A stretch of DNA of 41,778 nt from a virus. Below the pieces are notes generated by a model that worked only from the letters and a program-made list of their open reading frames with translations, was not told the origin of the DNA and did not search any database. Shown piece by piece: positions 1-41,778 of the stretch. The stretch covers positions 1-41,778 of IMG/VR virus record IMGVR_UViG_3300030329_003886; one strand, 5' to 3'. How positions within the stretch are numbered: the first letter of the stretch is position 1; every line of letters begins with the position of its first letter. Made by a program: the position numbers and the translations under genes.

Positions 1-20
1 AGCCCTGCCCCTTCGAGCAT
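1..20 (-). CDS. Possible 5' end of a gene cut by the window edge
   Basis: A minus-strand ATG at 20-18 opens a frame reading MLEGAG up to the left edge. It lies about 37 bases downstream of a promoter-like element at 57-84, which otherwise has no target gene in the window. A weak AAGGCG sits upstream as a possible ribosome site. Only six codons are visible, so neither reality nor function can be judged from the protein. The call rests on the promoter context. Confidence 0.3.
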
Positions 21-56
21 GGAAAACGCCTTGTTATTTTTATTAAACACTCCGTT

Positions 57-104
57 ATTATCTCATATTGTCCCATAAAAGCAAATAGAGTTGTTTCTAA
101 CAGC
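57..104 (-). promoter_or_regulatory. Minus-strand promoter P1 with conserved spacer element
   Basis: On the minus strand, TTGCTT (84-79), a 16-base spacer and GATAAT (62-57) form a sigma70-type promoter. The spacer and -10 read TATGGGACA then ATATGAGATAAT, matching P3 (1819-1839) at 19 of 21 positions. A further block GCTGTTAGAAA (104-94) is also shared with P3. Two or three copies of the direct repeat (121-183) lie just upstream. It points toward the gene leaving the left edge. Confidence 0.55.
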
Positions 105-120
105 CTTATGCTCGTTCCTT

Positions 121-183
121 GGTCGTGTAAGGGTAACAAGTATCATGCCAAGGCAACGAGCGGGGATCATGCGAGGGCGACAG
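121..183 (+). repeat. Direct repeat cluster A (TATCATGCAAGGGCRAC family)
   Basis: Three copies of a 17-base repeat: degenerate 121-137, 141-157 (TATCATGCCAAGGCAAC) and 165-181 (GATCATGCGAGGGCGAC). The last two are spaced 24 bases apart. The same repeat occurs at 923-963 and 1887-2031. In each case it lies upstream of a minus-strand promoter, so these look like operators or activator sites. Confidence 0.6.
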
Positions 184-204
184 GCGGACCACGGACAAAG
201 AAAA

Positions 205-230
205 ACCCCCACAGCGCGAGCCGTGGGGGT
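205..230 (-). terminator. Rho-independent terminator of the 244-834 gene
   Basis: An 8-bp stem ACCCCCAC/GTGGGGGT (205-212 with 223-230) with a 10-base loop. On the minus strand it is followed by TTTTT. It begins 14 bases past the stop codon of the 244-834 gene. Its loop AGCGCGAGCC resembles that of the terminator at 994-1019. Confidence 0.8.
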
Positions 231-243
231 CCTAGGAGAAAGC

Positions 244-834
244 CTAGTTAATCTTTTTTTCCTCTAGTCTTTCTATAATATAGTCTGGTTCCATGTACCA
301 ATCATAGAAATAGTCTTGCTCAATCCGGAATAACTTATAATCGGTATAACCGCCCCGAACATCACAGCCGTTATGAATGGATAGAGCGATAACATCACAA
401 TCATAAGTATCGCCCACATAAACAAACTGTATTGTTTGGGATAAATCGCACTCACCGTTGTAAGTGTTAATAATTTTAGCTTCTTTGTTATACCTCATGC
501 GCATGTAGTCTTCAGCATCACCCATAGAACCTGGACAACGCCCCTCTGGATTTTCATAACTGAACCTGTCTTCATTAATCCAGTTTTCAAAGTTCATGGT
601 TTCGCGCTCGGCAAACTCGCAGCTTTCAACTAAATGATGAAACAACGACTTTTCACGGTATGGGTATTCTGTGTCTGTGTCGAAAAACTCCTCTTCTTTT
701 TCGTTTTCGAAATCTTCCAGACTCATTTTTTGATTTCGTTCCCAGTGCCTACCGTATGCGCCCCCACTATCCAGCATATGTTCCCCTGTTGACTCGGTAA
801 GCATTTCATAGATTATTTGTTTTGTTTGGTTCAT
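244..834 (-). CDS. Conserved phage protein of unknown function
   Basis: A 196-residue acidic protein. I start it at ATG 834 because AGGAG lies 7 bases upstream; the frame is open further up but has no ribosome site there. The N-terminal part contains MLDSGGAYGRHWERNQ, a motif I recognise from uncharacterised proteins of many tailed phages, but I know no function for it. The rest is rich in Glu, Asp and Tyr with no visible catalytic motif. It forms a one-gene cassette with promoter P2 (866-894) and its own terminator (205-230). It may be an early host-takeover gene, but that is inference from position only. Confidence 0.75.
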   Translation of the reverse strand: MNQTKQIIYEMLTESTGEHMLDSGGAYGRHWERNQKMSLEDFENEKEEEFFDTDTEYPYREKSLFHHLVESCEFAERETMNFENWINEDRFSYENPEGRCPGSMGDAEDYMRMRYNKEAKIINTYNGECDLSQTIQFVYVGDTYDCDVIALSIHNGCDVRGGYTDYKLFRIEQDYFYDWYMEPDYIIERLEEKKIN

Positions 835-865
835 GTCTTTACTCCTAGTTAAATATTGAGTCCTC

Positions 866-894
866 AGTATAGCATGCGTCCCAGAATATACCAA
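866..894 (-). promoter_or_regulatory. Minus-strand promoter P2
   Basis: TTGGTA (894-889), a 17-base spacer and TATACT (871-866) on the minus strand make a good sigma70 promoter 32 bases upstream of ATG 834. The spacer contains CTGGGACGCATG, resembling the TATGGGACACATG of P4 (6811-6830) and the TATGGGAYA of P1 and P3. Two direct-repeat copies (923-963) lie about 30 bases upstream of the -35. Confidence 0.65.
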
Positions 895-922
895 CTTTAT
901 TTTTAAGCCCTGGTTCAAGTTC

Positions 923-963
923 TATCATGCAAGGGCGACGGGCAGTTATCATGCAAAGGCGAC
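923..963 (+). repeat. Direct repeat cluster B (two copies)
   Basis: TATCATGCAAGGGCGAC at 923-939 and TATCATGCAAAGGCGAC at 947-963. The spacing is 24 bases, the same as in cluster A. The pair is followed by CGGGGACAAAGG (972-983) and then the terminator at 994-1019, mirroring the order in cluster A (CGGACAAAG, then terminator). Confidence 0.65.
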
Positions 964-993
964 ACGCGGTTCGGGGACAAAGGCAATAAAAAA

Positions 994-1019
994 TCCCCTA
1001 CAGCGCGAACTGTAGGGGA
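994..1019 (-). terminator. Rho-independent terminator of the 1034-1782 gene pair
   Basis: A perfect 10-bp stem TCCCCTACAG/CTGTAGGGGA (994-1003 with 1010-1019) with loop CGCGAA. On the minus strand it is followed by TTTTTTATT. It lies 14 bases past the stop of the 1034-1369 gene. Confidence 0.85.
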
Positions 1020-1033
1020 CTTTAGGAGAGACC

Positions 1034-1369
1034 TTAATGGGTGGTGTTGCTCTCCTCTCCAACACTAACCCCGACTACTTCCATATCAACGCCTTCCGTA
1101 TTTTTAAGCTCGTCTTGAATTGCGTCAAACATAGCGGAAACAGTAGGCGGTACTGCGTCAGCCTCAATGGACTCTGCTTGAGCAACAAGAAGTCGAACGA
1201 AGAAACGAGTCAACGCATAAGTACTGCTAGTGATCTCGTCTCCGGTACAGCCCTCTCTTTCAAGTCGGTCAAAGTAGTCGATTCCCATAGCATCGATTGC
1301 ATCAAAAGCACAATCGGCGCGGGTTTCCATACTAGGTGTCTTTCTTTTCTTCCGTTTCTTCCACATCAT
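1034..1369 (-). CDS. Small hypothetical protein
   Basis: A 111-residue protein not recognised. It starts with a very basic stretch (MMWKKRKKRK) and continues as an acidic, probably helical domain with two Cys. Its ATG overlaps the stop of the upstream 1366-1782 gene in an ATGA arrangement, and GAGAGG serves as ribosome site, so the pair is translationally coupled. A strong terminator follows. Confidence 0.65.
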   Translation of the reverse strand: MMWKKRKKRKTPSMETRADCAFDAIDAMGIDYFDRLEREGCTGDEITSSTYALTRFFVRLLVAQAESIEADAVPPTVSAMFDAIQDELKNTEGVDMEVVGVSVGEESNTTH

Positions 1370-1782
1370 ATGGAGTACCTCTCCGTAAGGACTTCCATTA
1401 CCGCGTCAACATTACTGTCTTGTAATATATATTCAATGGTAATATCTTCCTCAATCCTTTTTTGTAAGTCCCACCTAGACGCAATGCCTTCGGCAAAAGA
1501 ACAAGGAATGACCTCTATGTCGTCCCAATGATAGTGTCGTGGTTTCATACGCACAACTTTATTGGTTTTATTGAAGTCCTTGCAAAACGCTTTTATGTCG
1601 TCTTTGCATTTAGTGGCTTCTTTATCTGCTTTCTCTGCTTTTTTAATCAGAGTCCTATACTTCGCTAACGCTTTTTTCGTGTCAGGGTGTTTCTTAACCG
1701 CTTTTTCGGTCTTTTCAACAATGTCCTCTGCCAGTCTTTTCGCGAGAGTTTCAGTTTGCTTATTGGTTAGATTTCTAGCCAT
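1366..1782 (-). CDS. Hypothetical helical protein
   Basis: A 138-residue protein not recognised. The first half (about residues 8-70) is Lys/Ala/Glu-rich and should form a long helix or coiled coil. The second half has aromatic and His residues (RHYHWDD) and may be globular. AGGAGG sits 8 bases upstream of ATG 1782. It is the first gene after promoter P3 and is coupled to the 1034-1369 gene. Confidence 0.7.
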   Translation of the reverse strand: MARNLTNKQTETLAKRLAEDIVEKTEKAVKKHPDTKKALAKYRTLIKKAEKADKEATKCKDDIKAFCKDFNKTNKVVRMKPRHYHWDDIEVIPCSFAEGIASRWDLQKRIEEDITIEYILQDSNVDAVMEVLTERYSI

Positions 1783-1818
1783 AGTAAATACCTCCTAAAT
1801 TGTTTTATTTACAAGGAA

Positions 1819-1865
1819 ATTATCTCATAGTATCCCATATAAGTACAGCTTTAATTTCCAACAGC
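1819..1865 (-). promoter_or_regulatory. Minus-strand promoter P3 with conserved upstream block
   Basis: On the minus strand the element TATGGGATA plus CTATGAGATAAT (1839-1819) ends in the -10 GATAAT. It is preceded by GCTGTTGGAAA (1865-1855), the same block seen at P1. The -35 is poor (TGTACT, 1847-1842), which suggests the conserved spacer or upstream repeats help recruit polymerase. The transcript would start about 30 bases before ATG 1782. Confidence 0.55.
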
Positions 1866-1886
1866 AAATTTTCGTGTTGCGGTTGC

Positions 1887-2031
1887 TATCATGCAAGGGC
1901 AACAGGCAACGGGGACAGGCAACAGGCAACGGTCACAAGTATCATGCAAGGGCATCAAGCTCAGTCAACAGGGAATCACGGACCTCCGTCCAGTTGACCG
2001 GGGACAAGGTGCTATATCGTGCAGAGGCATC
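1887..2031 (+). repeat. Direct repeat cluster C (three copies, two overlapping a gene)
   Basis: Copies at 1887-1903 (TATCATGCAAGGGCAAC), 1940-1956 (TATCATGCAAGGGCATC) and a weaker one at 2015-2031 (TATCGTGCAGAGGCATC). CGGGGACA follows the first and precedes the third. The second and third lie inside the 3' end of the 1942-2355 gene and encode part of its C-terminus. Confidence 0.6.
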
Positions 2032-2355
2032 AAGCCCTTGTTCCACGATCTGACGCACTTGTTTAGCATGAAAGAGGTATATCCCATATTTTTTAGGTGA
2101 TGAAGGAGAGAGGGCCTTGACCAAGATAAAACAAGGTGAGTTTTCATGCTCAACGTGAAAGGCGATCTGATGAGGGGAAAAATAAACCGTTCTACTTTTG
2201 GTTACTTTTAGCTCGACCGTAAAGATCTTTCCGTCCTTAGTAAAGCCCATAACATCTGGGACACCTTTTGTAGCCCAAGACTCTAGCCTAACCCATTGAA
2301 AATCCGTTAGGTTGTTCTTGATCTGTTTCCAAAAATTTGTTTCCAGTTTCGCCAA
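1942..2355 (-). CDS. VRR-NUC-like PD-(D/E)XK nuclease
   Basis: A 137-residue protein with the single-domain PD-(D/E)XK fold signature. GVPDV supplies D34, and VELK supplies E48 and K50 about 14 residues on, with helical sequence before and after. Phage proteins of this size and pattern belong to the VRR-NUC or Holliday-junction-resolvase-like group and probably cut branched or replicating DNA. The start is TTG at 2355, with AAGGA about 8 bases upstream; no ATG is available nearby. The C-terminal residues are encoded within repeat cluster C. The exact substrate cannot be told from the sequence. Confidence 0.75.
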   Translation of the reverse strand: MAKLETNFWKQIKNNLTDFQWVRLESWATKGVPDVMGFTKDGKIFTVELKVTKSRTVYFSPHQIAFHVEHENSPCFILVKALSPSSPKKYGIYLFHAKQVRQIVEQGLDASARYSTLSPVNWTEVRDSLLTELDALA

Positions 2356-2382
2356 AGTAGTTTTTCCTTATGGGATAAATAC

Positions 2383-2410
2383 TTGCATTGTATATACATT
2401 AGTGTAGTAT
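2383..2410 (+). promoter_or_regulatory. Plus-strand promoter of the small-gene operon
   Basis: TTGCAT (2383-2388), 16 bases, TAGTAT (2405-2410), 43 bases before ATG 2454. A TATGGGATA word (2369-2377) lies just upstream, as in P1, P3 and P4, but without their spacing to a -10. Confidence 0.5.
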
Positions 2411-2453
2411 TAGTAATAGAACTATTTTATATTAACTTATTAGGGGAACAATT

Positions 2454-2696
2454 ATGGAAAAACTAGAACCAAAACTAAATGTAGAAATAAAGCATGACGA
2501 GGAAACGCATGAAAACGGATTTTTTTCTAGGGAGCTAGACGAAGTGTACGCTAAACACTTAGAAGAAACGAATTTAGATGCTGATGTATGGGAAGTGTGG
2601 ATTAATGGTGAACATATAATTTCTGGTCTTTTTCCACTTGCTTATGCAGAACTATTAGTAAAAGAGGAGGTGTCTGATGAAAATCGAACAATATAA
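2454..2696 (+). CDS. Small acidic hypothetical protein
   Basis: An 80-residue Glu/Asp-rich protein, unrecognised, with AGGGGAA as ribosome site. It is the first gene of a dense plus-strand operon and overlaps the next start (2677) by 20 bases. It contains DVWEVWINGEHI, suggesting a small beta-rich fold. Confidence 0.6.
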   Translation: MEKLEPKLNVEIKHDEETHENGFFSRELDEVYAKHLEETNLDADVWEVWINGEHIISGLFPLAYAELLVKEEVSDENRTI

Positions 2697-2898
2697 CGAC
2701 TACACCTTTATAGGGTTTAGCATTGGAGATCGAGTTAAAGTTATAGATCAAGAAGGGATTGGCTACGAAATTACAGGAACAGTTGTTGAAGATTGTGACA
2801 AACTACTTGTAATCAAAGATGATGATGCAGAAACTTTAGATGATAGGTTGGAGTTTAGAAGATCTGATCTTGAATTAATAGAGGAGGTGTCCAAATGA
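2677..2898 (+). CDS. Small hypothetical protein, SH3-like composition
   Basis: A 73-residue protein, unrecognised. The stretch GDRVKVID..G..YEITGTVVE followed by LLVIKDDD resembles a small SH3- or KOW-like beta-barrel, which is inference from pattern only. GGAGGTGTCTG immediately precedes ATG 2677. The same GGAGGTG ribosome-site cassette precedes several genes of this operon. Confidence 0.6.
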   Translation: MKIEQYNDYTFIGFSIGDRVKVIDQEGIGYEITGTVVEDCDKLLVIKDDDAETLDDRLEFRRSDLELIEEVSK

Positions 2899-3122
2899 GT
2901 ATTAAACACGAAGAACATTACTGGGAGGATAAAACCAAAGCGTTTTTACAAGGAATAGACTACGAAGATTTGATAACCATTGTAGAGGTTGCTCGAATTG
3001 CTTTAGAGGATACTGCTTGGCCTCATCTCCGTTCTGGTATAGGACATGAACTTGATCTATCTGATGAAGAATTAGAGAGAATTTATAAACTTATCGAAAT
3101 AGAGGGGAAGAATGATGAGTAA
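2895..3122 (+). CDS. Small hypothetical protein
   Basis: A 75-residue acidic, mostly helical protein, unrecognised. GGAGGTGTCC precedes ATG 2895. It overlaps its neighbours by 4 and 11 bases. Confidence 0.6.
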   Translation: MSIKHEEHYWEDKTKAFLQGIDYEDLITIVEVARIALEDTAWPHLRSGIGHELDLSDEELERIYKLIEIEGKNDE

Positions 3123-3336
3123 TGGCGCAAGAGTCACTTTTGATAGTGAAACAGGAAAAGGCAAAGTTTGGCTTGGTTGGGGTAGAGGCCATGTTCTTTT
3201 TGAAATAGACGAGCAAACAGGAGAACCTACAAACTGGGAAAACCCAAACGCTAACGCAGAAAAAAATGTCAGCGATCTGCTGATACAACGGGCGAAAAAG
3301 ATTTTTGAGCAACAAAAGGGGGAGAATGATGAATAG
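3112..3336 (+). CDS. Small hypothetical protein
   Basis: A 74-residue protein, unrecognised, beta-rich (ARVTFDSETGKGKVWLGWG) with a helical end. Two ATGs (3112, 3115) are possible behind GAGGGGAAG. Its start and the next one share nearly the same junction (GGGGARGAATGATGA), as if the intergenic cassette had been copied. Confidence 0.55.
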   Translation: MMSNGARVTFDSETGKGKVWLGWGRGHVLFEIDEQTGEPTNWENPNANAEKNVSDLLIQRAKKIFEQQKGENDE

Positions 3337-3664
3337 TTTGGCAAAGTTAGAGCCTTATGCAGACGAATGGGATTATGATGATTTTGTTTGTGATATTGAT
3401 TCTTATTTTAATCAGTATTTAGGTAAAGAAGTTTTTGTTAGGGGTGTTAATCTAAATTGGAGAGGACAAAACGGAGTAAAAACCTTTGTTTTAGAGGAGA
3501 CGGAACAAGTGTTTAAAGAACTGGTGCATGAGAACACCGACTATTCTTTCGACATATCAAGGACCAGAGGTAGAAACACCTATAAAGCTAGATCATCTAA
3601 CCATGATTGTCCCACGGGCAGTTATTTTGTTTTAAGTTTTAGGGAGGTGTCTGAAAATGAGTGA
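3326..3664 (+). CDS. Small hypothetical protein
   Basis: A 112-residue acidic protein, unrecognised. I start it at ATG 3326 behind GGGGGAG; a longer open frame exists upstream only with a TTG. It overlaps both neighbours. Confidence 0.6.
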   Translation: MMNSLAKLEPYADEWDYDDFVCDIDSYFNQYLGKEVFVRGVNLNWRGQNGVKTFVLEETEQVFKELVHENTDYSFDISRTRGRNTYKARSSNHDCPTGSYFVLSFREVSENE

Positions 3665-3839
3665 ATCAATAGATGAACACAAACTCCTTGAAAAACTAAG
3701 AGAGGACGAGAACAAGTCACTAAAGAGACTTATAGGGAACGGACTGGCCAATCAAGAGGAACGAGATCAGTTGATTGGGGAAATTGCCTACATTAGTCAT
3801 TTAATTATATGGTTAAAAGCGGAGGTGGGTGGTGAGTAA
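3657..3839 (+). CDS. Small helical hypothetical protein
   Basis: A 60-residue protein, unrecognised, predicted helical (EHKLLEKLREDENKSLKRL) and ending LIIWLKAEVGGE. The bases encoding this end plus the following ribosome site recur exactly at 4685-4712. GGAGGTGTCTG precedes ATG 3657. Confidence 0.55.
   Translation: MSESIDEHKLLEKLREDENKSLKRLIGNGLANQEERDQLIGEIAYISHLIIWLKAEVGGE
3804..3831 (+). repeat. 28-bp direct repeat, copy 1
   Basis: ATTATATGGTTAAAAGC plus GGAGGTGGGTG, identical to 4685-4712. It spans the 3' end of the 3657-3839 gene and the ribosome site of the next gene. Confidence 0.9.
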
Positions 3840-4008
3840 TATTACGGCTGTTGAAATAAAACTGCTCGTTAAGGTAGATACAGAAAATAGTGAGCTTTGC
3901 CCAACTGGAGATGCTGTCACCAGTAATTGCGTATTAAACACAATAGAAAACGATTTCTTTTTAGACCCAGTAGAAGTATTAGAGGTAAGGGAGGTGGGTG
4001 ATGAATGA
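3832..4008 (+). CDS. Small hypothetical protein with GTG start
   Basis: A 58-residue protein, unrecognised. GTG 3832 follows GGAGGTGGGTG, and no ATG start is available. It overlaps the stop of the upstream gene by 8 bases and the next ATG (4001) by 8 bases. It ends in REVGDE, much like the EVGGE end of its upstream neighbour, because both ends coincide with the recurring GGAGGTGGGTG ribosome-site cassette. Confidence 0.5.
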   Translation: MSNITAVEIKLLVKVDTENSELCPTGDAVTSNCVLNTIENDFFLDPVEVLEVREVGDE

Positions 4009-4075
4009 ACGGATAAGTTGCCTTAAGTTGTTCTTTTGGACACTATTCTCACCTACGGAGGACTGGGAAAAATGA
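4001..4075 (+). CDS. 24-residue coupled micro-ORF
   Basis: ATG 4001 follows GGAGGTGGGTG directly. The frame encodes 24 residues with a short hydrophobic centre (LKLFFWTLF) and stops in an ATGA overlap with the 4072 start. It may be a real micro-protein or only a coupling leader for the membrane protein that follows. Confidence 0.4.
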   Translation: MNERISCLKLFFWTLFSPTEDWEK

Positions 4076-4548
4076 GTAAAAAATACGCAACAATATGCTC
4101 TATCGTAGGTACAACAGGATTGGCTTGGGGGGTAATGAACTTTGAACTGGGTGGGATAGACTCGCCTGGTTTTGCTATAGCTGTTTCTTTAAGTATCGTC
4201 TTGGGGGCAGTTTTGTTTTCTTATGGGGGCTACGGACTGCTTAAGAGAAACAAGGAAAAAACAACAGCTAATGAAAAAGACAAGGAATTATACGAGCATC
4301 AAAAATTTGATGATGAAAGATTAGAAAAACTTTACAACAAGGGAGAAAAACCAATGGCTAAAACAAAGAAGGAAACACCTAAAGAAAACTCGAGTGTGGA
4401 CTTAATGAAACGAGAAAACAAACTATTGGCTGAGATTACGAAAGAAGAAAAAGCTACTGAGGCCAAACGCAAAGAACTTAAGTCTTTACAGGAAACACTT
4501 GTTCAAAAAGGTTGGGTTCAGAAAGACGGTTCTTGGGGCATAGAATGA
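4072..4548 (+). CDS. Two-TM membrane protein with charged C-terminal helix
   Basis: A 158-residue protein, unrecognised. Two hydrophobic segments (about residues 5-25 and 32-57, Gly-rich) are followed by a long Lys/Glu-rich cytosolic or periplasmic helical region (about 60-145) and a short end containing KGWVQKDGSWGIE. The start ATG 4072 sits in an ATGA overlap with the micro-ORF and behind GGAGGA. It could be an inner-membrane protein that modifies the host envelope, but no family is evident. Confidence 0.6.
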   Translation: MSKKYATICSIVGTTGLAWGVMNFELGGIDSPGFAIAVSLSIVLGAVLFSYGGYGLLKRNKEKTTANEKDKELYEHQKFDDERLEKLYNKGEKPMAKTKKETPKENSSVDLMKRENKLLAEITKEEKATEAKRKELKSLQETLVQKGWVQKDGSWGIE

Positions 4549-4685
4549 ATATTTCTTTCACTAATGTTTGGCATATACTTTTATACCTATTGCTAGGCAT
4601 TGTGTTCTTACCACTTTATTTTTGTGCATTTTTAATTGATAAGGCTTTAGGTCTTGAGCTAGAGGAGGAAAAATGGAGGCGATGA
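4545..4685 (+). CDS. 46-residue single-TM membrane protein
   Basis: ATG 4545 overlaps the upstream stop (ATGA). The protein has one strongly hydrophobic segment (about residues 8-31) and ends in an acidic-basic tail (ELEEEKWRR). Unrecognised. Position and size suit a small phage membrane effector, which is inference. Confidence 0.5.
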   Translation: MNISFTNVWHILLYLLLGIVFLPLYFCAFLIDKALGLELEEEKWRR

Positions 4686-4720
4686 TTATATGGTTAAAAG
4701 CGGAGGTGGGTGATGAATAG
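4673..4720 (+). CDS. 15-residue ORF, duplicated C-terminal fragment
   Basis: ATG 4673 lies behind AGAGGAGGAAAA, a very good ribosome site. It encodes MEAMIIWLKAEVGDE, almost the same as the last 12 residues of the 3657-3839 protein. It overlaps the end of the 46-residue gene and the start of the zinc-ribbon gene. It is probably the relic of a duplication that also copied the ribosome site. Confidence 0.3.
   Translation: MEAMIIWLKAEVGDE
4685..4712 (+). repeat. 28-bp direct repeat, copy 2
   Basis: Identical to 3804-3831. It supplies the ribosome site (GGAGGTGGGTG) of the zinc-ribbon gene at 4713. Confidence 0.9.
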
Positions 4721-4952
4721 TCAAAAGTCATATAGTTGGTTAGAAATAGCAAATATGCCCTTATGTTGCGTTTGTTGTGGCAGTAGGAACGTAGATCAAG
4801 AAAAAGAGGTGTGTTTAAACTGTGGAGCAGATGAAGGTTTACTAGCAGATGAAAGGGAGGAAAGCGATTCAAAACAACGATTTAGTGGACAAACGGAGAA
4901 GTTTGAGCAATCATTTAATGAGATTTTTATTAACGGAGAGAGTAATGACTAA
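4713..4952 (+). CDS. Small zinc-ribbon protein
   Basis: A 79-residue protein. LCCVCCGSRNV and VCLNCGA supply two CxxC knuckles (C19/C22 or C18/C21, and C34/C37), the pattern of a structural zinc ribbon. The C-terminal half is acidic and unstructured. It starts at ATG 4713 behind the repeated GGAGGTGGGTG cassette. Such phage proteins may bind nucleic acid or host protein; the partner is unknown. Confidence 0.6.
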   Translation: MNSQKSYSWLEIANMPLCCVCCGSRNVDQEKEVCLNCGADEGLLADEREESDSKQRFSGQTEKFEQSFNEIFINGESND

Positions 4953-5172
4953 AATATGGCGAAAGCAAGAATGGGAACAACGAGAACTATTCCCTAAAAG
5001 GCCCACACAATATAATGACCCTAGTTTCAAAATGTTTGTAAGGGATATGTATGACGCAAACTGTAAAGAGAGAAGGGAACACGGGCAAAAAGAATACAAA
5101 AACATTTTTTCCTACTTCAGAAAAAACCACCAGTTTGTAGTCGATAAATTTGAGGAAAGCAAAAGTGATTAG
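4945..5172 (+). CDS. Small basic/aromatic hypothetical protein
   Basis: A 75-residue protein rich in Arg, Lys and aromatic residues, unrecognised. ATG 4945 lies behind GGAGAG and overlaps the upstream stop by 8 bases; the longer open frame has no ribosome site. The composition would allow nucleic-acid binding. Confidence 0.55.
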   Translation: MTKIWRKQEWEQRELFPKRPTQYNDPSFKMFVRDMYDANCKERREHGQKEYKNIFSYFRKNHQFVVDKFEESKSD

Positions 5173-5473
5173 ACACAGAACCCACTTGGAGTTAGACCAA
5201 GCAAAAGACTTAATGACCGCCATAAACCAAAACCAACTACACGACCTCCTTCCTTTTTTAAAAATAGGTATCAAAGGCGCAAAGAAAAGCTATCGTCTAT
5301 GTATTGATTGTCCAGCAGACAGCCACCCAAGAATAGTGAACAAGATACAAGATTCTTTGGGCCTATCGTTCACTTGGGAGGAATATGATGAAAAAACCCC
5401 TGTTGAAGAGGCTACGGGTATGACCCCAGAGTTTAAGAAGTACGCAAGAGAAGTTATGGGCGTCAAAGACTAA
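5165..5473 (+). CDS. Small hypothetical protein with GTG start
   Basis: A 102-residue protein, unrecognised. I start it at GTG 5165 behind GAGGAAAG; TTG 5150 is the alternative. It contains RLCIDCPADSHPRIVNKI, and the predicted alpha/beta arrangement suggests a small globular domain. It overlaps neighbours by 8 and 1 bases. Confidence 0.55.
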   Translation: MIRHRTHLELDQAKDLMTAINQNQLHDLLPFLKIGIKGAKKSYRLCIDCPADSHPRIVNKIQDSLGLSFTWEEYDEKTPVEEATGMTPEFKKYAREVMGVKD

Positions 5474-5676
5474 TGAACTATCTAAGCGAGATCTTCTATC
5501 CTCATGTTGAATTAATAGAACTAACCGATGTCGAACTTCTCAGAGCTTACGAGCAACTAAAAAAGAATCCCCCCGAAGAAATGAACGAAGTTTTAAGGGT
5601 TTCCAACGAGCTTATTAACAGAGGTTGGAGAAAAACAGAGGAAGAGGAGTGGGAATGGCGAGTACCAGGGCTTTAG
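5473..5676 (+). CDS. Small acidic hypothetical protein
   Basis: A 67-residue helical, Glu-rich protein, unrecognised. It is the last gene of the plus-strand operon. Its TAG stop (5674-5676) overlaps the TAA stop of the converging 5673-5834 gene. I see no hairpin terminator between the two operons. Confidence 0.55.
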   Translation: MNYLSEIFYPHVELIELTDVELLRAYEQLKKNPPEEMNEVLRVSNELINRGWRKTEEEEWEWRVPGL

Positions 5677-5834
5677 TTTTCTTTCAGTTGCTTGTACTCG
5701 TACAGATTTTCCATAATAGTCTCAAACATTCTTCTAAAATCAGCAAGTTTCATAAAAGGTAAGTCCTGTTGGCTTTGGTGACTACAATATATTTTATAAC
5801 AGTCCTGTAATTGTTCTTCTGTATAAAGAATCAT
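5673..5834 (-). CDS. 53-residue hypothetical protein downstream of terS
   Basis: ATG 5834 overlaps the stop of the small-terminase gene (ATGA). It encodes a helical, Gln/Glu-rich protein with a short LPFMKLADFRRMFETI stretch. Unrecognised. Coupling to the terminase-like gene hints at a packaging-related role, which is inference only. Confidence 0.55.
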   Translation of the reverse strand: MILYTEEQLQDCYKIYCSHQSQQDLPFMKLADFRRMFETIMENLYEYKQLKEN

Positions 5835-6355
5835 TCTATTTCCTCAAACACAGCGTCCTCGGCCTCAAGCAAAGGCTGATAGTCAGCGAGTAGTGCGTCA
5901 ATCTTCTGTTTAATTTCTTTTTCAGACAAGGACTCAAGCGTTCCTGTTCTTATTTCTTTTCTCTCTACATAGAGTCCGGCGGCACGGCCTCGTTGCACCT
6001 CAGCGGAAACGGCGGCGGTGAGATTGCCTTTATCAATAGCCTGGTCTCTAATTTCTGCCAGTTTCCTTATGTGTCGAGAAAAAGTGACATCAAATTTTTG
6101 CTGTAGTTCGGCCTCGAGTTCTTGTATGTACCTAACAACTAAAGGGTATTTTCTAGGGTTGGTTAGTTCCGCCGCAGAAACACCGGCTCTGGTTTTAGAA
6201 TAACCTGCGTCAATGGCGCATTGTGTCTTGGTTTTACTGCCATCATTATAGACCAGTTCCCTAGCAAAGCGTTTTTGCTTATCAGTCAAGTGGCGAACAT
6301 TCTTCCCCGATGGATTGTTGGACCCAGTAGGTCCTTTTTGTCCTTTAACACCCAT
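5831..6355 (-). CDS. terS: Terminase small subunit-like protein
   Basis: A 174-residue protein. Residues about 22-60 read LTDKQKRFARELV, then an AIDAGYSKTRAG helix-turn-helix with NP following. This is the N-terminal DNA-binding pattern of the Terminase_2 small-subunit family. A central helical region that would oligomerise and an acidic C-terminus follow. Small terminases bind pac or cos DNA and pass it to the large ATPase. No large terminase gene is in the window, which is unusual for such a gene's immediate neighbourhood. GGAGG precedes ATG 6355. A set of CTCAGT repeats lies just upstream and could be its binding site. Confidence 0.75.
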   Translation of the reverse strand: MGVKGQKGPTGSNNPSGKNVRHLTDKQKRFARELVYNDGSKTKTQCAIDAGYSKTRAGVSAAELTNPRKYPLVVRYIQELEAELQQKFDVTFSRHIRKLAEIRDQAIDKGNLTAAVSAEVQRGRAAGLYVERKEIRTGTLESLSEKEIKQKIDALLADYQPLLEAEDAVFEEIE

Positions 6356-6374
6356 TTTGCCTCCTTTTTTATAG

Positions 6375-6383
6375 ATTATAACA
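6375..6383 (-). promoter_or_regulatory. Extended -10 promoter of the small terminase-like gene
   Basis: The minus strand reads TGTTATAAT (6383-6375), an extended -10 box, with no good -35. The transcript would begin about 12 bases before ATG 6355, just far enough to include the GGAGG site. The CTCAGT repeats start 34 bases upstream and could hold an activator. Confidence 0.5.
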
Positions 6384-6413
6384 GTATTTTACACTAAAAA
6401 GGTAATTAAAAGT

Positions 6414-6506
6414 AACCTCAGTTTCTCAGTTCAACCTCAGTCGCTCAAACTGAGACTCAAACCCTTATAAACACTGGCTTTGAGGGCAACCTCAGTTCCT
6501 CAGTCG
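6414..6506. repeat. CTCAGT repeat cluster upstream of terS
   Basis: CTCAGT occurs at 6417, 6425, 6436, 6491 and 6499, with the inverse ACTGAG at 6449 and one outlier at 6622. Two 19-base blocks, 6414-6432 (AACCTCAGTTTCTCAGTTC) and 6488-6506 (AACCTCAGTTCCTCAGTCG), are near-identical with a period of 74. This resembles a small-terminase (pac or cos) binding array, or activator sites for the terS promoter. Confidence 0.6.
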
Positions 6507-6810
6507 AACATTAGGGTTTTGGTTTTGATAGTTGAAAACAAAAAATGGTGAAAATAGAACTTAGAAATGAGGTTTAGTTAAAAACACTGTATATAGGGTT
6601 TCTCCGGGGCCTAATTCCTATCTCAGTCCTACTTTTGTAGAAATGAGGTTTTTGGGTGTTTGTTGTAGCGCAACAACAAAACAGCCCCCATAAAACAACA
6701 AGACTTTTTAGAACGATTCTAAAAAAGAAGCCCTTTTTGGCCCTGGTCCCCGGTCCTTTTACCCCAAACCTAAATTTAGCCCCTTCCTCAAAGGCCCGTA
6801 AACAAAGGGC

Positions 6811-6830
6811 TATGGGACACATGGTATAAT
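6811..6830 (+). promoter_or_regulatory. Plus-strand promoter P4
   Basis: TATGGGACACATGG followed by TATAAT (6825-6830); TGG before the -10 makes it an extended -10 promoter. The spacer word TATGGGACA is shared with P1 and nearly with P2 and P3, so these four promoters form a family. The target is the 6954-7304 gene. Confidence 0.65.
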
Positions 6831-6953
6831 ATAAGGGTGTCTTAAAAAGCACAATGCGATCTTTAACAACCGGATGCCATAGAAGGGTGCATGGACAACA
6901 TGACACCAAGCAAAACTTAATTTTAAATTTAATAAAATACAAGGAAAATAACT

Positions 6954-7304
6954 ATGAATAACTATATTGGAAAAAGAATACACTACGAATGGGACATGGA
7001 AACTCTTTGCGAAGAACATGGGGTTATTGACCATGACCACCATAGTGTAGGCGATTTAGAACGCCTTGTTTCAGCTTATCTAAATTACTGGGACTACGAT
7101 GATGAACTCATTTATTCTTTTGATCTGGTTCTGGTGCAAGATTTCTGGACAGAAGATGAGGGAAGAATACACAGAGAATGGTATTACCTAGACACCTGTA
7201 CTCTTGAGTTCAATCCACCACTTCCAGCAAAATACTTGCAAAAGGAATTTGAAAAATCATTACCGACTATCAGAAAGTTACAGTTCAAAAAACCTATCAA
7301 GTAA
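6954..7304 (+). CDS. Single-gene cassette, hypothetical acidic protein
   Basis: A 116-residue protein rich in Asp, Glu, Tyr, Trp and His (DHDHHSVGD, YWDYDDELIYSFDLVLVQDFW). Unrecognised. ATG 6954 has AAGGAAAA upstream. It is expressed alone from P4 and closed by the terminator at 7311-7340, between two minus-strand operons. Strongly acidic, aromatic small phage proteins sometimes act as inhibitors or DNA mimics, but nothing specific supports that here. Confidence 0.7.
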   Translation: MNNYIGKRIHYEWDMETLCEEHGVIDHDHHSVGDLERLVSAYLNYWDYDDELIYSFDLVLVQDFWTEDEGRIHREWYYLDTCTLEFNPPLPAKYLQKEFEKSLPTIRKLQFKKPIK

Positions 7305-7310
7305 AACAAG

Positions 7311-7340
7311 AAACCCACATCATTCATTTGGTGTGGGTTT
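7311..7340 (+). terminator. Terminator after the 6954-7304 gene
   Basis: A 9-bp stem AAACCCACA/TGTGGGTTT (7311-7319 with 7332-7340), 12-base loop, followed by TTCTTT. It starts 7 bases past the stop codon. Confidence 0.85.
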
Positions 7341-7357
7341 TTCTTTGTCTGAAATTA

Positions 7358-7383
7358 AGCCGGGGGAGTTATTTCCCCCGGCT
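7358..7383 (-). terminator. Strong hairpin ending the 7426-10456 operon
   Basis: A perfect 10-bp GC-rich stem AGCCGGGGGA/TCCCCCGGCT (7358-7367 with 7374-7383), loop GTTATT, about 43 bases past the stop of the last minus-strand gene. The T-run on the minus side is weak (TTAATTT). Confidence 0.7.
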
Positions 7384-7425
7384 CAACACGAGCCGTTCCT
7401 TAACGCGCAAACATTTCTTCTCGGC

Positions 7426-7665
7426 TCATTTGTTTGTTTTCTCCCCTGAAACAACGGCGATCAGTTTGTCCAAGTACCACCGGGCCTTCTTTAGATCCTC
7501 GATTGGTTTTCCCTTATGCCTGAATCTCAAAAGATACTTCAAGATGTTCCCGAGCAAGTAGCCAATGAATCCCTGGTCCCCGATCCCCGCTTCAATAACC
7601 TCGATCACTTCCATTCCACCTTGATTATAATGCGGTGGGTGGTTGACCATATCCTCCTTGCTCAT
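7426..7665 (-). CDS. DUF3310 family protein
   Basis: A 79-residue protein with the hallmark order of DUF3310: VNHPPHYN, then G-EVIEVIEA, then GYLLGNILKYLLRF, then EDLKKARWYLDKL. This helical domain is common in tailed phages and is often found near nucleotide-metabolism or replication genes. The name nucleotide kinase, sometimes given to it, is unsupported. I start it at ATG 7665, which overlaps the upstream TAA and lies behind GGAGGC. Confidence 0.85.
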   Translation of the reverse strand: MSKEDMVNHPPHYNQGGMEVIEVIEAGIGDQGFIGYLLGNILKYLLRFRHKGKPIEDLKKARWYLDKLIAVVSGEKTNK

Positions 7666-7871
7666 TAACCGCCTCCGGCCTTTTCCCATTCCCCGATTGC
7701 CTGTGAGGTGCAGTGCGTATCACCTCTTTTGACCTTATTAACAAACCAATCGGCAAAATCGCCTTGGTGTTCGTCAAACCATTTTATAAACTTCGGGTCG
7801 TAGCGTTTGATATGCACCCCCTCAACAACTGGTCGAGTTGGGTTCATGCGTTGCCAGTTTTTTATCTTCAC
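7665..7871 (-). CDS. Small hypothetical protein
   Basis: A 68-residue protein, unrecognised, aromatic and basic (FIKWFDEHQGDFADWFVNKV). The start is GTG 7871 behind GGAG. It overlaps the upstream stop by 4 bases and the downstream ATG by 1, so it is tightly coupled. Confidence 0.6.
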   Translation of the reverse strand: MKIKNWQRMNPTRPVVEGVHIKRYDPKFIKWFDEHQGDFADWFVNKVKRGDTHCTSQAIGEWEKAGGG

Positions 7872-8137
7872 TGTGTCTCCTCTCGCATAAACACCGGTGT
7901 TTGTTTGCCCACATAGGCCCCGGTCACATTAAATTCCATGTACTCCACGGCGTCCTCGTAATCCATGTCTCTTTCCAGTACCTCAATGCACTTGTCATAA
8001 CTATAAACCGCCCTCGGTGGTCCCCACTCCAAAGACATGCCTATAAAGGCGTCTTCAAAACCGTCCGCTAAAAGCGCGGATTGGTCCGTTTCCTCAAGGT
8101 AGCGGGTCCAGTCCTCTAATCGTGTTTTACCGTACAC
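7868..8137 (-). CDS. Conserved small phage protein
   Basis: An 89-residue protein. The stretch FEDAFIGMS...AVYSYDKCIEVLERD-MDYEDAVEYMEFNVTGAYVG is a pattern I recognise as widespread in small phage proteins with no assigned function. The start is GTG 8137 behind GGAGG. Confidence 0.7.
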   Translation of the reverse strand: MYGKTRLEDWTRYLEETDQSALLADGFEDAFIGMSLEWGPPRAVYSYDKCIEVLERDMDYEDAVEYMEFNVTGAYVGKQTPVFMREETQ

Positions 8138-8138
8138 A

Positions 8139-8321
8139 CTATCCTCCCGTCGTTGGGGTTGGGTAGGCGTTCTCGGGGCGCTGATAGGAATTTTTCTCGG
8201 CCTCCTGGATAAGCTTCCTTACCTTTTTCCCCAGTTTAGCGTCATTGGGGTAATCGTAGGCCAACGCTTTAAGTTCTTTAAGTCCAAGGGACTGGTGTTC
8301 TTTGTTTCTTACTCTAATCAT
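8139..8321 (-). CDS. Small basic hypothetical protein
   Basis: A 60-residue helical, Lys-rich protein with a Pro/Thr tail (YPTPTTGG). Unrecognised. ATG 8321 follows GAGAGAAGG and a 185-base leader full of inverted repeats. Confidence 0.6.
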   Translation of the reverse strand: MIRVRNKEHQSLGLKELKALAYDYPNDAKLGKKVRKLIQEAEKNSYQRPENAYPTPTTGG

Positions 8322-8347
8322 ACCTTCTCTCGATAAAGTGCCCCATT

Positions 8348-8434
8348 GTCTATAAGTGGTTTCTAGGATTAAAGCACGTCCCCACCAATAGACTATCGAA
8401 CTGGGGCGTACCCGTATTTCAACAGACGTGCTTT
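8348..8434. promoter_or_regulatory. Overlapping alternative hairpins in leader
   Basis: Hairpin A: GTCTATAAGTGG (8348-8359) with CCACCAATAGAC (8382-8393), two mismatches. Hairpin B: AAAGCACGTC (8371-8380) with GACGTGCTTT (8425-8434), 10 perfect bp, with an inner 4-bp CCCA/TGGG stem. A and B share 8382-8393 and cannot form fully together. B ends in T-rich sequence on both strands, like a terminator. This is the leader of the 8139-8321 gene on the minus strand. Confidence 0.45.
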
Positions 8435-8440
8435 TTCCAT
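8393..8440 (-). pseudogene. Possible remnant of a small gene (MEKARLLKYGYAPVR)
   Basis: A 15-codon frame from ATG 8440 to TAG. Upstream in the same frame come a TAG (8446-8444), then VVDRVPYESMRD, then the TAA that ends the 8507-8722 gene. The sequence on both sides of the stops looks like ordinary protein, suggesting a small gene or C-terminal extension broken by nonsense mutations. It has no clear ribosome site. Confidence 0.25.
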
Positions 8441-8506
8441 GGTCTAGTCGCGCATACTCTCATAGGGAACGCGGTCCACGACCAGACTACGAGTAGGAAG
8501 ACCCGA

Positions 8507-8722
8507 TTATGAAAAACCGCGTTCTTGAATCTCGTACATGTAGTCACTCTTAGCGTCAAGGTGAGCCTCCATCGCTTCGCCGTTCTCGATGTAATCGTTT
8601 TCAATATATGCCAAGAACAGTTCTTCGATAGACACGTCCCGAGCTAAAGCGGCGGTCCTGGCCTTACCAAAACTCTCCGCATTAAGAGACAATCTTATTA
8701 TTTGTTTTTGTTTTCCTATCAT
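8507..8722 (-). CDS. Small ribbon-helix-helix-like protein
   Basis: A 71-residue protein. IIRLSLNAESFGKARTAALA followed by SIEELFLAYIE has the strand-helix-helix pattern of Arc/MetJ-type DNA binders, with an acidic C-terminal tail. I start it at ATG 8722; an in-frame extension upstream has no ribosome site. The last codons lie in an inverted repeat GAACGCGGT/ACCGCGTTC (8467-8475 with 8516-8524). It may regulate phage promoters, for example the control region at 10505-10548. Confidence 0.55.
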   Translation of the reverse strand: MIGKQKQIIRLSLNAESFGKARTAALARDVSIEELFLAYIENDYIENGEAMEAHLDAKSDYMYEIQERGFS

Positions 8723-8759
8723 GTCCCATAAGGTTACATAAAAGGACGCAAAAAAGCAA

Positions 8760-9026
8760 CTAAAAAATGTCGCCAACGTCTTTTCCTCCTTGGTCCCCGG
8801 ACTCAAAACTATCGATCATGGCATCAATCGAGGCCGCGCCTTCCTTCTGTCGAACTCGTTTCCATTCCCGACTTATTAACCGCCGGACAAACTGACTGGA
8901 ACTGCGCCATTGTCTTCGACTCATAATGTCCAGGTTCCTTTTTTCAATGGACGTGAGCCGGATATTTATTTGCGTGTCCTTTTTATCCTTTTGCTTTGGT
9001 GTTTTTTGTTTTACTTCCCGAACCAT
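8760..9026 (-). CDS. Ribbon-helix-helix DNA-binding protein
   Basis: An 88-residue protein with a basic N-terminus, then TQINIRLTSIEKRNLDIMS as strand and first helix, then SSSQFVRRLISREW as second helix. This is a typical RHH (Arc-like) repressor, with an acidic tail. AGGGGAGG precedes ATG 9026. It overlaps the end of the helicase gene by 16 bases and so is made with it. It is a likely autoregulator of this operon or of the divergent replication operon. Confidence 0.65.
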   Translation of the reverse strand: MVREVKQKTPKQKDKKDTQINIRLTSIEKRNLDIMSRRQWRSSSQFVRRLISREWKRVRQKEGAASIDAMIDSFESGDQGGKDVGDIF

Positions 9027-10456
9027 TGTCGTACCTCCCCTAAAACTTCATTGGATATGTCCACTTTTTTCTTTAAAGACGCTAAAATTTTCTCGTCCAC
9101 CGTGTTTTCACACACCAGATCAATATAAGTACAGCTTTTGTCTTGTCCAATGCGGTGAATCCGGTCCTCTGCCTGTATTCTTAGCTCTAAATCATAGCTG
9201 TTGGAGTAAAAAATCATGTGAGAAGCCGCCGTTAAGGTCAGTCCACGGCCCCCGGTGTGCGGATTAGAGACAAAGAATCGAAGCGGGTGGTCCGGGTCTT
9301 GAAAGTTATCAAGAATAGTTTCCCGGTCCTTTTGTGAGGTCTTCCCGTAATAAGAAGCCACGCTATTTTCCCCATAAACCTCGGCTATTTTCTTGGTCAA
9401 GTGCTCTATGTCTGTTTGAAATACCGCAAAAACTACAGCCTTACCACTGATTTCTTCCAATATATTAAGCGTTTCTCCTATGCGGTTGTTCTTGAGCACC
9501 TGGACCTCCCCCGAAGGTGCGCGCAGACTTCCCGCAACAATTTGTTGCAATCGCATTAACTGAGTCAGCACCGTTTGAGTGGTGTACACTTCGTCCGCGA
9601 TAATCATTAGCGCTTCTTTTCTCATCTGCTCATAGGCTTTTTTCTGTTCATCACTAAGCTCAACGCTTCGTTGCATGTAAACCTTTTCCGGTAGATCTAA
9701 ACATTTGTCCTTGGTGTAGCGAGCAGAGAACTCTTTGAGCATACCTTGCAGTTCGTCCATTCGATGATACCCAACGATTTCTTGAAAACTGTTGTGGCCC
9801 ATGCGCCGCATTTTAGTAATCGCATATCTTGCTTTGAACGCATAATAACTTTTGAACCCTAATAATAAGGGATTAAGGAAAGCGCATTGCGCGTATAGAT
9901 CAAGAGGTGTTTTGGTCACAGGAAACCCGGTCAGTATTCTTTTATAGGAGGCTTCTCGGGACAACCCCAATAAGTTTTTGGTGCGCTTGGCTTTAGGGTT
10001 CTTAATTAAGGTGCTCTCGTCCACGGCAATCATGGTTTCGTGCCCTAAAACAAAAGCTCGCGCAAATTTAAGCCCTTTTTCCGTGGAAAATGCTTCAACA
10101 TTCATGGTCATAATCTCTAATCTTTCCGGGTGTTCCTCTAAAACCAGGCCGCAATAGGCTTGTTTCCACTTCTGCGTATGGTTGGGTTGCCACACCACCA
10201 CTTCCCTCTCGATTCGTTCGGGCAAATGCTTTGGTATTTCGTTCTTGTCCCAATTCCTTAAGTTTCCTTTCGGTGTTATAATTAACACCGCATTTATTTT
10301 GTCGGCCTCAAAAAGCACTGCGGCGTTGTCCAGGAGAACTTTCGATTTGCCGAGGCCCATCTCTAAAAAGAGGGCAAACTCTTTGCGAAAGGCTGAACGG
10401 GCCAACGTCTTCTCTTGGTGCTTGTAAGGCTCCGTTTGATACTTATAGTTTTTCAT
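9011..10456 (-). CDS. SNF2/DEAD-like superfamily 2 helicase
   Basis: A 481-residue protein with a full SF2 Swi2/Snf2-type core. In order: EMGLGKSKV Walker A (residues about 32-40), DEST motif II (about 146-149), LTGFPV motif III (about 175-180), SNPHTGGRGLTLTAASHMIF motif V, and QAEDRIHRIGQ motif VI. It is compact, without the accessory domains of chromatin remodellers, like the helicases of many podoviruses and siphoviruses (T7-independent replication modules). It probably remodels protein-DNA or branched DNA during replication or recombination. I start it at ATG 10456 with AAGGA upstream; a TTG 30 bases earlier is the alternative. It is the first gene of the minus operon. Confidence 0.85.
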   Translation of the reverse strand: MKNYKYQTEPYKHQEKTLARSAFRKEFALFLEMGLGKSKVLLDNAAVLFEADKINAVLIITPKGNLRNWDKNEIPKHLPERIEREVVVWQPNHTQKWKQAYCGLVLEEHPERLEIMTMNVEAFSTEKGLKFARAFVLGHETMIAVDESTLIKNPKAKRTKNLLGLSREASYKRILTGFPVTKTPLDLYAQCAFLNPLLLGFKSYYAFKARYAITKMRRMGHNSFQEIVGYHRMDELQGMLKEFSARYTKDKCLDLPEKVYMQRSVELSDEQKKAYEQMRKEALMIIADEVYTTQTVLTQLMRLQQIVAGSLRAPSGEVQVLKNNRIGETLNILEEISGKAVVFAVFQTDIEHLTKKIAEVYGENSVASYYGKTSQKDRETILDNFQDPDHPLRFFVSNPHTGGRGLTLTAASHMIFYSNSYDLELRIQAEDRIHRIGQDKSCTYIDLVCENTVDEKILASLKKKVDISNEVLGEVRQWFGK

Positions 10457-10504
10457 TCTTATATTAGTCCTTCTATCGTATAACAATTCTTCTTATTGTT
10501 TTTT

Positions 10505-10548
10505 ATTGTTGACAATAAAAGTATATCCGGTATATACTTCTCCTGCAA
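10505..10548. promoter_or_regulatory. Overlapping divergent promoters with shared palindrome
   Basis: Plus promoter: TTGACA (10509-10514) and TATACT (10533-10538; spacer 18, or TATATA with spacer 16). Minus promoter: TTGCAG (10548-10543), 17 bases, TATACT (10525-10520). The two -10 boxes are the arms of an inverted repeat AGTATAT-CCGGT-ATATACT (10520-10538). A second palindrome ATTGTTGACAAT (10505-10516) covers the plus -35. Polymerase cannot occupy both promoters at once, and a dimeric repressor could block both. It controls the helicase operon (left) and the replication operon (right). Confidence 0.65.
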
Positions 10549-10598
10549 CCTGAAATTGGAGAAGAAGTTGCACAACAATTTTATACGAGGAAAAACAA

Positions 10599-10841
10599 AT
10601 GAACGAAACGTTGAAAGCATTAATAACTCTGGCTCTACAGTTATCCGAAGCGGAAAGAAAGCAATTCTCCGCGATCCTAACCCTAAGTACCCTTAGTCTA
10701 ATGGCAGTCGAAGACACCACAGACGAAGCTCTTTTGCGCGCAAAAGAAAAACAAGAAGAACTAGACCAACTAGACGAGTCTTGGAAAATACGCCCTATTA
10801 CAACAGAGGTCGCAGACATTGGTCCTGGGGAGTGGGACTAA
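10599..10841 (+). CDS. Small hypothetical protein, first gene of replication operon
   Basis: An 80-residue helical acidic protein, unrecognised. GAGG lies upstream of ATG 10599. Its TAA overlaps the next ATG (TAATG), so the two are coupled. Being first behind the switch promoter it could be regulatory, but no DNA-binding motif is visible. Confidence 0.6.
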   Translation: MNETLKALITLALQLSEAERKQFSAILTLSTLSLMAVEDTTDEALLRAKEKQEELDQLDESWKIRPITTEVADIGPGEWD

Positions 10842-11152
10842 TGAGCATAGAAGTTAAAATACACTACTATGAAGTAGTAGAAGCCATTGAATTGTATATA
10901 AAAGAAAACTACAACATGGACTTAGACTTGGATATTTACTCCGAGAATTGTGTGTTAGCGGAAGGTATCGTGGAGGTGGAATACCATGAAATAGAACCTG
11001 TTTACAAAAAACACAAGAACGGGAAGGTGGTCAAAAGTCAACACGGGCACCCTGTCGTTGATCGTGAAAACTCTAAGTACGCAAAAAAACACATTTCTTT
11101 TGATGAAGCAGCCTCGTTTGTTTTTAGCATCAACAATAAAAGCGGGTATTGA
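10841..11152 (+). CDS. Small hypothetical protein
   Basis: A 103-residue protein. VKIHYYEVVEAIELYIKENY and KKHKNGKVVKSQHG are patterns I associate with uncharacterised proteins in marine phage replication modules. I start it at ATG 10841, which overlaps the upstream stop. Confidence 0.6.
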   Translation: MSIEVKIHYYEVVEAIELYIKENYNMDLDLDIYSENCVLAEGIVEVEYHEIEPVYKKHKNGKVVKSQHGHPVVDRENSKYAKKHISFDEAASFVFSINNKSGY

Positions 11153-11154
11153 TA

Positions 11155-11745
11155 ATGACAAAGAAAAAAGAAGACAACATCATCGACCTGTTTGAACAAT
11201 CGGTTGAAAAGAAAGTCACAAAAGTTAAGGACCAGGACCTTGGTTCCCTGTCCAAAGACATGAATGATATGCTCGAGATCGGTGGCCTTATTGGCAACGC
11301 TGAGGAAAAACTTAAGCGATTAAAAGAACAGTACCGACAGTACAGCGAGGAAACTATCCCGGAGAAGATGAAGGAACTTGGAATCAGCGATCTGCGCATG
11401 GACGACGGCTCGCGTATTTCAGTTGATCCTTTCTACTCTGCACGGATCACGGAACAAAATAAGGAAGAAGCGCACCAGTGGCTAAGAGACAATGGTCGTG
11501 GCGACCTTATAAAGAACGTCGTTAGCATTAATTTCGCGGCAGGCGAAGACGACGAAGCAAAAAAGACAATGGACACCCTGGCAAAACAGGGACTAGAGCC
11601 TATGCAAAAGGAGGCGGTCCACCCATCTACGCTCAAAGCCGAAGTAAAGGCGCTTATTGAGAGTGGCGAAACCGCGTTTGACAGTGGCACACAGAAACTA
11701 TTTTCCGTGTACACAGGACAACGCACAAAAGTAATAAAGAACTAA
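11155..11745 (+). CDS. Putative replication accessory protein (Gp157-like outline)
   Basis: A 196-residue protein. The N-terminal half is a long helix or coiled coil (about residues 10-75, EEKLKRLKEQYRQYSEETIPEKM), followed by a small alpha/beta domain. The C-terminal part has HPSTLKAEVKALIESGE and LFSVYTGQ, which recalls proteins found beside single-strand-binding and recombination genes in many phages. The start is ATG 11155, 2 bases after the upstream stop. The function is uncertain; the gene neighbourhood points to DNA replication or recombination. Confidence 0.5.
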   Translation: MTKKKEDNIIDLFEQSVEKKVTKVKDQDLGSLSKDMNDMLEIGGLIGNAEEKLKRLKEQYRQYSEETIPEKMKELGISDLRMDDGSRISVDPFYSARITEQNKEEAHQWLRDNGRGDLIKNVVSINFAAGEDDEAKKTMDTLAKQGLEPMQKEAVHPSTLKAEVKALIESGETAFDSGTQKLFSVYTGQRTKVIKN

Positions 11746-11765
11746 ATATATAAGGATGAAAGTAT

Positions 11766-12566
11766 ATGGCTAGTAAAAAAGCGAATGGTAGTAGCTCTAC
11801 TAAGAAGACCGACCTTACCGCATTGTTTGAAAAACATGCCGGACAAGGCTTCGGAGAAGTGGGCGCGGACGATTTAAACACTCCGCGAATACAAATCATA
11901 CAGGCGTTATCCCCTGTTCTGAACAAAACAAAACCGGAGTATCATGCTGATGCAAGTGCCGGGGATTTTCTGTTCACAGGGAACAACTCTGTCATCGACG
12001 GACAAGAGGGATTTTTATTCCAACCTTGTTGGTACGATAGAAACTATGTTGAGTGGCGACTCAGAGAAGACGGAGGCGGTTTAGTCTCTGTTCACCCTGC
12101 CGACACCGAACTGGTTTATCAAGCAGAACGGGACCCGCAGTACCGCGACATCTTGACTAAAAGCGACGGTTCTAAAACTCAACTGGTCAACACTGGAAAC
12201 CATTACGGACTGTTGCACCTTAACGATACAGCCTATCGTTGTGTGATTAACATGTCTGGTTCTCAGCTAAAGCACTCAAGATCATGGAACAACATGGTTG
12301 TGACCCAAGTGGTTAAAGGCAAGAAAGGCACGTTTACACCGCCTTCCTTTGCTCAACTGTACCGCATAAACATCAAAGAGGAGTCCAACGCAAAGGGCAC
12401 CTGGTTTGGTTTTAATGTGGCCATGGAATCATTACTGACTGACCCAGAGCAGTTTAACGAAGGACAAACCTTCGCTGACTTCTGTGAAGAAGGAGGTATG
12501 TCTGCCTTGAGTAAACCTGCCAGCAAGGGCGCAATAGAAAACCAATCTGAAAAGGATTGGGAATAA
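11766..12566 (+). CDS. Putative single-stranded DNA-binding protein
   Basis: A 266-residue protein. After a Ser/Lys-rich tail, the pattern NTPRIQIIQALSPVLN...YHADASAGDFLFTG...EGFLFQPCWYDRNYVEW is one I recognise from phage proteins placed next to primase or polymerase genes and often called ssDNA-binding proteins. It ends in an acidic tail with a terminal aromatic (SEKDWE), like SSB and T7 gp2.5 C-termini that contact replication partners. The primase gene product ends the same way (KKDWEDE). AAGGATGAAAG precedes ATG 11766. The role is inferred from pattern, tail and position. Confidence 0.55.
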   Translation: MASKKANGSSSTKKTDLTALFEKHAGQGFGEVGADDLNTPRIQIIQALSPVLNKTKPEYHADASAGDFLFTGNNSVIDGQEGFLFQPCWYDRNYVEWRLREDGGGLVSVHPADTELVYQAERDPQYRDILTKSDGSKTQLVNTGNHYGLLHLNDTAYRCVINMSGSQLKHSRSWNNMVVTQVVKGKKGTFTPPSFAQLYRINIKEESNAKGTWFGFNVAMESLLTDPEQFNEGQTFADFCEEGGMSALSKPASKGAIENQSEKDWE

Positions 12567-12636
12567 TTGTTGTTAGCTTAGGGACTCTATACTTTTAACG
12601 CAAGGGGAGTATGGGGTCCCTTCTCTAAGGGGCACC

Positions 12637-14241
12637 ATGAAAGAAATAGCATTGGAACTTATGTCGATTTTCGCGGGACTTGACCGCGCTTACGGCATTT
12701 ACACAATAGAAGGGACAAAGCAGACAGCAAAAGGCACAAAGAAACAAGGGAAAGGCCGAACACTGCAAGAACCACTGTCCCTGGTCCAATGGCAACAACA
12801 CTTAAACGGAGAAATTTCCCTCGGGGTCATACCGATCACCGATGAAGAGACGTGTAAATGGGGGTGTATTGACGTGGACGAATACCCGGTTGACATAGAC
12901 TACCTACAAAAACTCATTAAAGACATGCAACTGCCCTTGGTCCCCTGTCTGACCAAATCGGGTGGGGTGCATTTGTTTCTCTTTACCAAAGAACATGTGC
13001 CGGCAATCAAAATTAAAAGCAAACTGGAAGAAATTGCCGCGGCTATGGGTCGAACGGGAGACGAGATCTTTCCTAAACAATATCAATGGAGCAAACAAGA
13101 AGAAAAGCAGGGAACCAAACAAACAGGGAACTGGTTGAACATGCCTTATTTTGGCGGAGAGGAGTCCGCGCGTTGTGGCTTAAGTAAAAAGGGAGAGTCC
13201 CTCAGCCCAGAACAATTCATTAGAACGGTCAAGCGAGCCTCTATCACAGAGGAAGAGCTTGATGAAATTAAACCAATAAAGAAAAGCCGAAAGGCTAACG
13301 GGGAGGGTTTGAAAGAGTCCTTCTGGGACCAGGCACCACCGTGTTTGGTACACATGAAGCTAAACGGGATACCTGAAGGCACCCGCAACGACGCTCTTTT
13401 CTCTTACGGCGTGCTGTTTAAAAAACTGCACCCGGAAAGCGATGAATGGCGCGACAAACTTCAGGAGGTGAACAAAACAGCGTGTCACAAGCCCCTGTCA
13501 CACACTGAGTTGAACGCCTTAATGAATAGTCTTGAGAAATCGGACTATCGTTACAAGTGTACCACACCGCCCTTGGTAAACCATTGCCAAAGTGGTGTTT
13601 GCATAACTAGGCGATACGGGATTGACCCTTCTGAACAAGAGGTCATTCCCACTAGCCTCAGAAAATATCTGACGGACCCTCCCTTATGGCACTTAGACAT
13701 AGACGGCAAGACATTGATTCTCGAAACACGGGAACTCCACAGCTTTGCGTTGTATCAACAGCGCTGCATGGACGTGTTGAACCAATGTCCTCCCGATATA
13801 AAGAAGAAAGATTGGGTGGCACGACTCAACCACCTCCTCCAAAACGTACAGGAAATCGAAGTGCCTCCCGATATGACAAAATCCGGGTTGTTGCAAGACG
13901 CTATCGCAGAGTTCTGTAAAAACACAGAGTCTTCTGCAAAGGTCGCCCTTTTAGCGAGTGCGGTTTATCGAAACGAGGAAGAAGACACGCATGAATGGTG
14001 GTTTCGTGGCAGAGATTTGGTAAAATATATTCGAGATTTCAAAGGCATGAAAGGGATTAAAGAAGCCGAAGTCTACAGCGAACTAAAAGCACTAGGGGCC
14101 ACAACAGCGGTAAAGTACATTGACAAAAGTGCAGGAAACACTTCTGTCTGGGTTTTAAAAACCGAGGACAATACAGCGCTGAACGTGAGTGCAGACGATT
14201 TTAAACTGAACAAACCAAAAAAGGATTGGGAAGATGAGTAG
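12637..14241 (+). CDS. Archaeo-eukaryotic-type primase (TOTE-like AEP)
   Basis: A 534-residue protein. CIDVDEYP gives the metal-binding DxD (D79, D81), SGGVHLFLF gives the SxH motif (S108-H112), and FPKQ with a GNWLNMPYFGG stretch (164-174) completes the AEP core as in TOTE-system and phage primase-polymerases. A second part (about 230-310, GIPEGTRNDALFSYGVLFKKLHPE) resembles a PriCT-type helical domain. A C-terminal winged-helix-like domain follows (about 430-510). No Walker A is present, so helicase activity must come from elsewhere, probably the next gene. AAGGGGCACC precedes ATG 12637. It overlaps the helicase gene by 8 bases. It would prime, and perhaps extend, DNA for the family A polymerase. 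Confidence 0.8.
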   Translation: MKEIALELMSIFAGLDRAYGIYTIEGTKQTAKGTKKQGKGRTLQEPLSLVQWQQHLNGEISLGVIPITDEETCKWGCIDVDEYPVDIDYLQKLIKDMQLPLVPCLTKSGGVHLFLFTKEHVPAIKIKSKLEEIAAAMGRTGDEIFPKQYQWSKQEEKQGTKQTGNWLNMPYFGGEESARCGLSKKGESLSPEQFIRTVKRASITEEELDEIKPIKKSRKANGEGLKESFWDQAPPCLVHMKLNGIPEGTRNDALFSYGVLFKKLHPESDEWRDKLQEVNKTACHKPLSHTELNALMNSLEKSDYRYKCTTPPLVNHCQSGVCITRRYGIDPSEQEVIPTSLRKYLTDPPLWHLDIDGKTLILETRELHSFALYQQRCMDVLNQCPPDIKKKDWVARLNHLLQNVQEIEVPPDMTKSGLLQDAIAEFCKNTESSAKVALLASAVYRNEEEDTHEWWFRGRDLVKYIRDFKGMKGIKEAEVYSELKALGATTAVKYIDKSAGNTSVWVLKTEDNTALNVSADDFKLNKPKKDWEDE

Positions 14242-15781
14242 TGTTGATAAGTTTTTTGGCCCTCCCGGCACAGGCAAAACCACCACCCTACTAAAAAAGA
14301 TAGAAGAACACCTCGACCAAGGCACTGCTCCTGATCGCATAGCCTTTATTTCTTTTTCTGTTAAGGCCGCGGAAGAAGGAAAGCAAAGAGCCCGTAGTCG
14401 TTTTGGTTTTGCTAAGGAAGACCTTGTTTATTTTTGCACAAGCCATGCCTTTTGCAAAAGAGCCATGGGCATTACTCGGGTTATGGAAGGCATAGATGTT
14501 AAAGAGTTTTTAGAAGCGTATAGTTTTCCTTTAACCCAACACTATCACGGGAACACCCATAAGTCTTTGGAAGCCATGTTGGAAGACCCCTACTTTCAGA
14601 TCATTGAGAACGCTAAGGCAAACTGTAGGTCGGTCAGCACTGAACGGCTTAAGACCCCGGTTAAACAAAGACAAAAGATTGTTCCTCCCATGCTAGAAGC
14701 TATTGATAGAGCCTGGGCTCAGTACAGAGAAGAACAAGGGATCTTTTCCTTTGCCGATATGATTAATGAGTTTCTCAATAAAGGCAAAGTACCGCCCTTA
14801 GATGTTTTAATTGTTGACGAGGCCCAAGACTTAGCGGAACTGAATTGGCGTTTGATAGAAAAACTTATGTCCGTGGTCCCCGTTTCTTACATCGCGGGCG
14901 ACGATGACCAAGCCATTTATGAATGGAACGGAGCAAGGCCCGATCGCTTTATTGACATGCGGGGTAGGACCGTGGTCCTCGATCAGTCTTTCCGTGTCCC
15001 TAAAAAAGTGCACACCGTTGCTGAGAAAATTGCCGGACGTATCGAGCGCCGCCAAAGAAAAAACTATTTGCCTAGAGATGAGGAAGGAAGGCTTGAACAC
15101 CTGCCTTCTGTGAATGTATTGCCTATGGACAAGGGAGAATGGTTGATTCTAGCCTCTTGTGACTACATGCTTAACGGAGACAGCGAAGGCTATGACATTC
15201 GTAAAAGACTTATTGACCAGGGGATTCCTTTTTCACACAACACCTTTCGCTACATTCCTTTGTCCATGGTCAGAGCCATAGATGGGTGGAAAAAATTAAA
15301 CAAGAAACGAACCAATATAACTGTAGGAGAACTGGAAGACGTTTATAGATACCTAACGAAGAACGAAGTAAAAAGAGGCTTTCTTTCCGCCCCAGGGAAA
15401 GAAGAAGACAAAGAAAGAAAACTAACGAAGAAAAAAGTGTTAAGCATCTTTGGACTAAAGGAAGACTGTATAGGGCTTCCTTGGGAAGAAGTGTTTGCAA
15501 AGAAAATTAAAGAAGAAAAAAGAGCCTTCATTAAGAAAGCTCTAAAAAACAACGAAGATTTAAGCGTTGAACCGCGGGTGGCTTTATCAACAATACATAA
15601 GGCCAAGGGAGGCGAAGCGGACAATGTAGCAGTGCTGTTGGACCTGTCCCCTGCACAGAAACTAAACGCTATGCTCGACTCTGACAGTCTCCACCGACAG
15701 TTTTATGTTGCCGTGACCAGAGCCCGAGAAAATCTTTTCCTTATTAACGCACAAAATGAGAGCTTACAATATGCCATATAA
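14234..15781 (+). CDS. UvrD/Rep-like superfamily 1 helicase
   Basis: A 515-residue protein. GPPGTGKT Walker A (residues 9-16), VDEAQD motif II (194-199), GDDDQAIYEWNGA motif III (222-234), QSFRVP motif IV (251-256), STIHKAKGGEADNVAVL motif V (about 452-468) and YVAVTRARENLFL motif VI (about 491-503) are all intact, so it should be an active 3'-5' translocase. It is shorter than cellular UvrD (about 720), lacking much of the 1B/2B domains. Its place between primase and polymerase suggests it is the main replicative helicase. No DnaB-type gene is in the window. It overlaps both neighbours. Confidence 0.9.
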   Translation: MSSVDKFFGPPGTGKTTTLLKKIEEHLDQGTAPDRIAFISFSVKAAEEGKQRARSRFGFAKEDLVYFCTSHAFCKRAMGITRVMEGIDVKEFLEAYSFPLTQHYHGNTHKSLEAMLEDPYFQIIENAKANCRSVSTERLKTPVKQRQKIVPPMLEAIDRAWAQYREEQGIFSFADMINEFLNKGKVPPLDVLIVDEAQDLAELNWRLIEKLMSVVPVSYIAGDDDQAIYEWNGARPDRFIDMRGRTVVLDQSFRVPKKVHTVAEKIAGRIERRQRKNYLPRDEEGRLEHLPSVNVLPMDKGEWLILASCDYMLNGDSEGYDIRKRLIDQGIPFSHNTFRYIPLSMVRAIDGWKKLNKKRTNITVGELEDVYRYLTKNEVKRGFLSAPGKEEDKERKLTKKKVLSIFGLKEDCIGLPWEEVFAKKIKEEKRAFIKKALKNNEDLSVEPRVALSTIHKAKGGEADNVAVLLDLSPAQKLNAMLDSDSLHRQFYVAVTRARENLFLINAQNESLQYAI

Positions 15782-17630
15782 AACATTTCAGCCTCCAACA
15801 GAATGGACGCCACCAGATACTTTTCCCGTAAAAAAACTACTTGACGCAGACGAAATTGCGATTGACCTCGAGACTCGAGACCCTAATCTTAAGGAAAAGG
15901 GTCCTGGTTATATTAGAGGTGACGGAGAGATCGTTGGCATATCTGTCGCTTGCGATGGATACGCGGACTATTTTCCCTTTGCCCATGAAACAGGATTTAA
16001 TTTCCCTAAGAAAAAGGTCTTAGAGTTTACTAAAGACATTGTGTCTGGGAACAGCGACAAAATATTTCATAACGCTATGTATGATGTTGGTTGGTTAAGG
16101 CAAGCAGGGGTTGATGTTAAAGGCCGAGTCATAGACACCATGGTTGTTGCTCCTTTAATTAATGAAAACATGTATTGGTACACACTAAATGCTCTGGGCA
16201 TAGAGTACCTACAAGAAGGTAAATCAGAGGCAGAACTAAGACAAGCGGCAGAGGAGTGGGGAATTGACCCTAAAGCAGAGATGTGGAGATTGCCCTCAGC
16301 GTACGTTGGGACGTATGCCACGCAGGACGCGGCCCTTACACTAAAACTTTGGAACCACTTTAAGATTCTTCTCGAAGAACAAAACCTATGGAATATTTTT
16401 GAACTAGAAACAAACCTGTTCCCCGTGCTGTTCAACATGAAGACAACAGGGGTGAGGGTTGATTTGGATAGAGCCGCTCAACTAAAGAAACAGTTAATAG
16501 TAGAACAGAAAAAAATAACCAGAGAAGTAGTTAAAGAATCTGGGGTAAAGGAAGTAAGGGTTTGGGCAGCGAAGTCTGTTGCCAAAGTCTTTGATGCCTG
16601 CAAGATACCCTACAACCAGACCGCTAAAGGCAACCCTAGTTTTACTAAAGCGTTTTTAGCTAACCAAGAACACCCTGTCGCTAAGAAAATTATGAAGATC
16701 AGGGAACTGGACAAAGCCCACAGCACCTTTATAGACACTATTGTTAAACACGCACACAACGGCAGGATTCATGCGGACATTAGACAGCTTAAAGGAGAGA
16801 CCGGAGGAACCGTGACGGGAAGACTGTCGATGAGTAACCCGAACCTACAGCAAGTCCCGGCTAGAGACAAAGAATTGGGCCCACTTATTCGTTCTTTGTT
16901 CTTACCGGAAGAAGGACAGAAGTGGTGTTCAGCAGATTTTTCACAACAAGAGCCTAGAATACTGACTCATTTTGCTTATCGCTCAAAGTATGAGGGAGTT
17001 GACCCTGTTGCCGAAGCCTTTATAGCAGGAGAAGCAGACTTCCACCAACAGGTAGCCGAGCTTGCAGGCATTGATCGTAAGACAGCTAAGACCATTGGCC
17101 TTGGTATTATGTACGGTATGGGTAAAGGGAAGCTCGCCGACCAGTTAGGTGTGGACGTGGACGAAGCCAGCGATATTTTAATGCGGTTTAATACTTATGC
17201 CCCCTTCGTTAGACAAATGGCAGACACCGTTAAGCGTAGTGCAACCACACGAGGATACATCAAAACTCTACTTGGTCGCCGTTGTCATTTTGATATGTGG
17301 GAACCGCGTCAATACGGCACCGGAAGACCCTTAAAATACAAAGAAGCCATGCACGAATACAACGGAGACATAAAACGCGCTTTCGTCTATAAAGCGTTGA
17401 ATAAGTTGATCCAGGGGTCAGCCGCAGACATGACTAAAAAAGCGATGCTGGACTGCTACAATGCGTCCTATGCCCCTTTGCTACAGGTACACGATGAACT
17501 TGTTTTTTCAGTCTCGGACAAAAGGGAGGTTGAAGAAATAGCAGAGATCATGGAGAATGCGGTAAAACTAGAAGTTCCCAATAAAGTTGATGCAGAACTA
17601 GGCAAAAATTGGGGAGACTCAATGACTTAA
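15771..17630 (+). CDS. polA: Family A DNA polymerase with 3'-5' exonuclease
   Basis: A 619-residue protein. Exonuclease motifs: DLE (D32, E34), HNAMYD (D105) and YATQD (Y182, D186). Polymerase motif A is SADFSQQEPR (D389), motif B RKTAKTIGLGIMYG (about 436-449) and motif C VHDE (H574-E576). There is no 5'-3' exonuclease domain, as in T7-type phage polymerases. The residue equivalent to E. coli Pol I Phe762 is Leu (L444, codon 17100-17102). I start at ATG 15771, behind GAGAG at 8 bases; ATG 15756 is in frame but has no ribosome site. It overlaps the helicase gene by 11 bases. It is the replicative polymerase. Confidence 0.93.
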   Translation: MPYKTFQPPTEWTPPDTFPVKKLLDADEIAIDLETRDPNLKEKGPGYIRGDGEIVGISVACDGYADYFPFAHETGFNFPKKKVLEFTKDIVSGNSDKIFHNAMYDVGWLRQAGVDVKGRVIDTMVVAPLINENMYWYTLNALGIEYLQEGKSEAELRQAAEEWGIDPKAEMWRLPSAYVGTYATQDAALTLKLWNHFKILLEEQNLWNIFELETNLFPVLFNMKTTGVRVDLDRAAQLKKQLIVEQKKITREVVKESGVKEVRVWAAKSVAKVFDACKIPYNQTAKGNPSFTKAFLANQEHPVAKKIMKIRELDKAHSTFIDTIVKHAHNGRIHADIRQLKGETGGTVTGRLSMSNPNLQQVPARDKELGPLIRSLFLPEEGQKWCSADFSQQEPRILTHFAYRSKYEGVDPVAEAFIAGEADFHQQVAELAGIDRKTAKTIGLGIMYGMGKGKLADQLGVDVDEASDILMRFNTYAPFVRQMADTVKRSATTRGYIKTLLGRRCHFDMWEPRQYGTGRPLKYKEAMHEYNGDIKRAFVYKALNKLIQGSAADMTKKAMLDCYNASYAPLLQVHDELVFSVSDKREVEEIAEIMENAVKLEVPNKVDAELGKNWGDSMT

Positions 17631-17637
17631 TTTATCG

Positions 17638-17666
17638 TTGCTATTGATCTTATACTTTTATATAAT
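17638..17666 (+). promoter_or_regulatory. Promoter within the replication operon
   Basis: TTGCTA (17638-17643), 17 bases, TATAAT (17661-17666), 29 bases before ATG 17695. The spacer holds TATACTTTTA, which also occurs at 12588-12597 upstream of the primase gene behind a TTGTTG. That second site may be a weaker related promoter. Confidence 0.7.
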
Positions 17667-17694
17667 CTAACAGAATTTAATATAAGGAACCCAC

Positions 17695-17850
17695 ATGGAC
17701 ACAACTAAATGGAAAAGCGTAGCTATACGCACAGACATTGTTAAACTAGCAGACAAAATTTCTAAGAAAACAGAACGGCCCAAGAGCTATGTTTTTGCTT
17801 ACGCTATTAAACGATTAGCGGAAGACATTGAAAAAGGCGTAGTGCAATAA
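17695..17850 (+). CDS. 51-residue ribbon-helix-helix-like protein
   Basis: ATG 17695 lies behind AAGGAAC. The protein WKSVAIRTDIVKLADKISKK followed by PKSYVFAYAIKRLAEDI has the strand-helix-helix pattern of small RHH regulators. It is the first gene after the promoter at 17638 and might autoregulate it. Confidence 0.6.
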   Translation: MDTTKWKSVAIRTDIVKLADKISKKTERPKSYVFAYAIKRLAEDIEKGVVQ

Positions 17851-17851
17851 A

Positions 17852-18037
17852 ATGGTTGGCGGTAAGGAAAAGGAGTTTAAGGTCAGAGGCACATACCGAT
17901 TGGTTAAAAGAGGCGGCTCAAAAAACTACGAAGCTGTCGATAAACACGGACATGGTGTCAAGTTAGGAACAAGCAGCCTTAAACTAGCTAAGAAACGAGC
18001 CGGACTGGCCATAAAGAAAATGGAAGAAACCAAATGA
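17852..18037 (+). CDS. Small basic hypothetical protein
   Basis: A 61-residue Lys/Gly-rich protein, unrecognised (GTYRLVKRGGSKNYEAVDKHG, then a basic helix). It could bind nucleic acid. ATG 17852 follows the previous stop by one base. Its stop overlaps the peroxiredoxin ATG. Confidence 0.55.
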   Translation: MVGGKEKEFKVRGTYRLVKRGGSKNYEAVDKHGHGVKLGTSSLKLAKKRAGLAIKKMEETK

Positions 18038-18546
18038 TTAGTGTAGGCGATTCATTCCCTGATTTTTTTCTAACAGGGGTTGACAAAGACAACAGTATTA
18101 TAGACGTAAACTTCGACAGTTTGTCTGAGCATTGGAGTGTGTTTTATTTTTATCCAAAAGACTTTACCTTTATCTGTCCCACCGAGATAGCTGAAATGGA
18201 CAGGTTGGTGGATGAAGACGTGAATGTTATAGGGGTTAGTGGAGACAATGAGTTCTGTAAACTTAATTGGAAGCTGTCCGAACCTCTTATCGGAAGAATT
18301 AGACATGTTTTAGCTGCGGACTGTGGTTTATCCTTATCTGATGAACTCGGTATCGTTGACCAACAGGAGGGGGTTTGCTTGAGAGCCACCTTTATTCTGG
18401 ATCCAGAAGACATTGTTCAACATGTATCGGTCAATGCTTTGGACACAGGAAGAAACGTAGATGAAGTTATAAGAACGCTGAAGGCCCTACAATCAGGGGG
18501 TCTTACAGGTTGTTCTTGGTCCCCTGGCGATGAGTTTGTTGCATGA
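18034..18546 (+). CDS. 2-Cys peroxiredoxin (AhpC/TSA family)
   Basis: A 170-residue protein with a full peroxiredoxin signature. YPKDFTFICPTE carries the peroxidatic Cys (C48) with the conserved Thr and Pro, and the Arg in CLRATFILD (about R120) completes the active site. Near the C-terminus LTGCSWSPGDE supplies a probable resolving Cys (C160). It should reduce H2O2 or organic peroxides in the cytosol using host thioredoxin-type reductants. The ATGA overlaps on both sides show that it is an integral member of the replication operon, not a stray insertion. Peroxiredoxins are uncommon in phages; it may protect DNA synthesis or the host during infection as an auxiliary metabolic gene. Confidence 0.9.
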   Translation: MISVGDSFPDFFLTGVDKDNSIIDVNFDSLSEHWSVFYFYPKDFTFICPTEIAEMDRLVDEDVNVIGVSGDNEFCKLNWKLSEPLIGRIRHVLAADCGLSLSDELGIVDQQEGVCLRATFILDPEDIVQHVSVNALDTGRNVDEVIRTLKALQSGGLTGCSWSPGDEFVA

Positions 18547-19292
18547 AGAACGAGATTCTTTTTTCGTCTCCCTATGAATACGCTGAACTTTCCCGTGAGA
18601 CCACGGAGAAGGGACGTGTTTATTTAAACGGGGAAGAACGACTGAGTTCTGTTACCACGATTCTTTCTAAAACCAAAGCGGAGAACGACAGTCTACAACA
18701 GTGGATTGAACGGGTGGGCAAGGAAGAAGCTGAACGCATACGAAACGAAGCGGCAGCTAGAGGCACCGAAATGCACGAGATTCTTGAAAGACAGTTAAAA
18801 GAAGGCAGCATTTGGGACTATTATCCAGAAACACCAGAGCAAAAGCGTGCTTATAAAATGGCCTGTACGATCATGGACCAAGGGTTTCCGTCCATTGACC
18901 AAGTGTACGGGTGTGAGATTCCTTTGTACTACCCAGGGAAGTATGCCGGCACTGCTGATGTGATTGGTAGGCATTTAGGCGAAGAAGCTATCATGGACTT
19001 TAAACAAACCAACACACCTAAGAGACGAAGGCGCTATGTTTGGGATTATTTTCAACAACTCGCTGCCTATGCCATGGCACACAACGAAGTTTATGGCACC
19101 GAGATTAAGAAGGGTGTGATTATGATGTGCTCAGTAGATTGTTTTTATCAAGAGTTTGTTTTGGAAGGCAGAGAGTTTGAGCGTGCCGCAGAAGCCTGGA
19201 ACACTCGGCTAGAAAAATTTATTCAAAGTATTCAAACTCCTCCTCTCGAACAATCTCAGCTTGAGGCTGAGACAGAAGAGGAAGGTCCTTAA
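18543..19292 (+). CDS. PD-(D/E)XK exonuclease (RecB/Cas4-like)
   Basis: A 249-residue protein. RGTEMHEILE (H78), GTADV (D139), IMDFKQT (D152, K154) and YFQQLAAYA (Q171-Y176) match the order of RecB-type phage exonucleases. Such enzymes resect DNA for recombination or degrade host DNA; in phages they often follow the polymerase gene, as here. No FeS cysteine set typical of Cas4 or AddB is seen. The last 74 bases overlap the 3' end of the converging giant virion gene, and no terminator lies between them. The C-terminal acidic tail (EAETEEEGP) comes from that overlap. Confidence 0.85.
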   Translation: MKNEILFSSPYEYAELSRETTEKGRVYLNGEERLSSVTTILSKTKAENDSLQQWIERVGKEEAERIRNEAAARGTEMHEILERQLKEGSIWDYYPETPEQKRAYKMACTIMDQGFPSIDQVYGCEIPLYYPGKYAGTADVIGRHLGEEAIMDFKQTNTPKRRRRYVWDYFQQLAAYAMAHNEVYGTEIKKGVIMMCSVDCFYQEFVLEGREFERAAEAWNTRLEKFIQSIQTPPLEQSQLEAETEEEGP

Positions 19293-22200
19293 AGTAATTA
19301 TAGACTTCCACGAGATCATCTATCGGAAAGAAACGCCCTGATGGTAATTGTTCTGCTTCTTCAATGGCCTCTGTTTGTTTATCAAAATCTTTTCTTAAGC
19401 TGTTTAAAGCAGCCCTGCTTTTAAGAGCAAGGTTTTCTTTGTTTCTAAGCATCTTCCTTTGTTTGGCACTTAGTCGTTCTCTCTTGGTGTTGTCAAGAAC
19501 AGCCTCCCTAATGTTTAATAGCTCTGCTGCTTCAAAGGTAGAGAAAATATCCTGATTAACAAAATAATTGGACTTCTGCATAGCAAGATAAGCGTCCAAG
19601 AGTTCTTGAGGAGTAACCGCTCCTTTGTTGTACACTTGTTTAGTAAAGATTTTTTCAGCGTCTCTTTGCTCGTTTAGCAGGTCCGTCAAAGCAAAACTTA
19701 AACTAGAAGAAGGATTAACTCTACTGACTTTAATACCAAAGAAAGAAGACAGGGCGTCTCCAAACTCTTGCTTGGTGCCAAAGCGATCGTAGGCTTTCTC
19801 TCCTTCTTGTCCTCCGCGATAAACCTTTTCCCCCGCTGTCCATATACCAGGAGCAACCCGGTCCCAAAAATAATTAAGATAGGCCACGGACTGATCGCCA
19901 ACGCCGCCCAATGGTTTTCCTCTGCCCTCGGCCTCGTTCCAAATAGGTCGACCGGTATTACTGTTTCGGTTTTGAAGAACATCTAACGAAGCCTGAGCAA
20001 AAATAGACGGCTCCAGAAAAGGCTCAGAAAAATTCGCTATAGCTGTGGTCATTCCGGAAATAACAGCGTCCGATGCGGAACGCCCTTCTTCAACTGCTTT
20101 TGAAACTTCATTCAGTGTGGTTGGCACCATTTTTGCCAGATCGTCATAAACAGCTATATAACTTCCGTCAATAAAATCAAAGCCGCCTCCCTCCGCCTCA
20201 GTCTTTTTCTCAATAGGAATAATCAAATTGTTTTGTGCCCAATCCGGTAAGAACTTTCTTGCCGCCTCAATGTCCTCATCATCAATATCCGAAACAGCTT
20301 GTCCAATAGCTTGAGCCGCTGCTCCTACTCCATACGCTGCTGTTCCATAGCCAGCCAATCTTGCCCAACCACGTTTTCTTATAGCAGAGTTGTCCGACTG
20401 GATTTCTGCGGCCCCTATTGTAAGAATATTGGCAGAGGTACGAACAATCTCTGTGGGAAAAGCAATAAAGTTTCCAAGCACAGCGGCTGGCCCTGTCCTT
20501 AAAGCCTCTGCAAACCTGCCCACATAATCATAGTTAGGCACCGTTTGTCTGACATAAAACGCGGCCAATTCTTTTTGCGCCTGTTCAAAACTTTGCCTGT
20601 CAATCGTGTAAGACATGCCAAGGTCTTTAGCATGAGCTAAAAGCTGGTTAAAATCTGCCTCTGTAGGGAAAGCTTTTTTGACCGCCTGTAGTTCAGACGC
20701 ATAAGCCACCACTTTCCAAAAATCGTCTGCCGCTGTATAAAACTCCTCGGCCCGACGATACATTTGTCGAAAAGGATTAGATGTCGCAGCAACAAAGTCT
20801 CCTGGACCCTCAAACATACCTGAACTCGCTAGTCTCCAAGAAGCCAAAAGGTCCCCTAGTCTCACAGAAGTGTTCAATACACCAAGATCCAAAAGGTCTC
20901 GGTAGCTTTCCTGTGCGGCTTGTCTAGCCGTAATAGGTCTTCCTTGTTCATCAACACCTTGTTCCCACAACTCATGGCCCACTACTTTCATGGCTTCAGG
21001 CAAATTTCTAAAGCCTATAAAATGTCCATTACCGACCACAAAAAGCGCCGCACTTAAAAAGTTTCTAATTTGTGCCGGTGGACTTAAAACAATTTTACCT
21101 AACTGTACATAGGCTTTTGGTGCAACAACAAAGTTCCGCCAGATGCTGCTGTTGTTAAACATCATGTTGTAGTTTTCAGCCACACCTAGAACTTCAGCCA
21201 CTTCTTTGGTGGTGTACATACCTTCAAACGGGTTGTAGCCGTTAGACTGAACCTTGACTGTTAGCCCTGTTTCTTTTGCGAACCAGTTGGGGGCTATTCC
21301 AGCGGTGTCTCCTTTAGGTACCGGTACGGGAGAAAACAATCGTTGGCCCGGCATTTCATTAAGTATAGCCATTCTCTGCCAAAACCGATTGCTTTCAAGA
21401 ACAGAGGCCAAACGGGCCGTTGTCACTGCTGCGGCTTCACCTGGATTCGTGACTTCTCCCATTAAAGCACGAACCTCTTTAGGTATTCTTTTACGCCGCT
21501 TTACCAGTTCTTGTGCCATGTCTTGTATCATAGCTTCTTCGGTCCCCGGTTCGCCTCTACCAAAAATACCCCCTATTTCTTCCGCCTGTTGTTCTCCAAC
21601 ACGGCCTTGTCCAATCATCCTGATTTCTCTTTCCACTCTACTCTTGCTGTATTTTTTAGTACCGTCTGGGTTTTTAGCGTTTTCTAAAAGTGCTCTAACG
21701 TCCGCAACTTTTTGTCGCATAACCTTTGCTGACTTAGTGGGCATTGTGCGGTTCCACCAACTCAAGGGATCATATCCCCCCGCCGCTTCAAAAATTCTAT
21801 ATGAACGGGTCATATAGGAACCAATGTTTTCCTGAATAACTTCACCCAAAGCCTTGCCGCCTTTTTTACTGGCTAAAATTTCTTGCGGCACTTCTCTTAA
21901 TATCCGTGTACTCATCATGTCAATAAAGCCTCGAAGCTCAAGAAAAGAGTCCCGCAGTTCTTCTGGAAGAGCATACGCCGCGGAGGTTGGGGCCAGAAGA
22001 GCGTTTTCTTTGTTGTTCATTATTGCCCTTTGTTCTTGGTTAAGTGCCTGTTTTTCTTCTCGAGGAAGCGCACGAAACTGGCCTGCAAGAATTTGGTTGA
22101 CGTCTTCTAGGTCTCCTCGCCAAATCATCAACTGCAACCGCAAGTTTTCAAGGTTTTGTTTGGTGTTAAAACGTTTTAGTTGCTCTTGCTGCTCTATCGA

Positions 22201-24711
22201 CAGTTCTTCGTAAGCTAGACTACCGTCTCTAAACAACTCCATCGTCTCTATGTTGGCTCTTTGTTGCTTAATGTCCGCCATAATCGATGCTCGTTCTGCC
22301 CACAACTCCTCGATTTCCACATCGTCTCTTTTATAGCGTTTAGTGGTTCTTCTCAAAGCACTTGATAACGCTTGTTCCGCTGCTGCTGGCGTAGAAAACT
22401 TACCATTAGCCACAGCCGCTGCCACAGCCATATTAACCTTGTCCCCCATTTGATTGGCCATTTTATTCATGGCGCGAATCCGCCCTAGTCGGTCTCTTGA
22501 TAACATGAAAGCTTCCCATCCTAGTGGTCCGCTTGGTGCGAACCAATGCTTAAGAGAACCCATGATTCCCCCGAAAAAATTGGCTGGGCGAATATTTTCC
22601 GGAGTCATTTCAAAGCGCAGGGTTTGAACGTTTGTGGCAGCGCGGTCCTTAGCTCCCGCGTATTTGTTAAATAGTCCTGTGCCCCCGACCACGTTTCCTT
22701 CTTCGTCGGTTTGAACATCTCTTACTTCAAACTTTGTTCCGTCTTGGTCGACCTGAAGGTTGTCGCCTTCGTTCAATGTTTCTGTGCCGTCCTCAGCAAA
22801 ACGTATGGCAACAGCTTCGCCGTCTACGCCTGTACTCTGTTCCACAAACTCTTCCCAAGAACCGTACTTTTCTTGCATCCCTTCTCTATCAAACATGGTC
22901 TCGTCTATTTCATAAAAATTGACGTTTTCCAAAGGACCTTTTGCTTGTATTTGTTTTTTATAACCTTTACTGTAGCCCTCTCCACGCAGATAATTTTGTG
23001 TGCGCTCTTTTTGCAAGACCATAAACGTGTCAAAGTCCATAATCATCTTAGCCATCTCCTTGTTGGTGGCTGTTTTCTTCTTACCATCTTTTACAATAGA
23101 GGCAGTAAGCCCCCTGGTTTTAAGTTCTTGTGAAAGCTCTTTGCGACTCTGTTGCTCTAGTTGCTCCAAACGCGCAATGTATTTAGGTTCTTGTGCTGCC
23201 GCATAAATAATAGAGGCACCCCCTGTAAGGGCTCTTTTTTCTAGCAGTTCTTGGTCCAGTATTTTATTAATGACTTCTGCATCGGAATCTTTCCTGTTCA
23301 CTATAATAAGTTTCATCTCTGGACCGCCCTCATCGTCCTTTAAAACCTTACTGTCGGCCAGTTTCAGTAGTTCTCTACGATCCATGTTTCTTAGCTCTTC
23401 GCGCCTATTGAGACGTTCTTGCTTTTCTTGAGCCGTAAGGGCACCAAAATTCTCCATGAAGTAGTTAGCCTGTAGTTGAGCCCTTCTTTTTAATACTTCA
23501 TAATTTGTTAGTTCTTTTATAATGCTGTCGTTACTGGCATTTTTTCTCAGCTTAATGTTTCTGCGCTTGGCGCCTTCTATCAGTTCCTCTCGGGACATGT
23601 CTTGCCAAGTTTGTCCTGCGATATTGACCTCTTTTTGCACCTCTTCTTCTATACGGTCCATTTGTTCTTTTACTTCTCGCTCACTTTTCTTCCTTTGATT
23701 AACACCGTATTGACTGATGGCCCCGGACACGCTACCTAGTGTTCCACCACCAATGCTTCCTAATAAGAAAGCGTTGAGCAAAGCGCTTTGCAACTGCCCT
23801 TCTTCACTGGCCAAACCGGTTGCGGCTTCAGCCATAAAGTCCTCGATCCCTTCTTGCGATGCTTCCGTAACGCCTTCCGCCAAAGAAGCTTTCACCGCCT
23901 GCGCCACCGCCGCTTTAGCCACACCCTTCTCTACCCCTTCTGCTACTAATTTTTCAGTAAGTTCTTCAAGGGTTGCTTTCTTTAAAAGCACCGGCATTAA
24001 AGGTTTAAGACCAAAGGCAATTGAAGCAACGTCTAGGGAAGCGACCATGGCTCCTCCTGCCATTGCTGCGCCAGGGGACTCAAAATCTTCCCCGGCTCTG
24101 GCCTTCATTTCACGATCTACCTCACCGGTACTGAGCACAAAAGAAGGTAGGAAAGCACCCAAAGCACCGCCAATAAGGCCGCCCGCAATCCGGGCTCCGG
24201 GTACAGGTATGGCAGCAGCAGCAAGAGCCCCTGCTTTAGCGCCGTAAATAGAGGTGGGCATAGAAACAGCAACGGAGGGAAGGATTTGTGCCATTCCTTG
24301 TTTAATAAAAGTCATGGCATCGCCCAAGTCTTCCACTTCTTCGGCAATCATGGGACGCCCACGTTTGGCTATTTGTTGATCGTTAAAGGCAACGCCGCGA
24401 TTACCGGCATCAACTAATCTTTCTGAGTCGAACACTTCGCCCAACACACGCACGCCAGCCCAACCACTTGCTTGTAGTTCGTCAACTGTTCTGCTTAATA
24501 CGGAGCCAAAGCCCTCGTCTCTTGGGTCGCCGCTGATTGTCGAAGGAGCGTCGTCAAAAACCCTTTCTCTGTTTTGTTCCTCGAAAAAAATTGAGTCGTC
24601 AGGCTGTTTTTTGGTAGGGTCTTGTTCCTCGAAAAAAATTGAGTCGTCAGGCTGTTTTTTGGTAGGGTCTTGTTCCTCGAAAAAAATTGAGTCATCGATA
24701 GTTTGTGCCAC
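19219..24711 (-). CDS. Giant internal virion / ejection protein
   Basis: An 1830-residue protein, last gene of the late operon. The N-terminus holds three copies of a 16-residue repeat with DDSIFFEEQ (residues 6-14, 22-30, 38-46). Ala/Gly-rich hydrophobic segments follow (about 150-210, 225-250, 305-335), then long helical stretches. A central region has WRNFVVAPKAYVQLGKIVLSP and QIRNFLSAALFVVGNG, and later PNYDYVGRFAEAL and FIAFPTEIVRTSANI. These recall the large polyvalent-type proteins of marine podoviruses that are packaged in the capsid and injected with the DNA. I see no transglycosylase or protease motif. The start is GTG 24711 behind AGGAG. The function is inferred from size, composition and position. 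Confidence 0.65.
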   Translation of the reverse strand: MAQTIDDSIFFEEQDPTKKQPDDSIFFEEQDPTKKQPDDSIFFEEQNRERVFDDAPSTISGDPRDEGFGSVLSRTVDELQASGWAGVRVLGEVFDSERLVDAGNRGVAFNDQQIAKRGRPMIAEEVEDLGDAMTFIKQGMAQILPSVAVSMPTSIYGAKAGALAAAAIPVPGARIAGGLIGGALGAFLPSFVLSTGEVDREMKARAGEDFESPGAAMAGGAMVASLDVASIAFGLKPLMPVLLKKATLEELTEKLVAEGVEKGVAKAAVAQAVKASLAEGVTEASQEGIEDFMAEAATGLASEEGQLQSALLNAFLLGSIGGGTLGSVSGAISQYGVNQRKKSEREVKEQMDRIEEEVQKEVNIAGQTWQDMSREELIEGAKRRNIKLRKNASNDSIIKELTNYEVLKRRAQLQANYFMENFGALTAQEKQERLNRREELRNMDRRELLKLADSKVLKDDEGGPEMKLIIVNRKDSDAEVINKILDQELLEKRALTGGASIIYAAAQEPKYIARLEQLEQQSRKELSQELKTRGLTASIVKDGKKKTATNKEMAKMIMDFDTFMVLQKERTQNYLRGEGYSKGYKKQIQAKGPLENVNFYEIDETMFDREGMQEKYGSWEEFVEQSTGVDGEAVAIRFAEDGTETLNEGDNLQVDQDGTKFEVRDVQTDEEGNVVGGTGLFNKYAGAKDRAATNVQTLRFEMTPENIRPANFFGGIMGSLKHWFAPSGPLGWEAFMLSRDRLGRIRAMNKMANQMGDKVNMAVAAAVANGKFSTPAAAEQALSSALRRTTKRYKRDDVEIEELWAERASIMADIKQQRANIETMELFRDGSLAYEELSIEQQEQLKRFNTKQNLENLRLQLMIWRGDLEDVNQILAGQFRALPREEKQALNQEQRAIMNNKENALLAPTSAAYALPEELRDSFLELRGFIDMMSTRILREVPQEILASKKGGKALGEVIQENIGSYMTRSYRIFEAAGGYDPLSWWNRTMPTKSAKVMRQKVADVRALLENAKNPDGTKKYSKSRVEREIRMIGQGRVGEQQAEEIGGIFGRGEPGTEEAMIQDMAQELVKRRKRIPKEVRALMGEVTNPGEAAAVTTARLASVLESNRFWQRMAILNEMPGQRLFSPVPVPKGDTAGIAPNWFAKETGLTVKVQSNGYNPFEGMYTTKEVAEVLGVAENYNMMFNNSSIWRNFVVAPKAYVQLGKIVLSPPAQIRNFLSAALFVVGNGHFIGFRNLPEAMKVVGHELWEQGVDEQGRPITARQAAQESYRDLLDLGVLNTSVRLGDLLASWRLASSGMFEGPGDFVAATSNPFRQMYRRAEEFYTAADDFWKVVAYASELQAVKKAFPTEADFNQLLAHAKDLGMSYTIDRQSFEQAQKELAAFYVRQTVPNYDYVGRFAEALRTGPAAVLGNFIAFPTEIVRTSANILTIGAAEIQSDNSAIRKRGWARLAGYGTAAYGVGAAAQAIGQAVSDIDDEDIEAARKFLPDWAQNNLIIPIEKKTEAEGGGFDFIDGSYIAVYDDLAKMVPTTLNEVSKAVEEGRSASDAVISGMTTAIANFSEPFLEPSIFAQASLDVLQNRNSNTGRPIWNEAEGRGKPLGGVGDQSVAYLNYFWDRVAPGIWTAGEKVYRGGQEGEKAYDRFGTKQEFGDALSSFFGIKVSRVNPSSSLSFALTDLLNEQRDAEKIFTKQVYNKGAVTPQELLDAYLAMQKSNYFVNQDIFSTFEAAELLNIREAVLDNTKRERLSAKQRKMLRNKENLALKSRAALNSLRKDFDKQTEAIEEAEQLPSGRFFPIDDLVEVYNYFKDLPLLSQPQAEIVREEEFEYFE
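24574..24694 (-). repeat. 48-bp tandem repeat (2.5 copies) in the giant virion gene
   Basis: The unit begins TTGTTCCTCGAAAAAAATTG on the plus strand at 24574, 24622 and 24670, period 48. It is essentially perfect until the third copy diverges. It encodes the 16-residue DDSIFFEEQ-containing unit. The sequence identity implies recent or ongoing expansion. Confidence 0.9.
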
Positions 24712-24723
24712 TTTTGTCTCCTA

Positions 24724-27033
24724 TTAGGGACGACTAACCCAATCTGTGATAATTTCTTTAGGTTTTTTGCCGGCGTTTCTTGATTGTCTGTAAAACTCAG
24801 CGAAATTTACTTGTTTTGAAACTCCCCCAGAAGACACTGTTTTTTCTCCGCTTAACTCATTATATCTTTCCGAGGCATAGGCTGCGCCATATTGCCTCGT
24901 TGCGTAAGTCATGTTTTCTTCAATAGAAAAATTGTCTGATTTTTCTCTTTGAGCCATAACAGCATCTGCGCCATACGTTGTTCCTCCAGTACCAAGTTCA
25001 ACTTTAAGTCTTTCAAGGTCCATGGCCAGTTCGTTTTCAATTTGCGATTGAGCAAGAGCAGCTTCGGCATCTAACATAGACTTATCAATGTTTGAAAGAA
25101 TCTCGTATTGCTTAAGCTTTATGTCATACAATGCTTTAACGTCTCGGTCACGTCTGGCTTCGGTTTCTTGTTTCCTTAAGTTCTCAAACTCTATTTTGTT
25201 TCGGTTGTTTTGTTGAAAACGATCCTGCTCAAAGCTTTTACGCAACAAGTCTTTCTTCACAGCCGTTGCTCCAGAGCCCACTGTCTGTGTAGGGGTACTA
25301 AGTGCCCTATATCTTGCTTGTTCCGGAATCCTTCGCTCAATGTCGTCAAAAATCTTTCGCATGTTTTCGTCTTGTTTCTTGGCATCTTCCCCGTAGTCTT
25401 TGATGCTTTGGTCTAAGATAGATGTTATGCCTTCAATACTTTTTTCCGTGGTTCCTTTTAATGTTTCCGCTTTTTCTTTTACACCGGCCAAAGGATCGCC
25501 TTGTTGCATCAGTTTAATGAGCTCCATTATTTCCGCATTACTCATTCCAGCGTCTTTCCCAGCTTTCATTATAGCGGCTAAGTCTTGACCAGTGTCTTGG
25601 AAAGAAAGACCTTGGTCCACGGACTCTTGTCCTTCTGGTAAACCTCTTTTCTGCGCGGTAACTTCGATCTCTTCTATAGGAGACTCTTCTATAGGAGGAG
25701 CCATCATTTCTTGGTATTGGGTAACAATGGCCCTGGTCCTCGGATCTTTAAGTATTGAGCTTACTCCCCCGGTTTGCCCAACTTTAGTCATAAACCCTGA
25801 TTTACGAAAACCTTCTGTGCCTTTAATAGCGTCCAAGAGTTCTTGTTTTGCTTTTTCTTCGGGGGTAGTTTCTTTTCTGCGCTCTTCTAATAACTCTTCA
25901 TAAGACAGCCCCTCTATTCGTCGTCGTTCTGCGCCCGGCAAAGAAAAGCCGCCTTTTTGTTCCTCAACTAATTTTTTTATTTGCGCTATATCGGGCCCGT
26001 ATTTTTTAACCATAAGCTCTTCAGCGGTTTCCAAAGAAACGCCCTCGTTCCTTATGTCTTCATCTATCCAAGCCCATTCATCCGACACTTCTCCTCCGTC
26101 TTGATACCCTGGAATCAGTCCGCCCTTCTTCGCCATTACAGCGGTGTCCATTAACGGTTCTTCGCTGCCCACTTCGGGGACTTGGAAAATAGCCACGAGT
26201 TCTTCACGATAAGGCATAAGATCATCGCTGCTGATTAGGTTAGCGTCTGCCGGGACTTCTGGATACTTTTCCGTTATCTCGTTTTCAATCCGTCTTGCAG
26301 ATCGTGCAAGATCGTCCATGCTGCTTTTAATAATAAAGGAAGGACTGTTCCCGGTGGCCTCTTCCGCTTTAGCGGTGCTTTTTAATATGTTAAATTCTTC
26401 GTCTAAGCGGCCCTGCGCTTCTTGTTTTGCCATTGCCACGATTGGTTCATCGTCTTCAACTTCTTCGGCGTCCAAGGCCAGTTCAATAATACCTCTTTCG
26501 TTAGGCACGTTTCTCTCAGGCATAGCTTCTGGCGCAGGCGCAGCGGAAACCGATGCAATACCTGGTCCTCCTTGTGCGGCCATTGCGTTTATCATTGGAT
26601 TGGTCTCGACAATCTCTTCGCCTTCAAACAACTCAGGCGCCATGCCCCCTGTTTGAAGCATAACAATGCCCCCTGTTCTCATTTTAGGGGCACCTCTTTG
26701 TGCCTCTATGGCTTTCTCCAAATCTTGCATGACTTGTTCTTCAGGAACCTGGTGCCCACCGGCGATGTTCTTAGCGTACCAGTGAAGATTTGATTCATAG
26801 TCTCTAAGTAAACGGGGACGATTTGGGTCACTTGACGAAAAAAGACGCGCTATTTTTTCAACTGCTTTTTGATACTCCGCTTCTTTAGCCAACTGTTCTT
26901 GTCTGTACGCAGGCATTTCTTCGACCACGCTTCCTTGCTCGTACCCAGGAATACCTTTAGGCATGCCCACAAAACCACCGCCCATCATGTTGTGGGGGTT
27001 TTTAAACAGTGGTCGTTGACTCCAGCCCGGCAT
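24724..27033 (-). CDS. Putative virion/ejection protein with TonB-box-like motif
   Basis: A 769-residue protein, mostly helical and charged, unrecognised as a family. Features in order: a Gly-rich start with KGIPGYEQG (26-34); GGIVMLQTGG (121-130); KKGGLIPGYQDGGEV (302-316); a Pro-rich linker with PIEEIEVTAQKRG (452-464), which looks like a TonB box; then coiled-coil-like helices (about 510-700). It lies between two other presumed internal proteins, and its ATG overlaps the upstream stop (TAATG). The IPGY/GG hairpin motifs are also found in the neighbouring late proteins. It is probably a packaged or tail-associated delivery protein. That role is inference. Confidence 0.6.
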   Translation of the reverse strand: MPGWSQRPLFKNPHNMMGGGFVGMPKGIPGYEQGSVVEEMPAYRQEQLAKEAEYQKAVEKIARLFSSSDPNRPRLLRDYESNLHWYAKNIAGGHQVPEEQVMQDLEKAIEAQRGAPKMRTGGIVMLQTGGMAPELFEGEEIVETNPMINAMAAQGGPGIASVSAAPAPEAMPERNVPNERGIIELALDAEEVEDDEPIVAMAKQEAQGRLDEEFNILKSTAKAEEATGNSPSFIIKSSMDDLARSARRIENEITEKYPEVPADANLISSDDLMPYREELVAIFQVPEVGSEEPLMDTAVMAKKGGLIPGYQDGGEVSDEWAWIDEDIRNEGVSLETAEELMVKKYGPDIAQIKKLVEEQKGGFSLPGAERRRIEGLSYEELLEERRKETTPEEKAKQELLDAIKGTEGFRKSGFMTKVGQTGGVSSILKDPRTRAIVTQYQEMMAPPIEESPIEEIEVTAQKRGLPEGQESVDQGLSFQDTGQDLAAIMKAGKDAGMSNAEIMELIKLMQQGDPLAGVKEKAETLKGTTEKSIEGITSILDQSIKDYGEDAKKQDENMRKIFDDIERRIPEQARYRALSTPTQTVGSGATAVKKDLLRKSFEQDRFQQNNRNKIEFENLRKQETEARRDRDVKALYDIKLKQYEILSNIDKSMLDAEAALAQSQIENELAMDLERLKVELGTGGTTYGADAVMAQREKSDNFSIEENMTYATRQYGAAYASERYNELSGEKTVSSGGVSKQVNFAEFYRQSRNAGKKPKEIITDWVSRP

Positions 27034-27992
27034 TAAGTAACACCTAAGTTTTTAAAGAGTTCGGCAATAGTTGTAAAAGGACTGGGGTTCTGGTTTGGAT
27101 TCCATACCGTACTGATCCCCGTTGTTGGCCCTTGTGGGAACATTCCCTGCATCATACTGGCAAGGAACTGCATTCTTTGGTAAGGCTCTTTAGCCAATTG
27201 AGAAGCAGCATCGTATTGTGAACCGTACATAGTGTCTTGTATGCCTCTGGCCGTTTGTCCGAGACCGCCTAGTGACGCCATTTGATTACGCAACAACTGT
27301 TGTCCCGTTTGTCCGAGGCCCATGATCCCTTGTCCAAGTTGCCCGTACATACCAGCACCCTGCATACCCATTTGCCCTGCCTGTTGCATTCTTCGTTGTT
27401 GATCGGCAAAAGCGTTTTGCGCTTGCTGTTGTGCTTGAGAGTATCCTTGTGCTCGCATTTGTCCGGCTGTGCCCGACATACCTCTGCCTAATTGTTTAAA
27501 ACGTTCTTCTGCCATGAGTCGTCCACGACCGCTGCCAAACGCACCGGCACCCACGGCTTGTGCCCTACTTCCCATGTCTTGTTGTGCCCAGTTCTCATAC
27601 ACGTCATCAAGCGACTTTTGCACCGCCATGTCTTCATAGGGGTTATAAAAAGCTTTGCCCATGCTTGGGTCATACGCTTGTGCGCCCATGTACCCGGCCT
27701 GTGTCCCTTGGCCCAGGGCCCCGAGCCCTTGTCCGTAAGCACCGCCCGCTTGTTGTAGGTAAGGTTGGAAACCACCCAAACCCCCACTGAGAGCCCGCGC
27801 TTGCATTTCAAACGGGTCTAATCCGGCCACGCCTCGTTGTGGAACAGGCATAGGCTGACGGACCAGGTTCATTAAGTTATCAAAGAACCCGCGTCGATAC
27901 TGCTCGACCCAAGGGGCTTCAAACCCTATCGTACTTTGAGGCCCATAAGGTCCCGAAATATTAGGGTCTACATCATCATATCCGTTGCTCAT
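27033..27992 (-). CDS. Gly/Gln/Met-rich putative virion protein
   Basis: A 319-residue protein, low in complexity across about residues 70-260 (AGQMGMQGAGMYGQLGQGIMG and similar), with a more ordered N-terminus and C-terminus. Cys-free and rich in Gly, Gln, Met and Ala, it resembles small ejection proteins encoded next to the large internal proteins of podoviruses. It overlaps both neighbours by one base. No enzymatic motif is seen. Confidence 0.55.
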   Translation of the reverse strand: MSNGYDDVDPNISGPYGPQSTIGFEAPWVEQYRRGFFDNLMNLVRQPMPVPQRGVAGLDPFEMQARALSGGLGGFQPYLQQAGGAYGQGLGALGQGTQAGYMGAQAYDPSMGKAFYNPYEDMAVQKSLDDVYENWAQQDMGSRAQAVGAGAFGSGRGRLMAEERFKQLGRGMSGTAGQMRAQGYSQAQQQAQNAFADQQRRMQQAGQMGMQGAGMYGQLGQGIMGLGQTGQQLLRNQMASLGGLGQTARGIQDTMYGSQYDAASQLAKEPYQRMQFLASMMQGMFPQGPTTGISTVWNPNQNPSPFTTIAELFKNLGVT

Positions 27993-29119
27993 TATCCTAT
28001 CCCCATTTGTTCTGCTTGTTTCATTAGTTTATACAGTCTCTTTGCCCCTATATTATCCGTTGCTTTTTTAGTAAACACAAATTCTCCCGGTTCAAGGAAG
28101 GCTGGAGTGATGTCCCCATGACTTTTAAGGCCCATAATTCCCCCTTGATTACCGCCCTCTATTTCTTCTAATAAAGGCATGCCCGAAACGTGTGTGGCTG
28201 CGGGCATTGTTGTTCCTTTTGGCATGGCGTATTTTTGCCCTTGAAGAATGTTTGGTCCTAGCCCCTGCATTACCATGCTTTCCTTGGAAGGCAAGCCCCA
28301 TTGTTTTCCTATCGCGCTTTGTGCTGCCATTTGCCCAGTTGGGACCTTGTATTTATTATAGTCATCAATTGCTTTCTTAGATTTTACTATCTCAAACAAT
28401 TTTTCAAACCAACTAAGCTCTTCATCGCCTCCACCTAGCCCTTCCCAACCTAACAAAGAACCAAGACCCGCTATACCCCCTATACCAGATAAAATTGAGC
28501 TCCAGTCAATTCCCGACGACATCGAATCTGGTTGTGTTCCCGTGACCGTTATCTCTTCAATCGTTTCGTTATCAGCGGGAGTGCCTGGGCTTTCATCAGG
28601 GATAGCCTCCCAGCCATCACCAAGCCCCCAAACACTCCAAACGTATTTTATGCCGTCCTTAATGACCTGCATTCCCTCTGTCGGATTTTCTGGAAACTTT
28701 TCAACAACGGTTATTTCATCTATTGTGTCTGTTCCTGTCTCTGTTCCTGTTATTTCTTCAATTGTTTCGTTATTAGCAGGACCTCCTGAAGTTGTCTCTG
28801 TTCCCGTGCCTGTGCTCGCTATGACATCTGCGTAACCACCAAGCACAGAATCGTCATTTTCTACGCCAGTAGTGTCATCAGCCCCTGCTTCAGCAAAGTC
28901 TTTGGCCACCCTATAATCAGCGCCGTGGTCAATCCAGGACTGAGACCCTTTTGGCCCATGGCCAAATACATCTATATACCATTTAGCAAACTCAACAGCG
29001 GGGTGGTTCCATGGATACTCCGGGATAGACATACCTTCCGCGGCCGCGACAATCTTACTTGTTTCATAAGAGTCGTCAAAAATTGAGCCGTCAAAAGGTT
29101 TATCCCATGGATCCGTCAT
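27992..29119 (-). CDS. Putative virion protein with three TonB-box-like motifs
   Basis: A 375-residue protein. The N-terminus has DGSIFDD (10-16), resembling the DDSIFFEEQ repeats of the giant protein. A domain with WNHPAVEFAKWYIDVFGHGP (37-56) follows. A Thr/Glu-rich linker carries NETIEEITGT (117-126), DTIDEITVVE (131-140) and NETIEEITVTGTQ (184-196), all close to TonB-box sequences. Between the last two lies a small WSVWGLGDGW domain. A Gly-rich hydrophobic stretch (203-228) and a C-terminal HGDITPAFLEPGEFVFTKKA motif, known from other phage structural proteins, complete it. It is probably part of the delivery apparatus, by inference. Confidence 0.6.
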   Translation of the reverse strand: MTDPWDKPFDGSIFDDSYETSKIVAAAEGMSIPEYPWNHPAVEFAKWYIDVFGHGPKGSQSWIDHGADYRVAKDFAEAGADDTTGVENDDSVLGGYADVIASTGTGTETTSGGPANNETIEEITGTETGTDTIDEITVVEKFPENPTEGMQVIKDGIKYVWSVWGLGDGWEAIPDESPGTPADNETIEEITVTGTQPDSMSSGIDWSSILSGIGGIAGLGSLLGWEGLGGGDEELSWFEKLFEIVKSKKAIDDYNKYKVPTGQMAAQSAIGKQWGLPSKESMVMQGLGPNILQGQKYAMPKGTTMPAATHVSGMPLLEEIEGGNQGGIMGLKSHGDITPAFLEPGEFVFTKKATDNIGAKRLYKLMKQAEQMGIG

Positions 29120-29120
29120 C

Positions 29121-30140
29121 TTAGCCTCCCCACCACGGCGGTAATGTCCTTATGCCCAAAGGATTTTCCTGCCTAAACTGGTCTATTTCTTCTTGAGGTA
29201 TTCGTGGATCAGGGGCATTTGCAAAGTCCATATTATTAGCCTGTAACCAAGGCCAAATTTCTTCGTCCCAGTTCTTGTATTGTCCCCAAGACGTTGCAAG
29301 GCTTGGCAAAGCATCAATCCCTGCTGCCCTTAATTCTTTTCCTGTTCCGTATACGCTGCCCCTACCAAAATTCTTTTCATAGCGATACTTTCTAAAATCT
29401 TCAGGTGTTCCGTACTTAGCTTTGTTTTCCTCTGCCGCCTTAATGGCCTCGGCTTCAGGCATACCTTGGTCTATAAAGGTTTGAGGATCTATTAAGCCAG
29501 CTATTCTGTTCATTATCCTTTTAGTTTGTCGCTCCTCTTTACGCCGCATTCTTTGCATTTGACCGTATCCGCCGCCTGCACCTTTTCCACCCCCTTTTCC
29601 ACCAGGGAACCTACCAACGTTTGAGTGCATTCTTTGTAAGTTCATCATTGCTGAGGGTCCCGCGTTCCTAAATCTTTGTGCTGCTGCGCTGCTCACCTGT
29701 TGAGGGTTCATTAGTGAATTAACGACACGAGCCCCAGGTATCATATTACCAAGTGTTTTAAGTAGGCCACCTATTCCGCCTGGGACCATTCCCCCGCTTT
29801 GAAACTCTAAGGGCCTCTCTACTCTGGGTGGGTTTAGTGTGTCTCTGGGCCCTGTTACTCTTCCTACTTCGTCCCCTTGTATTGGTCTTTGTACATCCCC
29901 GCTTTTTTCTTTATAAGGATCCCTTCTCCCTCTTTTGTCCCCCAGATTTTGTTTCTTCATCCATTCTTCGTTTTTTCTGGCGTCTCTTTGAAGAAGCTTC
30001 TTGACTTTAGGATTCTTTAAAGCCATCTGAACCATTTGAGGACCATATTTTTGCATCGCTTGCTGGGCACCTCTCATCATTATAAAGCGGCCTATTGCCA
30101 TCGCAACAGGGGGAGCTAAAGGTGCTAAAAATAACGGCAT
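29121..30140 (-). CDS. Basic putative virion protein
   Basis: A 339-residue protein with a short hydrophobic N-terminus (FLAPLAPPVAMAIGRFIMM), a very basic middle (KVKKLLQRDARKNEEW; a GGKGGGKGAGGG run near residue 185), a GGMVPGGIGG motif like its neighbours, and a Trp-rich C-terminal part. Unrecognised. Its composition would suit an internal protein in contact with packaged DNA. GAGG precedes ATG 30140. Confidence 0.55.
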   Translation of the reverse strand: MPLFLAPLAPPVAMAIGRFIMMRGAQQAMQKYGPQMVQMALKNPKVKKLLQRDARKNEEWMKKQNLGDKRGRRDPYKEKSGDVQRPIQGDEVGRVTGPRDTLNPPRVERPLEFQSGGMVPGGIGGLLKTLGNMIPGARVVNSLMNPQQVSSAAAQRFRNAGPSAMMNLQRMHSNVGRFPGGKGGGKGAGGGYGQMQRMRRKEERQTKRIMNRIAGLIDPQTFIDQGMPEAEAIKAAEENKAKYGTPEDFRKYRYEKNFGRGSVYGTGKELRAAGIDALPSLATSWGQYKNWDEEIWPWLQANNMDFANAPDPRIPQEEIDQFRQENPLGIRTLPPWWGG

Positions 30141-30185
30141 AGTTGTCCTCTTCTTATCTTTGGATAATTACTTTACTTGTAGGCA

Positions 30186-30512
30186 TTATAGGATTGGGAC
30201 CGTGGTTGCACCGTTTGTTGATACGGTTAAATCGCCAAGTTGTCCCGTGGCTTGCACGCCTTTTCCACTGGGCGCGTATAATGTTTGCCACTTCTTGCCA
30301 TCAAAAACTTGCAGACTGTCTTCTGTCAGGTTCCAAATGACGTCTCCGCGACTAAATAAGTTTTGATCGCGGGTTGTGTTAGTATACTGATAAGTTGCCG
30401 TGGGATCAAAGCCTTGTAGGTTTAATTCTAGGATTCTTACCAATCTGTTAAATAAATCTGAGTCCACCTCTCCTAAAGCGGTGGGTAAACGTGTGTCTAA
30501 TAGTCTTGCCAT
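30186..30512 (-). CDS. Small putative tail protein
   Basis: A 108-residue protein directly after the gp10-like gene and overlapping its stop by one base. It contains DVIWNLTEDSLQVFDGKKWQTLY, a beta-hairpin pattern common in tail or head-tail joining proteins. No family assigned. Confidence 0.5.
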   Translation of the reverse strand: MARLLDTRLPTALGEVDSDLFNRLVRILELNLQGFDPTATYQYTNTTRDQNLFSRGDVIWNLTEDSLQVFDGKKWQTLYAPSGKGVQATGQLGDLTVSTNGATTVPIL

Positions 30513-32404
30513 TATCTTCTCCCGTCTGGTCGAGTGTTGAGTCGCATGGCCCCGAGCCGCCAGCCCACGCCAAGCCTTACACCGGTTGACGCGTCATCGT
30601 CTGATTCTAAGCGAACCACGGCTTGTCGTGCTCGTCCTCTTAAATCAACCTTAGTCGTGCTCGCCGTTACTTGGTTGGTGCTCTTAGTGGTTAGTGTTTC
30701 GTTAGGAAAGTTTCTTGTTTTTAACACAAAATTTACCGCTTGATCTGAGCCTCCGTCCCCTAAAAACCGAACATCGGGTATGGCGTTTTGTATTTGGGTA
30801 TAGCTATTGCCTATGGCATCCAGCGCAAAATCAGCCGATTCAATATAAACATTGTCCATGGGGGAGCCGTCCGCATCGTTCCCGGTTTCGTGTTTATAGA
30901 CATAATTGTTTGTGTCTACTCCGGTTGCCCTTGGAAAAGGCTGTACGCCTTCATCCAACCACGCATAACGGACAAGTTCTCCATAATACCAAACCTGTTC
31001 TTGGTAGTTATAAACCACATAGCGATCTATTTCATCGGAGCTTCCCGAAGGATAAAACCATCCGACCTCGTTGAACTGTCTATTTAGATAGCCAAACACT
31101 TTAAAAGACTGGTTTTGGTTAAAGTCATCAAACACATAGCTGTGCACACTACAAGGAAGTCTTTCGACCGTTCCGCTATATCTGTAAAAGCCCGAACGAT
31201 CCATCCAAAAAACACCCGGAGGCGCGTTGACCGCAGCTTTGGGAGAAATCATGCCGACCCCTTGATTAATTAGATTAACTCCAAAAGTGTAAGGAGGACC
31301 AATAAATTGCATGCTGTAAAGTGCATCATCTGTCCAAATCAGTATTTCTTGCCGTGAGCGAAGACCGCCGACAATTTGCGTTCCCGCCGAGAGCCTTAGT
31401 GAGCCGGCGGTGTTTGTAAGCTTAGGTTCCCACTGAGTAATATCTTCTTGGTCACACCAACAAATAAACATGGGGTCAATAACACTTGTTCTAGCTGTTC
31501 CACCAGCATTTAAAGGGTCTGCGCCTAAACAAATAACGTGTCGGTCAATATCACTTACCAAGGTTTGCAGTGCCAGTGTTGGCGGCAAGTTGGCGCCGAT
31601 AGACGAATCACTTAGGCTCTTGGCCCTGACGCTCGTTCCGTTGTCCTCGGTCCAATAAAAAATGTCCCCTGCTCTTGGATTCATAATAAGGTCTTCTCCA
31701 AAATTATCGTGTGTCCATAACCTTAACTGGTTGTTAAACGCCAGTGCGGAAGCCGAACCAAAAGTTCCGTCGCCCCAAGCTCCAGCACCATAGCCTGAAC
31801 CAGACACATAATCATCGAGGCCGACATTAATCTGATATGCTCCAACCACACTTGATCCACCATTACCGCTGTCACTGCTGTTAGCTGTTACGGTGTCCCC
31901 GTCGGTGTCTTTGGCTTCAATGGTGTAGCTGTTAGCATTAACAATGGTTGCGATCTGATATTCTTGGTTTAAAACAGCGGCGGTGATAAGTCCCCCTAAA
32001 GTAGCGGCACCGCTAAAAGTGACAAAATCATTTTGGCTTGCGCCATGGGCCGTGTCCGCTACGGTGATCGTAGCGTCCCCGTTGCTCGCTGAAAACGTTA
32101 CGTCCCCCGCCGAAGTCGTGGCTCTTATAGGCGTTATATCGTAGAAACTGGTTCCGTCTTTGACGTAATACTTTAAAGTGGTTCCAAGCCCCAGATATTT
32201 GGTGCCGCCTAAAGACACCCAAGCATGGAGAGCACGTCCCGTTCCCAAATAAGTATCGGTTTGCTCTTTAACCCAGCCCCCTATTTTTTGAGGAAACCCT
32301 TTTTTAAACCGCACAAGATTGCTGTCAAACCAGCCTCCCTGAGCGGAAAAGGCAGTTCCTTCTCGGTTTATTCCTGGGACCATTTCAAACTTAGCGTAAG
32401 GCAT
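30512..32404 (-). CDS. P22 gp10-like tail / DNA-stabilisation protein
   Basis: A 630-residue beta-rich protein. The start GINREGTAFSAQGGWFDSNLVRFKKG and GGW is typical of the phage stabilisation protein family (P22 gp10-like tail hub). Repeated blades such as LRLWTHDNFGED, EILIWTDDALYSMQF and GVFWMDRSGFYRYSG suggest a beta-propeller, interrupted by an Ig-like insertion (about residues 97-165, DVTFSASNGDATITVADTAHG). These proteins close the portal after packaging and join the tail. It points to a podovirus-like virion. ATG 32404 overlaps the o-spanin stop. Confidence 0.75.
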   Translation of the reverse strand: MPYAKFEMVPGINREGTAFSAQGGWFDSNLVRFKKGFPQKIGGWVKEQTDTYLGTGRALHAWVSLGGTKYLGLGTTLKYYVKDGTSFYDITPIRATTSAGDVTFSASNGDATITVADTAHGASQNDFVTFSGAATLGGLITAAVLNQEYQIATIVNANSYTIEAKDTDGDTVTANSSDSGNGGSSVVGAYQINVGLDDYVSGSGYGAGAWGDGTFGSASALAFNNQLRLWTHDNFGEDLIMNPRAGDIFYWTEDNGTSVRAKSLSDSSIGANLPPTLALQTLVSDIDRHVICLGADPLNAGGTARTSVIDPMFICWCDQEDITQWEPKLTNTAGSLRLSAGTQIVGGLRSRQEILIWTDDALYSMQFIGPPYTFGVNLINQGVGMISPKAAVNAPPGVFWMDRSGFYRYSGTVERLPCSVHSYVFDDFNQNQSFKVFGYLNRQFNEVGWFYPSGSSDEIDRYVVYNYQEQVWYYGELVRYAWLDEGVQPFPRATGVDTNNYVYKHETGNDADGSPMDNVYIESADFALDAIGNSYTQIQNAIPDVRFLGDGGSDQAVNFVLKTRNFPNETLTTKSTNQVTASTTKVDLRGRARQAVVRLESDDDASTGVRLGVGWRLGAMRLNTRPDGRR

Positions 32405-32787
32405 TATTCTTTTTCCTCTTCTTCGTCTATCTCCCTATAATATCCTACAATATGAAGAATTTGCTCCAAGTATCGTTTAATTTCACCCATGTTCATAGAC
32501 AGGTTTTCGTAGCCTTGGCTTGTTAGTCCGTAATAAGCAACTCTCGGCTCTTCCCCAGACTCGACATTATCTAAATATTCTTGCATCACATCAGGGGACA
32601 ATATACGCCACTCCACTGGCGATGCTTTAATAGGCTCTGGCAGCGGTGGATGGTAAATAGGGGCTGATTGTGCAACACGCACGATTTCAACCGGTTTTGT
32701 TTCCGGTTGGTTGTCAGTTAGTCCCTCAAACAAAGAGTAGGTAGAACACCCACTAATTAAGGGTAGCAGTATCAGTAGTTTTTTCAT
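32404..32787 (-). CDS. Outer-membrane lipoprotein, putative o-spanin
   Basis: A 127-residue lipoprotein: MKKLLILLPLISGC is a type II signal with the lipobox Cys at residue 14. A Pro-rich linker follows (PIYHPPLPEPIK), then a helical domain. I start at ATG 32787. The first 35 bases overlap the end of the i-spanin-like gene in another frame, as Rz1 does with Rz. It is longer than classic Rz1 (about 60) but fits a separate o-spanin that contacts the i-spanin to fuse inner and outer membranes at lysis. Confidence 0.65.
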   Translation of the reverse strand: MKKLLILLPLISGCSTYSLFEGLTDNQPETKPVEIVRVAQSAPIYHPPLPEPIKASPVEWRILSPDVMQEYLDNVESGEEPRVAYYGLTSQGYENLSMNMGEIKRYLEQILHIVGYYREIDEEEEKE

Positions 32788-33172
32788 CAAATTGCTCTGG
32801 ACTTGTTATTCTTTCTAAATCATCACCAACTCTAGCTGTAGCTCTATTGACCTTACCTTCTAAAACAGCGGGCTCCGTTAAAGCCATTCCCTCTAAATTA
32901 AAGTTTGCAAACTTGCTTCTTAGCTTTGTTACTTGCGCTTGCGACTCTGTGTATTGATTATTAAGCGACTGTATTTGCTGTTGCGTTTTCTTAGCCGTCT
33001 CTACCGCTTTTTTAATCTGATCGTTTTGTTCGGCTATGGTTCTTTCCAAAACCGCTTGATTGTTTATTGCGGTTTGTAGTTCTATCTTTGCCTTATCCAG
33101 TTTAGTGAAAACAATCACATTAACAGATATAGACACCAACAACAGCGCACACAAAAACAATACTAGCTTCAT
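32753..33172 (-). CDS. Inner-membrane i-spanin (Rz-like)
   Basis: A 139-residue protein with one N-terminal membrane segment (residues 3-21), then a long periplasmic coiled coil (about 25-85, ELQTAINNQAVLERTIAEQN). A C-terminal part contains LEGMALTEPAVLEGKVNRAT, recalling the spanin-like proteins of T4-like marine phages. It is followed by, and overlaps, a lipoprotein gene. Topology and arrangement both support an i-spanin. ATG 33172 overlaps the holin-like stop (ATGA). Confidence 0.7.
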   Translation of the reverse strand: MKLVLFLCALLLVSISVNVIVFTKLDKAKIELQTAINNQAVLERTIAEQNDQIKKAVETAKKTQQQIQSLNNQYTESQAQVTKLRSKFANFNLEGMALTEPAVLEGKVNRATARVGDDLERITSPEQFDEKTTDTATLN

Positions 33173-33561
33173 TCTTTATCGCCTTTAAAGCTCTTAGAAG
33201 AGCCAGACGTTCCTGCATAGAGCCCAAACCAAGCTGCACCCGCACCTACAATAATAGATATAAGTCCAGACTGTTCAAAGGTTGGGTTCTCCAAGCCCAT
33301 AAACCACATAACAGTATAGTAAAGCAGAAAAATATAGACTGTTAAGAAAGCTCTTGGAAAGATGCGCCATGAATCCACCGCTTGCGCTAAGAATATCCAT
33401 CTCTGATGGGGGTTATTGTTCTTTGTGTCTTCTAAATCTCTTATTTTATCTTTTAAAGCACCAATCTCTTCGACCATCGCCATAAACTTATTGAGGTCCA
33501 TTTCGACTTCATTTCTGTCCATGTCGCCCGCAAATCTGCCGCTTGGGTATCCGTCATTCAT
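33169..33561 (-). CDS. Holin-like membrane protein
   Basis: A 130-residue protein: a charged helix (residues 15-48), WRIFPRAFLTVYIFLLYYTVMW with the first membrane segment (about 66-89), a short turn GLENPTFEQSG, a second membrane segment (about 98-117), and a basic tail. Two membrane segments and the position before the spanins fit a class II holin. Similar two-TM proteins occur in lysis regions of marine myoviruses. Confidence 0.6.
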   Translation of the reverse strand: MNDGYPSGRFAGDMDRNEVEMDLNKFMAMVEEIGALKDKIRDLEDTKNNNPHQRWIFLAQAVDSWRIFPRAFLTVYIFLLYYTVMWFMGLENPTFEQSGLISIIVGAGAAWFGLYAGTSGSSKSFKGDKE

Positions 33562-33569
33562 ATCTCGCC

Positions 33570-33938
33570 TCAGTTAGCTAAAGGGTTTTCGTTTTTATTC
33601 TCAAGTCTTTCTACCTGGTTTCCAAGAGACTGTATCCTTGTTTCCATGGTTGAAAGATCGACCTCTATAACCTGTATCATTTCGCCATTATCTTTAACGT
33701 CTGGAACTATACTTCCGTCTATTGTCTTATTGATGAAATTAACCGAAGTTTCTATTGAGGCAAAACGTTCTTCGATAGCGTTTTGCGCATCTTCTGTTGC
33801 GCCTAGAGTCGCTATCTTGTTTTCTAAGTTCTCTATTCTGTTAATGTATGTAGCACCCTGGTACCCGAAGCCAGCGAGTGTGCTGACGATACCTGCCAAG
33901 GCAATTAATTGTGTTGTTTTTGATTGAAACCAGTCCAT
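33570..33938 (-). CDS. Single-TM coiled-coil protein in the lysis cluster
   Basis: A 122-residue protein. One membrane segment (about residues 8-28, TTQLIALAGIVSTLAGFGYQ), then a soluble helical region with heptad-like patterns (30-60 and 95-115). I start at ATG 33938 because AGGAGGAA precedes it; an upstream in-frame start lacks a site. It could be a second holin, an antiholin or a spanin-like protein. Confidence 0.6.
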   Translation of the reverse strand: MDWFQSKTTQLIALAGIVSTLAGFGYQGATYINRIENLENKIATLGATEDAQNAIEERFASIETSVNFINKTIDGSIVPDVKDNGEMIQVIEVDLSTMETRIQSLGNQVERLENKNENPLAN

Positions 33939-33946
33939 GTTTCCTC

Positions 33947-34081
33947 CTAATAATATTTTGTTACTTTTCTTCTGTCGTTCATTACCGCACCACAACCCTT
34001 TGCAATGCCCGATTTTATTGGGCTTTTAGCCTTTCCTCCACGGGGCGTTTTCTTTCCCGATTTAACTGACTTTACTTTCAT
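33947..34081 (-). CDS. 44-residue basic microprotein
   Basis: ATG 34081 overlaps the stop of the preceding gene (CTATGA). The protein is Lys/Gly-rich in its first half (KSGKKTPRGGKAKS) and ends GCGAVMNDRRKVTKYY. That end is a pattern I recognise as recurring in tiny proteins of marine phages. Its stop lies just before the next gene's ribosome site. No function known; it may bind nucleic acid or be a virion component. Confidence 0.6.
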   Translation of the reverse strand: MKVKSVKSGKKTPRGGKAKSPIKSGIAKGCGAVMNDRRKVTKYY

Positions 34082-36414
34082 AGCTTAGGCTGCATATCCA
34101 TTAAATTTTTCATTCCAGTTAAACTTTCGCCATATAAACCAACAAATGCCGAAGTATTATCCGGTATGGATACATTACCATAAATTGCTTTTGGTTCATA
34201 CCACTCGGACGCGTCCGCTAGAGTTACTTGCCTGTACGCACTAAAGCCAGGTACATAGCCCATATAGGCAACAAGTTGGCTGGAATCACCGTATTCCCCT
34301 GTTTCCTGCTGCTCTTGCTCTAATTCTTCTTGTTGGTTCTGTATGTTTTGGGCCACAATTTGATCGGCAATCTGGTCTGCTTCACTTGCTGTCATGCCTC
34401 CTGAGACCGCCGTATCAATTTGACCCTGCATGTCTTGTACTTGTGCATCGGTGCCTGTTGTTTGTGTGCCCCCTACCGTTGGCATAAGGTCTACGGAAAC
34501 AGAAGCATCGGCAGTAGAGGTCATGGTGTCCGTGGTCCCCGGTCCTTGGTCCGTGGTTGTTGTTTCTGTGTCCATGGTCCCCGAACCACTAAACGAGGAG
34601 CTCCCTGCATCAGCAGCGCTCATAGACAAAATTTGTTGTGTTTGCGCAGCCGAACTCGCAACCTGAGCAGAAATACTTGGTGAGTTATTTGTGCTTATAG
34701 AGCCACCGGATACCGAAGACACTACAGCAGTAGCTTGGGAACTAGAAACGCTCGTAGAGCCGCCATAAGAGCCCCCAGACGAGGCCGAGGTTCCCGTTGC
34801 CTGTGCAGAAGTCCCAGAAGCGGTACCGCTTACACTGTTTGTCGCTGCCCTAATGGTATTAGCAACAACATTTAATTGTTCGGCTTTTTTGTTGTCCTTC
34901 TTGGTTTCATTCTCTGCGACAGCAATTTCGACAGCTTCTTCTCTGTCCTCGCTCTCTTCTTCAACTGCCTCCGTATCCTCCAAGTCTCCATCTTCATCCT
35001 CAGATAAAGCAGCAATCTCCTCAGTTTCTTCTTGCTCAACCCATTCCTCCAATTCTTCTATGGTTTCAAACTCTAAAAATTCAACGGCTTCCTCTTCAAA
35101 AAACTCTTCTATAAGCTCTTCGTGTTCAAAGTGGTCCAATAAAACGGTGTCTATTTCTGGAAGATCGTAGTCCACGAACAAAAGGTCTTCCTCATAAAAC
35201 TCTTCAAAAATAAACACCTCTTCAACGTAGTCGAAGACAAGAGCCTCCTCTTCAAGAAAAGCTTCCAATTCTTCCACAAACACCGGTTCTTCAAAAAACG
35301 GCTCGAAATATTCCTCCTCAAAAAAAGGCTCGAAATATTCCTCTTCTTCAAAATAAGTCTCTATTTCCCATGGCTCATCAAGAAAACTATCCACTCCTTC
35401 ATAGTAGTAATCCTCTTGGAAAAACTCATCTTCATAGTACGAACCGTCTGCAAAATAAGTGCTTTCATCTTCATAACCATATTGGTCATAGTCGTCTTCA
35501 TATCCATACATGTCCTCGTATGCGTTGTAAATTTCATACTCTACCACATACCCTGGACACGCGGGGGAGTGTTGTGAGTCCAAAGTACACTCATAATCAA
35601 ATAAGTCGTCCCAATAATTAGGGCACTGAGTAGAATACAATCCATCTAAATCACATTGCTGTGTCAAGTACGCAGCAGCATATCCGACACAAGCGGTGTT
35701 ATTTAAAGGATTGCTGCAATCAAGAGCGTTCCCAGAGCCTAGGCCATATAAAGAACCGCCGTTTTCCAATAAAGTGTTTGCTGCCGTGGCGTTCCAATTG
35801 GTGTTGACACAAGTGCCTGCTACATTCGTTGTGCCAGTGCTACATTCGTCATGGAACAAGTAAGTGTATAACTCGTCTGCTGCACCTTGTTCTCCAATTA
35901 ATACATCGTGGTTAATAATATTAAGAGCGCCATAACGGTATTCAAAGCTGTCATCTGCTTTCCACAACACAACTTCAAAACTATTATCTGTGTTGCTTCG
36001 ATTGTATTCTCTTAGGTTGTACCACCCAAAAACTGTTTTATCGGTAAAATTCTTAGCTAAAACCTTTGATCCATTATCTCTTATTAAGTCAGTCCAGAAA
36101 GGATATAAGGTGTATGTAATTTCAGGTAAAGGATCAGGTGTGTAGTCATTACAATAGCCTCCTGACGACCCAAAATGTAGGCACCCATTAGTAGCCATTC
36201 GTGCAGTAGTAAAATCCTCGCCATAAAAAGTAAACGTAAAATCTAGTGTAAAGGCTGAAGATACTTGGTCGTCACCAACAGCCATATTAGTAGTGTTTTG
36301 CTCATTGACTAGATTAAAAAGGCTTTGATCTGCCTCGTATACATATATTGCATTAAGTGTAGAAGCAAATAAAAGAGCCGATAAGCTAGCTGCCTTTATT
36401 AAACTCTTTAACAC
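34078..36414 (-). CDS. Exported nidogen-like protein with acidic and Ser/Thr-rich regions
   Basis: A 778-residue protein with a Sec signal peptide (cleavage about after residue 22, TLNA). A beta-rich domain (35-170) has FTFTFYGEDFTTARMATNGC, typical of NIDO/nidogen-like extracellular domains. Three Cys repeats follow, C-x8/9-C-x2-Y (C233/C242, C254/C264, C276/C286). An extreme acidic-aromatic tract (about 296-500, e.g. EEEEYFEPFFEEEYFEPFFEE) comes next, then a Ser/Thr/Gly-rich region (about 525-690) and a folded C-terminal part (EWYEPKAIYGNVSIPD). The start is GTG 36414 behind GAGG, overlapping the preceding exported protein. It must act in the periplasm or at the cell surface. No function known. 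Confidence 0.7.
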   Translation of the reverse strand: MLKSLIKAASLSALLFASTLNAIYVYEADQSLFNLVNEQNTTNMAVGDDQVSSAFTLDFTFTFYGEDFTTARMATNGCLHFGSSGGYCNDYTPDPLPEITYTLYPFWTDLIRDNGSKVLAKNFTDKTVFGWYNLREYNRSNTDNSFEVVLWKADDSFEYRYGALNIINHDVLIGEQGAADELYTYLFHDECSTGTTNVAGTCVNTNWNATAANTLLENGGSLYGLGSGNALDCSNPLNNTACVGYAAAYLTQQCDLDGLYSTQCPNYWDDLFDYECTLDSQHSPACPGYVVEYEIYNAYEDMYGYEDDYDQYGYEDESTYFADGSYYEDEFFQEDYYYEGVDSFLDEPWEIETYFEEEEYFEPFFEEEYFEPFFEEPVFVEELEAFLEEEALVFDYVEEVFIFEEFYEEDLLFVDYDLPEIDTVLLDHFEHEELIEEFFEEEAVEFLEFETIEELEEWVEQEETEEIAALSEDEDGDLEDTEAVEEESEDREEAVEIAVAENETKKDNKKAEQLNVVANTIRAATNSVSGTASGTSAQATGTSASSGGSYGGSTSVSSSQATAVVSSVSGGSISTNNSPSISAQVASSAAQTQQILSMSAADAGSSSFSGSGTMDTETTTTDQGPGTTDTMTSTADASVSVDLMPTVGGTQTTGTDAQVQDMQGQIDTAVSGGMTASEADQIADQIVAQNIQNQQEELEQEQQETGEYGDSSQLVAYMGYVPGFSAYRQVTLADASEWYEPKAIYGNVSIPDNTSAFVGLYGESLTGMKNLMDMQPKL

Positions 36415-37561
36415 AAGTGCCTCTAGTTTTTCTAAGCCCCTCTTCGTTCAATGTACCTCTACATTTACTTACATAACTATCTTTAGCTTCTTTATAGTCC
36501 GGTCGGTCTTTAGGGTTAGCTGCCCAGGCTACCTTTGCCTCGTCGCCTATCTTTCCAAAATAAGGACAAGGAGTGCCTGCCATCATCATAGATTTAAAAA
36601 CTCGTGGGTCTAAGCACAGTACAGACACGGCCGCTACCTTCATTCCAGTGTCATAAAGATACTTAGAAAGTTTTAGCCTTTCACAGTTTTCGTCTCTAAC
36701 TGTTCTACCCGCAGAGAGTCCAAAGACCTGTCCTTGAAAGGCTCCAGATCGACCAACCGTACACAGATCCTGGCTGTAGCTCATAATGCTGGGCGCAATG
36801 GCTGAAGCAGGAGGCGCCTCGGTCTTAATGTTCTGATTAATGGTTTGTTCGCTCTTCGACTCATTAATATTTCTGTTTGTGTTGTCAGAGGTGTTTCTGT
36901 TCTCGTTCACATTTTTATTGTTTGTGGTCACATTCGATTCAGAAGTCGACTGATTTACATTCGTGTTTTTGTTCTCACTGGTCGAAGTATTTACATTCGT
37001 GTTGGTGTTGCTATTGGTACTTGTACTGGTGTTGTTATTGTTGTTTGTGTTGGTACTTGTACTGGTGTTGTTATTGTTTGTTGAAACACTCGATGTTGAT
37101 GTCGATGTGTTGGTGTTCACATTGTTATTGGTGTTCGTCGCTGTTGACGTCGAGGTACTGGTATTGGTGTTTGTATTAGTATTAGTGTTCGTACCAGTTG
37201 ATGTGCTTGTGTTTACGTTTGTATTGCTGTTGTTGTTTGTCGCAGTTGACGTACTGGTGTTGTTATTGGTATTGGTGTTCGTATTCGTATTGGTATTTGT
37301 GTTCGTCCCAGTCGACGTCGTGGTTGTCGTATTAGTGTTGTTATTGGTATTAGTGTTCGTATTCGTATTAGTATTAGTGTTCGTATTCGTATTGGTGTTC
37401 GTATTCGTATTGGTAGTCGTCGTGGTTGACGTGGTTTCTAAAGAGTTTTGCTCACAGTATTGGGACCCTGCTGTGCAGTCGCCGGTTTGATCCGCGCTAA
37501 CATTCGTCGCTACAAGCAACAAACCTAGCCAAATCGCTCCAAAAATGCCCCATTTTTTCAC
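36386..37561 (-). CDS. Exported Asn/Thr-repeat protein with Cys-rich C-terminal domain
   Basis: A 391-residue protein with a Sec signal peptide (cleavage about after VSA, residue 23). A low-complexity tract, almost only Asn, Thr and Ser (about 43-238, NTNTNTNT), grades into a more charged end. The C-terminal domain (about 250-391) has LCTVGRSGAFQGQVFGLSAG and MKVAAVSVLCLDPRVF with five to six Cys, a conserved-looking fold I have seen in marine phage proteins without function. The start is GTG 37561 behind AGGAG. It is encoded between lysozyme and the nidogen-like protein and overlaps the latter by 29 bases, so the two probably work together outside the inner membrane. Confidence 0.7.
   Translation of the reverse strand: MKKWGIFGAIWLGLLLVATNVSADQTGDCTAGSQYCEQNSLETTSTTTTTNTNTNTNTNTNTNTNTNTNTNTNNNTNTTTTTSTGTNTNTNTNTNTNTNNNTSTSTATNNNSNTNVNTSTSTGTNTNTNTNTNTSTSTSTATNTNNNVNTNTSTSTSSVSTNNNNTSTSTNTNNNNNTSTSTNSNTNTNVNTSTSENKNTNVNQSTSESNVTTNNKNVNENRNTSDNTNRNINESKSEQTINQNIKTEAPPASAIAPSIMSYSQDLCTVGRSGAFQGQVFGLSAGRTVRDENCERLKLSKYLYDTGMKVAAVSVLCLDPRVFKSMMMAGTPCPYFGKIGDEAKVAWAANPKDRPDYKEAKDSYVSKCRGTLNEEGLRKTRGTCVKEFNKGS
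36860..37435 (-). repeat. Asn/Thr-codon low-complexity repeat tract
   Basis: The plus strand reads as repeats of TTGGTATTAGTGTTCGTATT-type hexamers and longer units. It encodes the NTNT tract. Such tracts can change length by slippage or recombination. Confidence 0.8.
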
Positions 37562-37572
37562 TGTTTACTCCT

Positions 37573-38100
37573 TTATCCCGATAAAATTTTATCCCTCAAT
37601 CTATTTGCACGGCCCTTAACCTGAACAGCCCAACGCGAGTCCATCATCTCTATAGCGGCTGTTTCATAGTCTTTCTTCTCTAGTGCTGCTAAAAACTTCT
37701 TAAATTTCAACAGCCTAGTAAGACCAAGGTTAAATCCCATGTTTACTAGGACTCTTTGACGAACGCCATCAAGTTCACGCCACCAGGGAAGTGCCCTGTC
37801 TAAGTCGGCGCAAATGATGTCGATGTCTTTGTTTAGACATTCTAGCACCCTTTCTTCGGGTATAGAAGATCCAATAGGCAGACCACATTCAGGGTCTGAG
37901 TCTAGGACCAAATGACCTACTCCAAAAGTAGGGTTTCCCAAATGGTCGTTGTATATTTCGGTCTTGTATCCTTCGTCTCTAATAAGCTCTTTAATTAGTT
38001 CTCGTCTGTCCATGGAGTCATTAGAGCCATCCAAAAGAAGCAAAAGTGTCCCAAAGAACATAAGCGAAGCAAATCCAAAAGCCTTTTTTGTAAAAGTCAT
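37573..38100 (-). CDS. T4-type lysozyme (GH24 endolysin), possible SAR form
   Basis: A 175-residue protein. DEGYKTEIYNDHLGNPTFGVG gives the catalytic triad E43, D52, T58 at exactly the spacing of T4 lysozyme E11, D20, T26, and the C-terminal SRWAVQVKGRANRLRDKI also matches. It cleaves peptidoglycan. Residues 7-24 (AFGFASLMFFGTLLLLLD) would be a signal-anchor or signal-arrest-release segment. ATG 38100 has no good ribosome site. M30 (ATG 38013) is an alternative start giving a plain cytosolic lysozyme, and it lies 7 bases after the stop of the overlapping 38021-38152 frame. Confidence 0.85.
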   Translation of the reverse strand: MTFTKKAFGFASLMFFGTLLLLLDGSNDSMDRRELIKELIRDEGYKTEIYNDHLGNPTFGVGHLVLDSDPECGLPIGSSIPEERVLECLNKDIDIICADLDRALPWWRELDGVRQRVLVNMGFNLGLTRLLKFKKFLAALEKKDYETAAIEMMDSRWAVQVKGRANRLRDKILSG

Positions 38101-38152
38101 ATTGGTTGTACAATTCTAGGGAAATCCTACCTTTTTGATATAGCTCCTCCAT
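38021..38152 (-). CDS. 43-residue ORF overlapping the lysozyme start
   Basis: ATG 38152 lies right behind AAGGGGGG. The frame encodes a short charged start (MEELYQKGR) and a hydrophobic end (GFWICFAYVLWDTFASFGWL). It overlaps the lysozyme's hydrophobic N-terminus in another frame and stops 7 bases before lysozyme M30. It is either a small membrane protein or a coupling frame that loads ribosomes onto M30. Confidence 0.4.
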   Translation of the reverse strand: MEELYQKGRISLELYNQYDFYKKGFWICFAYVLWDTFASFGWL

Positions 38153-38160
38153 GGCCCCCC

Positions 38161-38337
38161 TTATTTCTCGCCGGGTTTTTGTTTAGCTTTCCCCACGTTT
38201 AAGGCCATCATGTCGATCAGTTTGTATAGTTTACCGATCCAAACATCGTCCTTGGGAGTGGGAGTCACGGCAGCGATAATGCTGCTCACACTAATTATTG
38301 CCATTATTAAAGCGATCATATTTGCAAAAGTTTGCAT
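38161..38337 (-). CDS. 58-residue single-TM protein
   Basis: ATG 38337 lies behind AGAGG. One membrane segment (about residues 4-24, FANMIALIMAIISVSSIIAA) is followed by TPTPKDDVWIGKLYKLIDMMALNVGKAKQK, a pattern recurring in small phage membrane proteins next to lysozymes. A holin-like role is possible. Confidence 0.6.
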   Translation of the reverse strand: MQTFANMIALIMAIISVSSIIAAVTPTPKDDVWIGKLYKLIDMMALNVGKAKQKPGEK

Positions 38338-38348
38338 ATTTAATACCT

Positions 38349-38528
38349 CTATGTTGTGTAAACGTTAAAAATTATTCCCGCCATACTAAGGACGAGAGTG
38401 ATTAATGTTATTAAAATAAATTGTTCAAGTCGAGTAACTCTGTGAATAACCTCCAGCCAACGCTCCGCACAAACAGCTTCGTGCTTTTCTATTTTGGCGT
38501 TCACCTCAGCTATCGACAGCCTACTCAT
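38349..38528 (-). CDS. 59-residue membrane protein, XhlA/holin-like
   Basis: ATG 38528 overlaps the stop of the oxygenase-like gene (ATGA). An amphipathic helix (NAKIEKHEAVCAERWLEVIH) is followed by a C-terminal membrane segment (about residues 37-55). The order helix then TM resembles haemolysin XhlA-type proteins found beside phage endolysins. Confidence 0.55.
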   Translation of the reverse strand: MSRLSIAEVNAKIEKHEAVCAERWLEVIHRVTRLEQFILITLITLVLSMAGIIFNVYTT

Positions 38529-39253
38529 GCAGCCTCCTCAACCTCCCAACAATTCATATTGGAAGCAACTGTTCGTCTTTCGCCTTCGCCTTTAAATGGA
38601 TAAACCATGTGCGAGAGCCAAGACGGGAAAATATATAACTTACCGACTTCAGGCTTTACTTCAAAACTTTGTGGTGGTCTAAGTCGTTCCACGTTCATTA
38701 TCTCGTTACGACCATAATTAAAGCACAAGTAGCCATCACAAACCCCAGACGCATTGTATTTACTATACAAGGAATCACCAGCAGTCGGTTGATCGAGTAT
38801 TTGTTGTGGCACTTTAGTCCAAGAAGTTGTCGATAGACCCATTATGGTTTTCGTGCCATGATCGTGAATTGGGTTGTAATCGCCCTCGTAACTGTGTACC
38901 GACCATGTTTCATCCACTGCGACCTGTCTGTTCTTAGATAACATAGAACCCGTATTTTGCATAAAGTGATTAATGTACTGAGCGCCTAGACTGGTTATAA
39001 ACTTAGAATATTCCCTAACCTTCTCATGCTCTGGGTCCATGTTTAGTTGTTCCCCTTGAGCAATTTGCCCTACTAGAGTACCTGCTAACGATTCTTTGTC
39101 TTTAGATTCTCGTAGTTCGTCTAAGTATTCGTTTAAATCATCAACCATTGCCTCTGGCATACGGGTTTCCAATACGAAAACCGCAGGCATGTTCCAGATA
39201 TTGACCTCAATATCTGTCTCCTCGATAGGCTTTGCCTTCTTCTTTTTAGCCAT
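38525..39253 (-). CDS. 2OG-Fe(II) oxygenase-like protein
   Basis: A 242-residue protein. A Lys-rich start is followed by a helical part, then YNPIHDHGTKTIMGLSTTSW (H130, D131 or H132 as iron ligands) and FPSWLSHMVYPFKGEGERRTVA (H215 as distal ligand, R226/R227 for 2-oxoglutarate). This is the prolyl-hydroxylase-like fold of phage 2OG oxygenases, which are common in marine phages. The substrate is unknown; position beside the tail fibre suggests a virion protein or surface target, by inference. It is followed by coupled membrane proteins. Confidence 0.75.
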   Translation of the reverse strand: MAKKKKAKPIEETDIEVNIWNMPAVFVLETRMPEAMVDDLNEYLDELRESKDKESLAGTLVGQIAQGEQLNMDPEHEKVREYSKFITSLGAQYINHFMQNTGSMLSKNRQVAVDETWSVHSYEGDYNPIHDHGTKTIMGLSTTSWTKVPQQILDQPTAGDSLYSKYNASGVCDGYLCFNYGRNEIMNVERLRPPQSFEVKPEVGKLYIFPSWLSHMVYPFKGEGERRTVASNMNCWEVEEAA

Positions 39254-39255
39254 TT

Positions 39256-39576
39256 CTAGCTAGAAGGTACGCTAAAGGCTTCGTCTGGTACTGGATCGCT
39301 AGGCGGATTCGTAATAACTGAATCTACTTGACTTGCAAATACTGCATCCCACTGTGAAGTCGGACACATTGCGGTCAAAGCTGCCAGATTAAACGAAGTT
39401 TTAGCTGCTGCCGTGAAATCACCATCGGCTGCTACGGCTCTGTGATTAAACACAGACTTGTAGTAAGTCGCATCGCCTTCACTGTCGTTCTCGTAAGTCA
39501 TTTCTAAATCCCATATTTGAGCCTTACTAGACTTCACATGGGGAATAGATTTGGTTAGCTTTTTAGTTACTGCCAT
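39256..39576 (-). CDS. Small putative virion protein
   Basis: A 106-residue protein between tail fibre and oxygenase. Beta-rich (SKAQIWDLEMTYENDSEGDATYYKSVFNHRAV), it has a helical end with MCPTSQWDAVFASQVDSV. Unrecognised. It may be a fibre-associated protein. Confidence 0.5.
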   Translation of the reverse strand: MAVTKKLTKSIPHVKSSKAQIWDLEMTYENDSEGDATYYKSVFNHRAVAADGDFTAAAKTSFNLAALTAMCPTSQWDAVFASQVDSVITNPPSDPVPDEAFSVPSS

Positions 39577-39579
39577 TTT

Positions 39580-41778
39580 TTATTCCTCTTTATTAGATTT
39601 TAATTCCTCAACTTGTGCTGAGAGTTCTTGGACTGCTTTTACAAGCATTGGTATTAAAGCTGCTTCGGCAACTCTTTGTTGACCAGTTTCATCATCATCA
39701 TCCCACATACTAAAGCCGTCTTTAATATCGCTGTGTTTATCAATAGCTGCTTTAACTTCTTGTGCTATAAAACCGTGATTAGTGGTAGCTGTTTTATAAG
39801 GTTCTGTTGAACCTTTTTCATAGCCTTTAAATTCTTCTGGTATATCTCCTTTGGCTTTATATTTAAAAGTCTTAGGTTGTAAATCATTTATAAACGACAA
39901 GCCTACTGTAGAATCTTCAATATCTTTTTTAACTCTTTCATCCGATACTGTTGCCCAAGATGCAGTTCCGTGTGCTGCTCTAATGTCGTCTGAACCAGAG
40001 CCAAGTGTTGTATACCCTGCTGCTCCAGATACCTGCCGACCTAGTACATTGGCTCCATTACCATCCGCAGCCGAAATATCTGCTCCGCTACCAAGAATTA
40101 CGCTGTTAGCTCCAGTTGTTATAGTATCTCCAGCATCGGCTCCTATACAAACATTTTCACCTCCAGTTGTTATTTGATCGCCAGCCTCATAGCCCACTGT
40201 TGTATTAGCTGCACCTGTGGTGTTAGATGTCATAGCATCCCTTCCAATCGCAGTGTTGCTACCTGCTGTGGTATTGGCATCCAAAGCACCAAAGCCAACT
40301 GCTACGTTGCTAGTGCCTGTTGTATTTACTGCCATAGCTGCATAACCAACTGCCGTGTTACTATTTGCTGTGGTATTGTCGTTTAAAGCATTTTGTCCTA
40401 CTGCTGTGTTGTAATTGCCTGCTAGATTATTTGCCATAGCTTCTGAACCGAAAGCAGTATTAGCAGCGCCTGTGGTGTTAGTTCTTAAAGTATTATAGCC
40501 CATAGCTGTGCAGTTATCTGCTGTGGTATTGTCCTCCATAGCCTTAAAACCAACTGCCGTATTGCCGGGTCCTGTGGTGTTTGCTACTAAAGCATAGTAC
40601 CCAACTGCTGTGTTGCTGTTTGCTGTGGTGTTTGCTGCTAAAGCACTTGTACCTATGGCAGTATTGGTAGTGCCTGTGGTGTTTGCTACTAAAGCACGCC
40701 TACCAACCGCAGTGTTGTTAGAAGCAGTTGTATTTGCGCCTAAAGCATTTTCTCCTATGGCTACGTTATAGTCTCCTGTGGTATTAGCACCAAGAGCATT
40801 TTCACCTATACCTACTCCTTCAGCACCAGTTGTATTAGCATCCATTGCCTGTCTGCCAACTGCTACATTACCAGCGCCTGTGGTGTTTGCTTCTAAAGCT
40901 AAAGCACCAACGGCTGTGTTGTTACTAGCTGTAGTATTAGCCTGTAAAGCATCTTTACCGACAGCAGTGTTGCTTGCTCCTGTTGTGTTAGATTCTAAAG
41001 ACGATCTTCCTAAAGCTGTGTTATTGTCAGCAGTTGTGTTTGCGTATAAAGCATTTATACCAATACCTGTATTGGCATCTCCTGTTGTATTTGCTGGTAG
41101 AGAACTTTTCCCTACGGCTGTATTTTCGGTTCCTGTGGTGTTTGCTGTTAAAGCACTAGCACCCAACGCTGTGTTGTTTGCACCTACATTGTTTGTTAAG
41201 GCAAGATAACCAACTGCTGTATTGTTATCTACTGTAAGCGTTTCACTCAAAGCACCTTTACCCACTGCCACGTTAGACGTTCCTGTGGTATTTTTTCCTA
41301 GAGCATTAGAACCTATCCCTACGTTATTTGAAGCGGTTGTATTCGCGTCAAGCGCTGCATAACCCACTGCTATATTACCGTCACCAGTTGTATTAGCTTC
41401 TAATGCTTTACGACCAACAGCTATATTTGTAGCACCTGTTGTAGTAGCTGCTAAAGCCTGACTTCCAACAGCAGTGTTGCCATCGCCTGTTGTTTGTGCC
41501 GTTAGAGCATCAAGACCTATAGCTACTGTATTTGAAACTGTCGTGTTTGCTGCTAAAGCGTCTTTACCAATAGCTACATTACCTGCGCCTGTGGTGTTTG
41601 CTCCTAAAGAAGCATATCCAATGGCTGTGTTGTTGTCTGCTGTGGTGTTTGCGTCTAGCGCTGTAGCACCAACAGCAACATTTGCTGTTCCTGTGGTGTT
41701 TGCTTGTAAAGCATCTGAACCTACAGCAGTATTATTGGCAGCAGTATTTGCTCCTAAAGCATCTGCTCCAATAGCAGT
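39580..41778 (-). CDS. Tail fibre with 17-residue repeats and S74 chaperone domain (5' partial)
   Basis: At least 732 residues; the frame stays open to the right edge, so the N-terminus is missing. About 34 copies of a 17-residue repeat NTAVGxxALxANTTGxx form a presumed trimeric beta-structure. NTTG and NTTA versions alternate in places. The C-terminal part is a peptidase S74 intramolecular chaperone: VSDERVKKDI (auto-cleavage Ser codon at 39945-39943), LSFINDLQPKTFKYK, then NHGFIAQEV and a terminal coiled coil. The chaperone folds the trimer and is then cut off. The fibre should bind the host surface. Confidence 0.88.
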   Translation of the reverse strand, partial: TAIGADALGANTAANNTAVGSDALQANTTGTANVAVGATALDANTTADNNTAIGYASLGANTTGAGNVAIGKDALAANTTVSNTVAIGLDALTAQTTGDGNTAVGSQALAATTTGATNIAVGRKALEANTTGDGNIAVGYAALDANTTASNNVGIGSNALGKNTTGTSNVAVGKGALSETLTVDNNTAVGYLALTNNVGANNTALGASALTANTTGTENTAVGKSSLPANTTGDANTGIGINALYANTTADNNTALGRSSLESNTTGASNTAVGKDALQANTTASNNTAVGALALEANTTGAGNVAVGRQAMDANTTGAEGVGIGENALGANTTGDYNVAIGENALGANTTASNNTAVGRRALVANTTGTTNTAIGTSALAANTTANSNTAVGYYALVANTTGPGNTAVGFKAMEDNTTADNCTAMGYNTLRTNTTGAANTAFGSEAMANNLAGNYNTAVGQNALNDNTTANSNTAVGYAAMAVNTTGTSNVAVGFGALDANTTAGSNTAIGRDAMTSNTTGAANTTVGYEAGDQITTGGENVCIGADAGDTITTGANSVILGSGADISAADGNGANVLGRQVSGAAGYTTLGSGSDDIRAAHGTASWATVSDERVKKDIEDSTVGLSFINDLQPKTFKYKAKGDIPEEFKGYEKGSTEPYKTATTNHGFIAQEVKAAIDKHSDIKDGFSMWDDDDETGQQRVAEAALIPMLVKAVQELSAQVEELKSNKEE
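40060..41778 (-). repeat. 51-bp coding repeats of the tail fibre
   Basis: About 34 imperfect 51-bp units, including recurrent CCTGTGGTGTTTGC on the plus strand. One unit near 41190 lacks a codon. The repeats allow length change by recombination. Confidence 0.88.

Follow-up and report, generated by a model that had tools for sequence, protein, structure and literature searches.

In receptors and colicins, the TonB box is a short peptide that TonB binds through pairing with one of its β-strands (PMC11658791). Their action in receptors and bacteriocins depends on the short peptide and its local structure. In receptors and colicin M, proline or charged substitutions abolish function and TonB suppressors restore it (PMC11658791). 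In TonB-dependent transporters (FhuA, BtuB and the EEIVVTAQKR type of Pseudomonadota), the box lies in a flexible region just after the signal peptide. Colicin M, colicins 5 and 10 and klebicin C are foreign proteins, each with a TonB box of its own in an unstructured stretch, that are drawn across the envelope (PMC11658791). The irreversible adsorption of coliphage T1 requires TonB and an energised membrane (PMC11658791), but the known box of such TonB-dependent coliphages is that of the receptor FhuA. The receptor-binding protein pb5 of phage T5 makes no contact with the TonB box of FhuA (PMC9586334). In the open-access papers searched, no virion-borne TonB box was found described, whether for tail, tape-measure, ejection or other virion proteins of phages. 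The one paper among them that joined the terms TonB box, bacteriophage and tail protein concerned FhuA and phage T5 (PMC9586334).

The window analysed here, 41,778 nucleotides in length, comes from a marine, podovirus-like genome and takes up the greater part of its 42.6-kb IMG/VR virus record. Genes for a primase, a helicase, a family A DNA polymerase and an exonuclease were located on the plus strand, and a virion cluster (P0003, P0010, P0002, P0001, P0004, P0005 and P0009) on the minus strand. The cluster starts with P0003 (30512–32404, minus strand, 630 aa), a stabilisation-type virion structural protein (phrog_3287, E = 9.3e-70). P0001 (27992–29119, minus strand, 375 aa) has a disordered Thr/Glu-rich linker and a C-terminal segment HGDITPAFLEPGEFV...GAKRLYKLMK. 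It was classed as tape-measure/ejection-like on the basis of gene order and of its C-terminus, which resembles that of a DSL-LC04 phage protein annotated as tail tape measure protein. P0004 (27033–27992, minus strand, 319 aa) weakly matched a family of DNA ejection proteins (phrog_4287, E = 8.8e-4) and showed weak similarity to gp064 of Caulobacter phage GB2A. P0005 (24724–27033, minus strand, 769 aa), another member of the ejection cluster, is mostly helical. P0009 (19219–24711, minus strand, 1830 aa) is a large virion/ejection protein with relatives in named phages (phrog_6958, virion structural protein, E = 3.8e-33). By gene order, with neighbours matching phrog_3287, phrog_4287 and phrog_6958, the cluster is an ejection/tape-measure-like module. 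The likeness of P0001, P0004, P0005 and P0009 to known phage tape-measure and DNA-ejection proteins was seen in the order of the genes, in PHROG matches and at the C-terminus. The gene order was the same in DSL-LC04, where the equivalents are annotated as stabilization protein, tail tape measure protein and DNA transfer protein. P0001 is presumably a component of the virion, and gene order and weak matches suggest that both P0001 and P0005 are ejected during entry.

Based on the DNA polymerase and P0003, the nearest named phages included 023Pt_psg01, DSL-LC04 (host recorded as Gammaproteobacteria) and the Pelagibacter phages HTVC023P and HTVC027P, at approximately 32–54% identity. A tblastn search with P0005 returned no match in named phages, so the window clade has no named phage with a known host. 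Profile-based similarity of P0001 to the GB2A and L093 proteins was not significant, nor was that of P0005 to the neighbouring GB2A protein; nothing beyond a common C-terminal motif and the gene order was retained for them. Several other features of the window were recorded. The N-terminus of P0009 (about 24560–24711, minus strand) contained tandem acidic-aromatic repeats (DDSIFFEEQDPTKKQP, three copies). Its homologues were similarly built but with different repeats (YDPFAPLEEEQE in L036, ENPFSAW in L033 and L035), resembling a further repeated linear motif. P0006 and P0008 (34078–36414 and 36386–37561, minus strand) had signal-peptide-like starts, which is unusual beside a virion cluster; the middle of P0006 was acidic and of low complexity, and P0008 contained a long Asn/Thr repeat. 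P0007 (39580–41367, minus strand) was fibre-like, with many repeats of the NTAVG..AL.ANTT type and a terminal segment resembling an intramolecular chaperone.

A first-pass annotation had described three tandem TonB-box-like motifs in a probably unstructured linker of P0001. All three strings were found as described in the protein, on the minus strand, but they differed in quality. NETIEEITGT (residues 117–126; 28742–28771) is a degenerate copy in which the central V is absent (EEITGT). DTIDEITVVE (residues 131–140; 28700–28729) is a partial match with E where TonB boxes have A or G. The third, NETIEEITVTGTQ (residues 184–196; 28532–28570), is the one good TonB-box-like motif of P0001; its core EEITVTG fits the pattern acidic-x-hydrophobic-x-V-[TS]-[AG], and the other two strings do not. 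To speak of three boxes in P0001 is therefore an overstatement. The claim that three near-matches exceed chance held: shuffling the whole protein produced three [DE][ET][ILV]T cores in 0.025% of cases, and shuffling residues 100–200 did so in 0.055%. A strict box such as EEITVTG was obtained in 0.09% of shuffles. The linker was predicted to be unstructured in part, with disorder at the NETIEEITVTGTQ site, whereas DTIDEITVVE adjoins a small predicted beta module (residues 146–172) rather than free linker.

By singling out P0001, the annotation had missed the best box in the window, which belongs to the adjoining P0005. This motif, PIEEIEVTAQKR (residues 452–463; 25645–25680, minus strand), is the strongest TonB-box mimic and lies in a predicted disordered linker. 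Its core EEIEVTAQKR fits the same pattern; the box peptide PIEEIEVTAQKRG is a putative TonB ligand. A loose scan of the open reading frames of the window detected no other motif of like quality. Disorder was predicted for the P0005 box and for the third P0001 string in models built from four-sequence alignments, with low overall confidence. In an alignment of four P0005 homologues (the window, L011, L009 and L018), the protein was well conserved to about residue 310 and divergent thereafter. Within the divergent part, 8/10 residues of the box were invariant, versus 3/120 in the flanks (hypergeometric p = 4e-8, residues 316–566). Between the window and L011, seven of ten box codons differed synonymously and one by a conservative Q to K replacement; the codons thus change mostly synonymously and the peptide itself is kept. 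Judged from these sequence comparisons, the P0005 box is under purifying selection within a variable disordered linker.

The P0005 motif shares the VTAQKR half of the transporter box. The strict pattern EEIxVTA[QKR]KR matched eight times in 5 of 299 Pseudomonadota genomes. All eight matches were N-termini of TonB-dependent receptors, with a signal-peptide-like start, the motif and then a Pfam Plug domain approximately 14 residues further on. The phage boxes are short, like those of the transporters, and are predicted to lie in flexible regions. Unlike the transporter boxes, they are internal and belong to presumed virion proteins, and Pfam searches of P0001 and P0005 detected neither Plug (PF07715) nor barrel domains. 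Box peptides alone, compared with Pfam and PDB sequences, were too short for useful signal. Phage prohead-protease sites and Tol boxes were considered by reasoning only, and neither explains the conserved VTA[QK]KR half. From their sequence, the P0001 and P0005 motifs are most likely genuine TonB-box mimics.

The position of the box changed among near relatives. The NETIEEITVTGTQ box was retained in the P0001 homologues of L001 and L003. In L004, where the P0001 homologue alone was available, it was degenerate, with MEEITGTG and nothing better. The relatives L033–L035 had no box in P0001 and kept the P0005 box, which in L035 reads LEEIVVDAKKRG. Conversely, L036 had lost the P0005 box (RPMVETSTTSAKTT), while its P0001 homologue contained DEITVVAKPP and MEETTVTGKIP; the second stands in place of NETIEEITVTGTQ, and DEITVVAK, a better box, occupies the position of DTIDEITVVE. 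Seven TNDTV pentads immediately preceded DEITVVAK in this homologue (L036:5250-6401). The box of near relatives was therefore found in P0001, in P0005 or in both. These two proteins are unrelated, and no relative with both genes available was without a box in one or the other. The expectation of a conserved island in an otherwise variable linker, voiced for P0001, was borne out in P0005. Homologues that keep the fold and lose the motif, named beforehand as evidence against the idea, did occur in part: nearly so in L004, in P0001 of L033–L035, and in both proteins of distant relatives. Near relatives without the P0001 box had one in the adjoining P0005 instead.

To assess recurrence, 2.9 million viral contigs were searched with strict, wider, permuted and reversed patterns. 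The strict pattern matched nine viral stretches, and its permuted form none. Three of the nine belonged to the window clade, and the matches in L018 and L020 were P0005 homologues. Other strict matches lay in a 359-aa protein in the virion cluster of another phage, with three tandem boxes (L014), in a fusion of an ejection-type protein with a lytic transglycosylase domain, with two boxes (L022), and at the N-terminus of a tail-tube-family protein (L021). A search for relatives of the L014 protein returned L014 itself alone. The wider pattern [I/L]EEIxVTA[QK] matched 88 viral stretches versus 20 for the reversed motif; 80 were fetched, all in frame, and formed 25 clusters. Thirteen clusters were tail, ejection or baseplate proteins, one was a receptor family, one a large unknown protein (L075), one weakly tail-like (L109) and nine background-like. 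The thirteen included window P0005, tape-measure family matches (L134/L068/L083, L077, L128/L115 and L137), a tail/hub-type protein (L072), the tail tube protein (L021), a weak virion match (L079) and five clusters assigned by gene context (L014, L093, L124, L117 and L121). The L109 box was left out of the thirteen. The nine clusters of short open reading frames, terminase and head proteins were treated as background, as was L016 (EEIAVTAQKS, in a protein with minor-head-protein matches). The reversed motif yielded eight clusters, with no open reading frame above 263 aa. Tail/ejection clusters made up 13/24, versus 0/8 in this small control with unannotated open reading frames (Fisher p = 0.007). 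Tandem boxes were present in L128 (LEEIVVTAQRI and LEEIVVTASRV), L115 (LEEIVVSGRRI and LEEIVVTAQRV), L093 (four copies) and L014 (three copies). Among T4-like proteins of the tail, hub or baseplate region (L072, L081, L117 and L021), the box was located within the first dozen residues, as in colicin M.

The receptor family recovered by the wider pattern served as an internal positive control. It comprised 33 receptor-like members (L069, L070, L071 and 30 more viral contigs) of approximately 660 aa with a signal-peptide-like start and a TonB box, and the one representative tested contained a Plug domain. They lie on viral-classed contigs and are either phage-borne receptors or host contamination.

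Most tape-measure and ejection proteins examined had no TonB box, unlike P0001 and P0005. The box was absent from distant relatives of the window phage (DSL-LC04, HTVC023P, HTVC027P and CRP-901) and from the tape-measure or hub homologues checked in the pelagiphages HTVC111P, Kolga and Mosig. It was also absent from 32 bacterial-genome homologues of the tape measure of L128, and no prophage homologues of the L068 tape measure were found. Its absence from distant homologues marks the box as a lineage-specific add-on, and its absence from many homologues indicates that it is dispensable for the basic function of these proteins. The strict pattern occurred nowhere in seven genomes with L128 homologues, which fits tuning to the box style of the host but proves nothing, as other box styles exist. 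In Caulobacter phage GB2A, the protein at the P0001 position, which has the peptide DEIVVTPS, contained PVDEIVVTPSQP and further VDPVVV/VDELVI repeats, possibly a variant box in a culturable host.

We put the probability at roughly 0.55 that the P0001 and P0005 boxes are TonB-box mimics used by TonB/ExbBD during entry. Both proteins would be part of a virion cluster whose products probably pass into the periplasm of the host by ejection at entry, and judging by the type of protein, the box is probably exposed there during genome entry. The disordered linker of each would copy the receptor TonB box, [I/L]EEI-x-VT[A/G], with the receptor-type extension QKR added in the P0005 copy. Once periplasmic, the linker could pair with the C-terminal domain of host TonB by beta-augmentation; we infer such binding from what the peptide is known to do in receptors. 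TonB/ExbBD, driven by the proton-motive force, might then help to dock the ejected proteins or to pull them, together with the DNA conduit, from the tail or in the direction of the inner membrane. An energetic role of TonB in entry is suggested by analogy with the TonB-dependent bacteriocins, whose way of working would be identical to the one proposed here. Each bacteriocin is one secreted protein that includes a killing domain, whereas the phage boxes belong to presumed internal virion proteins; PHROG and Pfam searches of P0001 and P0005 matched no receptor-binding or killing domains of bacteriocins. That TonB boxes occur in a virion/ejection protein, as the first-pass annotation had proposed, is well supported by identity with receptor boxes, constraint on the P0005 box and recurrence in unrelated phage entry proteins. 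More tentatively, with doubt slightly outweighing confidence, TonB boxes may have arisen convergently in envelope-crossing proteins of many unrelated tailed phages of receptor-rich Gram-negative hosts, with entry powered or docked by TonB/ExbBD.

The same peptide under the same purifying selection would also be expected of a decoy, in which injected boxes would not power entry but occupy TonB and stop receptor transport, keeping out bacteriocins and phages that arrive later. Tandem copies would suit titration, and there is precedent: phages are known to block TonB-dependent receptors after infection, as the T5 lipoprotein Llp does by jamming FhuA (PMC9586334). However, a few injected copies would be a weak titrant compared with a protein made after infection, and the location in tape-measure, ejection and baseplate proteins indicates the entry step; we regard a decoy as unlikely. 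An assembly or packaging signal (binding, for example, portal, scaffold or tail chaperone) that resembles a TonB box by chance is slightly less likely still. Linkers of virion proteins do bear assembly signals, but the receptor-specific VTA[QK]KR half is part of the match as well, and podovirus-type ejection, siphovirus tape-measure and T4-like tail-tube/baseplate proteins share the peptide while assembling differently. Moreover, the box switches from one protein to another, unrelated one, and many homologues that must assemble do without it.

Chance alone would mean that Glu/Thr/Val-rich linkers yield such strings and that large collections contain some. About 9/25 wider-motif clusters were indeed background-like, similar to the eight control clusters. 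Shuffles, purifying selection, the permuted and reversed controls, tandem copies and the tail/ejection enrichment (p = 0.007) all disfavour this explanation, which we consider improbable to much the same degree as an assembly signal. Finally, mimicry goes past the classical box (A-[QK]-K-R), as would be expected if a receptor N-terminus mimic were read by a host periplasmic or envelope factor other than TonB. In receptors, however, the binding partner of this peptide is well established to be TonB (PMC11658791), and we hold another reader to be very unlikely.

How tailed phages move entry proteins and DNA across the periplasm is an old question, as is why some infections require an energised membrane or TonB. 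If virion proteins bear their own TonB box, this would provide a simple, testable energy source for crossing the periplasm. The box could also indicate the hosts of uncultured phages, namely those with EEIVVTAQKR receptors, and could mark the tape-measure and ejection linkers that become exposed in the periplasm.
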